Shown here: positions 1 to 48,061 of the stretch, piece after piece
Layout of the letters: every line of letters begins with the position of its first letter
Position numbering within the stretch: the stretch's first letter is position 1
DNA from: Rhodoferax sp.
GTDB taxonomy: Bacteria; Pseudomonadota; Gammaproteobacteria; Burkholderiales; Burkholderiaceae_C
NCBI GenBank assembly: GCA_013791765.1
Contig: VMTC01000021.1
Location: 1 to 48,061 of the forward strand
Length of the DNA: 48,061 nt
Direction of reading: 5' to 3'
Notes under the pieces: generated by a model
What the model was told of the DNA's origin: nothing
The model's input: only the letters and a program-made list of their open reading frames with translations
Databases searched by the model: none
Position numbers and translations under genes: made by a program

Positions 1-1091
1 GTGCGAGCAGCTCGGCCTCCACTCAGATCAGTTCGAGCAGCACGGGCAGCACCAGCGGAAGTCTTTCGCCATCCACGCTGAGCGCGCTACTCGCAGCGCT
101 GGACCCGAAGAGTTCGTCCGCGTCATCTTCGAGCAATCCGCCGGACCCGCTCAAGGATTTATTTTCGCAGATCGATAGCGACGGCGACGGCAAGATCACC
201 AAGGCCGAGTTCGAAGACAAGCTGGGCGCGGGCGGCACCCCGTATGACGTGGTGTTTCCCACCGCCAACGCCGTGCCCGCCATGGCGGCCAGAGGGCTGC
301 TCGGCAAGCTCGACAAAACCAGCCTCAAGAACCTGAGCAACATCGACCCCCGGGTGGACGCCACGCTGCGCGCCTGGGACAAGGACGGCGCCTACAGCCT
401 GCCCTACATGTGGTACACGGTGGGCATCGCCTGGAACCCCAAGCTCACCGCCAAGGCCTACCCCGGTCGCGCCATGGATTCGCTGACCAATGTGTTCGAT
501 CCCGAGGTGGCGCGGCGCTTCCAGTCCTGCGGCGTGGGTGTGGTCGACTCGGCCACCGATGTTGTGCCACTGGCCGCGATGGCGGGCGGGCAAGGCAAGT
601 GGGACGGCAAGAACTCCACGGCAACAGCAGCCAAGGTGCTGGACCGGCTGGCGGGTATCGTCAAGGTGATCCCCACCGACCAGTACATTGACGCGCTGGC
701 CAACGGCAACATCTGCGTCGCCATCGGGTTTTCGGGCGACGCGGTGCAGGCGCAGACCAAGTCACGCGGTGCGGTCGAATACCGGGTTCCGGCCGACGGC
801 GGCCTGCTGGCGATTGACGCCATGGCCGTGCCGGCCAACGCCAAAAACAAGCGCGAGGCACATCTGTTCATCGACTACCTGTTGCGGCCCCAGGTGATTG
901 CCAAAATTTCCAACACAGTGGGTTACGCCAACGCCAACCTCAAGGCCGGCGAGTTCATGAGCGAGAGCATCAAGTCCAACCCGGCGGTGGTGCCCAGCAC
1001 CACAGCACTGAGCCGTTCCGCGCCGATCCCGATCCTGACGGAACAGGACCAGCAGGACATCGCCCGCATCTGGACAAAATTCGCCAAGTAG
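1..1091 (+). CDS. EF-hand / PotD-like solute-binding protein chimera (5' end outside window)
   Basis: The reading frame is open from base 3 to the stop at 1091 and has no start inside the window. Residues encoded at about 3-150 are Ser/Pro-rich. A canonical EF-hand loop (DSDGDGKITKAE) follows at about 174-209, flanked by LKDLFSQI and FEDKL. From about base 234 the frame continues directly into the C-terminal ~280 residues of a spermidine/putrescine-type periplasmic binding protein (PYDVVFPTANAV, SLPYMWYTVGIAWNP, LAIDAMAVPANAKNK, and a C-terminal ARIWTKFAK). The usual first ~75 residues of PotD, including the signal peptide and first strands of lobe 1, are replaced by the EF-hand part. I see no frameshift at the junction. 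It may be a genuine fusion, a recombinant remnant or an assembly join. The next gene starts 26 bp downstream. Polyamine binding is a family inference and may be lost here. Confidence 0.7.
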   Translation, partial: ASSSASTQISSSSTGSTSGSLSPSTLSALLAALDPKSSSASSSSNPPDPLKDLFSQIDSDGDGKITKAEFEDKLGAGGTPYDVVFPTANAVPAMAARGLLGKLDKTSLKNLSNIDPRVDATLRAWDKDGAYSLPYMWYTVGIAWNPKLTAKAYPGRAMDSLTNVFDPEVARRFQSCGVGVVDSATDVVPLAAMAGGQGKWDGKNSTATAAKVLDRLAGIVKVIPTDQYIDALANGNICVAIGFSGDAVQAQTKSRGAVEYRVPADGGLLAIDAMAVPANAKNKREAHLFIDYLLRPQVIAKISNTVGYANANLKAGEFMSESIKSNPAVVPSTTALSRSAPIPILTEQDQQDIARIWTKFAK

Positions 1092-1117
1092 CCCTCTTCA
1101 TGGAGTGACTTCATAGC

Positions 1118-1996
1118 GTGAACCCCAAGCCGTCTTATCTGGGCGCTTTCCTGAAGCACCCGAACAACCGCGTGGCCCTGCTGGCCTGCGCCGTGGCGGC
1201 TATTTTTGCGTCGATTCCGTTTGGCTGGACCGGCCTGGCCCTGGTTGGGGTGATGGGGCTGGGCACCGAGGCGCTGGCGGCGCTGGCCATACCTGGCCTG
1301 CCGTCGTTTCGTGCTTGGGTCGACGGCGAGCAGCACCGCCAGGGCCGGGCAGAACGCCGCCTTTCGCTGCTAAACGAACTCAGCAGCTACGGTGACAACA
1401 ACGCGCTGGCTACCTACCAGCACATGGTCAGCCGCGTCCAGGCCCTGTACCAGACGGCCGGCGACCGCCGCACCACGCTCACCCGTCAGGACGTGGATAA
1501 ACTCGAAGACCTCACGGTGGACTACCTCGGCCTGTGCGTGGTCAACCTCTCACTCAAACAACGCAAAGACCACGCCAGCGACGACCTGGTGGTCAAGCGC
1601 ATCGCCCACATCCAGGCACAGTTGAAAACCCCGGCCCTGCCGGAAGACGAGATGCGCCAACTGCGCAGCGCCCTGGCCGAGTACACGGAGGTCATGAACC
1701 GCTCGCGCCGTCTGGCCGTGCGCCGCAGCACCCTGGAGGCAACGCTGCTGTCCATGCCCGACAAAATGGAAGAGGTCTACCAGCTGGTGATCACCTCGCC
1801 GTACTCATCGGAGATGGGCAGCAAACTGGAAGAGTCGCTGGCACGCCTGCGCATTGCCGAAGAGGTGGCCGCTGAATTTGAAGACCCCGCGTCATATGCC
1901 TTCGGCGCGCCCCCTGTCGCCCAAGCAAGCGATGCACGACCCTCCCGGGCGCAGGCGATGCAGCGCGCGTCGCCCCGGTCCAGCACCTCGCGCTGA
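1118..1996 (+). CDS. Membrane-anchored helical protein of the PspA-AAA-TerB operon
   Basis: I do not recognise the family. This 292-residue protein starts at GTG 1118, with GGAGTG about 10 nt upstream. Residues ~16-62 contain two hydrophobic stretches (VALLACAVAAIFASI and a second rich in Gly/Leu/Ala), likely a hairpin of two membrane helices. The remaining ~230 residues are charged and mostly helical, with heptad-like stretches suggestive of coiled coil (for example around LEDLTVDYL and DEMRQLRSALAEYTEV). The last ~35 residues are Ala/Ser/Arg/Pro-rich and probably disordered. The gene lies 66 bp upstream of the PspA-like gene on the same strand, so it may be the membrane anchor or receptor of that system. 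This role is inferred from position and topology only. Confidence 0.7.
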   Translation: MNPKPSYLGAFLKHPNNRVALLACAVAAIFASIPFGWTGLALVGVMGLGTEALAALAIPGLPSFRAWVDGEQHRQGRAERRLSLLNELSSYGDNNALATYQHMVSRVQALYQTAGDRRTTLTRQDVDKLEDLTVDYLGLCVVNLSLKQRKDHASDDLVVKRIAHIQAQLKTPALPEDEMRQLRSALAEYTEVMNRSRRLAVRRSTLEATLLSMPDKMEEVYQLVITSPYSSEMGSKLEESLARLRIAEEVAAEFEDPASYAFGAPPVAQASDARPSRAQAMQRASPRSSTSR

Positions 1997-2062
1997 CTTG
2001 TCGCCACGCTATTTTTTTATCATCCCGTTTCAACCCCTACCGTATTCAATCAGGAGAACCCC

Positions 2063-2773
2063 ATGGCCAATAACGCAATCTTCGCCCGTCTGTCCAACCT
2101 ATGGACCGGCTTTATTTCCTTGTGGGTGTCCGACATCGAAAAAGAACACCCCGAGATCGCCTACCAGAACGCCATCGGCTCCATGATCGAGAAATACACC
2201 AAACTCAAGGCGGCCACCGGCGCCATCATCGCGCGCCGGCAAGAGATCACGGCCCGCCTGGACACGCACGAGCGCGAGCTCGCCAGCGTCAGCGCCGACC
2301 TTGAAACCGCCCTCGCCACCAACCAGGACGATCTGGCAGTGGTGCTGATTCAGAAGAAAAATGCGCTCGACACGGCCCTGGCCGAGCTGCGCGCCGACGC
2401 CGCGCTCGCCACCACCGATGCCGACAATGCCAAGGATTCGTTGATTCAGGTCAAGTCCGAAATCGACAAGCTCAAGGCCGAAAAGGACCGCATGCTGGCG
2501 CAGATGCACAGCGCGCAGGCGCGGCTCAAGATCCAGGGCCAGTTGGATGGCTTGTCGGTCGATGCCGAGGTGCAGGCGCTCAGTGCAGTGCGCGACCACA
2601 TCAAGAGCCAGGTGGCGCAGGCCAGTATGGGAAGCGAATTGCGCGAATCCGATCTGGATGTGCGCCTGAACAAACTGCGCCAGAGCAGCGGCAGCGTCAC
2701 CGCCAAGGCCCAGCTGGACGCCATGAAGCAGGCCCGCGCCGCCGCCCAGGCTGCCCCGGTCAAAAATCTCTGA
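2063..2773 (+). CDS. PspA/IM30-family (ESCRT-III superfamily) protein
   Basis: This 236-residue, almost entirely alpha-helical protein begins with an amphipathic-looking segment (IFARLSNLWTGFISLWVS). The pattern EIAYQNAIGSMIEKYTKLK follows, then long heptad-rich helices, as in PspA, Vipp1 and YjfJ. Its length is close to PspA (about 220 residues). The start at ATG 2063 has AGGAG 9 nt upstream. PspA/IM30 proteins are peripheral inner-membrane proteins that polymerise into rods or rings on damaged membranes and share the ESCRT-III fold. The gene is followed 13 bp later by an AAA ATPase and then a TerB-like gene. There is no pspF, pspB or pspC nearby, so this is not the classical psp operon. Family assignment is by pattern, without a search. 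Confidence 0.75.
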   Translation: MANNAIFARLSNLWTGFISLWVSDIEKEHPEIAYQNAIGSMIEKYTKLKAATGAIIARRQEITARLDTHERELASVSADLETALATNQDDLAVVLIQKKNALDTALAELRADAALATTDADNAKDSLIQVKSEIDKLKAEKDRMLAQMHSAQARLKIQGQLDGLSVDAEVQALSAVRDHIKSQVAQASMGSELRESDLDVRLNKLRQSSGSVTAKAQLDAMKQARAAAQAAPVKNL

Positions 2774-2786
2774 GCCCGGACCCGGC

Positions 2787-4628
2787 ATGCCCCCCCCCGC
2801 ATCGACGCGCAACGTGCTGCCCCCGTGGGCGGAAACTCTGAGGCAGAAATACCTGGCCGGCGAGGCCTCCACCTTTGTGCTCTACCGCAATGTGTTCGAC
2901 AACTTTCTGGTCGCCGGCAGCTTGCACAACCTGCCGTCCTTCCTTCTTGAGGAGTTGTTCAAAGACACCAAAAAGCATGTATGCGAAGTCAGCCTGGAGC
3001 GCGGCATCCGGGTGCTGCGCGGCAAACCCAAGGGTTCCGTGGCCATCATCGACAACGCGGACGACGGCGGCGACGGCGCTACGCTGCTGCAATCCCTGCA
3101 TGCGCTGGAAGCCCAGATGCGCAGCGAGCAATCTACCGCCGTCATCGTGCCCTATGCCGATGCGCTCTTGCCAGCTGGCGACCCCAGCTTCATGGCGCAC
3201 CAGGACCGCCAGACCTACCTCGCCTTTCACCGCTGGTCGCTCGACAAAGCCCTGACCAGCGGTGACAACATCACGATTCTGATCACCGAATCGCTCAACG
3301 CCATCAACCCCGGCCTGCTGTCCAACCCCAAGGTGGCGGCGATTGAAATCCCCATGCCGGATCTGGCCATGCGGCAAAAGGTCATCGCTTTTTTCGCGCC
3401 CAAACTCAGCGAGCCGCAAGTCACCCTGTTTTCCGAGCGCACCGGCGGCCTGCGCACCGTGCAACTGGCCAGCATCATGGCCAGCTCGGAGGGGCATGGC
3501 CTGAGCGAGCCCCAGCGGCGCGCGCTGATCTTGCAACTGCTGCAAGGCACTGCCGATTGCGAGCAGCGCGCCACCACACTGGCCACCATCACGGCGGGCA
3601 TGACCCCGGCCGAGATCACCAAACTGATCGAACCCGGCAAGACCTTGGCAGTGAATGACCCCAACCAGGAAGTGCTCAAGATCATCCACGCGCGCAAACG
3701 AGAAATGATCGAGAAAGAGTGCGCCGGGCTGATTGAATTCATCGAACCCAAACACGGCCTGTCTTCAGTGGGCGGGCAGGAACACATCAAGCACGAGTTG
3801 CTGGCGATTGCCAAGAACCTAAAAGAGGGTGAAACCACCTTGACGCCGATGGGTCTGCTCGCCGTGGGCCCGATGGGCTCGGGCAAGACCTTTGTCATCA
3901 AGGCCTTTTTGAAGGAAGCCGGTTTGTCCGCCGTGGCATTGAAGAACTTCCGCTCCAAATGGGTCGGCTCCACCGAGGCCAACCTGGAGCGCGTGCTGGC
4001 CACCGTCAAAGCCATGGGACCGATTGCCGTCATCATCGACGAAGGCGACCGCAGCTTCGGCTCCGGCGGGGGCGAAGGCGGTGACGAGGGCACCAGCTCG
4101 CGCGTGATTGCGCGGCTCAAGGAATTCATGTCGGAGCCGGAAAACCGCGGCCAGGTCTTGTTTGTGATGATGACCAACCGCCCCGACAAGCTCGATTCCG
4201 ACATCAAACGCCCCGGCCGCCTGGACCGCAAGATTCCCTTCTTCTACTGCGAGTCGGCACCCGAGCGGGTCCAGGTGCTGCAGGCGGTGTTGTCGCGCTA
4301 CGGCGAGACCTGCGTGGCGAGCGCCGAAGAACTGCTCACCCTGTGCGACACCTTGGGCGGCTATTCCAACGCCGACCTGGAGGCCCTGGCATTGATGGCA
4401 GTCGAGCTGGCCCGCAACCAGGCCAGTCCCCTGAATGCGCAGGTGCTCACCGCTGCAGCCGCCGACTTCATGCCGCCGCAGGAGAGCGACATGATCGAGT
4501 TCATGGAGTTGCTTGCGGTGTCGGAAACCTCGCGCCGCTCCATGCTGCCCAAGCGCTACCGCGACATGGCGGTGGCCGACATTCAGAGCAATTTGTTAGA
4601 TGCCAAACGCCGCGCCTTGGCGCGCTAG
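2787..4628 (+). CDS. Tandem AAA-type ATPase (degenerate N-domain, active C-domain)
   Basis: This 613-residue protein is a likely partner of the PspA-like protein. Residues ~1-270 resemble an AAA fold without a Walker A: an acidic AIIDNADD stretch, AVIVPYADALL in a Walker-B-like position, and ITILITESLNAI in a sensor-1-like position. Residues ~325-545 form a classical AAA module: Walker A GPMGSGKT (361-368), Walker B VIIDEGD (D418, E419), sensor-1 MMTNRPDKLD, and arginine-finger region KRPGRLDRK (R475, R478, R481). The lid helices lie around GYSNADLEAL. The layout recalls Ycf46-like ATPases and, functionally, Vps4. The start ATG 2787 is 13 bp after the PspA-like stop and is followed at once by nine C residues. 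It probably remodels or disassembles the PspA-like polymer, which is an inference from linkage. Confidence 0.8.
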   Translation: MPPPASTRNVLPPWAETLRQKYLAGEASTFVLYRNVFDNFLVAGSLHNLPSFLLEELFKDTKKHVCEVSLERGIRVLRGKPKGSVAIIDNADDGGDGATLLQSLHALEAQMRSEQSTAVIVPYADALLPAGDPSFMAHQDRQTYLAFHRWSLDKALTSGDNITILITESLNAINPGLLSNPKVAAIEIPMPDLAMRQKVIAFFAPKLSEPQVTLFSERTGGLRTVQLASIMASSEGHGLSEPQRRALILQLLQGTADCEQRATTLATITAGMTPAEITKLIEPGKTLAVNDPNQEVLKIIHARKREMIEKECAGLIEFIEPKHGLSSVGGQEHIKHELLAIAKNLKEGETTLTPMGLLAVGPMGSGKTFVIKAFLKEAGLSAVALKNFRSKWVGSTEANLERVLATVKAMGPIAVIIDEGDRSFGSGGGEGGDEGTSSRVIARLKEFMSEPENRGQVLFVMMTNRPDKLDSDIKRPGRLDRKIPFFYCESAPERVQVLQAVLSRYGETCVASAEELLTLCDTLGGYSNADLEALALMAVELARNQASPLNAQVLTAAAADFMPPQESDMIEFMELLAVSETSRRSMLPKRYRDMAVADIQSNLLDAKRRALAR

Positions 4629-4662
4629 GCCCCCACTTTTCCGATTCACAAAGGAGCACCCC

Positions 4663-5121
4663 ATGAACGCCATGCAAGACCAGAACCTCAGCCCCGCGCA
4701 GGTCACCCAGCTCACCAAAGCCATGCTTTCGGTCGCGCTGGTGGACGGCATCCACCCCGCCGAAGCGGCGCTGATTGGCCAGTTTTATGAGAGCTCGCGC
4801 AGTGCCGACATGCCCACCACCTCCAGCGTGATGGCCAGCCCCGAGGCGCAGCCATTTGACGCCGCCGAACTGGTCGGCAGCTCTGCCACCTTTGCCGACA
4901 CCGTGGTGCTGATGTGCCTGATGGCCGGCCATGCCGACGGCCAGTTGAGCCCCGCCGAGCGCGACCATGTCCAGGCCATGGCCACCACCCTGGGCGTCGA
5001 TGCAACACGTTTTGAGGCGCATCTGGCGCAGGTGCGCGACGAACTGGTGGGCGCCATCTCGCACCTGCCAGATGCCGGTTCGGTGGCGGCGGTGGTGAAG
5101 GAACTGTCGGCGGCTGATTAG
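4663..5121 (+). CDS. TerB-like acidic helical protein
   Basis: This is a 152-residue acidic helical protein. I chose ATG 4663 because AAGGAG sits 7 nt upstream; an earlier in-frame ATG at 4600 lies inside the AAA gene. It carries two copies of the TerB-type acidic motif: ALVDGIHPAEAALI near residue 25 and GHADGQLSPAERDHV near residue 88. Each fits the D-G-x-x-x-x-x-E pattern that TerB domains use to bind metal. TerB family proteins are linked to tellurite resistance and membrane-associated stress complexes. Position as last gene of the operon, 34 bp after the AAA gene, suggests a regulatory or metal-sensing partner. I see no signal peptide or membrane helix. A terminator hairpin follows at 5158. 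Confidence 0.7.
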   Translation: MNAMQDQNLSPAQVTQLTKAMLSVALVDGIHPAEAALIGQFYESSRSADMPTTSSVMASPEAQPFDAAELVGSSATFADTVVLMCLMAGHADGQLSPAERDHVQAMATTLGVDATRFEAHLAQVRDELVGAISHLPDAGSVAAVVKELSAAD

Positions 5122-5157
5122 TGAGTGGACGGGCAGTTTTTCTTCACTCACCCCCAG

Positions 5158-5192
5158 CCCCTCTCGCCCCACCGGGCGAAAGAGGGGGTTTT
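5158..5192 (+). terminator. Rho-independent terminator after the PspA-AAA-TerB operon
   Basis: CCCCTCTCGCCC (5158-5169) pairs with GGGCGAAAGAGGGG (5174-5187), with small bulges, and is followed by GTTTTCGTTTG. It lies 37 bp after the TerB-like stop. Similar hairpins often recur in Burkholderiales genomes, so it may also be a repeated intergenic element. Confidence 0.65.
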
Positions 5193-5254
5193 CGTTTGAT
5201 CTCGCTGTTCATGTGAGCTCTGCCTGGCTTGGACTCGCCCGCTGAACTCCTCGG

Positions 5255-5375
5255 AACTGCTTGCCTTGTGGAGCGTGCTCGCCCCGCCGTTGTGTCTGGA
5301 GGCGCGCTCAGCACGAGTTTGCAGCGCTACACCGGCGCCGGCATCTGGGGCTATCGCAGCGCCGTCACGCAAAAA
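5255..5375 (+). pseudogene. Decayed fragment of a DUF2157 membrane-protein gene
   Basis: Two adjoining pieces match the intact DUF2157 gene at 29381. Bases 5255-5314 align without gaps to about 29691-29750, reading ELLALWSVLAPPLCLEARS against QLFALWAALALPLCLGARS. Bases 5301-5370 align to 29891-29960 at 61 of 70 positions, reading LQRYTGAGIWGYRSAVT against WQRYTGAGVWGFRSAVT. The two pieces are in different frames and meet at a shared GGCGCGC-CTC motif. This indicates that about 140 bp was lost between short direct repeats. The second frame stops soon after (QK, then TGA at about 5375). It is a paralogous or transferred copy, not functional. Confidence 0.75.
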
Positions 5376-5470
5376 TGAATGGCGCGGGTGTTGAAGCCCT
5401 TGGCGGCGGCTGAAGTCTCGACGAGCTTTTCACTCAAGGAGATCAAGGGCGCCAGGCCTTGTCAGCCATT
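5374..5470 (-). pseudogene. Short coding-like fragment, possibly from a Cys/Met-metabolism PLP enzyme
   Basis: Read on the minus strand, 5470-5374 is open and contains ETSAAAKGFNTRAIHF. The GFNTRAIH string resembles the extreme N-terminus of methionine gamma-lyase/cystathionine gamma-synthase-type enzymes, where it is usually followed by H-G or A-G. Here the frame runs straight into the DUF2157 remnant and stops. The match is only about eight residues, so the assignment is weak. What is clear is that this gap contains juxtaposed gene debris. Confidence 0.25.
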
Positions 5471-5487
5471 TGAGCAACAGAACTAAG

Positions 5488-5545
5488 TAATATTAATAGC
5501 TGCATACCTTTATTGGACGTGGGCTAGAGCCTAAAATCATATATA
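5488..5545 (+). repeat. Short interspersed repeat, copy A
   Basis: The core ATAGCTGC is followed by 12 nt and then GACGTGGGCTA, flanked by AT-rich sequence. The same two blocks with the same 12-nt spacer recur at 26935, inside nadE at 33433, and on the other strand inside the SCO gene near 36025. The remaining bases from 5122 to 5622 hold only the terminator and gene fragments listed separately. Confidence 0.65.
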
Positions 5546-5622
5546 TTTTTGCGAAATTGGCAACCCACGCTCGGGCCCCATTCAACGGGGGATTTATGCC
5601 GAGGGTCAAATCCAACGACGGA

Positions 5623-6906
5623 CTACAACGCCACAGCGCCGACATGGGCTTGCGGCAGTTGATGCAGGGACTGAATCACGGCGCTGCGCCACATCACCAA
5701 GCCCAGCAACAGCGCCCCAACTCCCCCGAACCCCATGGCGTAGCGCAGCCCCAGATGCTCGCCCAGGTAGCCACCCAGCAAGGCCCCGGGTCCGGCAGGA
5801 ATGAGAATGAGCCAGCGCATGGTGCTGGTCATTCGCGCCAGCAGGGGCTCGGGCGTGACCGCCTGGCGCAAGGCCAGAAAGTTGATGAACAAGAGCACGG
5901 CACCGATGGAAAAACACACCAGCATGACGACATAAGAAGCCACGCCAAAGCGCCCTGGCGGCACCAGGGCGAGTTGCAGCCAGCCCAAGCCACTGATCGC
6001 CACACCCAAGGTCAGGCACGGTCCAGGGCCGATGCGCTGAGAGAGACGATGCCCGAAGGTGCTTGCCAGCACGGTTCCGACGCCCAGCGCGGTATAACTC
6101 ATGCCCACCTGTTGTTCGGTCAAACCCAGCACGCGCACGGCAAACAGAATTTGCACCACCATGGCCGCATGGTGGAACATCTGCCAGACGCCCACCGCGA
6201 GTGCCATGTGCGGCAGCAGCGGATGCTTCCAGACAAAGCGCAGGCCCTCCTTGAGGTCTTTGCGGAAGTCCCGAGCGGCGTTGGTGATTGGCGTTTCACG
6301 CGCACGCACACCTCGCAAAAAGGACACGCTGACCATCAGCAGCATGGCATCGGCCAGCAAGGCCAGGGGCGCACCCACTAGCTTGATCAGGATGCCCGCA
6401 AAGCCCGGGCCCAGCACTTCAGCGCCCGAACTGGCCAAGGCGTTCTTGGCATGCGCCTCGACCAGGCGTTCACGCGGCACGACCTGGGTCAACACGATTT
6501 GCGCCGCCGTGCCGGACGAGACAAAAACGCAACCCATCAAAAACCCGGCGCCATACAAATACGTCATGCTGAGATGGCCAAGCACCCAGACCGCGGGAAT
6601 GCTGGCCAGCACCAGAGCAATCAAAACCTCGCCCGCGATATAGACCGGCAGTTTGCGCACACGGTCCAGCCAAACCCCCACGGGCAGCGACAGCAACACA
6701 AAAGGAGCGAGTTCCATGGCGGTCAACCAGCCCATTTGGGTCGGCGTGGCATGAAGCAGCAAGGCCGCCGTGAGCGGCACCGCCAGCATCGTCACCTGCT
6801 GGCCAAAGGAACTTATCAATATCGACAACCACAAGCGGCGGTACACCGGGTCGCGCAACAGATCGGTGCCCGACAAAGTGAACAAACTACCGAAGGGTCT
6901 AGCCAC
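5623..6906 (-). CDS. Major facilitator superfamily exporter (EntS/MFS_3-like)
   Basis: This 427-residue polytopic membrane protein has about 12 hydrophobic segments. It starts MARPFGSLFTLSGTDLLRDP and carries the loop-2/3 MFS signature region LPVGVWLDRVRKLP near residue 75. The motif RDPVYRRLWLSILISSFGQQ near the N-terminus is typical of the EntS/MFS_3 drug and siderophore exporter group. It would export small molecules by proton antiport across the inner membrane. It lies 65 bp downstream of oppF on the same strand and may be the last gene of the peptide-transport transcript. The substrate cannot be read from the sequence. Long open frames on the opposite strand here are His/Gln-rich shadows. 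Confidence 0.8.
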   Translation of the reverse strand: MARPFGSLFTLSGTDLLRDPVYRRLWLSILISSFGQQVTMLAVPLTAALLLHATPTQMGWLTAMELAPFVLLSLPVGVWLDRVRKLPVYIAGEVLIALVLASIPAVWVLGHLSMTYLYGAGFLMGCVFVSSGTAAQIVLTQVVPRERLVEAHAKNALASSGAEVLGPGFAGILIKLVGAPLALLADAMLLMVSVSFLRGVRARETPITNAARDFRKDLKEGLRFVWKHPLLPHMALAVGVWQMFHHAAMVVQILFAVRVLGLTEQQVGMSYTALGVGTVLASTFGHRLSQRIGPGPCLTLGVAISGLGWLQLALVPPGRFGVASYVVMLVCFSIGAVLLFINFLALRQAVTPEPLLARMTSTMRWLILIPAGPGALLGGYLGEHLGLRYAMGFGGVGALLLGLVMWRSAVIQSLHQLPQAHVGAVAL

Positions 6907-6971
6907 GTCGAATATGCGTTTCTAGGGTGTCAACAGGGGTAATCGAGACTGGCCTGGCAACTACAAGGGCT

Positions 6972-7954
6972 TCAGGCCAGCAGACAGGCCACCCGGGTTT
7001 CGGGGCTCAGTGCGCGCAACTGGGGCGCTTGTTGCGCGCAGCCGGGCTCAGCCTTCGGGCAGCGCGTGCGGAAACTGCAGCCCGAGGGCGGATTCATCGG
7101 CGAGGGCAGATCACCTTGCAAGAGTTGCAGCGTCTTGTTGCGTTCACGTCGTGGATCGGGCAACGGAATGGCACTGAGCAAGGCCTGCGTGTACGGATGA
7201 CCCGGATGGCGGTAAATCGCGTTCTTGTCAGCGAGCTCCATGGCGCGGCCCAGATACATCACCATGACGCGCTGACTGATATGTTTCACCACGGCCAGAT
7301 CGTGCGCGATGAACACCAGGGCCAGGCCCATCTTGGCCTGCAGTTCCTGCAGCAAGTTGATGATCTGTGCCTGAATCGACACATCCAGCGCCGAGACCGG
7401 CTCGTCACAGATCACCAGTTTGGGCTCCAGCACCAGGGCCCGGGCAATCCCGATACGCTGGCACTGCCCGCCCGAAAACTCATGCGGATAGCGGTTGATC
7501 TGCTGCTCGGTCAGGCCCACCTGCACCATCATGGCACGCACCTTGCACATCACCTCCTTGGCGTCCATGCGGGGAAAATGGGTGCGCAAGGGCTCGGCGA
7601 TGATTTGCCCGATTGTCATGCGCGGGTTGAGCGAGGCCAGCGGGTCCTGAAAAATCATCTGCACGCTCTTGCGAATATCCTGCCAGGCATCAGCCGTTGC
7701 GCCGTGCATCTCCTGCCCCTGCCACACAATGCTGCCCGACGTGGCGGGAATCAGGTTCAGCATGGCGCGCGCCAGGGTCGATTTGCCGCAGCCCGATTCA
7801 CCGACCACACCCAGGGTCTCGCCTGGAAAAATATCGAAGGACACGCCGTCCACGGCCTTGAGCCAGCGCGGCGCTGCCCACGGCAATGGCGAATCGCTGG
7901 CCAGCTTGAAATGCACCTTCAAGTCACGAATCGACAACAGGGGCGCGGGCGCAC

Positions 7955-7958
<4 letters not shown>
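6972..7958 (-). CDS. oppF: Oligopeptide ABC transporter ATP-binding protein OppF
   Basis: This 328-residue ATPase subunit of a peptide importer contains Walker [12 protein letters not shown] (about residues 54-64), signature FSGGQCQRIGIARAL, and Walker B LVICDEPVSALD. The C-terminal oligopeptide/dipeptide domain has a Cys-rich GCSFRTRCPKAEPGC. Its start overlaps the oppD stop by 4 bp (ATGA), indicating translational coupling. With OppD it forms the heterodimeric ATPase on the cytoplasmic face that powers OppBC. The OppF assignment over OppD rests on order and on similarity to E. coli OppF. Nothing unusual is seen. Confidence 0.88.
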
Positions 7959-8968
<1,010 letters not shown>

Positions 8969-8973
8969 GTGGG

Positions 8974-9900
8974 CTACCGTTCTTTCGGGTCGAGTGCGTC
9001 GCGCAGGCCATCGCCAATGAAGTTGAAGCAGTACAACGTGACAGACAGCAAGCCGGCCGGGAACAACAGGATCCAGGGCGAGACTTCCATCACCTTGGCG
9101 CCATCCTGGATCAACACGCCCCAGCTGGTCATGGGCTCCTGGATACCCAGGCCCAGGAACGAGAGCACCGATTCGGTCAGGATCACGCCGGGCACCGTCA
9201 CCGTGGTGTAGATCACGACGACGCCCAGCAGATTGGGAACGATGTGCGAGAAAATGATGCGCGGGGTCGATACGCCGATGGCGCGGGCGGCCTCTACGTA
9301 CTCCATGGACCGCAGCGACAGGGTCTGCCCCCGCACCACCCGGGCCATGTCCATCCAGGAAAAAACGGTGATCGTGAGCACCACCAGGTAGAACTCACGC
9401 CCCAGAATCGTCACCAGCAGAATGGCAATCAGCAAATAAGGGATGGCGTACATCATATCGACAATGCGCATCATCACCGCGTCTACCTTGCCCCCCAGAA
9501 AACCTGCGGTGGCACCCCACAGGATGCCCATGGACACGGAAGCCAACGTGGCCAGCAAGCCCACGGTGAGGGATATACGCCCCCCGATCAGGCTGCGCAC
9601 CAGCAGGTCGCGGCCGGCATCGTCGGTACCCCAGAAGTGAGCGTTCTTCCAGGTGGGCGGCAGGTTCATGGCATCCCAATCGGCGCTGTCAAAAGCGTGT
9701 GGCAACAGCCACGGACCGACCACACAGGCAAGCGATACCAGTATCAACAGCGCAAGACTGAATACCGCCGCCTTGTTGCGGGTGAAACGCCGGCGCGCAT
9801 CGCTCCACAAGCTGCGTCCCGGCGCCAGGCTGTCGCCCGCGATGGCGTGCGGATCAGCCAGCGTCGCCACGAGGCCACTGAGTTCTTTGGGTGTCAACAT
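8974..9900 (-). CDS. oppC: Oligopeptide ABC transporter permease OppC
   Basis: This 308-residue inner-membrane permease has an N-terminal cytoplasmic stretch (GRSLWSDARRRFTRNKAA), six predicted membrane helices and the binding-protein-dependent permease loop VEAARAIGVSTPRIIFSHIVPN. The C-terminal GDGLRDALDPKER is nearly identical to E. coli OppC. The start MLTPKEL at 9900 was chosen because it lies 7 bp after the oppB stop and gives the usual length (about 300). An upstream in-frame ATG at 9951 would overlap oppB. It forms the translocation pore with OppB. Confidence 0.87.
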   Translation of the reverse strand: MLTPKELSGLVATLADPHAIAGDSLAPGRSLWSDARRRFTRNKAAVFSLALLILVSLACVVGPWLLPHAFDSADWDAMNLPPTWKNAHFWGTDDAGRDLLVRSLIGGRISLTVGLLATLASVSMGILWGATAGFLGGKVDAVMMRIVDMMYAIPYLLIAILLVTILGREFYLVVLTITVFSWMDMARVVRGQTLSLRSMEYVEAARAIGVSTPRIIFSHIVPNLLGVVVIYTTVTVPGVILTESVLSFLGLGIQEPMTSWGVLIQDGAKVMEVSPWILLFPAGLLSVTLYCFNFIGDGLRDALDPKER

Positions 9901-9907
9901 AACCAGC

Positions 9908-10828
9908 TCAATATCGAATCTTGGGGTCGAGCCAGGCATAGGCCAGATCAACCAGCAAATTCAGTGTCACCGTCAGCACGGTAATCAGCACCACCAGACC
10001 CAGCACCAGCGTGTAGTCCCGGTTGCCCGCGCCATTGACGATCAGCTTGCCCAGGCCGGGCAGCGAAAAGACAGTCTCGGTGACCAGGGCGGAAGTGATG
10101 GAAGAAATCGCCAGCGGGCCCACCAGGGACACGACCGGCAGCAGCGCGGGCTTGAGGGCGTGGCGCAGCACCACCACGCGCGTGGGCAGCCCCTTGGCGC
10201 GCGCGGTACGGATGAAATTGCTGTGCATGACCTCGATCAGGCTGCCCCGCATCACGCGCCCGATGGTCGAGACGTTGATGAAAGTCAGCAGCGCCATGGG
10301 CAGGATCATGAAGCGCAGCTCGAAATCGTTCCAGCCGCCTGCGGGCAGCCACTTCAGGACAATCGCAAACACGATGATCAGCACCGGCCCCATCACAAAG
10401 CTCGGCACGGCGCTGCCGACGTTGCCCAGCAGCATCACTAGGTAATCCTCCGCGCTGTTTTGCCGCAAGGCCGCCACGATGCCCAGGGTCACACCGATGA
10501 CCAGCGACAGCAGCAGGGACCCGCCGCCGATGACCAGCGACACCGGCAGCGCGTTCGCGACCAGGTCATTGACCGACCAATCCGCGTAGCGAAATGATGC
10601 CCCCAGATCGCCCTGCAACAGGCTCTTGAGGTACAGCAGGTACTGCTGCCAGAGCGGCAAGTCCAGGTGGTACTTGGCCTGCAGGTTGGCCAGCACGGCC
10701 GCCGACACCTTGCGCTCCCCGTCAAACGGCCCGCCCGGCGTGGCGTGCAGCAGGAGGTAACAAACCGTGATGACGACCAGCATGGTCGGTATCGCCGCCA
10801 GAATCCGGCGCAGGGTGTAAGACCACAT
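9908..10828 (-). CDS. oppB: Oligopeptide ABC transporter permease OppB
   Basis: This 306-residue permease begins MWSYTLRRILAAIPTMLVVI, the standard N-terminal signature of DppB/OppB proteins. It has six membrane helices and the EAA-like loop IRTARAKGLPTRVVVLRHALK. The C-terminus DLAYAWLDPKIRY is characteristic. It is 10 bp downstream of oppA and 7 bp upstream of oppC. The length equals E. coli OppB (306). It is the second half of the inner-membrane channel for oligopeptides. Confidence 0.88.
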   Translation of the reverse strand: MWSYTLRRILAAIPTMLVVITVCYLLLHATPGGPFDGERKVSAAVLANLQAKYHLDLPLWQQYLLYLKSLLQGDLGASFRYADWSVNDLVANALPVSLVIGGGSLLLSLVIGVTLGIVAALRQNSAEDYLVMLLGNVGSAVPSFVMGPVLIIVFAIVLKWLPAGGWNDFELRFMILPMALLTFINVSTIGRVMRGSLIEVMHSNFIRTARAKGLPTRVVVLRHALKPALLPVVSLVGPLAISSITSALVTETVFSLPGLGKLIVNGAGNRDYTLVLGLVVLITVLTVTLNLLVDLAYAWLDPKIRY

Positions 10829-10838
10829 GACTCAGGTC

Positions 10839-12452
10839 TTAATGTTTGATGATGTACAGGTCTTTGGAGCGAAAGCGGTCCTGGGCGTTTTCCAGGGAGT
10901 AGCCGCCAACATAAGATTTGACCAGGCGCGGCAGCGAATACTCCAGCAGCGGAATGATGGGGTAGTCGTCCATGATCATCTTCGAGGCTTGAGTCAGCAA
11001 TGCATGGCGCTTGGCCGGATCGTTGCTTTGCGAGCCTTGCGTAATCAGCGCTTCAGCCGGGCGGTTGCAGTTGAAGTTGTTGTTCTGGTCCGAATCACAG
11101 CGCACCAGCGCCAGAAAGGTGGTGGCATCGTTGTAATCAGCCACCCAGCCATTGCGCGCCATCTGGAACGCGCCGTCGTGGCGCTTCTTCAGCAATACCT
11201 TGAACTCCATGCTCTCGGTCTCGATGGTTAGGCCCAGCTTGGTCTTCCATTCCGAGGCGGCAAAAACCGCCATCTTTTTATGGTATTCACTGGTGTTGTA
11301 CGAGAACACAAATTTGGTGCCGGGCTTGACGCCAGCCTGTTGCAGCAGGTTCTTCGCCTCTGCGACCCGTTTGTCCATCGGCCAGCCGGCCCATTCGTAA
11401 GGCGTGACATCGGCGCCGCGGGTGCCCTTCACGACCACGCTGTAGGCGGGGGCCTGGCCATCGGCGGTGACGCGCTGGGCCAGTATGTCGCGGTCGATCA
11501 CCATCGACAGCGCCTTGCGTACCCGCACATCCTTGAATGCCGGGTCCTGGGTTTGATAGGAGTAGTAACGCAGGCCGATCATCGGCGCGTTGCGGATCTC
11601 TTTGGGGTATTGGACTTTGTACTTCTCGTAGGTGCCGGGTGGGAGCTGGTAGACCCATTCGTTCTCACCCGACTCGTACAGCTTGACATCGGCATGGCCG
11701 TCTTCGATCGGAAGATAGGTCACCTTGGTCAGTTGCACGTTGGCACCGTCCCAGTACTGGGGGTTCTTCTCAATCACGATCCGATTGTTGACTTGCCATT
11801 CTTTGAGCACGTAGGCGCCATTACTCACCAGGTTGCCCGGCTTGGTCCAGTCCTTGCCAAATTTTTCCAGTGAGGCTTTATGGACCGGGCCGAGGTTGTT
11901 GTTGCTCATCAATTCGGGCAAAAAACTGACCGGGAACGCGGTCTTGACTTCGAGCGTCTGCTTGTCGAGCGCTTTGACACCAATGTCCGCGCTGGGCTTG
12001 CTGCCCTTGACGACCTCCGCGCCGTTGAGCAGAAAGATGCCAAACGTTGAGGCATACGTGGAAGCCGTCTTCGGGTCCACAAAGCGGCGGATGGCAAAGA
12101 CAAAATCATCAGCGGTGACAGCATCGCCATTGGACCATTTGGCGTTCTTGCGCAGCTTGAAGACCCAGGTGGTGGCGTCAAGCTGCTTCCAGCTCTCGGC
12201 CACGCCGGGCACTGTCTTGCCGTTGGAGTCATTGGCGGTGAGGCCCTCAAACAAATCCCGCGTGAGGTTGTTGGCACCCACCGACTCCGCCAGCGCCGGA
12301 TCCAACGTTTCAGGCTCGGAACCATTATTACGGATCAGGGTTTGGGTCGGGTGCAGCTGCGTGCCGGGGGGGATGGTGGCGGCCTGGCTGGCCATGACAA
12401 GGGCGGTGGCGATTGCCACGCCGCAGAGGGTCTGTTTAAAGGCAAGGTTCAT
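10839..12452 (-). CDS. oppA: Periplasmic oligopeptide-binding protein OppA
   Basis: This 537-residue solute-binding protein of family 5 starts with a signal peptide (MNLAFKQTLCGVAIATALVM, cleavage after ASQA). I took the start at 12452 because AGGAA lies about 9 nt upstream; a longer frame to 12590 lacks such support. Family features include LIRNNGSEPETLDPALAE, a RDLFEGL segment near residue 65, and a C-terminal half ending DRFRSKDLYIIKH. It captures peptides in the periplasm and delivers them to OppBC. There are 28 bp between it and the upstream fused ATPase gene and no terminator is visible, so it may share a transcript with the Yej-like genes. Confidence 0.88.
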   Translation of the reverse strand: MNLAFKQTLCGVAIATALVMASQAATIPPGTQLHPTQTLIRNNGSEPETLDPALAESVGANNLTRDLFEGLTANDSNGKTVPGVAESWKQLDATTWVFKLRKNAKWSNGDAVTADDFVFAIRRFVDPKTASTYASTFGIFLLNGAEVVKGSKPSADIGVKALDKQTLEVKTAFPVSFLPELMSNNNLGPVHKASLEKFGKDWTKPGNLVSNGAYVLKEWQVNNRIVIEKNPQYWDGANVQLTKVTYLPIEDGHADVKLYESGENEWVYQLPPGTYEKYKVQYPKEIRNAPMIGLRYYSYQTQDPAFKDVRVRKALSMVIDRDILAQRVTADGQAPAYSVVVKGTRGADVTPYEWAGWPMDKRVAEAKNLLQQAGVKPGTKFVFSYNTSEYHKKMAVFAASEWKTKLGLTIETESMEFKVLLKKRHDGAFQMARNGWVADYNDATTFLALVRCDSDQNNNFNCNRPAEALITQGSQSNDPAKRHALLTQASKMIMDDYPIIPLLEYSLPRLVKSYVGGYSLENAQDRFRSKDLYIIKH

Positions 12453-12480
12453 GGATAGATTCCTGTGAAATATTGTCCGG

Positions 12481-14325
12481 TCAAGCGAAGTCAACCGCGC
12501 TCCGAATGAGGCGCGGCACCGCTTTAAGCAACGCTTGGGTATACGCATGCTGGGGGTGGTGAAGAATGTTATCAGCTGCCCCGGATTCAACGATTTGGCC
12601 GTTCTTCATGACTGCGATTTCATGCGCGAGATACTCGACCACACCGAAGTTGTGCGTGATGAACAGGTAAGACACGCCAAGTTCTTGTTGCAGTTGTTTC
12701 AGCAGATTCAAAATCTGTGCCTGCACCGATACGTCGAGTGCGGACGTTGGTTCGTCGGCCACAATCAATTGTGGCTCCACGGCCAGGGCGCGCGCAATGG
12801 CTAGCCGCTGGCGTTGTCCACCGGAAAATTCGTGGGGATAGCGCGATAGCGCGCTGCGCGACAAACCCACCTTTTCCAGTAAACCGCCAACACGCTCGCG
12901 CCTGTCGGCGGGTGTCACGTCCGGGCGCAGGGAAGACACGCCCTCCTCCAGTATCTCGCTGACCCGCATGCGCGGATTAAGCGACGCAAATGGGTCCTGG
13001 AACACGATTTGTACCGCACGCCGTGCGGTACGTAAAGCCTCGCCGCTGAGTTGATCAAGCGGTTGGCCCGACAGCAATGCCGACCCGCTGATTTCCGCCT
13101 TGCCGCGCAACAACTGCAGCAAGGCCTTGCCCACGGTCGTCTTGCCGCTGCCCGACTCCCCCACCAGCGCGAGCGTGCGCCCGCAAGCAATGCTGAAAGA
13201 CACACCATCGACCGCCTTGACATAGCCGACGGTGCGCTGCAGCAGCCCCTTGCGAATCGGGAACCAGACTTTGTAGTCATGCACTTCCAGCACGGTGGGG
13301 CCCACTCGCTCGTCGAGTGGCAGCAAGGGCTCCTGACCGGCATTGTGGGTTGGGCTACGCAATAGGACGGGGCCGTCGTAGAGGAAACAGCGTACCGTGT
13401 GGTCGGGGTGAAACTCGGTCAGAACGGGTGGCGCGCTGCGGCACCGATCCATCACGTCAAAGCATCGATCGGCAAACCGGCAAGCCGTGAATTCCTGATT
13501 GAGCGGCGGCACCGAGCCGGCAATGGAAGCCAGGCGTCGACCGCGTTTACTCTCATCAGGCAGCGCATCAAAAAGATTAACGGCATAGGGATGCAGCGGA
13601 CGGGCGAAGAACTCCGCAGCTTCGGCAACCTCGACGATCTGGCCCGCGTACATTAGCGCCACGCGATGCGCCATCTGCGCAACGATGGCCAGATCATGGG
13701 TAATCAGGAGCATGGCCATCTTCTGCGAGCGCTGGAGTTCCTTGAGCAAGTCAAGAATTTGCGCCTGGATCGTCACGTCCAGCGCCGTCGTGGGCTCATC
13801 CGCAATCACGACATCCGGCTCGGCGGCCAGGGCAATGGCGATCATCACGCGCTGCTTTTGTCCGCCCGACATCTGGAACGGGTAGTCATTGACTCTGCGC
13901 CCGGGCTCGGGAATACCCACACGCTGCAACCAGTCGATGGCCTTGGCATGGGCCGCGCTGCCGCGAATGGCAGTGTGGCGTTCAATCACTTCGGTGATTT
14001 GCCGCCCGACCGTCATCACCGGATTGAGACTGGTCGAAGGCTCCTGGAAGATGATGCTGATTTTGCGGCCGCGAAAGTCGCGCATCCGCGCTTCGGGTAG
14101 CTGCAGAATATCGGAGCCTTCCACATCGACACTACCGCCCACAACCCGGCCGCTGTCGGGCAGCAGGCGCAGTATGGATAAAGCAGTCATTGACTTGCCG
14201 CAGCCGGACTCGCCGACCAGCGCAAAGGTTTCGCCCTGCTTGATGGTGAGCGTCAATGCATCAACTGCACGAACGAGACCGCTGTCAGAGTTGAGCTCGG
14301 TCGTGAGATTTTTTATCTCAAGCAT
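12481..14325 (-). CDS. Fused double ABC ATPase of a Yej-like peptide importer
   Basis: This 614-residue protein has two ABC ATPase domains in tandem, as in YejF. Domain 1 has Walker [14 protein letters not shown], signature [15 protein letters not shown] and Walker [13 protein letters not shown], ending in a Cys-containing peptide-transporter tail ([14 protein letters not shown]). Domain 2, from about residue 320, has Walker [16 protein letters not shown], signature [15 protein letters not shown] and Walker [13 protein letters not shown]. The start [11 protein letters not shown] at 14325 overlaps the upstream permease by 8 bp. A longer frame to 14451 is not needed. It is longer than E. coli YejF (about 530) because of the extended linker between the domains. 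Confidence 0.87.
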
Positions 14326-15817
14326 GTGTATTCCCTGGCGCTGTTGTAGTGCCCAGAGCAGCGCGCGCTGGTGCGGCTGGCTGGGTCTTGTTTTTACGCA
14401 CGCGGAAGGCGCGCGCGTGCGGATCAAAAGCCTCACGCACCGCGCTGGCAAAGAGTGTCATGGAAAGCACCAGCGACACCATGAACGCAAAAGCGGCGGC
14501 AAGCGTCCACCACACCACCGGATCGCGCGACATCTCATTGCGCGCACCATTGATCATGGTCCCAAAGCTGTTGGTGCTCGGGTCAACACCCACGCCGACA
14601 TAGGACAAAACCGCCTCGTACAGCACCAGTCCCGAGAAGTCCAAAACCGACACAATCACGACAATGTGCGTCAGGTTGGGCAGTATGTGGCGGCGCATGA
14701 TTCCCGCGTTCGACACACCGAAGGCGCGCGCGGCCTGCACATAGTCAAGTTCGCCCAGTTTGAGCGTTTCAGCGCGCAGCAAACGCGCCAGCCCGGCCCA
14801 TCCGGTGATACCCAAAATCGCGGCCAACAAAAACAATCGAATGTCGGCACGCTCAAGCCCGGTTTCAAACAACTGAGGGTTCTTGTCGATAAAGACCTGG
14901 ATCATCAGCACAAAGGCCGAAATCAACAGCACCGAGGGTATGGACGACAACACGGTATAAAGGTACTGAATCGCGTCGTCAACACGGCCTTTGTAATAGC
15001 CCGCCAGGATGCCGAAAACGATCGCCAGCGGCAGCGTCGCAATCGTGGCCAGCGATCCGATGACCACCGCCGTGCGGATCGACTTCAAGGCTTGGTACAG
15101 GACATCGTTGCCGGTCTGGTCCGTGCCGAGCACATGGTAATACGGCCACACAGCGCCAATCCAGCCGGCCAGCAGCGCCAGCACGGAGGCAGTCAGGAGC
15201 ATGGCGCGCCACGGCACCACGGTATCTTGTTGCCAGATGGCCCGCAACGAAGCCATCACGCCAACTTCTGTACCACGTACCCGCAGAAACGCAATCAGCA
15301 ACCAGCCTGCCATGGCAATACCTGCGCCCGTGAGTAGGCCCAGCACTGATCGCGACACAATATCGCTCCCCCATTCGGCCTGCGTGTCCTTCAGATGCGC
15401 ACCCCCAAACTGCAGGCGCGGGAAGTCCCGCACCGTCTTGCCGTCAACCACGATAGATTCTTTCGAAAACTGATGGGTTTCAAGCGGCGCTGAATAAGTC
15501 TTTTCGCGCGCCTCGCGCGGACCCGCCAGCGCCACATCCAGCAAAGACAGCGTGCGCGTCGAATAGGCCGGCCCGGCATTGGCCGCAGCGCCAGGCGCGG
15601 GCGGCAGCAAAGGTCGGAAATGGACCGAGTCGAGCACGGCAATCAGCAGGAACAGCATCAGCACGACACCGGCCGACATGGCGGCCGGGTCATGCAGCAC
15701 GTGTCGCCAGGTCTGGCGCAACGTAGGCGTACGCAAACAGTGCCAGACATACAGGGCGATGACAACCAATTGCACATACAAGGCAAGATCGGTGGCAAGA
15801 AAGACGAATTTCGGCAT
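14318..15817 (-). CDS. Yej-like ABC transporter permease (YejE type) with enlarged periplasmic loop
   Basis: This 499-residue inner-membrane permease has two N-terminal hydrophobic segments (residues ~5-25 and ~45-65). A hydrophilic stretch of about 110 residues follows, with SIVVDGKTVRDFPRLQFGG. The typical OppC-like permease core comes next: GTDQTGNDVLYQALKSIRTA, the EAA-like loop VQAARAFGVSNAGIMRRHIL, and a C-terminal FDPHARAFRVRK. E. coli YejE is about 340 residues, so the N-terminal extension and loop are long, although this form occurs in other proteobacteria. The stop overlaps the ATPase start. It forms a channel with the neighbouring YejB-type permease. Confidence 0.83.
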   Translation of the reverse strand: MPKFVFLATDLALYVQLVVIALYVWHCLRTPTLRQTWRHVLHDPAAMSAGVVLMLFLLIAVLDSVHFRPLLPPAPGAAANAGPAYSTRTLSLLDVALAGPREAREKTYSAPLETHQFSKESIVVDGKTVRDFPRLQFGGAHLKDTQAEWGSDIVSRSVLGLLTGAGIAMAGWLLIAFLRVRGTEVGVMASLRAIWQQDTVVPWRAMLLTASVLALLAGWIGAVWPYYHVLGTDQTGNDVLYQALKSIRTAVVIGSLATIATLPLAIVFGILAGYYKGRVDDAIQYLYTVLSSIPSVLLISAFVLMIQVFIDKNPQLFETGLERADIRLFLLAAILGITGWAGLARLLRAETLKLGELDYVQAARAFGVSNAGIMRRHILPNLTHIVVIVSVLDFSGLVLYEAVLSYVGVGVDPSTNSFGTMINGARNEMSRDPVVWWTLAAAFAFMVSLVLSMTLFASAVREAFDPHARAFRVRKNKTQPAAPARAALGTTTAPGNTHA

Positions 15818-15836
15818 GGTTTGGTCCTGGCGCGTA

Positions 15837-16814
15837 CTAGCTCAAACGAATGCGCGGATCGGCAATCGTGTAGGAAATATCCGTCAAAATCAGACCCAGG
15901 ATGTAGAGAGCGGACCCAACAAAAACCATGGAACGAACGACCGCAAAGTCTTGCGCATTGATGGCGTCAATGGTGTAACTTCCCAAGCCCGGAATGCCAA
16001 AAAACGACTCCATGATCAGCGCACCAAGAAACAGCAATGGCAACACGGCCACAGTGCTGGTCAGAATGGGAAGTAGCGCGTTGTGCAGCACGTGGCGAAA
16101 AAGCACTACGGTCTCAGTCAAACCTTTGGAACGCGCCGTGCGAACGTAGTCCTTGCCGATCTCCTCCAAAAACATCGTGCGATAAAACAGCGCCTCGCCA
16201 CCCAGACGGGAAACGATGCCGATCACCACCGGCAGGGCCAAAAATACAAACATATCCCAGCCGGCCGAAAAGCCGGAGATGGGCACGAGTCTCAAGACCT
16301 TGCTGAAAAAAAACTGTCCCGCAATGATGTAAAACAACCCCGAGACTGAGAGGAGAAAGACCGCCAGCGCGACCCCCCAGAATTCAAGATAGGTATTTCT
16401 GAAAAACACCAGCAGCAAAGAGAAAACAATCACCACGAAAATTCCAAGCAGAAACGTAGGGATAGCCAGCGCAATCGACGGCCCCGCGCGCTTCTGCAAC
16501 TCGTAACCAATATCGCGACCACTGTCAGAGGCGCCAAACTCAAAAACGAACAACGGCACCGATCGTTCAAAGAAGATGGTTTTTGTCAGCTTTTCGACAC
16601 CTTGCTGTTGGCTGTCCCACAGCAAAGGTTTGTTATAGCCACGCTCTACTTTCCATTTCTCGATCGCGTCCTGTGTGACTCGCTTGCCGCCGATGTTCAT
16701 GCGTGCCATATCGTCTGGCGTGTTGACCGCAAAGAACAGAATGAATGTAAATACATTCACGCCGATGAGGATCAGCAGGCCATAGCCGATTCGCCGGATG
16801 ATGTAGTTGATCAT
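15837..16814 (-). CDS. Yej-like ABC transporter permease (YejB type)
   Basis: This 325-residue permease begins MINYIIRRIGYGLLILIGVN, the DppB/YejB N-terminal signature. It has a periplasmic region (RMNIGGKRVTQDAIEKWKVE) seen in YejB-like proteins, then six membrane helices and the loop VRTARSKGLTETVVLFRHVL. It ends DISYTIADPRIRLS. The start overlaps the stop of the binding protein by 4 bp (ATGA). The stop is 19 bp before the next permease. It pairs with the YejE-type protein. Confidence 0.86.
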   Translation of the reverse strand: MINYIIRRIGYGLLILIGVNVFTFILFFAVNTPDDMARMNIGGKRVTQDAIEKWKVERGYNKPLLWDSQQQGVEKLTKTIFFERSVPLFVFEFGASDSGRDIGYELQKRAGPSIALAIPTFLLGIFVVIVFSLLLVFFRNTYLEFWGVALAVFLLSVSGLFYIIAGQFFFSKVLRLVPISGFSAGWDMFVFLALPVVIGIVSRLGGEALFYRTMFLEEIGKDYVRTARSKGLTETVVLFRHVLHNALLPILTSTVAVLPLLFLGALIMESFFGIPGLGSYTIDAINAQDFAVVRSMVFVGSALYILGLILTDISYTIADPRIRLS

Positions 16815-19090
16815 GATGCGGGGTTCTCAATGGCAATGGAGCGGGCGGCGGTTTCTCGTTCACGTCGGCGCCAGGCAAACCAGGCTGGCACGATAGCGGC
16901 AATCAGCGCAAGCAGAATCAATGGCATGGGCCACCAGATCGGCTTGTTCCACTCGGCAATCTTGCGCGCGCGCAACTCGGGATCAAGCCGCAGATAACCA
17001 ATATGGTTTCGTATGATTTGTGTGGGCTTGCCGTTGCTGACCCACTGATGGTAGGCAGCTGCAGAGGTCGGAAAGTAGCCAAAACTCCACACCGCATCTT
17101 GTTGAACCAGCACAATCATCTGGTCAATAAGCTCCTGCTTCTCCGGACCGTCTTCCAGGAACTTCAACCGCTCGTACAGCTTGTCAAATTCGGGGTTCTG
17201 GTAATTCGAATTGTTTTCACCATTGCCACCGGTCAACGCCTTGGCGTTGGGGCCGTAGAGCATGAATAAAAAGTTCTCCGCATCCGGATAGTCGGCAAGC
17301 CAACCCCAAAAATAGATTTGGATCGAACCCTTGCTCATCTTGTCCTGAAAGCGGTTGTAGTCGGTGGCCCGCACTTCCAGTTGGATACCGATTTTCGCAA
17401 ATTGTTTGGTGTACCAGTCAAGCAAGGCCTTGGCACCTGGCGCCGCATTTTGATAATCAAAGTTCAGGACCAGGGGCTTGCCTGTGTTGGCATCTCGGCC
17501 GTCCGGATAACCGGCATCTCTCAGCAATTGCTTGGCCTCGTCAATGGAGCGCCGCACCCGCTTGCCATCGGGTGCCTTGCGGTAAACCACGGAATTAAAG
17601 GCGGCTGGACCGTCCTCACGGTAACCAAACAGTGACGGCGGCAAGGGACCCTGCGCAGGCATGCCCTGGCCGCGCTCGAAAATGGCAATATGCTCTTCCC
17701 ACTCGATCGCAATGGCAAGCGCCTGGCGCAACTTGCGATTACGCTCGGCCTGCTCAGGACTGTTGCCCTTGCCAACCACCGGATCAATCCAGTTGAAGCC
17801 GATGTACCAGTTGTTGGCCTCCACCGTGGTGGGCAGCTTGATGCCCTTCTCTTTGAATTCTTTTTCTTTCTTCTTGTCGTCACCCATGGCGACGATATAA
17901 CCGGTGCCGTGGTCAAGCCGCTCAATCGCCGGGGAGTCGTAGTAGCCTTGCAGAAACTTGGCCTGCAAAGGCACACTTTCCTTTTCAATGTCAAACACGA
18001 CCCGGTCCACGAACGGCGTCATCTTTCCGCAATCAGCCAGGTACCCTTTCTCGGCATCGCCCGGCTCACCCTCGCACGGATACGGCTCACCGCGAAAATT
18101 CGGGTTGCGCTCCATCACATGGCGCCGGTTTTCAATGAACTCCGTCAGCATGTACGGCCCAGTGCCAACCGGCCAGAAGTTGAGTGTCAGGTTTTTGGCG
18201 GCCATACCCGGCTGCGCGTAAAAGCGCTCCGCCTCCCAGGGAATGGGCGCAAAAAAAGTCATCGCCAGCCAATATTTGAACTGGGGGTATTTGCCCTTGA
18301 TTCGAATCCGTAGGGTGTGCTTGTCGAGCGCCTGGACGCCTTCGAAGTCGTACTTGCGGAAATCAAGAAATGGAAGGTCACGATCGGTTGGCGCCAGGCT
18401 GGCACGCAAGTCCTTGTCGGCCGCTGAAATTATGTCCCCGTATTCCTTGAGCCCGACAATATAGTCGGCCATGGTCGAGAACGACGGCGACTTGATGCGC
18501 GGTGTCGCCAGACGTCGGATCGCGTACACATAGTCGTCCGCAGTCAGCTCGCGTGTTCCCGTTTCCTTGAAGTCGGTGATTTGATGTTTGTCGGTCACGT
18601 CTTCGCGTTTCATCGCGTGGTAGACATACTCACCTGCGGCGTTCTTGGCCAAAGCCGGATGCGGCGCAAACTTGATGCCCGGCTTGAGTTTGATATCAAA
18701 AAATGTCTCGGCGATGAGTTCTCCGGGCGCGTTGTCCGGCAGTGTCTGGCCCGCTTTGTCGAGGTAATGCGGGCTCGCTATCTCCAGCGCAGCACGGCCA
18801 ACCAAGGTGTAGGGCCGCTTCAGATAATGGTAGCCATAGGGTGGCTCATAGATCTGGTAGGTGTAGGGCGTTTCGTCGTTGGAATACGAGCTTGCCGGGT
18901 CAAGATACTTGGGCGAGCGGTTGCTGAACGGCACGAACAGGGTGTTGGTCTTCTCGGACCCGGTGGCGTGCGGGTTGTTGGAGACCTCGGTGCAGCCTGT
19001 CAGAAAAATGGGTATTGCCAGTGCGATTATTGCGCACAACACGATGAGCGATAGGCGTCGAACACGACCGACGGAGCCAGTAAGAGTCAT
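16811..19090 (-). CDS. Peptide-binding lipoprotein of the Yej-like importer, with C-terminal membrane helix
   Basis: This 759-residue family-5 solute-binding protein carries an N-terminal lipoprotein signal with lipobox LTGC (Cys at residue ~33). The mature part shows FVPFSNRSPKYLDPASSYSN and LTADDYVYAIRRLATPRIKS. A C-terminal lobe has WGWLADYPDAENFLFMLYG, the usual SBP_bac_5 pattern. After the binding domain there is a hydrophobic helix (PMPLILLALIAAIVPAWFAW), then RRRERE, so it is predicted to be anchored at both ends. Family members are usually 500-620 residues without a C-terminal anchor. The start at 19090 is the first ATG with a signal sequence. It heads the Yej-like genes and lies downstream of the receptor terminator. 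Confidence 0.82.
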   Translation of the reverse strand: MTLTGSVGRVRRLSLIVLCAIIALAIPIFLTGCTEVSNNPHATGSEKTNTLFVPFSNRSPKYLDPASSYSNDETPYTYQIYEPPYGYHYLKRPYTLVGRAALEIASPHYLDKAGQTLPDNAPGELIAETFFDIKLKPGIKFAPHPALAKNAAGEYVYHAMKREDVTDKHQITDFKETGTRELTADDYVYAIRRLATPRIKSPSFSTMADYIVGLKEYGDIISAADKDLRASLAPTDRDLPFLDFRKYDFEGVQALDKHTLRIRIKGKYPQFKYWLAMTFFAPIPWEAERFYAQPGMAAKNLTLNFWPVGTGPYMLTEFIENRRHVMERNPNFRGEPYPCEGEPGDAEKGYLADCGKMTPFVDRVVFDIEKESVPLQAKFLQGYYDSPAIERLDHGTGYIVAMGDDKKKEKEFKEKGIKLPTTVEANNWYIGFNWIDPVVGKGNSPEQAERNRKLRQALAIAIEWEEHIAIFERGQGMPAQGPLPPSLFGYREDGPAAFNSVVYRKAPDGKRVRRSIDEAKQLLRDAGYPDGRDANTGKPLVLNFDYQNAAPGAKALLDWYTKQFAKIGIQLEVRATDYNRFQDKMSKGSIQIYFWGWLADYPDAENFLFMLYGPNAKALTGGNGENNSNYQNPEFDKLYERLKFLEDGPEKQELIDQMIVLVQQDAVWSFGYFPTSAAAYHQWVSNGKPTQIIRNHIGYLRLDPELRARKIAEWNKPIWWPMPLILLALIAAIVPAWFAWRRRERETAARSIAIENPAS

Positions 19091-19116
19091 AGAAATTTAT
19101 AGCTTTAAATCTATTG

Positions 19117-19157
19117 AAAAGAGCCCACCGACCAGTGGTCAGTGGGCCCTTTTTTTA
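19117..19157. terminator. Bidirectional terminator between the TonB receptor and the Yej-like genes
   Basis: The arms at 19123-19134 and 19136-19147 pair with one mismatch (GCCCACCGACCA with TGGTCAGTGGGC). The minus-strand side, which serves the receptor gene, continues CTCTTTTC. The plus-strand side runs into CCTTTTTTTAGG. The hairpin ends the receptor transcript, so the binding-protein gene at 19090 probably has its own promoter in the AT-rich stretch 19091-19120. Confidence 0.75.
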
Positions 19158-19191
19158 GGCGACAGTAATTTTGATAATTATGCTATGTTAA

Positions 19192-22005
19192 TCAAAACTT
19201 GTATGACGCATTCAGGTACACGGTCCGGCCACGTGAATCGTAGTACCGGTCATCGTATCCAAACGGGTGTCCACGGTTGGAGCCACTAGTCGACACAACA
19301 AACGGTGGGTCCTTGTCTAACAGGTTTTGTACGCCAGCCGTTACAGACCACGTCTTGTTTGGCGACCATACGGTTTGCCAGTCGAGTGTCACATAGTTAC
19401 CAATGTCCATCCGAATATCTTCTGTACCCGTCACATTACCCGCAGCATCCAGTACTTCAACCGTGGTTTCTTGATCCCTATAGCCGGACTGGAAATTCGC
19501 CGCGAGCGTATTCGTCCAGTCACCACTCTTTAGGGAAGTTGACAGACGCCCTTTGGTTCGGAACGTAACAGTGCCAAGATCAGCAAAATTTCCGATTGCG
19601 GAATAATAGGGACCATTCTTTTCCAACTGACTTATTTCTCGCAGCATATAGGTCAAAGTGAGTTGACTTGACAGCAAACCAAATGACGTCTTCGTGCGGC
19701 CTTGGAAATCCAGGTCCAAACCCGTTGAATAGGATTTTCCTAGGTTTCGGTTGTCCGCAACAAAAGCCAGATAGGTTGTGCCAGTGCCTACATCTTGCTT
19801 CTTGGACCAAGATGAGGCAAAAGCCCCAGGATTCGCGAATACCAATTGCTCGGTCAGTTGCCCAAACGAATCAGCAATCTGTACGTGCCAAAGGTCGGCT
19901 CCGAAAGACATGGAGGAGCTTGGTTCGAAGCGCACGCCCAATGTAGCCTGCTTGGATTTTTCTGGGTCCAAATCCGGGTTGCCACCCGCGAGTTGGTCAT
20001 ACTGTCTATTGCCAGGTTGACATACTGCGCCATTCGCGGTGGCAACCGCCTGTAGGGCGGCGGTGCAAAGGTATTTATCGCTTGTAACGCCATAGCCGCG
20101 AAGGGTGGCATTTACCTGCGGAACTGTTGGTGCGTGAAAACCATTGCCGATTGAACCTCGAACCAGCCACTGCGAACTCGGTGTCCAACGGAAATTGGCT
20201 TTGGCAGTAGTCGCATTGCCGAAATCCGAATAATGATCAAAGCGAACGGCAGTACCTAATTCAAGGGATTTGCTGACCGGCATGACCAACTCACCAAATA
20301 CGCCTTGGGATGTTCGGCTGGCGGAGTATGGCGGCGACGAAGAGGCATCACCAAAACGCTGGTCGCAAGGATTAGCGGGTGTGCCGTCGCACAGCGTGCC
20401 CGCTACCGGGTCCGCAAGTTTTCCTTGGGCAAACAGGCTGGGTTTGGATTCAAAACTTTCACGATTGATATTGGCACCAACGCCTAACATCATTGCGCCA
20501 CCCGCCATCTGGGTCAACTCACGTGAGCCATTCAGGTTCAAAGAATCCAGACTGGACACGCCTCCATCCCAATAGCCAGTGTAGTTTGCGCCAGCAATTG
20601 CCGCTTGCGCCGCCGCAGATTGCTCACCAGGGCCAACAAATGGGTCGAGCAGTCCGCTGCTTCTTAGTGTACGAATCGCCAAAGCTCCTGGATAGCCAGA
20701 AAGACTCCCCTTAACATCACTGACTGAATGACTGTAGCCGGCGTTGTAATCCCATCCATACATCAAACCTTTGGAACCCAGCACGATGTTCGAGAAATCA
20801 GCAGTGTCGCTGCTGGTCCGCTTACCCATGTCGAACAGCCGATAGAAAGCGGTACTGTCGCCAGTGATACCTACAGGCAATAAATATTGGGTGTGCAAAG
20901 CCGACCCGGCGGGGATGCTGATCCCTCCCGGTACGGGTGCTATCCGCGACGTTTGACTGGTTCTAGAAAACAATACGTCGGCAAAAACTTCGTGTTCACC
21001 GATCTTCGTGGTCGCCGACGCCATGAAGTTGTCACGTTGGCGTTCAGGGTAAATTTCCAAGTCGCCAACAAAATCGTATCCGCAATAATCGTCCGCGAGT
21101 CCGGATCCGTCGTTGTATGGCTCTATCACGCGAAAAGTCTTGGCCGGGCATGTGCCGTTTGTTTTCTGGTACGGGCTGATCAATTGCCCTAAATCATCAA
21201 GTGCGTTGGCGGGTATGGGACTCGCCGAGAATTGCTGTTTCCGGTACTTTTTCCCGTTGTAATCAAATAGCACTTTTCCGGTCTTTGCAAACGACCGATC
21301 AGTGGAGAACAGTTGGGTCCGCTCGTCGTGACCAAATGAAAGCATCACGTTGTAGCCATTGTCTTCCAGCGTCCCAAAACCCTTGGTCGCACTCAAACGC
21401 TTCTCTTGCGCGCCTTTGGCCGGATTGGACATGCCGATGGTCACATCCCCCTCGGTTGAATTGCGCTTGGTGATGAAGTTGACAACGCCACCGATGGCAT
21501 CTGCACCGTAAAGCGCTGATGCACCATCCGTCAGCAATTCAACCCGGTCAATCGCTGACAGAGGAATGGAGTTCAAATCAAAACCGGCCGCAAACCCGGT
21601 GAGGGTTTGACCACCAAACTGGGCGAGGCGTCTGCCATTCAGCAATACAAGTGTTCGGGTTTCGCCAATATTGTGAATCGAGATGCCCGAAAAGCCAAAA
21701 CTTGAACCGCCCACTGATGCAGATTCACCAGTTGATCCTTGGGCAGACGAGAGCTTCTTTACCAGGTCAACCATCGAAGTAACACCGGAGGCTTTAATTT
21801 CCTCTGCTTTCATGACCGTGACGGGTAGCGCGCCTTCGGCGGCAATACGCTTAATTGACGAACCTGTAATTACAACGCGCTCCAACTGGGCCGCTTCTTG
21901 CGCCATCGCAGGCTGCACAGCCATTACCGCTGCACTAGCGCCGCAAGCAATGAGTACCGAGCGGCTCAACAGGTGGCGCCGGAACTTTGGGAAACTTTTT
22001 TGCAT
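19192..22005 (-). CDS. TonB-dependent outer-membrane receptor
   Basis: This 937-residue outer-membrane protein has a signal peptide ending near QPAMAQ. A TonB box-like LERVVITGSSIKR follows. The plug domain has LVLLNGRRLAQFGGQ and IDRVELLTDGASALYGADAI, and a 22-strand-type barrel ends in ASYKF with terminal Phe. The start at 22005 is followed at once by the basic, hydrophobic leader MQKSFPKFRRHLLSRS. These receptors import large substrates using energy passed by TonB. The neighbouring exbB-exbD-exbD-tonB genes and two peptide ABC importers suggest that peptides are the substrate, which is an inference. By eye the gene is less GC-rich than its neighbours, so it may have been acquired separately. 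Confidence 0.9.
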   Translation of the reverse strand: MQKSFPKFRRHLLSRSVLIACGASAAVMAVQPAMAQEAAQLERVVITGSSIKRIAAEGALPVTVMKAEEIKASGVTSMVDLVKKLSSAQGSTGESASVGGSSFGFSGISIHNIGETRTLVLLNGRRLAQFGGQTLTGFAAGFDLNSIPLSAIDRVELLTDGASALYGADAIGGVVNFITKRNSTEGDVTIGMSNPAKGAQEKRLSATKGFGTLEDNGYNVMLSFGHDERTQLFSTDRSFAKTGKVLFDYNGKKYRKQQFSASPIPANALDDLGQLISPYQKTNGTCPAKTFRVIEPYNDGSGLADDYCGYDFVGDLEIYPERQRDNFMASATTKIGEHEVFADVLFSRTSQTSRIAPVPGGISIPAGSALHTQYLLPVGITGDSTAFYRLFDMGKRTSSDTADFSNIVLGSKGLMYGWDYNAGYSHSVSDVKGSLSGYPGALAIRTLRSSGLLDPFVGPGEQSAAAQAAIAGANYTGYWDGGVSSLDSLNLNGSRELTQMAGGAMMLGVGANINRESFESKPSLFAQGKLADPVAGTLCDGTPANPCDQRFGDASSSPPYSASRTSQGVFGELVMPVSKSLELGTAVRFDHYSDFGNATTAKANFRWTPSSQWLVRGSIGNGFHAPTVPQVNATLRGYGVTSDKYLCTAALQAVATANGAVCQPGNRQYDQLAGGNPDLDPEKSKQATLGVRFEPSSSMSFGADLWHVQIADSFGQLTEQLVFANPGAFASSWSKKQDVGTGTTYLAFVADNRNLGKSYSTGLDLDFQGRTKTSFGLLSSQLTLTYMLREISQLEKNGPYYSAIGNFADLGTVTFRTKGRLSTSLKSGDWTNTLAANFQSGYRDQETTVEVLDAAGNVTGTEDIRMDIGNYVTLDWQTVWSPNKTWSVTAGVQNLLDKDPPFVVSTSGSNRGHPFGYDDRYYDSRGRTVYLNASYKF

Positions 22006-22077
22006 GAATTCTCCAATGAAAAATGGATTTAAAAAATTTGTGCTGTGAAATTGAAAAACCAGCTAGCAATTTATCAA

Positions 22078-22107
22078 GTTACACAACGTTTCACAACTTT
22101 ACACGGA
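22078..22107 (-). promoter_or_regulatory. Ten-base tandem repeats upstream of the receptor gene
   Basis: On the plus strand GTTACACAAC (22078-22087) is followed directly by GTTTCACAAC (22088-22097) and then TTTACACGGA. These are three units at a ten-base period, 70-100 bp upstream of the receptor start at 22005. Helical phasing suggests side-by-side binding of a regulator. No factor can be named. Confidence 0.35.
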
Positions 22108-22152
22108 CATCAAAATCTTTGCATTAGTCATTTCCCTTGGTTTGCGACGTGT

Positions 22153-22180
22153 GTCGTTTCTAAACGTCAGCGGAAACGAC
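22153..22180. promoter_or_regulatory. Inverted repeat between tonB and the receptor gene
   Basis: GTCGTTTC (22153-22160) and GAAACGAC (22173-22180) form a perfect 8-bp inverted repeat with a 12-nt centre. There is no T tract on the receptor-transcript strand, so an operator is as likely as a terminator for tonB. It is the only strong dyad in this 245-bp gap. Confidence 0.35.
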
Positions 22181-22250
22181 AAAATTGACTTGCAACGACT
22201 TGCTGCAGACCGGGGCGGCAGTATTCGTGATGAAAGGCGACCGACCCCTC

Positions 22251-22910
22251 TTACTCCACCTTGAAACCGAACTCCTGCGTTGCGATGACTTCACCCCCAT
22301 CGGTCATGCATTTGTATTGCATCATGGCGTCCTTGACGGCCGCATGAAACACGCGCGGACCGGACAGTATGGTCACGTCCTGAATTACACCGTCCTTGAT
22401 GCGAATCTGCGCCTTGACCACACCCTCGGTGCCATCCTGCAGTGCCTTACGCGGCATCTCGGGCGCCACCTGGGTCGGACAGGCAACACCGATGGTGGTG
22501 CGCTTGGGGCCGACAGCCACCGGGGCCGCAGGCGGGGGTGGCGGTGCAATCACTGCGGGTGCTGTGGGCACAACCTGGGTTGATTGGATCGCAGGAGCGT
22601 TCGACGACACCTGGGGCGTCACATCCGGTGGTGGCACGTAGGGCGGCGGCGGCGCATCCAGCTTGGGCATCGTGACCGGCTTCTCGATCTTCTTGGGCGG
22701 CGGCGGCGGTGGCGGCGGCGGTGGAATGATCACCTCCTGAATGACCACCGCCTCCAGCGGCTTCTTGACGAAATTGAGTCCCTTGCGTGCCAGCCCAGAG
22801 ACCAAGGCATAGCCAAGAAGCGCGTGCAACACAACGACGATGACAATACCCTTGAAACGTCGCGACGGGTCCCGGGTCTGGAACCGGTAATCCATGCCGA
22901 GGTGATTCAT
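22251..22910 (-). CDS. tonB: TonB energy-transducing protein
   Basis: This 219-residue inner-membrane protein spans the periplasm. It has a short cytoplasmic N-terminus, one membrane helix (IVIVVVLHALLGYALVSG, near residues 22-40) and a proline-rich spacer with a run of ten prolines followed by KKIEKP. The C-terminal domain is of the TonB type (GVVKAQIRIKDGVIQDVTI, ending KVE). The start ATG 22910 overlaps the upstream exbD stop as ATGA; an internal ATG at 22895 is the alternative. It couples ExbBD proton flow to the adjacent receptor. Confidence 0.88.
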   Translation of the reverse strand: MNHLGMDYRFQTRDPSRRFKGIVIVVVLHALLGYALVSGLARKGLNFVKKPLEAVVIQEVIIPPPPPPPPPPKKIEKPVTMPKLDAPPPPYVPPPDVTPQVSSNAPAIQSTQVVPTAPAVIAPPPPPAAPVAVGPKRTTIGVACPTQVAPEMPRKALQDGTEGVVKAQIRIKDGVIQDVTILSGPRVFHAAVKDAMMQYKCMTDGGEVIATQEFGFKVE

Positions 22911-23335
22911 TGGATAAACTGCTCAGCGCCAATGACGGCAATTTTGTTCAAGCCCATGCGCTTGCTGCTTGAGAGAACGTTGGCAAATACGGCGTATTGC
23001 GACGCTTTGTTGGGCCGAATATGCACCTCGGGCTGAAACGATTGCTGGCCGATCAGTTTCATTTTTTCGTCCAACTCTTGCGCTGATACCGGCAATCCTT
23101 GCCAATAGACGACGCTCTGTTCGTCGATATCAATCTGGATTTTTTCGGGCTTGACCAGGCTAGTGGGCGGGGCGCCGACCGGCATTTCAAGGTTGACGGC
23201 ATGGAGTTGAATCGGAATGGTGATGATCAACATGACCAATAAGACCAGCATGACATCAATCAACGGGGTGGTGTTGATTTCCATCATCATTTCGGGATCA
23301 CCGGAGCCGCTGGCGCTACCTATGTGCATTGACAT
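22907..23335 (-). CDS. exbD: ExbD-family protein 2
   Basis: This 142-residue protein has a short cytoplasmic N-terminus and one membrane helix beginning TTPLIDVMLVLLVMLI, in which the Asp of PLIDVM is the expected proton-carrying residue. A periplasmic domain ends in MGLNKIAVIGAEQFIQ. It is the second of two exbD genes in the cluster and is coupled to tonB by a 4-bp overlap. It works with ExbB in the proton-driven motor. The presence of two different ExbDs resembles the exbD1/exbD2 arrangement in Xanthomonas. Confidence 0.87.
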   Translation of the reverse strand: MSMHIGSASGSGDPEMMMEINTTPLIDVMLVLLVMLIITIPIQLHAVNLEMPVGAPPTSLVKPEKIQIDIDEQSVVYWQGLPVSAQELDEKMKLIGQQSFQPEVHIRPNKASQYAVFANVLSSSKRMGLNKIAVIGAEQFIQ

Positions 23336-23356
23336 GGAATTAATCCTTGTTGGGTA

Positions 23357-23791
23357 TCAGCCGCCCAATGGCGGCGGTTCAGTGATAAAGGCGACCTTGA
23401 CGATGCCTGCGCGCTGGCAGGCCAGCAACACTTTGCCCACGCCCTCATAGCGGGCACTCATGTCGCCGCGCACCTGTACTTCGGGCTGTGGCTTGACGTT
23501 GGAGACTTTTTTTAGTTTCTCTACCAATGCGTCAACGTTCTTGATTCGGGCGTCGTACCAGAAAATGTCGCCAGCCTGGTCGACCGAGATGATGATGTTC
23601 TCGGGCTTGCTTTCCCGCACTTCAACGCGTTCTTTGGGCAATGAGAGCTTGATGGAAGTGGTGACCACGGGAATAGTGATCAGGAAGATGATCAACAACA
23701 CCAGCATCACGTCAACCAGGGGCGTGGTGTTGATGGCCGACATGACAGCGTCGTCGCCGTTGTCGTCATTGGAGCCGACGTTCATGGACAT
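23357..23791 (-). CDS. exbD: ExbD-family protein 1
   Basis: This 144-residue protein has the ExbD architecture: a cytoplasmic acidic N-terminus (GSNDDNGDDAVMSAI) and a membrane helix starting TTPLVDVMLVLLIIFLI with the conserved Asp. The periplasmic domain ends KVAFITEPPPLGG. It lies 43 bp after exbB and 21 bp before the second exbD. The two ExbDs differ clearly in the periplasmic half, so they are not a recent duplication. Confidence 0.87.
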   Translation of the reverse strand: MSMNVGSNDDNGDDAVMSAINTTPLVDVMLVLLIIFLITIPVVTTSIKLSLPKERVEVRESKPENIIISVDQAGDIFWYDARIKNVDALVEKLKKVSNVKPQPEVQVRGDMSARYEGVGKVLLACQRAGIVKVAFITEPPPLGG

Positions 23792-23834
23792 AGCGGATTC
23801 CTAAAGGGCAAAGGTCTGCGGCTACTCGCGACGC

Positions 23835-24695
23835 TCAAGCCTTGGCCACCGAACCCAGCACCACAGCGTGCAAATCGCTGCTGAAGGCGCGCACATCGTC
23901 CATCACCGCCTTGTTGCGGCGCACCAGCCAGTTGTAAGCCAGCACCGCCGGCACGGCAACGGCCAGACCAATGGCGGTCATGAGCAGCGCCTCGCCCACC
24001 GGGCCGGCTACCTTGTCGATGGAGGCCTGGCCGGAGATGCCGATGGCGGTCAGTGCGTGGTAAATGCCCCAAACCGTGCCGAACAGTCCCACAAAGGGGG
24101 AAATGGAGCCAACCGTGGCGAGAAATGCCAGGCCACCCTGCGTGTTGCTTTGAATGCGATCGACCGCGCGCTGAATGCCCATGGCCATCCACTCGTTGAG
24201 CGGGATGTGGCCCATCAGGCCTTCGTGTTTCTCGATCGCATTGGTGGCCGCATCGGCCATAAAGCGGTAAGGACTGTTCTTCTCCAGCGCGGCTGCGCCT
24301 TGCTGCACGGTCCCGGCGGTCCAGAAGTTCTTGACGGCGGCTTTTGACTGGCGCCCCATCTTGGCCTGCTCGAGCACCTTGACAATCATGATGTACCAAC
24401 TGCCCACGCTCATGATGAGCAGCAGCGCCAGGACGATCTTGGCAACTGCATCGGACGTTTTCCACAGTGATTCAAGACCGTAGGGGTTCTCGGCTGATTC
24501 AACGGCTTTTTTCGGCGCGACAACAGCGCCATCAGCCATCGGCATGACAGGAGCTGCGGGCGCTACAGTTTGCGCAGCGTCGGATGCGACGGGAGCGGGT
24601 GTCGCCTGGGCATGCACCATTGCCGGCGCCAGCGTTAAAGCCAGTCCCAGCGCGCAGGCGCAGGACGCGATCAATTGACTCATCTTGATATGCAC
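23835..24695 (-). CDS. exbB: ExbB/MotA-TolQ family proton channel
   Basis: This 286-residue protein has an N-terminal signal-like segment (ASCACALGLALTLAPAMVHA) and an Ala/Pro-rich periplasmic stretch. Three membrane helices follow, with the large cytoplasmic loop after the first (SVGSWYIMIVKVLEQ). The channel helices contain GLFGTVWGIYHALTAIG and MTAIGLAVAVPAVLAYN. The start is GTG 24695 because AAGGAA sits 6 nt upstream; the ATG at 24683 would be too far from it. It forms the proton channel with ExbD. The 213 bp upstream contain no gene, and an AT-rich stretch near 24710-24775 could hold the promoter. Confidence 0.87.
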   Translation of the reverse strand: MHIKMSQLIASCACALGLALTLAPAMVHAQATPAPVASDAAQTVAPAAPVMPMADGAVVAPKKAVESAENPYGLESLWKTSDAVAKIVLALLLIMSVGSWYIMIVKVLEQAKMGRQSKAAVKNFWTAGTVQQGAAALEKNSPYRFMADAATNAIEKHEGLMGHIPLNEWMAMGIQRAVDRIQSNTQGGLAFLATVGSISPFVGLFGTVWGIYHALTAIGISGQASIDKVAGPVGEALLMTAIGLAVAVPAVLAYNWLVRRNKAVMDDVRAFSSDLHAVVLGSVAKA

Positions 24696-24908
24696 AATGT
24701 TTCCTTAAATAGAAATAGAAAGGAAGGCAACCCCATCCCTGGAGTTGCCAACATCCAATAAAAATAGTGCCGCGAGTATAGAGGTCAGCCTGGGGCAAGC
24801 AGCCTAGGGCAAGCCCTAGGAAATCGACCTGATTCTGTCTGTTAAAGAGTGTTACTGGTCGTTTGCGCGGTTTTAGAGGTTTCAGCTTAACTATGTGCTT
24901 GACTGCTT

Positions 24909-26399
24909 CTACAACCCCAGATACCGACGCTCCAGATGCTGGCGAAAATGTGCAGGATTGAGTGCTTCACCAGTCGCACGTTTGACCAGTTCGTCGGTGG
25001 ACCAGCGGCTGCCTTCGCACCAGATATGCTTTTCAAGCCAACTGAAAATAAATGACAAATTGCCCGCCAGCACCTGTGCATCCAGGTCAGGCTGACTGCC
25101 TCGCATCGACGCAGAAAACTGCGCGCCGTACATGGACCCGAGCGTGTAACTTGGAAAGTAACCAAAGCTGCCCCCTGGCCAATGCACGTCTTGCAAACAT
25201 CCGTCTTGAAAATTGCCGCGCGTGTCTTGCCCCAGGTAGCTCATCATTTTTTCATCCCACATCGCGGGGATGTCCTCGGCTTCGATCTCGCCCTCGATCA
25301 ATGCCCGCTCAATCTCAAAGCGCAGGATGATGTGGGCCGGATAGGTCAATTCGTCCGCATCGACCCGGATCAGACCGGGCTTTACGCGGCTGAACAAGGT
25401 TGCCAGATTTGTGGTGTCAAAGGCTGCCTGCTGGCCCAGATGCTCATTGATCAAGGGCGCAATCAACGCCAGGAATTGCGGGCTGCGTCCCAACTGCATT
25501 TCAAAAAACAGGCTCTGGCTCTCATGAATGCCCATGGAGCGGGCTTGCCCTACCGGCAAATGGACCAACTCGCGGGGCAAGCCTTGCTCATAACGGGCGT
25601 GGCCGGTTTCGTGGACGATGCCCATCAGGCTGCGCATGAAATCGTCTTCGCTGTAACGCGTGGTGATGCGCACATCTTCGGCCACGCCGCCGCAAAACGG
25701 GTGCGTTGAGACGTCGAGTCGGCCGGCATCAAAGTCAAACTGCAGGACTTTCATGATCTCAAGGCCCAGCGATCGCTGCTGGCTGATGGGGAACGGGCCC
25801 TGGGGCTGGATCACGGTTTCAAGCGACTGTTTGGCCACGGTTTTTCGAATGAGTTCAGGCAGCCAGCTTTTGACATCGCCAAAAATGCGATCAATATCGA
25901 CCGAGCGCATGCCCGGCTCATATTTATCCATCAGGGCGTCGTAACACGTGCTGCCCTTGGCATCGGCGAGCAGCCGCGCTTCTTGCCGCGCCAGCGCCAC
26001 AACTTCGCGAAAATTGCCCAGAAAGCCTTGCCAGTCATTGTGCTTGCGCTGGGTCCGCCAGGCATGTTCACAACGGGATTGGGCGAGACTTTGGGCTTCC
26101 ACCAAACGCTCAGGCAGCCGTCTGGCCTCTTCCCAATGGCGCCGCATTTCCCGCACCGACGCCCGTTCATCCTCGGTCAGATTCTCGGCGGCGGCACCCT
26201 TGAACAGACCTTCAAGCGACTCGCTGGTCAGCGTCTGATGCATCAACACCTGAAGTTCTGCCAAGGCCGCTGCGCGCGCCTCATTTCCTTTGGGCGGCAT
26301 CATGGCAGACTGGTCCCAGCCGACCATTGATGCCAGATGCGCGTAACGGTAAAGCCGGGTAAAAGTGGTGATCAGGTTTTGGGCAAATGGTTGGGTCAT
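24909..26399 (-). CDS. Thermostable-type metallocarboxypeptidase (family M32)
   Basis: This 496-residue cytoplasmic zinc peptidase has the HExxH motif in GIVHETGHARYEQG (near residue 263). The following MGIHESQSLFFEMQLGRS contains the third metal ligand region, the M32 signature HESQSL. The N-terminus is MTQPFAQNLITTFTRLYRYA. I chose ATG 26399 because it gives the usual M32 length of about 500; the open frame continues to 26846 but reads as low-quality Arg/His-rich sequence. The enzyme removes C-terminal residues from peptides. Its place upstream of the TonB and peptide-transport genes fits intracellular peptide breakdown. Confidence 0.88.
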   Translation of the reverse strand: MTQPFAQNLITTFTRLYRYAHLASMVGWDQSAMMPPKGNEARAAALAELQVLMHQTLTSESLEGLFKGAAAENLTEDERASVREMRRHWEEARRLPERLVEAQSLAQSRCEHAWRTQRKHNDWQGFLGNFREVVALARQEARLLADAKGSTCYDALMDKYEPGMRSVDIDRIFGDVKSWLPELIRKTVAKQSLETVIQPQGPFPISQQRSLGLEIMKVLQFDFDAGRLDVSTHPFCGGVAEDVRITTRYSEDDFMRSLMGIVHETGHARYEQGLPRELVHLPVGQARSMGIHESQSLFFEMQLGRSPQFLALIAPLINEHLGQQAAFDTTNLATLFSRVKPGLIRVDADELTYPAHIILRFEIERALIEGEIEAEDIPAMWDEKMMSYLGQDTRGNFQDGCLQDVHWPGGSFGYFPSYTLGSMYGAQFSASMRGSQPDLDAQVLAGNLSFIFSWLEKHIWCEGSRWSTDELVKRATGEALNPAHFRQHLERRYLGL

Positions 26400-26674
26400 G
26401 AAAAAGTCTCGTTGAACTGATGAGGTTAAGACAGGCGCTGTTGCGGGTCTAATGCCCGCAGTTGGCGCAGCTTGTCGGCAATCTTGATCTTCAGGCAACT
26501 CTCGCCTGCGGCAAAACCGCCAACTTAAGGATAAAAACTCCAACCATATGAGCCCAAGTATCGCACCCAAATTGGGCCTCTCAAAGCAAGCACATTCGCG
26601 CTCGCCAGACTGATTTTCCAGGAATTTGACCCAGACACAGCCCCCTCGCCCTGGACCTGCGCACCACAGACATC

Positions 26675-26911
26675 TCACGGTGGTGGCCCGCGTGCCGGCG
26701 TGATGCGCGGGGCTTCTGGGTCGGCGCCGATGTGACCCAGTATCTTGTGAATGTCTGAGCTGAAGCTGATGAACGCAATGAGGCGCTTGGCTGCGCCACA
26801 GTGCGGGCAGATCAGTGGAAACACCTCGGCGGATGTGGCGTCGCACGGATCCTTCACTCCGAGTACGGGGCTAACCAAAAGCCCATTTTTGGGGTGTTCG
26901 ATGACAGGCAT
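26675..26911 (-). pseudogene. C-terminal fragment of an IS91-family transposase
   Basis: The minus-strand frame contains EVFPLICPHCGAAKRLIAF and GHIGADPEAPRITPARGPP. This is the zinc-ribbon and tail region typical of IS91/IS801-like transposases (pattern EVFPL-CP-CGG-MRLIAF, then HIG, then SPARGPP). Only ~65 residues of a protein of roughly 400 remain. The upstream part is missing and no element ends are visible. It marks a former insertion between the carboxypeptidase and deacetylase genes. Confidence 0.7.
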
Positions 26912-26927
26912 CAGTCATAATGTTGCT

Positions 26928-26985
26928 ATTTATACAGGAGCTACTTACCCTTATTATTCGTGGGCTAGAGGTCAAAAAAGCTTAA
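26928..26985 (+). repeat. Short interspersed repeat, copy B
   Basis: AGCTAC is followed by a 12-nt spacer and TTCGTGGGCTAGAGG, matching copy A (AGCTGC, 12 nt, GACGTGGGCTAGAGC) with the same spacing and a similar AT-rich right flank. It lies immediately beside the IS91 fragment. Confidence 0.55.
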
Positions 26986-27146
26986 AATTTTCCCGCTGAT
27001 TCCTGGTGCCTTGAACTTGGGGCGAATGGCTGAACCCCGGTGTCGTCGACGATCAGCTCATGCTTTTCAGGAGATCATAATCAAGCAATGTAACGACTGG
27101 TTTCCAAGTTCCATCTGCATCGAACCCGTGGGCCACCAATACAAGT

Positions 27147-27551
27147 ATGAAGACAGACTCCCGACCCCCATCCTTGATGCATTTGTTGTCGCCCGCAAAC
27201 TGGCTGGCTGTGGCGCTGGTTTCAGCCCTGCTCGCGACCGGATCGGCATGGGTGCTGGCGTCGCGCTCTCAAGGCGGGTTCCTTGATGTGCCCGGTCAGG
27301 TGTATGACTCGGTTGAGCGATTCCTGTTCGACACCATACGCTTGAGCTTCAAGTCCAGGATGAAGGGCGGACTGTCCGAGGACGTGTTTGTAGCACCCCG
27401 GGGCCTGCTGGACCAGAATGCAAGCTTCAATTGGCTGGACAATTCGCAGGACATCGAAGCCCGGCAAGCCGACGCACCGCCCCCGGCGACCGCACCCTTG
27501 CGCCTTCTGGATCCGCAATGGCAACCCGATTTTTCGGGCCTCCCCCAGTAA
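27147..27551 (+). CDS. Small single-span membrane protein upstream of polysaccharide deacetylase
   Basis: I do not recognise the family. The 134-residue product has one hydrophobic helix near residues 17-38 (NWLAVALVSALLATGSAWVL). A soluble part follows with PGQVYDSVERFLFDTIRLSF and a C-terminal Pro/Ala-rich stretch with LLDPQWQPDFSGLPQ. ATG 27147 is used; ATG 27177 would shorten it by ten residues. The stop is 11 bp before the deacetylase start, so it is probably co-transcribed and may be a partner in a polysaccharide-processing complex, a role inferred only from position. Confidence 0.6.
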   Translation: MKTDSRPPSLMHLLSPANWLAVALVSALLATGSAWVLASRSQGGFLDVPGQVYDSVERFLFDTIRLSFKSRMKGGLSEDVFVAPRGLLDQNASFNWLDNSQDIEARQADAPPPATAPLRLLDPQWQPDFSGLPQ

Positions 27552-27562
27552 ATGAACAGCCC

Positions 27563-29380
27563 ATGACATCTGCCTCGCGATCACGCTCAACGGCACACTC
27601 AAGGCCGATAGCCCGTTTTTTTGTGGCATGCCTGCTGAGCCTGCCGGTTTGGACCGGCGTGCCAAGTGTCGCCATGGCCGCCATGGCAGCCCCACCACAG
27701 CCGCTGGAGCCTGTGTACCTGTACTCCAGTCCGATCACAGCCGCCTTCTTCTCAGCCAACGGAACCAGTTATGACGCCCTGAAAACGCGCTGGCGGGAAT
27801 ATCTGCGTACCTTTTACGGCAAGGCTTATCGGGAGGTGTCGCGCGCCAATTTGCTGGCGGGGCTGCAGCCCGGGGTGCTGGTGCTGGGTTCTGCGGTGCT
27901 GCTGGACGATCAGGAGCGCAAGGCCATTAACGCCTTTGCCGATGCCGGAGGCAGCATTTTGGCCACCTGGGGCACCGGCGCACGCGATGGCCGGGGCAAA
28001 TGGGCGGGCTACGGTTTCATTGAAGCCTTGCTGCAGATGAAAGTCGTCGGCACCATCGCGCACGAGGACAACCTGGGTTTTCTGAATACCTTCGGAGATC
28101 ATCCTTTGACGTGGACTGTCCCCGGTGGGGAACGAATTTTTCTGGGCGAAATTGCGGAAACACCCCTGCGTGTGGACTCCCCCAATCTGGCGGCCCGCTA
28201 CTTTGACTGGCAACGTTTTCCGGCAAAGAAGGACAGCAACGGTGCCATTGCCTACCTCGAAAAAGACAATTCCCGGCGGGCCTACCTCGGTTTTTCGGAG
28301 TCGAGCTGGGAATACGACGAGCGCCTGGAATTGCCCAAAATCGCCGATTCAATCATCGCCTGGCTCAGGCACCAGCCCGCGATCTACAAGGCGGCCTGGC
28401 CGGATGGAAAACTGTCGGCTCAATTGCTGGAGATGGACACGGAAGACAAGTTTGCCAACGCGCTCAACTTTGCAAAAGAGCTGGAAGCTGCCAATATTCG
28501 CGGCACCTTTTACGCCCTGACGGGGATTGCACTGAAGCATCGCGATACGGTTGAAAAGCTGGCCGAAAAACACGAGATCGGCTACCACGCGGAAATTCAT
28601 GTCGGCTTCAAGGGAAAGCCCGCCCAAGCCCAGCAGGAGCGGCTGGGCACCATGGTGAGCGAAATGCGGGAGATCGTCGGCACGCGGGCATTGCCCACGA
28701 TCACCGGGTTCAGGGCACCGACCGAATCCTGGGACCAGACGACCGAAAAACTGCTTCGGAAAATTGGCATTCGCCACCATGTGACCGGCCCTACCGCCTC
28801 CGAGTCGCGGGTCCCGTCTTTCTCGCGGTCCGAACCTGCTTTGAGTACCGAAGATGCCATTGTGATTTTGCCCCGCACCCAAATGGACGACCTCAATTAC
28901 CAGGGCTTGAAGCTGAGTTTTGAGAAGGCGTCAGAGTTGCTGTCGCTCGATTTCGACTACCTGCATGAGGCCGGTGCACTGGGTGTGCTGTCGGTGCACT
29001 CGCAAAATTATGCGCCAGAGGGCTTGATGGCAAAGCTCACACCGCCCTATATCAAGCGCTTGCAAGAGCACCGTGGAGACACCTGGGCGGCGTCCGGGGA
29101 GGAAATTGCCGCGTGGTGGCGAGCCCGGGAACGCGTTGTTTTTGACCCCTTCAACCGCTCCGGGTCGGAGTTTTCCTTTGACGTGCGCGCCCCCGGCAAC
29201 GTCAAGGGGCTGACATTTTTTGTCACGCACCCTGCCATGAACGCAGCGCCCAAGTCAGTCAAGGCGACCCAGCCAGGGTCGCCCCAACCCACACTCGTTC
29301 GCGTTGACGCGTACCGGTCGGCGCTGATTTTCAAGGAGATGCTGCAAGCCGGCCACTACGCCTACAGTCTGGAGTTTTAG
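27563..29380 (+). CDS. Polysaccharide deacetylase (NodB-type) with N-terminal GATase-like domain
   Basis: This 605-residue exported protein has a signal peptide of ~40 residues (RFFVACLLSLPVWTG, ending MAAMA). Residues ~50-290 look like a Rossmann/glutamine-amidotransferase-like fold (GVLVLGSAVLLDDQERKAI, GGSILATWGTGARDG). From about residue 290 the NodB motifs appear: LEMDTEDKF (motif 1), GYHAEIH (motif 2, H-x3-H) and GFRAPTESWD (motif 3). An Ig-like C-terminal part follows. Start ATG 27563 gives the signal peptide; the open frame reaches 27431 but overlaps the previous gene. It probably deacetylates an exopolysaccharide or peptidoglycan in the periplasm or outside. Substrate unknown. Confidence 0.75.
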   Translation: MTSASRSRSTAHSRPIARFFVACLLSLPVWTGVPSVAMAAMAAPPQPLEPVYLYSSPITAAFFSANGTSYDALKTRWREYLRTFYGKAYREVSRANLLAGLQPGVLVLGSAVLLDDQERKAINAFADAGGSILATWGTGARDGRGKWAGYGFIEALLQMKVVGTIAHEDNLGFLNTFGDHPLTWTVPGGERIFLGEIAETPLRVDSPNLAARYFDWQRFPAKKDSNGAIAYLEKDNSRRAYLGFSESSWEYDERLELPKIADSIIAWLRHQPAIYKAAWPDGKLSAQLLEMDTEDKFANALNFAKELEAANIRGTFYALTGIALKHRDTVEKLAEKHEIGYHAEIHVGFKGKPAQAQQERLGTMVSEMREIVGTRALPTITGFRAPTESWDQTTEKLLRKIGIRHHVTGPTASESRVPSFSRSEPALSTEDAIVILPRTQMDDLNYQGLKLSFEKASELLSLDFDYLHEAGALGVLSVHSQNYAPEGLMAKLTPPYIKRLQEHRGDTWAASGEEIAAWWRARERVVFDPFNRSGSEFSFDVRAPGNVKGLTFFVTHPAMNAAPKSVKATQPGSPQPTLVRVDAYRSALIFKEMLQAGHYAYSLEF

Positions 29381-30298
29381 ATGCAATTTTTGCAAGCAGC
29401 GAGCCGGGGTGATGAGCCCGCCACCTTGGCCGTGTGGTTGCCACGCGGCGTGGCGGTGCTCGCGGCCGCGCTGGGCGGTTTGGGCGTGGTGATGTGGATT
29501 GCCGCCCATTGGGATTCGATGGGGCGTTTGGGTCACTTTGCGCTGCTGCAAGGACTGGTGCTGGCCACCGGGGCGGGCGCGGCCCTGATTCCCCGCGCAC
29601 GGGCGCCGCTGGGCTTGTTGGCGCTGCTGGGAATCGGCGGGCTGTTCGCCTACTTTGGCCAAACCTACCAAACCGGTGCCGACCCCTGGCAGCTGTTTGC
29701 CTTGTGGGCCGCGCTGGCTTTGCCGCTGTGCCTGGGCGCGCGCTCCGACGTGCTCTGGGCCCCCTGGGCGCTGGTCGTTATGACGGCCATTTCCCTGTGG
29801 GTACACACCTACAGCGGGCACCGCTGGAGCGTGCAACCCGGCCAGCTTCAGGTGCATTTGCTGGCCTGGACTGCCACGCTGACCCTGGTCGGCGCGCTCA
29901 GCAGCCATTGGCAGCGCTACACCGGTGCCGGTGTCTGGGGCTTTCGCAGCGCCGTCACGCTGGCGGTGGTGGCCGTCACCATGACGGCAATGGGTGGCCT
30001 TTTTTTCGGCACGGTCAAGGCGCAATACCCCCTAGGTGTGGTGCTGCTGGCGCTGGCTGCGGGCCTGCTGAGCACGCCGCGCCTGTTTGAAGTGTTTGCA
30101 TTGAGTGCCGTCGCGTTGGGGCTGAACGCCCTGCTGGTGGGCGGGTTGGTGCGCTGGCTCGGCGAGGGCTCCTGGAACGGCGACTGGTTAGGTCGGCTGT
30201 TGCTAATCGGCCTGTTTGCCGCCGGCTTGCTGGCCGCATCGGTCAGTGCGATTTTGCGGCTGTCGCGCCGCGCTCTGGCCCAAGGGGCGCCAGCATGA
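29381..30298 (+). CDS. DUF2157 membrane protein
   Basis: This 305-residue polytopic membrane protein has about eight hydrophobic segments. Residues ~20-130 form the DUF2157 region (WIAAHWDSMGRLGHFALLQG, LLGIGGLFAYFGQTYQTGAD). It starts directly at the deacetylase stop (ATG at 29381) and its own stop overlaps the next start (ATGA). DUF2157 proteins are commonly paired with a GDYXXLXY/DUF4401 protein, as here, and the function is unknown. A decayed partial copy of this gene sits at 5255-5375. Confidence 0.82.
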   Translation: MQFLQAASRGDEPATLAVWLPRGVAVLAAALGGLGVVMWIAAHWDSMGRLGHFALLQGLVLATGAGAALIPRARAPLGLLALLGIGGLFAYFGQTYQTGADPWQLFALWAALALPLCLGARSDVLWAPWALVVMTAISLWVHTYSGHRWSVQPGQLQVHLLAWTATLTLVGALSSHWQRYTGAGVWGFRSAVTLAVVAVTMTAMGGLFFGTVKAQYPLGVVLLALAAGLLSTPRLFEVFALSAVALGLNALLVGGLVRWLGEGSWNGDWLGRLLLIGLFAAGLLAASVSAILRLSRRALAQGAPA

Positions 30299-31941
30299 AC
30301 CAGAACGTAAAACCCCGTTTTAGAGCCACCTTGAGCGCCGGTATTGCCGCCGGGCCACTACCCGCCAACGCCGCGCCTGCGCCCACCAGCGAGCGGCCCT
30401 GGCCGGTGGTTCTACTCACTGCACTGGGCGCCTGGTTTGCCGCCGTGCCGCTGCTGATTGCCGTGGGCATGTTGCTCGGCGATGTGGTGCGAGCCGGCGT
30501 CGGGCCCTATGTGGTGGGCATGCTGGTGCTGGGCGCCGCGGTGGTGGTAATGCGTTCCAAAGGTTTGCCCTTGTTTGTGGAGCAACTGGCGGTGCCGTTC
30601 TTGCTCGTCGGTGGCGGCACGCTGGCGATGGGTCTGTACCGAGACTTTCACAGCGCTGGTGGCGCGGCCATCATGCTGGTCGTGGTGTTTGGACTGGCGC
30701 TGGCCTTGCCTCAAATCTGGCTGCGGGTGCTGCTCGGCGCCGTCGCGGCCGGTTTGCTGGGCCAGGCCTTGCTGCCCAGCTGGGAATGGGGGCGCCCGCA
30801 GGCCAGCGTATTGCTGGTCTTGCACGGCTTGCTGGCGGTATGGCTGATGGCGCTGTGGCTGCAAGAGCGCCTGGTCGCAGCTGCTGCGCTGCTGGAGTCG
30901 CTGGCCGCAGGCTGGTTGTTGAGTACATTGCTCGGGCTGGTCTGGATCGCAGGAAACACATTTTTGCTGGGCGGTGTTGTGGGCGCCAGCGAAGCGGGCG
31001 CCGCGCTCGGCTGGATCGCCGGATTCGAGCGCCACAGTTGGCAAGCCACCGCCATCCAGACGGGCGCCAGCGTGCTGGTACTCGTCGCTGCTGGCGTGGG
31101 CGCATTGGCATGGCCCGCGCTGCGGCAAATTTTGCCAATCGCTGTGGCGCTGGTGCTGGCAGTGCTCGCCTGGTTCATGCCGCCGCTGGGCGGCGTGCTG
31201 CTCGCCCTGATGGTGACCGCCACCACCCAGCGCTGGCGGCTGACCAGCGCCTGTGCCCTGACGGCGAGTTGGATTGTGGGTGCTTTTTACTACCAGTTGC
31301 AGTGGCCGCTGGCAGACAAAGCCCTGCTGCTGACCGGCGCAGGAGCGGTGTTAGGCGCACTAGCCTGTCTGGGCCACCGCACGGCTGCCACCGCGCCCAC
31401 GGCCGACAACACCCAGGCGTCCCGGTCTGCGCAGCTGAATGGGCGCGGCATTGCCCTGCTGACCGGCACATTTGCCACCTTGCTCGTGGCCAACGGCGTC
31501 ATTTGGCAGAAGCAGGACTTGATTGCGCGCGGCAAGCCCGTGTTCATGGCACTGATGCCTGTCGACCCGCGCTCGCTCATGCAGGGCGACTACATGCAGT
31601 TGCGCTTTGCCACGCTGGACACCCGCCACCTGCCTCTGCTGGACAGCATGGGCGCAAAGCGCCCGCGCATGGTGCTGCAACTGGACGCCCGAGGTGTGGC
31701 CACGGTGCAGCGTCTGCACACGCCGGGTCAACCCCTGGCGCCGAGCGAGATGCTGCTGGAACTCACACCCAAAGACGGTAACTGGGTGGTGGTCACAGAC
31801 GCCTGGTATTTCAAGGAAGGCCAGGCGCAGACTTGGCAAGCTGCCAGGTTTGGCGAGTTCCGCGTGCTGCCCGATGGCCGCGCATTGCTCGTGGGCATGG
31901 CCGAGGCCGCCCTGCAACCGATAGCGCCGCAGCAACGCTAG
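30295..31941 (+). CDS. GDYXXLXY/DUF4401 membrane protein
   Basis: This 548-residue protein has about twelve hydrophobic helices in residues ~40-400 (DUF4401-like). A C-terminal periplasmic domain carries the family motif QGDYMQLRF at about residue 428. After it come the pattern RMVLQLDARGVATVQRL and the ending EFRVLPDGRALLVGMAEAAL. The start overlaps the DUF2157 stop by 4 bp. The pair is widespread in Proteobacteria without a known role. The link here with a polysaccharide deacetylase hints at an envelope function, which is inference. The next 237 bp (31942-32178) contain only a weak dyad of CTGCGCAG at 31955 and 31990. Confidence 0.8.
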   Translation: MNQNVKPRFRATLSAGIAAGPLPANAAPAPTSERPWPVVLLTALGAWFAAVPLLIAVGMLLGDVVRAGVGPYVVGMLVLGAAVVVMRSKGLPLFVEQLAVPFLLVGGGTLAMGLYRDFHSAGGAAIMLVVVFGLALALPQIWLRVLLGAVAAGLLGQALLPSWEWGRPQASVLLVLHGLLAVWLMALWLQERLVAAAALLESLAAGWLLSTLLGLVWIAGNTFLLGGVVGASEAGAALGWIAGFERHSWQATAIQTGASVLVLVAAGVGALAWPALRQILPIAVALVLAVLAWFMPPLGGVLLALMVTATTQRWRLTSACALTASWIVGAFYYQLQWPLADKALLLTGAGAVLGALACLGHRTAATAPTADNTQASRSAQLNGRGIALLTGTFATLLVANGVIWQKQDLIARGKPVFMALMPVDPRSLMQGDYMQLRFATLDTRHLPLLDSMGAKRPRMVLQLDARGVATVQRLHTPGQPLAPSEMLLELTPKDGNWVVVTDAWYFKEGQAQTWQAARFGEFRVLPDGRALLVGMAEAALQPIAPQQR

Positions 31942-32178
31942 GGTTCAATTGTTCCTGCGCAGTGCGTGCCGGGCGGCCAGGGGGGCCATCTGCGCAGAAC
32001 CCGGGGTCAGCGTGGTCAATGTGAGCCGTGGGCGGTTAGCCTGTATATGTGGCCACGACAGTCAGACTAAATAATCAGGTCTAGACACCGCCCCATTGCG
32101 AGCTTTGGTCTTTCTCAACTGCTTTGTGCAGTCAAAGTCACCTGGAAATATGCTCCGTCAGCTTCTCCGAACGGATCC

Positions 32179-34234
<2,056 letters not shown>

Positions 34235-34373
34235 GGTTAAGGGCGGTCAATCGCGAGTCCGGTGATTATCCTGAATATCCTCATGAACCCACCCGGCAAA
34301 CAGCCGCGAGCCCAGGACTCGCCCTGGGCAACCCCTTCAGACCACTAAGCCGTCAAGCGTATTGGCCCGCGCC

Positions 34374-34400
34374 TTAGCACTCTCGCACAGAGAGTGCTAA
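34374..34400 (+). promoter_or_regulatory. CIRCE operator (HrcA binding site) of rpoH
   Basis: TTAGCACTC (34374-34382), nine bases, then GAGTGCTAA (34392-34400) is a perfect match to the CIRCE consensus. It lies 31 bp upstream of the rpoH start. HrcA bound here would repress rpoH transcription under non-stress conditions. Confidence 0.93.
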
Positions 34401-34431
34401 TATGACGATCATGACAACAAGGAGTCCTGGC

Positions 34432-35373
34432 ATGTCTTATCAATCTGGTGCATCCGCTGCTGCCTTGACCGTGGCAAACCCATGGTCGATGGTGCCCGCG
34501 CTGGGTAATCTTGATGCTTATATTTCTGCGGCCAATCGCCTGCCCATGCTCACCCTCGAAGAAGAGCAGGAGTTTGCGCGCAAGTTCAGGCAGGACAACG
34601 ACTTGGGGGCTGCCGGAAAAATGGTCTTATCGCACTTGCGGCTGGTGGTGTCGGTGGCGCGCCAGTACCTGGGCTACGGCCTGCCGCATGGCGACCTGAT
34701 TCAGGAAGGCAATGTGGGCTTGATGAAAGCCGTCAAGCGTTTCGACCCCGACCATGGTGTTCGGCTGGTGAGTTATGCGCTGCACTGGATCAAGGCCGAG
34801 ATTCATGAGTACATCCTGAAAAACTGGCGCATGGTCAAGATGGCCACGACCAAAGCGCAACGCAAGCTCTTTTTCAACCTACGCTCCATGAAGCAGCGCT
34901 ACAAGTCGAACGACGCAGCCGCTGATCTGGGCACGCACCGCGACACCCTGAATGAAGATCAAATCGACGCGATGGCCCTGGAACTGAGGGTTAAGCGTGA
35001 AGAGGTCATTGAAATGGAAACCCGGCTCTCGGGCGGCGATGTGCTGCTCGACCCCAGCCCCTCGGACGACGGTGATGAGGCCTTTGGTCCGATCGCCTAC
35101 CTGACCGATACCCGGCACGAACCCACCGAGATGATCGAGGCGCACCAGCGCGACCTGCTGGCCAGCGACGGCATTGCGACGGCGCTGGACGCGCTCGACG
35201 AACGCAGCAGGCGCATCGTCGAAGAGCGCTGGCTAAAGGTCAACGACGACAACTCGGGCGGCATGACGCTGCACGAACTGGCCGCGGTGTACGGCGTCAG
35301 CGCCGAGCGCATTCGCCAGATCGAGGTGGCGGCCATGAAGAAGATGAAGAAAACACTGGTTGATTACGCCTGA
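34432..35373 (+). CDS. rpoH: RNA polymerase heat-shock sigma factor sigma-32
   Basis: This 313-residue sigma factor has region 2 features LRLVVSVARQYLGYGLPHGD and QEGNVGLMKAVKRFDP. The RpoH-specific box is AQRKLFFNLRSMKQ. Region 4 has EERWLKVNDDNSGGMTLHEL and VSAERIRQIEVAAMKKMKK. ATG 34432 is chosen because AGGAG lies 8 nt upstream; ATG 34402 would start just after the operator without a ribosome site. It directs transcription of chaperones and proteases. A perfect CIRCE element upstream puts it under HrcA, linking the two heat-shock circuits. It is convergent with the SCO gene and separated from it by a terminator. Confidence 0.93.
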   Translation: MSYQSGASAAALTVANPWSMVPALGNLDAYISAANRLPMLTLEEEQEFARKFRQDNDLGAAGKMVLSHLRLVVSVARQYLGYGLPHGDLIQEGNVGLMKAVKRFDPDHGVRLVSYALHWIKAEIHEYILKNWRMVKMATTKAQRKLFFNLRSMKQRYKSNDAAADLGTHRDTLNEDQIDAMALELRVKREEVIEMETRLSGGDVLLDPSPSDDGDEAFGPIAYLTDTRHEPTEMIEAHQRDLLASDGIATALDALDERSRRIVEERWLKVNDDNSGGMTLHELAAVYGVSAERIRQIEVAAMKKMKKTLVDYA

Positions 35374-35391
35374 TCGCAGCCAAATCGAAAA

Positions 35392-35427
35392 TAGCCCCTG
35401 CCGGCCAGTGCCGCAGGGGCTTTTTTT
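35392..35427 (+). terminator. Rho-independent terminator of rpoH
   Basis: AGCCCCTGC (35393-35401) pairs with GCAGGGGCT (35413-35421), followed by seven T residues. It lies 20 bp after the rpoH stop. The other strand lacks a long T run, so it mainly serves rpoH. Confidence 0.88.
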
Positions 35428-35451
35428 ATGCAAGCGCCATCGTGCGCAGCC

Positions 35452-36054
35452 CTACTGCAGCAACAACTTGATGTCGGCTGCCAGCACCGCGGCGCCGCTG
35501 CCATAACGGTTGTACAGACGCAATTTGCCCTGCGTGTCGTAGACGTAGCTGCCGGCCGAATGGTCCATGGAGTAGCTCGTGGGCGTTGGGCCCTCCACTT
35601 TCTTGTAATAGACCTTGTAGTCTTTGGCCAGCGCCGCCAGCTTTTCAGGGGTGGTGTAAAGCGCCAGAAAGGTGGGGTCAAAGGCGGCCATATAGCCTTT
35701 GAGCACCTCGGGCGTATCCCGCGCGGGGTCCACCGTGACGAACAAGCCCTGCACGCGTTCGCCATCCTTGCCCAACAGGCGCTTTACCTCAGCGAGTTCA
35801 GCCATCGAGGTGGGGCAGACATCCGGACACTGCACATAACCGAAGAACATCACCACGACCTTGCCGGCAAAGTCCTTGAGCGTCCTGGGTTGTCCGTTGT
35901 GGTCGGTCAGCGCAAAGTCTTTGGCGTAATCGGCGCCGGTGAGGTCAATCCCGACAAAACTCGGTTTTTTCTCGGAGCAAGCAGTAATAATGGCTGCAGC
36001 CCCCGTAAACAGGGCATAAGTAGCTATTATTTTAAGAGCGTTTCTTTTTTTCAT
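35452..36054 (-). CDS. SCO1/SenC-family copper chaperone for cytochrome oxidase
   Basis: This 200-residue protein has an N-terminal signal or lipoprotein segment ending IITACSEKK, with Cys near residue 26. The thioredoxin-like domain has the copper-binding CPDVCPTS motif (in YVQCPDVCPTSMAEL) and the distal His in YSMDHSAGSYVYD. It delivers copper to the CuA site of CoxB. It is the last gene of the oxidase assembly group, 6 bp after ctaB. Most of the signal peptide is encoded by a copy of the short interspersed repeat. Confidence 0.88.
   Translation of the reverse strand: MKKRNALKIIATYALFTGAAAIITACSEKKPSFVGIDLTGADYAKDFALTDHNGQPRTLKDFAGKVVVMFFGYVQCPDVCPTSMAELAEVKRLLGKDGERVQGLFVTVDPARDTPEVLKGYMAAFDPTFLALYTTPEKLAALAKDYKVYYKKVEGPTPTSYSMDHSAGSYVYDTQGKLRLYNRYGSGAAVLAADIKLLLQ
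35988..36036 (-). repeat. Short interspersed repeat, copy D, inside the SCO signal peptide
   Basis: On the minus strand AATAGCTAC is followed by a spacer and TACGGGGGCTG, with the same 12-nt spacing between the two blocks as copies A-C and AT-rich sequence on both sides. The stretch codes for the hydrophobic core of the SCO leader. Confidence 0.5.
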
Positions 36055-36060
36055 AGGGTT

Positions 36061-36957
36061 TCAGAGTAAATAATGATCCAGCAGCAAGGCGGCAAATAAC
36101 AGGCTCAGGTGGATCAGCGAGAAGCGGAAGGTCTTGCGTGCCAGCAGGTCCGAGTAATCGCGCCAGAGATAAAAGGCATACAGACAAAAACCAAAATTCA
36201 GGACGACAGCGGCAATCAGGTACAGCCAGGAACTCATGCCGTAGATATAGGGCATCAAGCAGGCGGCAAACAAAATGAAAGTGTAGAGCAACACCATCAA
36301 GCGGGTGAACTCATTGCCATGTGTGACTGGAAGCATCGGCAAGCCCGACCTGCGGTAGTCTTCCACCCGGTACAGGGCCAGTGCCCAGAAGTGCGGCGGC
36401 GTCCACAAGAAGATGATCAAGAACAGAATCAGCGCTTCAGGTCCAACGTTGCCCACCATGGCGGCCCAGCCCAGCACCGGCGGCATGGCGCCGGACGCGC
36501 CCCCAATCACAATGTTTTGCGGCGTTAGTGGCTTCAAAATGACCGTGTACACCACCGCATAGCCGATGAAGGTGGCAAAGGTCAGCCACATGGTCAGCGG
36601 GTTGACCCAAAAATACAGCAGCGCGGAGCCAGCACCACACAGCAAAGCCGAAAATAACAAGGTCTGCCAATCGGCCAGTTCACCCCGGGCGGTCGGCCGC
36701 CAGGCGGTGCGTTTCATCTTGGCGTCGATGCCCTTTTCAACAATGCAATTGAAGGCCGCTGCGGCACCCGCCACCAGCCAGATGCCCAAACAAGCGACCA
36801 AGGCCAGTTTGAGCTCAGCCCAGGTCGGCAGGCCCGGCACGGCCAGCACCATTCCGATCAGAGCGCAAAACACGATCAACTGGATCACGCGCGGCTTGGT
36901 CAGGGCATAAAACTGCTTGATCACCGAGACCTCAACATTCAAGACATTGACGCTCAT
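36061..36957 (-). CDS. ctaB: Protoheme IX farnesyltransferase (heme O synthase)
   Basis: This 298-residue polytopic prenyltransferase begins [20 protein letters not shown]. The catalytic motif N-x-x-x-E/D-x-x-x-D-x-x-M is present as [20 protein letters not shown]. The second conserved region is [18 protein letters not shown]. It has about eight to nine membrane helices. It makes heme O from heme B and feeds CtaA. It overlaps ctaA by 4 bp at its start and lies 6 bp before the SCO gene. The standard length is 290-300. Confidence 0.92.
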
Positions 36958-38129
36958 GCGGTTTGTCTCAATGTCCTGATTTTGGGAACTGCCGCCTTGA
37001 CGCTGTCGCCCGTGCGGGTCGTCGCCACGGTCCAGGTCAGAACCAGCACCAAGGCAGCCGCACCGCCGGTGTGCAGAACGGCGGCGAGCAAGGGCCAGTC
37101 CAGCACCACATTACTCAGGCCGGTTGCCAGTTGCAGAGCGCTCAAGGCAGCAATCCACCCGGCCGGCTTGCGCAGCGCAGCGACCCGGTTCAGGCGCCAG
37201 GCCAAAAGACCGAGCAGCGCTAACACCAAGAACGCCATTAAGCGGTGCACATAGTGAATGGCGGTCAATGCCGCAAAGCTGATGTACTCACCGGAGCCTG
37301 TGACTCCAAGATGACGCCAGAACTCAAAGCCCTCCCGGAAGTCCATCAGCGGCCACCAGCGGCCCTGGCACTTGGGGAAATCAGTGCAAGCCAGTACGGC
37401 GTAATTGGTACTGACCCACCCGCCCAAAGCGGATTGAAGCACCAGCAGAACAAAAGACAGCGCCAGCAGCCAGCGCAGACCTGGTGAAAGGGTTACCGGT
37501 ACAAATCTGCCTTCGAGTTGCGCAAACTGCACCACCTGCACGCAAAGCATTGCCAACAGCACCAAGCCGCCGAGCAAGTGCAGGGTCACGATGGCGGGAA
37601 AGAGCTTCATGGTGACCGTTAGCGCGCCAAAAGCACCCTGGATGCAGACCCAGAGCAAGGTCAATGTGGGCCACCACGGGCTGATTGGATGCACCTGCAT
37701 ATTGCGTCCGCCTGAACTGCGACCGAGCCAGGCCACGGCCGTCAGCACCAAAATCAACACCCCTACGCTGGTGGCCAGGTAGCGGTGAATCATCTCCACC
37801 CAGGCCTTGCCCGCCGTCACCGGACCCGTGGGCATAGCACTTTGAGCAGCGGCAATCTCGGCATGAGCCCCCAGCGGGCTGGCGTTGCCGTAACAGCCGG
37901 GCCAGTCCGGGCAGCCCAGCCCGGAGTCGGTCAAGCGGGTAAAGGCGCCGAACAGGACCAAATCAAATGTGAGAAACAGGGTCAGTATCGTCAACGCTTG
38001 AACCCGGCCCAGGGGCGAAGCGCGTCGGTGCCGAAACCACACCCATGTCAAGGGAGCCAACGCGAGGATCGCACCAAAAAACATCATGCGCATCAAGGGC
38101 GACAGGTCGTACAGGGCCTGCACCGTCAT
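36954..38129 (-). CDS. ctaA: Heme A synthase (COX15/CtaA)
   Basis: This 391-residue membrane protein with eight helices begins [20 protein letters not shown]. It has [22 protein letters not shown] (the Gly-Cys-Pro-Asp-Trp-Pro motif), the heme-ligand His in [11 protein letters not shown], and [17 protein letters not shown] in the second half. The start is 38129, 7 bp after the upstream stop; ATG 38147 is possible and overlaps it. It converts heme O to heme A for the oxidase. It is somewhat longer than the bacterial average owing to loops. Confidence 0.9.
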
Positions 38130-38136
38130 GGCGTTG

Positions 38137-38919
38137 CTACCTGGCATCGTCTACACCCACTTCAGCCACAATCGCACGCCCCGGCTTGTCCCAGGAGTTG
38201 GAGGCGCGCAGCAGCCGCGTCAAATCCCGCTTGACCTTGGCCGCGCTGGCCAGGTCCAGATTGGCTGGAAAACGCATCATCCAGTTGCCCAAGGGGTCCA
38301 CCAGGTACAAATGCTCAGCCAACTGATGACCGCCAGCCGGTGCCAGCCAGTCTGAGAGTGCCTGCCTGTCGACGCGCAGCACGGTGGCATCCTTCAAGGC
38401 TGGTAGCAGTTGATCGGGCACAGGACCTGCGTCGGGAATCAACCAGACCCAGTCCACTCGGTCCTTGTCTTTGCCCAGGCCCTCACGCAGCTGGCGTTGC
38501 AGGTACAAATGGCGGCCACAGAGCTCATCGCAGGCCGCATTGGCCACGCTCAACAACAGCCATTGGCCTTTGAGCGCCTGGAGACTGCTGGTCTGCCCGC
38601 TCAGGCTGAGCACGTTCTGCTCTGGCAAGGGGCGCTGCGGATCAATCAGTTCACCAAAATTGCGCCGACCTTCCGGTCTGATCACATAAAAGGTGAAATA
38701 CGAGGCCAACACCGGCGCGGCACACACCAGCAACACCGCCAGCATTTTCCAGCGCCCGCTGCCAGTGCGCCGCACCTCGGCATCCATGGCGCGGGCCGGC
38801 GAAGGCAGGGTATGAACCGTCAGGCCCAGCGGTTGATCGCCGGGGTCAGTCGCCCGTTGCGGATAGGCGTCAGGCGCGGCGCGGGTAAATGAATCGTCTA
38901 ACAATTTGGAACCAGACAT
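38137..38919 (-). CDS. Membrane-anchored thioredoxin-fold-like protein of the oxidase assembly cluster
   Basis: This 260-residue protein has one membrane helix at about residues 58-80 (WKMLAVLLVCAAPVLASYFT). A periplasmic domain follows with LKGQWLLLSVANAACDELCG, in which Cys-x3-Cys sits where SCO proteins bind copper. The pattern KDATVLRVDRQALSDWL and YLVDPLGNWMMRFP resembles SCO/thioredoxin folds. It is a regular member of Burkholderiales cox clusters between SURF1 and ctaA. A copper-chaperone or redox role is inferred from the Cys pair and the neighbours. The start is uncertain: 38919 overlaps the SURF1 end by 50 bp, and ATG 38787 would give a shorter N-terminus. Confidence 0.7.
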   Translation of the reverse strand: MSGSKLLDDSFTRAAPDAYPQRATDPGDQPLGLTVHTLPSPARAMDAEVRRTGSGRWKMLAVLLVCAAPVLASYFTFYVIRPEGRRNFGELIDPQRPLPEQNVLSLSGQTSSLQALKGQWLLLSVANAACDELCGRHLYLQRQLREGLGKDKDRVDWVWLIPDAGPVPDQLLPALKDATVLRVDRQALSDWLAPAGGHQLAEHLYLVDPLGNWMMRFPANLDLASAAKVKRDLTRLLRASNSWDKPGRAIVAEVGVDDAR

Positions 38920-39592
38920 AAAGAATCGCAATCAGGCCGCTCAAGGCAAACCATTGGAAAGCATAACCGTAATGTTTTTCTACGCCAACTGAAGGTCGCG
39001 GCCAATCACGCAACAGGCCATCGCTGGCGGCACCCGTCTGCTGCACCGACACCGGCAGCAGCGCCAAACCGGTCTCGGCGGCAAAGCCCGTGAGGTCTAT
39101 ATTTTGCCGGATGAGTCCGGTGTCCGGGCCGCCCAGTTCGTATAACTTGGCCGGCGGCGGGGCAATACGACCCACGATCTCCTGCACACCGGCCAGTGTT
39201 TCAATCCTGGGCAAACGGCTGCGATCCAAAAAGTCGCGGGCCACCCACCCGCGCTGAACCAGCACCACGGCCGCACTGCCCTGCAGACGCATCGGTGTCA
39301 CCACGTACAAACCGGTCCGGCCATTCATCGGTCGGTTGTCCAGAAACACCTTCCACTCAGGAATCCACTCGCCGCGCAACGCAACGCGGCGATGCAACTC
39401 AAACGAAGGGTCAACCGGCCCCGCCAGAGATTGCCCGTCCAGGATTGACATGGCCGCCTTGGCGTCCATGCTGTCCTGAATGGCAACCTTTTGCGCGGCG
39501 CGCGACAATTGCCAGCGTCCCAAGGCCAGCGTGCCCGCCACCGACAGCAAGGCCAGCACAGTGATCAGCCAAAACCTCCAGCCCCTGTTCAC
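38870..39592 (-). CDS. SURF1-family cytochrome oxidase assembly protein
   Basis: This 240-residue protein has two membrane helices flanking a periplasmic domain: N-terminal FWLITVLALLSVAGTLALGRWQL with the SURF1 motif LGRWQLSRA, and C-terminal ALSGLIAILYVWFQIVRR. The inner domain has RVALRGEWIPEWKVFLDNRP and VLVQRGWV. I chose GTG 39592, which gives the usual length; the frame continues upstream to 39709 but reads through the divergent small gene. It assists heme a insertion into CoxA. Only 15 bp separate its start codon from the oppositely directed DUF2909 start. Confidence 0.85.
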   Translation of the reverse strand: MNRGWRFWLITVLALLSVAGTLALGRWQLSRAAQKVAIQDSMDAKAAMSILDGQSLAGPVDPSFELHRRVALRGEWIPEWKVFLDNRPMNGRTGLYVVTPMRLQGSAAVVLVQRGWVARDFLDRSRLPRIETLAGVQEIVGRIAPPPAKLYELGGPDTGLIRQNIDLTGFAAETGLALLPVSVQQTGAASDGLLRDWPRPSVGVEKHYGYAFQWFALSGLIAILYVWFQIVRRFIYPRRA

Positions 39593-39607
39593 GAGATAAT
39601 CCAGTCC

Positions 39608-39826
39608 ATGAAATATTTCATCATTTTTGCATTTGTCGCCATTGCAATCACTTTGACGGCAGCCTTCTTCTTGATGAGAAGCGCCTCCAATGGAAAATCC
39701 AGAAACCAAAAAATGGCGCTGGCGCTGGCTTGGCGGGTCGGGCTTTCAATTGCGCTCTTTGCCAGCATCCTGCTGGGCTGGAAATTGGGGTGGATCCAGC
39801 CGAACGGCATTTCTGCCGGTCAGTAA
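39608..39826 (+). CDS. Twin transmembrane protein (DUF2909)
   Basis: This 72-residue protein has two membrane helices (residues ~2-22, YFIIFAFVAIAITLTAAFF, and ~43-62, VGLSIALFASILLGWKLGW) and ends IQPNGISAGQ. The pattern matches DUF2909 proteins found beside coxC and SURF1 in betaproteobacteria. It is the only plus-strand gene in the oxidase cluster. ATG 39608 is chosen over the longer frame from 39491 because the extra N-terminus overlaps SURF1 and is not membrane-like. The function is unknown. Confidence 0.8.
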   Translation: MKYFIIFAFVAIAITLTAAFFLMRSASNGKSRNQKMALALAWRVGLSIALFASILLGWKLGWIQPNGISAGQ

Positions 39827-39853
39827 ACGGATTGAGCCCACCAACAATCAAAA

Positions 39854-39877
39854 AGGCACCCTACGGTGCCTTTTTTT
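39854..39877. terminator. Bidirectional terminator between DUF2909 and coxC
   Basis: AGGCACC (39854-39860) pairs with GGTGCCT (39865-39871), with a run of T on the right and a run of A on the left. It can end both the converging DUF2909 and coxC transcripts. SURF1 and the genes after it therefore probably need their own promoter. Confidence 0.88.
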
Positions 39878-39893
39878 CGGGCTGAGCAGCAGC

Positions 39894-40775
39894 CTAAATC
39901 CAATAAACCAGCGTGTACAGACCAAGCCACACCACGTCGACGAAGTGCCAGTACCAGGCCGCACCTTCAAAACCGAAATGCCGCTCAGCCGTGAAATGGC
40001 CGCGCTGCAGTCGCACGGTAATGAACAGCAGCATCAACATGCCCACAAACACGTGGAAGCCGTGAAAACCGGTCAGCATGTAGAAGGTGGAGCCATACAC
40101 GCCCGACGTCAGCTTCAGGTTCATCTCGCTGTACGCATGGTAATACTCATAGCCCTGCACAAACAGGAAAACGATACCCAGAACCACCGTGAGCCACATG
40201 AAGACAACCGCCTTGCTGCGGTTCGCTTTAAGCAGTGCATGGTGCGCGATGGTCAGCGTGACGCCGGAGGTGAGCAGGATCGCTGTATTGATCGTAGGCA
40301 ACCAAAAAGGCGTCATAGTCTGGAACGGCTCCACAATGCCGGCCGGGGAGCCAGTGACACCCGCGGCAAGAGTCGGCCACAGGGCTTTGAAATCGGGCCA
40401 AAGCAGGCTGTTCTCCAGACCGCCCAACTCGGGTAGGGAGTGAGCACGCGTCCACCACAGGGCTGTGAAAAAGGCACCGAAAAACATCACTTCGGAGAAG
40501 ATGAACCAGCTCATGGCCCAGCGATAAGACGAGTCAATCCGGTGCCCATACTGGCCAGCTTCGCTCTCCCGCACCGATTCGCTGAACCACTGGTACAACA
40601 CCACAGCAAACCACAGCAACCCGAAGTAAAAACAATACTTGCCCCACTCGGCGCCGTTGATCCACTGGCTGGCGCCCAGCAGGACAAAGAACAGGCCGGC
40701 GGCGGCAAAAAACGGGTGCCGTGATGGGCCGGGCACAAAATAGTGCGGGGTTGTAGCGTTGATTGTTGAACTCAT
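39894..40775 (-). CDS. ctaE: Cytochrome c oxidase subunit III
   Basis: This 293-residue subunit has seven membrane helices. It begins MSSTINATTPHYFVPGPSRH. It contains WFIFSEVMFFGAFFTALWW with the conserved Glu, GSTFYMLTGFHGFHVFVGML, and ends WHFVDVVWLGLYTLVYWI, the subunit III signature. ATG 40775 is chosen over the frame start at 40841 by homology to known N-termini. It lies 55 bp after the DUF2970 gene, and the bidirectional terminator follows. Confidence 0.93.
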   Translation of the reverse strand: MSSTINATTPHYFVPGPSRHPFFAAAGLFFVLLGASQWINGAEWGKYCFYFGLLWFAVVLYQWFSESVRESEAGQYGHRIDSSYRWAMSWFIFSEVMFFGAFFTALWWTRAHSLPELGGLENSLLWPDFKALWPTLAAGVTGSPAGIVEPFQTMTPFWLPTINTAILLTSGVTLTIAHHALLKANRSKAVVFMWLTVVLGIVFLFVQGYEYYHAYSEMNLKLTSGVYGSTFYMLTGFHGFHVFVGMLMLLFITVRLQRGHFTAERHFGFEGAAWYWHFVDVVWLGLYTLVYWI

Positions 40776-40830
40776 ATCGGCTCCGTTCTTTCCAGTTCTG
40801 TTTAATCTTCTTGCGGTTCCAGCTTGCGCC

Positions 40831-41052
40831 TTACTTGGCAACCACCACGTTCACCAGCACGATCAAGCCAACGACCAAAACGATGATCGTCGCTACGCCC
40901 ACCACAATGACGTGCAGCGGATTGACTTGCGCCGCATCTTTCTCCAGTTCGCTGCCTTTTCGGATGCCCAAGAGCGACCAGCCGACCATCTTGATCGTAC
41001 GCAAAAAAGACCGGGATGTGGCTGGCTTGGCTTTGTGTTCCAAGCCAGTCAT
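40831..41052 (-). CDS. DUF2970 small membrane protein
   Basis: This 73-residue protein has one C-terminal membrane helix (VIVVGVATIIVLVVGLIVLV). Before it comes the DUF2970 pattern FLRTIKMVGWSLLGIRKGS. The start overlaps the cox11 stop by 4 bp (ATGA). It is a constant small member of betaproteobacterial cox operons between cox11 and coxC. The function is not known; an oxidase assembly role is inferred from position. Confidence 0.82.
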   Translation of the reverse strand: MTGLEHKAKPATSRSFLRTIKMVGWSLLGIRKGSELEKDAAQVNPLHVIVVGVATIIVLVVGLIVLVNVVVAK

Positions 41053-41648
41053 GTGCCCGCTCCGGTACCCACATGAGCGGCCGCATCAGCCACCGGTGCC
41101 GCAGGCGTTTTGCCACCAACCTCGAAAAAAGTGTAGGACAGCGTAATGGTCTTCACGTCTTTGGACAACTTGGGGTCAATCACGAACACCACCGGCCAGA
41201 CTTTCTTTTCGCCCGGCTCCAGGGTGTGCTGCTTGAAGCAAAAGCACTCCAGCTTGTTGAAGTGGGTGCTGGCCTGCACCGGCGCGTAACTTGGAATCGC
41301 CTGCGCCGACATGCGCCGGTTTTGCATATTCTGAAACTCGTACATCACCGTGGCCATTTCACCAGGGTGCACCTGCAGCGAACTCTGCGCGGGTTTGAAC
41401 TCCCACGGACCGCGCGCGTTGGCATCAAACTCGACCGTAATGGTGCGGCTGGTGTCCACCTGGGTATTGGCGGGCAAGGTCGCCTTGGCACCTGGTATCC
41501 GCCCTTCGCCGAGCGCCAAAATATTGATACCCGTGGCCTCGCAAATAGCCCGGTAGATGGGAATCAGCGCGTAACCGAACGCAAACATGCCGACAGCCAC
41601 GACCGCCAACTTGCCGACCATTCGAATGTTTTCACGCCTAAGAGTCAT
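41049..41648 (-). CDS. ctaG: Cytochrome c oxidase assembly protein Cox11/CtaG
   Basis: This 199-residue copper chaperone has an N-terminal membrane helix (MVGKLAVVAVGMFAFGYALI) and a periplasmic Ig-like domain. The copper motif ECFCFKQHTLEPGEKK has the two essential cysteines, and PVVFVIDPKL and ITLSYTFFEV follow. It inserts CuB into CoxA. The start lies 3 bp after the stop of the 36-residue ORF upstream. All family hallmarks are present. Confidence 0.92.
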   Translation of the reverse strand: MTLRRENIRMVGKLAVVAVGMFAFGYALIPIYRAICEATGINILALGEGRIPGAKATLPANTQVDTSRTITVEFDANARGPWEFKPAQSSLQVHPGEMATVMYEFQNMQNRRMSAQAIPSYAPVQASTHFNKLECFCFKQHTLEPGEKKVWPVVFVIDPKLSKDVKTITLSYTFFEVGGKTPAAPVADAAAHVGTGAGT

Positions 41649-41651
41649 GCC

Positions 41652-41762
41652 TTACTTGCCCAAAAGAACCATCTTGACCATGAAACCAACAAATACCGCG
41701 ACCGCCACTGATGCCAGGATCAGTCCAGTCTTGAGGTTGGCTCTTTTTTTCTCGGGTGTCAT
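41652..41762 (-). CDS. 36-residue cytochrome oxidase small assembly protein
   Basis: This short ORF lies between coxA (stop 41783) and cox11 (start 41648). It begins MTPEKKRANLKTG and continues with a hydrophobic helix (LILASVAVAVFVGFMVKMVL), ending LGK. Its basic N-terminus plus one membrane helix, its position, and its tight spacing on both sides (20 bp and 3 bp) match the very small proteins encoded here in other betaproteobacterial cox operons. It probably helps oxidase assembly; the name follows context. Confidence 0.75.
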   Translation of the reverse strand: MTPEKKRANLKTGLILASVAVAVFVGFMVKMVLLGK

Positions 41763-41782
41763 CGCGCCTGCATTCTCATCGA

Positions 41783-43402
41783 CTAGTCAATGACACGGGT
41801 GGCCGTGGCGTCGAGCTTCGGGGGCGTCTCAAAGGTGTGAAACGGTGCTGGCGAAGGCACTTCCCATTCCAGACCTTCAGCACCTTCCCAAGGCCTTTGC
41901 GGGGCCTTTTCGCCTTTTCCCCTCATGGTCGGAATGACGATGAAGAAAAGAAAGTAAACCTGGGCAAAGCCAAAGAAAAAACCACCGATCGAAGCCAGGG
42001 CGTTGAAATCGGCAAATTGCATCGGGTAGTCGGCGTAGCGACGCGGCATACCCGCCAAGCCCAGGAAGTGCATCGGAAAGAACGTAACGTTGAATGCAAT
42101 CAAGGACCACCAGAAGTGGATCTTGCCGCGTGTTTCGCTGTACATGACACCGGTCCACTTCGGTGACCAGTAGTAATAGCCGGCAAACATGGCAAACAAG
42201 GAACCCGCCACCAGCACATAGTGAAAGTGGGCGACCACGTAATAGGTATCCTGCACCTGGATGTCAATCGGGGCCATGGCCAGAATCAGGCCGGTAAAGC
42301 CGCCCATCGTGAACACGAAGATGAAGCCCACTGCAAACAGCATCGGGGTCTCAAAGGTCATGGAACCGCGCCACATGGTGGCCACCCAGTTGAAAATCTT
42401 GACTGCGGTCGGCACGGCCACCAGCATGGTTGCGTACATGAAGAACAATTGGCCGGTCACCGGCATGCCGGTGGAGAACATGTGGTGGCCCCACACAATG
42501 AACGAGAGAATCGCGATACTGGAGGTGGCATAAACCATGGACGCATAGCCAAACAGCTTCTTGCGCGCAAACGCCGGCACGATCTGGCTGATGATGCCGA
42601 AGGCCGGCAAAATCATGATGTAAACCTCCGGGTGACCGAAGAACCAAAAGATGTGCTGGTACATCACCGGGTCACCGCCGCCGGCCGGATTGAAAAAGCT
42701 GGTACCAAAATGGCGGTCTGTCAGGGTCATGGTGATGGCCCCAGCCAGCACCGGCATCACGGCGATCAGCAAGTAGGCGGTAATCAGCCAGGTCCACGAG
42801 AACATCGGCATTTTCATCAGGGTCATGCCCGGTGCGCGCATGTTCAGTATGGTCACGATGATGTTGATGGCGCCCATGATGGAACTCGCACCCAGCAAGT
42901 GCATGGCAAAAATACCGGCGTCCATGCTCGGGCCCATTTGCAGTGTGAGCGGTGCATAGAGCGTCCAACCCGCCGCAGGCGCGCCGCCTGGCATAAAGAA
43001 CGAGCCGACCAGCATCAGGGCCGCTGGAATCATCAGCCAGAAGCTGAAGTTGTTCATGCGGGCAAAAGCCATGTCCGAGGCGCCAATTTGCAGCGGAATC
43101 ATCCAGTTGGCAAAGCCCACAAAGCCCGGCATGATGGCGCCAAACACCATGATGATGCCGTGCATGGTGGTGAGTTGGTTGAACAGTTCGGGGTTGACCA
43201 ATTGCAGGCCGGGCTGAAACAGCTCAGCCCGGATCAGCAGAGCCAGCACGCCGCCGATCATCAACATGGTCAAGCTGAACATCATGTACAAAGTGCCAAT
43301 GTCTTTGTGGTTGGTCGCGTACACCCAGCGGCGCCAGCCTGCAGGAGCATGGCTGTGGTGGTCATGCTCGACGTGGTCGTGGCGGTCTAGAACGGCACTC
43401 AT
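41783..43402 (-). CDS. ctaD: Cytochrome c oxidase subunit I
   Basis: This 539-residue catalytic subunit has twelve membrane helices. Its motifs are complete: WFFGHPEVYIMILPAFG (CuB His cross-linked to Tyr), IVWGHHMFSTGM (two further CuB His) and YYVVAHFHYVLVAGS (heme a3 and heme a ligands). The N-terminus is RWVYATNHKDIGTLYMMFSL. It begins with a His/Asp-rich stretch (DRHDHVEHDHHSHA). It reduces oxygen to water and pumps protons. It lies 39 bp after coxB. A long His-rich open frame on the other strand (42221-43390) is a shadow. Confidence 0.95.
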   Translation of the reverse strand: MSAVLDRHDHVEHDHHSHAPAGWRRWVYATNHKDIGTLYMMFSLTMLMIGGVLALLIRAELFQPGLQLVNPELFNQLTTMHGIIMVFGAIMPGFVGFANWMIPLQIGASDMAFARMNNFSFWLMIPAALMLVGSFFMPGGAPAAGWTLYAPLTLQMGPSMDAGIFAMHLLGASSIMGAINIIVTILNMRAPGMTLMKMPMFSWTWLITAYLLIAVMPVLAGAITMTLTDRHFGTSFFNPAGGGDPVMYQHIFWFFGHPEVYIMILPAFGIISQIVPAFARKKLFGYASMVYATSSIAILSFIVWGHHMFSTGMPVTGQLFFMYATMLVAVPTAVKIFNWVATMWRGSMTFETPMLFAVGFIFVFTMGGFTGLILAMAPIDIQVQDTYYVVAHFHYVLVAGSLFAMFAGYYYWSPKWTGVMYSETRGKIHFWWSLIAFNVTFFPMHFLGLAGMPRRYADYPMQFADFNALASIGGFFFGFAQVYFLFFIVIPTMRGKGEKAPQRPWEGAEGLEWEVPSPAPFHTFETPPKLDATATRVID

Positions 43403-43441
43403 GCTGATTTCCTTCTCAATACTTGTTTTAAGTGACGCCGC

Positions 43442-44656
43442 TTACTTGCGCGCCGCCGTCACATCAGACGGTTGCACCAATTGGCCAGTCTTGTTGGACC
43501 AGCTGTTTTTGGTGTAGGTGATGACGGCGGCGATCTCTGTGTCGCTCAGCTGTTTCCAGGCGGGCATCACATTGGGTTTGCCATCGGGCAGCACAACCGT
43601 GCGGCCATTGAGCAGCACTTCAATCTGCGGCGCTTTGTCAGCATTGAGCACTACCACAGAACCATCGAGCGCTTTGATCGGCCCCACACCTTTGCCGTTG
43701 GACTGATGGCAGGCGACGCAATTGGCAGCGTAGACTTTTTCACCGCGGGCAATCAATCCCTCTGTCGTCCAGACTTTGGTAGGGTCGTCGGCCAGCGCGG
43801 CCAGCCTCTTCAATTCTTCATTGACCCATAAGGTGTAATCCGCGCTTGACACCACCTTCACATGGATCGGCATGTAGGCATGCTCCTTGCCGCACAACTC
43901 CACACACTGGCCGTGGTAGTCGCCGATTTTCTCGGCCCTAAACCAGGTGTCGCGCACAAAGCCAGGTATCGCATCCTGCTTGATGCCAAACGAAGGAACC
44001 ATGAAGGAGTGAATGACGTCGTTGGCGGTGGTGATGATCCGAATTTTCTTGTTGACGGGAACCACCATCGGGTGATCGACTTTCAGCAGGTAATCGTCCA
44101 CCTGCTCGCCGGCCTTGGGGCCGCCATTGTTTGACATTTCCCGCTGAGTGGGATCAAGAGTCGAGAGAAAGCCGATGCCCTCGCCTTCGCCCTTGATGTA
44201 ATCGTAGCCCCACTTCCACTGCATGCCGGTGACCTTGATGGTGAGGTCGGCATTGGTGGTGTCCTTCATGGCCACAACCACTTTGGTGGCGGGCAGCGCC
44301 ATCAAGATAACGATGACAAAAGGCACGATCGTCCAGATGATTTCAACGGTGACCGATTCATGAAAATTGGCTGACTTGTGTCCGACCGACTTGCGGTGTT
44401 TCCAGATCGAATAAAACATGACGGCGAACACTGCCACAAAAATGGCGGTGCAAAGGATCAGCATGAACCAATGAAGCCACGCTTGTTCTTCGGCAATTTT
44501 GGTCACTGCCGGGTGCAAATTGAGTTGCCGAACTGCGGGACCACCCGGCAAATCGCCAACAGCCTGCGCCGCAGTGAACCCCACCGTGCCTGCCCAGGCA
44601 CTGACGACCAACAGGGCACCCGCCAACTTATTAAAAATGCGCTTGATCATGTTCAC
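43442..44656 (-). CDS. ctaC: Cytochrome c oxidase subunit II with fused cytochrome c domain
   Basis: This 404-residue subunit has a signal peptide (about 30 residues) and two membrane helices (WFMLILCTAIFVAVFAVMF; TIVPFVIVILMALPA). The CuA domain has GQCVELCGKEHAYMPI. A C-terminal class I cytochrome c domain has NCVACHQSNGKGVGP and axial Met in NVMPAWKQL. The fusion makes this a caa3-like enzyme. ATG 44656 or 44650 (MIKRIF) may be the start. It is the first gene of the oxidase operon. The 138 bp upstream contain a TTGACA on its strand (44785-44780) but no convincing partner box. Confidence 0.94.
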   Translation of the reverse strand: MNMIKRIFNKLAGALLVVSAWAGTVGFTAAQAVGDLPGGPAVRQLNLHPAVTKIAEEQAWLHWFMLILCTAIFVAVFAVMFYSIWKHRKSVGHKSANFHESVTVEIIWTIVPFVIVILMALPATKVVVAMKDTTNADLTIKVTGMQWKWGYDYIKGEGEGIGFLSTLDPTQREMSNNGGPKAGEQVDDYLLKVDHPMVVPVNKKIRIITTANDVIHSFMVPSFGIKQDAIPGFVRDTWFRAEKIGDYHGQCVELCGKEHAYMPIHVKVVSSADYTLWVNEELKRLAALADDPTKVWTTEGLIARGEKVYAANCVACHQSNGKGVGPIKALDGSVVVLNADKAPQIEVLLNGRTVVLPDGKPNVMPAWKQLSDTEIAAVITYTKNSWSNKTGQLVQPSDVTAARK

Positions 44657-44794
44657 TTTTTTATTGCCTCGAAATTGCCTGATTCAAACCAACATCGCCG
44701 ACGATTACCAGTTATCCCCAGTCGGCATCACCTCAATTCTCTCAAGATTGTAGTTCACACGTTTTAGCACTCATTGAATTGTCAAGCCCTTTTC

Positions 44795-45682
44795 TCAAGG
44801 ATTTCGTGGAAATGTCTTGCGCTGGTTCAAGGTTTCACGCATTTGGGCCAGGGAAAGCACGGTTTCAGGACGCACCGTCAAGCGCGGCGCGGGTTTTAAG
44901 GCATGGCCATAAATCACCTCAAACGTAAGCTGCAGTGGCAAGCGCTCAAGTTCCTGATGCAGTTGCTCACGCCACTGCCGGCCGCGCAGGGCTGAGAAGC
45001 GCCGCGGCTGCAAATTGCGCCCCAGACCACGCAACTCCTGCAACAGGCGCTGGGGCGAGTCAAAGGTCAGGGTGATGCGCTCCATGTCCATCACCGGCTC
45101 GGCAAAACCAGCCGCAACCAGCATGTCGCCCCAATCGTGCATGTCGGTGAACTCGTGCGAGGGCGCAGGCCAGCCCAGCCTTTGATAAAGGACGCGCAGT
45201 TCCTGAAAGGTATCGGGGCCCAGACAGGAAAACATCAAGAAGCCATCCACGGCCAGCGCCCGGTGCCACTGCGCCATCAGGGCTTGCGGATCGGCCGCCA
45301 TATGCAGCGTCATATTGGCCCACAGCATTTGCACCGCGCCCTCGTCCGGCATTTCAAAGCGCGTTGCCGCAGCGGTCCAGCGGGTCGGTTGCCACCATGG
45401 CTTTGCTATTTTTTTTTCTGCGTACTGCGCACTCTCGGTGAGGGCTTCAACCACATAACCCTCGGCCGAGGGATAACGCTGCGCCAGCAGCGCATGCGCC
45501 TGCAGACCTCCGTGCACCGGCTCCCAATGGGCCCAGCTTGTGGGCTGGCATTTGATCCAGTCGAGCCGCTCTTGCATGCGCCGCGCCACCTCCTCGTGCA
45601 GCCACGGCGACGGCGCCGGCGGCATTTTTTGCCAGCGCTGGGCCGCTTGAGGATCGATCGTTGGGGGGCGTTGAGTGGACAT
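44795..45682 (-). CDS. BioC-like SAM-dependent methyltransferase (atypical SAM motif)
   Basis: This 295-residue protein resembles proteins annotated as BioC in Comamonadaceae: HEEVARRMQERLDWIKCQP at the N-terminus, the post-motif region VQMLWANMTLHMAADPQALM, and LMFSCLGPDTFQELRVLYQ near residue 150. BioC methylates malonyl-ACP at the start of biotin synthesis. The expected glycine-rich motif I is replaced by WAHWEPVHGGLQAHALLA, which lacks the acidic-x-G-x-G pattern, so cofactor binding may be altered. Start ATG 45682 gives the usual length; the longer frame overlaps comF. A run of nine A encodes EKKI. It is divergent from comF. Confidence 0.65.
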   Translation of the reverse strand: MSTQRPPTIDPQAAQRWQKMPPAPSPWLHEEVARRMQERLDWIKCQPTSWAHWEPVHGGLQAHALLAQRYPSAEGYVVEALTESAQYAEKKIAKPWWQPTRWTAAATRFEMPDEGAVQMLWANMTLHMAADPQALMAQWHRALAVDGFLMFSCLGPDTFQELRVLYQRLGWPAPSHEFTDMHDWGDMLVAAGFAEPVMDMERITLTFDSPQRLLQELRGLGRNLQPRRFSALRGRQWREQLHQELERLPLQLTFEVIYGHALKPAPRLTVRPETVLSLAQMRETLNQRKTFPRNP

Positions 45683-45722
45683 AAGACAGGCTGTGATGGA
45701 GTCGCCAGAGTATATTGACTCC

Positions 45723-46427
45723 ATGTTTTCCAGCTTGCTCAACCGGGCGTCCCGGGTTTTACATCGGCTACCCAGTCAATGCCGGGTCTGCAATGCCTGG
45801 CCCGCACAGCCCGTTTGCGAAGCCTGTGTGAGCCGCTTTGCCCAGCCGCAGCCGCGCTGCGAGACCTGTGCGCTGCCGCTGCCGCAGCAGGTCCGTCGCT
45901 GTGGCGCGTGTGTCAAGAACCCGCCGCCATTGGACGCCTGCCTGGCGGCGGTGGCTTACGCATTTCCTTGGTCGGACTTGATCGTGGACTACAAATTTCA
46001 CGATACCCCCGGCCTGGCCCAGGTCTTCGCCCTGTTGCTGCGCAGTACGCCTTGGGTGGAACCGGCCCTGGAAGCGGCCAAGCTCGTATTGCCCATGCCG
46101 CTGTCCAAACAACGTCTGCAAACGCGCGGCTTCAACCAGGCCCTGCTGCTAGCTCACCGTCTCGCGCCGGACAAGACCGACGCTCGCCTGCTGCTGCGCA
46201 TCCAGGACACGCCGGCGCAAAGCACGCTCAAGCGCGCCGAGCGGCTGCACAGCCTGAAGGACGCGTTTGCCGTAGACCCTTTGCGGGTGGCTGCACTCAA
46301 GGGCGCGCGTGTCGTGATCGTGGACGACGTCATGACCAGTGGTGCCTCGCTCTACTGTGCCGCGCAAGTCCTGCGGCTCGCCGGTGCTGCGCACATCACC
46401 GCCCTGGTGATTGCGCGCACCGAATAA
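45723..46427 (+). CDS. comF: ComF-family phosphoribosyltransferase-like protein
   Basis: This 234-residue protein has an N-terminal zinc-ribbon region with four Cys pairs (CRVC, CEAC, CETC, CGAC). A PRTase domain follows, with the PRPP loop VVIVDDVMTSGAS near residue 198 and the ComF motif QRLQTRGFNQALLLA. ComF proteins are needed for DNA uptake by natural transformation. ATG 45723 is preferred by homology. ATG 45696, with AGG upstream, would add nine residues and leave only 13 bp to the divergent methyltransferase gene. The stop codon TAA is part of a 3-bp duplication flanking the element that follows. Confidence 0.82.
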   Translation: MFSSLLNRASRVLHRLPSQCRVCNAWPAQPVCEACVSRFAQPQPRCETCALPLPQQVRRCGACVKNPPPLDACLAAVAYAFPWSDLIVDYKFHDTPGLAQVFALLLRSTPWVEPALEAAKLVLPMPLSKQRLQTRGFNQALLLAHRLAPDKTDARLLLRIQDTPAQSTLKRAERLHSLKDAFAVDPLRVAALKGARVVIVDDVMTSGASLYCAAQVLRLAGAAHITALVIARTE

Positions 46428-46588
46428 GGGCCTGTCCATGAATAAGCTGTGCATTTGGCCGCCGGATTTGGGATGCAATGCTACGGCAGCAAAGCGTGCC
46501 GTGCAGCTCTGCTGCACAAGCGATTTGCAGCGACGCAGTGCGCCCAAAGGTGGTCAGCCAAATGTGCATGTTGTTTGTGGACAGGTCC
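46428..46588 (+). mobile_element. MITE-like element with terminal inverted repeats
   Basis: This ~160-bp element lies between comF and trmL. The left end GGGCCTGTCC (46428) and right end GGACAGGTCC (46588) are inverted with one mismatch. The inverted repeats extend inward to about 35 bp, with CATTTGGC and GCCAAATG perfectly paired. Both ends are flanked by TAA, a plausible 3-bp target duplication. The centre holds the palindrome GTGCAGCTCTGCTGCAC. There is no coding capacity. The end sequence and 3-bp duplication recall IS5-family elements, but no parent is in the window. Confidence 0.6.
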
Positions 46589-46600
46589 TAAAATCAGCCC

Positions 46601-47086
46601 ATGTTTCATATCGTCCTGGTCGAACCCGAAATCCCGCCGAACACCGGCAACATCATCCGCCTGGCGGCCAACACTGGCTGCAGCTTGCACCTAATTGAGC
46701 CGCTGGGCTTTTCCATGGACGACAAGCACATGCGTCGCGCCGGACTGGACTACCACGAGTACGCCACTCTCAAGCGTCACGCCAACTGGCAAAGCTTTCT
46801 GGCAAGCGAACAGCCTGCGCCCGAGCGCCTGTTTGCTTTGACCACCCGTGCCAGCCGCAATGTCTATGCGGTGCAATTTACGCCGGGTGACTGGCTGGTA
46901 TTTGGGTCCGAAACCAAAGGCCTGAGTGACGCTGTACGCCAATCATTTACCCCCGCCCAATGCCTGAAGTTGCCCATGGTCGAGGGTCAACGCAGCCTGA
47001 ATTTGTCCAACGCCGTAGCGGTCACCGTCTTTGAAGCCTGGCGCCAAAACGCCTTTGATGCATCAGGGGTAATGCCGCGCCACTGA
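46601..47086 (+). CDS. trmL: tRNA (cytidine(34)-2'-O)-methyltransferase
   Basis: This 161-residue SPOUT methyltransferase begins MFHIVLVEPEIPPNTGNIIR. It has LAANTGCSLHLIEPLGF, the knot motif DWLVFGSETKGLSDAVR, and MVEGQRSLNLSNAVAVTVFE. TrmL methylates the wobble base of tRNA-Leu. Family features are complete and the length is normal. The start is only 12 bp after the MITE-like element, so the element may now supply part of the leader or promoter. Its 3' end overlaps the convergent MaoC gene by 24 bp. Confidence 0.92.
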   Translation: MFHIVLVEPEIPPNTGNIIRLAANTGCSLHLIEPLGFSMDDKHMRRAGLDYHEYATLKRHANWQSFLASEQPAPERLFALTTRASRNVYAVQFTPGDWLVFGSETKGLSDAVRQSFTPAQCLKLPMVEGQRSLNLSNAVAVTVFEAWRQNAFDASGVMPRH

Positions 47087-47518
47087 CTCGGCCACGCACA
47101 CCGGCTTGAGTGTCCCCTCGCGCTCAATCGCCACCTGCCAGGTCATTTGAACGCCGCCCTGGTCGATCGGCTCACTGTTGAGCAAGGTCATGCGGGCGCG
47201 CAGGCGACTTCCCACCGGCACTGGCGCTGTAAAGCGAACCTTGTTCAGCCCATAATTGACGCTGAGGCGGGTTTGCACAATGCGCAGAGACGACTCAAAG
47301 AAGCGGGGAATCAGCGCCAGAGTCAAGAAGCCGTGGGCGATGGTGCCGCCAAAGGGCCCCGCCTTGGCTTTCTCCGCGTCCACATGAATCCACTGGTGGT
47401 CGCCCGTGGCTTGGGCAAACTGGTTCACCTGGTCTTGGGTGATGGTGATCCAGTCGCTGACGACCACCTCCTGGTCGATCATGTTGGAGAGTTCAGCGAG
47501 CGATTCAAATGTCTTCAT
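47063..47518 (-). CDS. MaoC-family enoyl-CoA hydratase/dehydratase
   Basis: This 151-residue hot-dog-fold protein has the hydratase-2 motif with catalytic Asp and His in FAQATGDHQWIHVD, followed by GPFGGTIAHGFLTLALIPRF and VNYGLNKVRFTAPVPVGSRL. It would hydrate trans-2-enoyl-CoA to R-3-hydroxyacyl-CoA, feeding fatty acid breakdown or polyhydroxyalkanoate synthesis. The length is typical for single-domain members. It is convergent with trmL and overlaps its last eight codons. No promoter could be picked out upstream. Confidence 0.85.
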   Translation of the reverse strand: MKTFESLAELSNMIDQEVVVSDWITITQDQVNQFAQATGDHQWIHVDAEKAKAGPFGGTIAHGFLTLALIPRFFESSLRIVQTRLSVNYGLNKVRFTAPVPVGSRLRARMTLLNSEPIDQGGVQMTWQVAIEREGTLKPVCVAESVARHYP

Positions 47519-47587
47519 GGCGCCACTGTAGCAATCGACAGCACCGTGGCTTGTCAGCTGCGTGACAAAGTTGCCGCATGGCCGCAG

Positions 47588-48061
47588 CTAATTCAGCACA
47601 TCGGCCAGAAACAAGGAGATGTCGGCCACTTCGCGCGGATGCACACTGTGCTGCATCGGGTAGCTGTGCCATTGCACGGGGTAGCCCATGCTGAGCAGCA
47701 GATCGCGTGAGGCCTCCCCCCGAGCCGGGGCGACCACCGGGTCCTGGCTGCCGTGCGCCATGAAGATGGGCATGCAGGCATTGGCGTCGCTGCGTTCAGC
47801 GGCAAAAACGTCAGCCAACGGCAGGTAGCCCGACAACGCCATGATGCCGGCCAGCCGCTGTTTGAAACGCAGACCAATGTGCAGCGCCATGGCACTGCCC
47901 TGCGAGAAGCCCGCCAGCACGATGCGCTGGTACGGGATGCCACGTGCCGCCTCGTGGTCGATCAACGCGGCAATGGCGAGCGCAGATTTCTGGATGCCGA
48001 CCGCATCCTGACGGCTCACCAGATCGGTGCCACGTATGTCATACCAGGCCGGCATCACATA
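47588..48061 (-). CDS. Alpha/beta hydrolase, carboxylesterase type (5' end outside window)
   Basis: The last ~157 residues are present, and the frame runs off the end of the window at 48061. Catalytic residues are visible: Ser in LAGFSQGSAMALH, Asp in HGSQDPVVAPARG, and His in MQHSVHPREVADIS. The pattern MPAWYDIRGTD near the left of the fragment is typical of phospholipase/carboxylesterase family 2 (EstB-like, about 220 residues). So ~65 N-terminal residues are missing. It hydrolyses short acyl or lysophospholipid esters. It lies 69 bp upstream of the MaoC gene on the same strand. Confidence 0.85.
   Translation of the reverse strand, partial: YVMPAWYDIRGTDLVSRQDAVGIQKSALAIAALIDHEAARGIPYQRIVLAGFSQGSAMALHIGLRFKQRLAGIMALSGYLPLADVFAAERSDANACMPIFMAHGSQDPVVAPARGEASRDLLLSMGYPVQWHSYPMQHSVHPREVADISLFLADVLN

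Follow-up and report, generated by a model that had tools for sequence, protein, structure and literature searches.

A conserved PspA–AAA operon of Rhodoferax and its relatives, linked to three make-ups of a putative solute- and wall-binding receptor

Introduction

Whether polymers of bacterial ESCRT-III superfamily proteins are worked on by a AAA motor of their own, as ESCRT-III is by Vps4, is the question raised by an operon at the start of a Rhodoferax contig (VMTC01000021.1, assembly GCA_013791765.1), the whole of which, 48,061 nucleotides, is here the window. Passages from several published sources are pertinent. In a review, bacteria are described as without a clear Vps4 homologue (PMC7615534), and in the part of Liu et al. 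2021 that deals with it a Vps4-like motor for bacterial PspA/Vipp1, be it PspF or another ATPase, is called unclear (PMC8281802; compare passages in PMC11746142). The relevant section of Ravi et al. 2024 places PspA beside a two-AAA protein with an inactive N-terminal copy, draws the ESCRT-III/Vps4 analogy, and has both a longer operon, with an ABC transporter and a PBPB-OmpA protein, and a bare PspA/AAA pair (PMC11237479). The core PspA-AAA pairing is, then, already in print.

The original prediction for this locus was of a separate ESCRT-III-fold/AAA/TerB module, perhaps for membrane repair, stress or defence, and it was staked on a PspA_IM30 match and on recurrence of the four-gene order in other genomes. 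Both were found, and the conserved unit stands; the pairing is not new (Ravi et al. 2024), and the defence role is given up below.

Gene layout, conservation and distribution

Positions 3-5121 of the window, which is a whole contig, carry five co-directional genes on the plus strand. They encode the C-terminal part of a solute-binding protein (SBP_bac_8; 3..1091; PF13416, E 3.1e-27), with its N-terminus beyond the contig edge; protein A, a presumed inner-membrane anchor with a helical domain and, N-terminally, two hydrophobic helices (1118..1996, GTG start); a PspA/IM30-family protein of the ESCRT-III superfamily, B (2063..2773; PF04012, E 3.1e-15); a tandem AAA protein, C (2787..4628; PF00004, E 7.4e-25, residues 358-485); and a TerB-like protein, D (4663..5121; PF05099, E 4.9e-07, residues 81-119). 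The frame of the last opens at 4600, the inner ATG at 4663 having been picked as start by alignment with relatives. Successive intergenic gaps are 26, 66, 13 and 34 bp. Four of these genes, in one orientation and with the last three 13 and 34 bp apart, had been predicted and are borne out by the list of open reading frames, but the solute-binding gene upstream had been overlooked and the operon begins earlier than was thought. Relatives have another gene of about 230 aa, gene 6, 5′ of the solute-binding gene. A promoter and terminator scan of the operon gave nothing beyond shuffled controls.

The order A-PspA-AAA-TerB recurs in 8/8 relatives (five of them on contigs that, by their length, recur among the named loci as L030, L045, L075, L076 and L085), with an extra ORF between A and PspA in L015. 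For broader sampling, a scan of named genomes returned at least 193 relatives, of which the best 80 were kept, so that all counts out of 80 below refer to the nearest relatives. These best 80 of 193 include Rhodoferax, Hydrogenophaga, Accumulibacter, Propionivibrio, Chitinimonas, Lysobacterales, Panacagrimonas, Acidovorax and Acidobacteriota, together with one Desulfovibrionaceae bin and one Myxococcota bin.

The operon system is rare. With the AAA protein as query (E<=1e-40), matches came from 6 genomes among 300 in the order and from 4 among 200 in the family, counting the own genome. At phylum level an AAA profile (E<=1e-60) matched in 4 of 398 genomes, i.e. the own genome, one with a full-length protein and PspA and TerB adjacent, and two with only the C-half. 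The two C-half-only proteins (L120 and L121, frames of 569 and 552 aa, E about 1e-66) have no PspA in their 1.5-kb flanks, and possibly form a sister family. Origin from a mobile element or phage was considered and rejected: no AAA relative was confirmed in viral contigs by a pattern-based scan or found in a plasmid collection at E<=1e-40, and no PspA relative was found in a phage collection at E<=1e-5.

The PspA protein

The 2063-2773 product matches PF04012 (PspA_IM30) over its whole length (residues 6-224) at 56.8 bits against a cut-off of 33.9, and has a profile match to solved PspA/Vipp1 structures in the PDB; the PspA/IM30 pattern that had been read from its helices is thereby confirmed. 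The score against the PspA equivalog model TIGR02977, 36.7, falls below the cut-off of 242.95. Linkage to the AAA gene is close: PspA is on the same strand within 9 kb in 78 of the best 80 of 193 loci, and in 74 of those 80 its ORF starts at most 1.7 kb upstream of the AAA ORF. Four Acidobacteriota loci, where PspA starts about 5 kb upstream, and the Myxococcota locus L094, where the AAA gene is without PspA within 9 kb, are cases from which it may be that the two proteins do not touch.

The own genome has a single PspA_IM30 match at E<=0.001. Across the same family, PspA is over the cut-off in 15 of 150 genomes, own included, and three of the other 14 have this operon within the stretch examined, which with the own genome makes 4 of 15. 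Lower-scoring PspA-family proteins outside this operon also occur in the same family (L106, L107, L109, L112 and L113), and a tblastn search of their stretches with the four window proteins was negative at E<=1e-3.

A weak ATPase activity of PspA is also to be considered, R44, E126 and E179 of sll0617 being reported as necessary for it in a passage of PMC11746142. Among operon PspAs, R44 is K in 78/79, E126 is K or Q in 79/79 and E179 is V, I or A in 79/79. Loss of these residues was tried, and dropped, as an argument for an outside motor: of 11 other Burkholderiales PspAs tried, five gave an alignment, and among these R44 is conserved in one, E126 in one and E179 in none; because Burkholderiales PspAs beyond the operon thus mostly differ as well, the differences carry no weight for such a motor.

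The AAA protein

For alignment and tree, 75 AAA proteins were used, those of 74 of the 80 named loci plus that of the window, with L068, L070 and L071 (<550 residues) and L043, L063 and L073 (short stretches) left out. The C-half is a classical AAA module in every one of the 75, with Walker A (G361/G366/K367/T368), Walker B (D418/E419), sensor 1 (N464) and arginine fingers (R475, R478), and with an aromatic pore loop, KWVG, whose W392 and G394 are each present in 75/75. This loop is similar to those of Vps4 and p97 D2. In the N-half, by contrast, no P-loop is present at the expected residues 30-40 in the 75 aligned sequences; N35 and D38 occupy its place in 75/75. Two ATPase-competent domains, as in a Cdc48/p97-like tandem, are accordingly not found and, judged by motifs, only the C-terminal half is a plausible ATPase. 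The classical module with arginine fingers that had been expected is borne out in the C-half, and the expectation of a tandem ATPase is corrected for the N-half.

An AlphaFold2 (AF2) model (pLDDT 82.3, pTM 0.72) aligns over about 600 columns with Rix7, p97/Cdc48, NVL and AFG2, query TM values being 0.36-0.57 among the 50 matches listed. Since no MIT domain was matched (neither MIT nor the Vps4 C-terminal domain gave a Pfam match at E<=1), the protein is not Vps4 proper.

Protein A and the TerB-like protein

The product of 1118-1996 has hydropathy peaks at residues 19-37 and 40-58, and its AF2 model (pLDDT 82.7) consists of helices only, in agreement with the two membrane helices and helical stalk predicted for it. 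No Pfam family scores over its cut-off and no PDB fold match reaches E<=0.001, the best being BAR-type and other coiled coils at E>=0.12. By profile search A is matched in 72 of the best 80 of 193 loci, weakly in L095 and L099 (E about 5e-06). A second ESCRT-III protein was one candidate identity, and gained no support from an hhalign comparison with operon PspAs (probability 1%) or from the PDB search at E<=0.001, long helical proteins being hard for profile and fold tests alike. Protein A is best read as a membrane anchor, which is how we infer its role. A separate observation is a conserved gene family of about 290 aa upstream of PspA in 13 of the best 80 of 193 loci (e.g. L015:8934-9827, L083, L080 and L091); the L015 member lies between A and PspA and has no Pfam match.

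The TerB assignment, predicted from a doubled acidic motif, is sustained by a PF05099 score of 30.5 bits against a cut-off of 24.4, matched at residues 81-119 only, and by two D-G-x4/5-E motifs (residues 28-34 and 92-99). TerB is present in 63 of the best 80 of 193 loci, seven of the 17 misses having <450 bp after the AAA gene; where there is enough downstream sequence it is missing in 10 of 73. Loci in which it was not found are three of Acidovorax and those of Desulfovibrionaceae, Myxococcota and Acidobacteriota, with L095 (Acidobacteriota) ending too early.

Receptor genes and the importer

The product of 3..1091 is presumably periplasmic. Its counterpart is present in 29 of the best 80 of 193 loci, with 80-94% identity over 277 shared residues, and in relatives checked with Pfam (L018, L021 and L033) the gene starts with PG_binding_1. 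The extreme contig edge of the window is peculiar in that 1-213 encodes a poly-Ser stretch and an EF-hand (PF13202) without counterpart in the five relatives compared, homology to which begins at 214-237. A DNA search of the own assembly matches this stretch at this place only; it may be a true insertion, or the contig end may have been wrongly joined during assembly. For receptors of the window's type a PotF match, under its cut-off, makes polyamines the first candidate ligands.

That a solute- and wall-binding protein is linked to the operon speaks for a role in the envelope or in transport. The gene of this protein sits between gene 6 and A and, among the best 80 of 193 loci, has three make-ups: NMT1-like plus OmpA in 39 loci, PG_binding_1 plus SBP_bac_8, the window's type, in 29, and SBP_bac_3 plus LysM in four. 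Eleven receptors were Pfam-scanned (four OmpA, three PG_binding plus the window fragment, and three LysM), the others being typed by similarity. Receptors were not found in 8 of the best 80, of which L045, L050 and L097 extend <1.5 kb beyond the AAA ORF on its 5′ side. In the OmpA type, receptor and A are separated by a permease and an ABC ATPase. Within 9 kb, permease is present in 39/39 OmpA-type, 0/29 PG_binding-type and 0/4 LysM-type loci of the best 80 of 193, and the ABC ATPase too is present in all 39 of the first. An ABC-ATPase match occurs within 9 kb in two PG_binding-type loci, L021 and L024, that of L021 preceding the first operon gene. What is new relative to the literature searched is the existence of three unrelated receptor make-ups, each with a solute-binding and a wall-binding domain, a permease having been found with the OmpA type alone. 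The window belongs to the permease-less, sensor-swapped lineage with TerB, its own upstream part being beyond the contig edge.

Gene 6 (about 230 aa) is present in 69 of the best 80 of 193 loci and has no Pfam family over its cut-off. Two departures from the usual gene order are seen: PspA is 5′ of the receptor in the loci of Acidobacteriota, and in the Desulfovibrionaceae locus L078 the AAA gene comes before gene 6, receptor and importer. Four loci (L034, L044, L083 and L087) have PspA-AAA with neither receptor nor A within 9 kb, three of them with TerB; from this, receptor and A may be dispensable, or the missing genes may be located elsewhere in those genomes.

An N-terminal membrane segment, MxxLTPLxKGL, accompanies all three receptor types. 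Its strict pattern is found on the operon strand upstream of the AAA gene in 53 of the best 80 of 193 loci, and on the opposite strand in 0/80. By type the 53 divide into PG_binding 26/29, OmpA 23/39, LysM 4/4 and receptor-less 0/8, again of the best 80 of 193, and 13 of 15 OmpA-type genes without a strict match have a near match by eye. In the window's lineage the segment, or one like it, is carried by a small protein of its own in all five loci that were looked at (L018, L020, L021, L022 and L038). In L018 this protein (3493-3966) lies between gene 6 and receptor and combines an OmpA-receptor-like membrane segment with a sub-cut-off Sel1 match; it is perhaps a remnant of the receptor swap.

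The AAA tree, a quick maximum-likelihood tree of the 75 proteins, unites the LysM type in a clade of its own (SH-aLRT 100) and the PG_binding type in another (SH-aLRT 98, including two receptor-less loci), both placed among OmpA-type rows, and two changes of receptor type suffice on it when receptor-less loci are omitted. A single clade of the permease-less types is rejected (p-AU 0.020, in an AU test set after tree inspection). Nearest to the window is a Rhodoferax ferrireducens record, at 94% identity. Since we chose the Acidobacteriota/Myxococcota rows for the root and the tree has branches flagged as long, the direction of the receptor swap is one that we infer.

A possible envelope machine and its alternatives

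The best explanation, to which we would give somewhat less than an even chance, is a self-contained envelope machine in which a wall-tethered receptor and a membrane anchor would steer a PspA polymer that is turned over by the AAA protein. The periplasmic receptor would use one of its domains to bind a small solute and the other to bind peptidoglycan, and A, as a two-helix inner-membrane protein, would anchor the cytosolic assembly. PspA would polymerise on the membrane, and the Cdc48-like tandem, its N-half dead and its C-half active, would pull PspA subunits from the polymer via its aromatic pore loop, doing for PspA what Vps4 does for ESCRT-III. TerB, absent in some lineages, may have an accessory part as adaptor or regulator. 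Where the operon has its commonest form, the receptor probably supplies an ABC importer as well; because no permease was found in the window's lineage and a different solute- and wall-binding protein takes the receptor's place, the receptor there probably acts as a sensor. The fuller proposition, that a PspA polymer and a dedicated unfoldase are run by a swappable peptidoglycan-tethered receptor for a small molecule, which around an unchanging cytosolic PspA-AAA core has been replaced at least two times by unrelated solute-binding and unrelated wall-binding domains, the importer being discarded so that the solute is sensed jointly with the wall and not transported, is doubtful, though a real possibility.

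Another reading, unlikely in our judgement, makes PspA a regulator that holds the AAA protein inactive until membrane stress, with the AAA protein then acting on A, the importer or TerB. PspF is an AAA protein of the transcription-activator type. The operon protein, unlike PspF, is of the Cdc48 unfoldase type and its aromatic pore loop, with W392 invariant, points to substrate threading. The strong linkage of AAA, A and PspA suits a regulatory PspA, linkage alone saying nothing on the direction of action, and PspA repression of PspF in E. coli is given as established in the relevant passages of PMC11746142 and PMC8281802. A transport-centred scheme, with an importer whose binding protein is wall-tethered and with PspA, AAA and TerB maintaining or recycling the transporter complex, would account for the permease and ABC ATPase in 39/39 OmpA-type loci of the best 80 of 193 and accords with the link to solute transport proposed in the section concerned of Ravi et al. 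2024 (PMC11237479), yet in the window's lineage and the LysM type the other operon genes are retained and permease is present in 0/33 within 9 kb, and we regard this scheme as improbable. The anti-phage or stress defence island of the original prediction is very improbable and is abandoned, its sporadic distribution and a PADLOC IetA match of the AAA domain (E 1.3e-09) being set against the linked solute-binding and permease genes, the finding of no relatives in the viral-contig, plasmid (AAA) and phage (PspA) searches, and PADLOC results in which A is unmatched and the matches of PspA and TerB are only partial (best E 0.0011 and 0.002).

If the envelope machine is the right reading, the existence of three exchangeable receptors suggests that different envelope signals can be connected to a machine of this kind. 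From a practical perspective the operon is a concrete AAA/PspA pair in named strains, e.g. of Hydrogenophaga, Chitinimonas, Acidovorax and Tahibacter, and the question of a Vps4-like motor thereby becomes one for direct in vitro test.

Comparison with known systems

With Ter (tellurite) systems the operon has a TerB-family protein in common, but TerB is here accessory and absent from part of the loci. Among the papers listed by literature searches, none could be recognised as describing TerB together with PspA and this AAA protein. PspA is likewise shared with pspFABC, and differences there are several: the operon genome has no PspC (PF04024) match at E<=0.001, where the same control was positive in 7/14 genomes and as had been predicted of a module without PspC; the AAA protein is not of the PspF type; and the TIGR02977 score is below its cut-off.

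The PspA/two-AAA operons in the pertinent section of Ravi et al. (PMC11237479) correspond to the window in PspA and in a two-AAA protein with a dead N-half. Their longer form, with permease, ABC ATPase and PBPB-OmpA protein, does not, permease being present in 0/29 loci of the window's lineage among the best 80 of 193. Section 18 of that paper names no permease-less operon with another wall-binding receptor, and a word search of its main text gave no mention of TerB, LysM or 'tellur'. 'Snf7 homologs with a TM segment' are mentioned in the same source; protein A for its part gave no profile match to PspA. In the literature searched we came upon no form of the operon that lacks the importer and has its wall-binding receptor exchanged.

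Compared with the ESCRT-III/Vps4 systems of archaea and eukaryotes, the AAA protein of the operon differs in being a Cdc48-like tandem without an MIT match in Pfam, but the essential arrangement is common to both, i.e. an ESCRT-III-superfamily protein adjoining a classical AAA protein with an aromatic pore loop.
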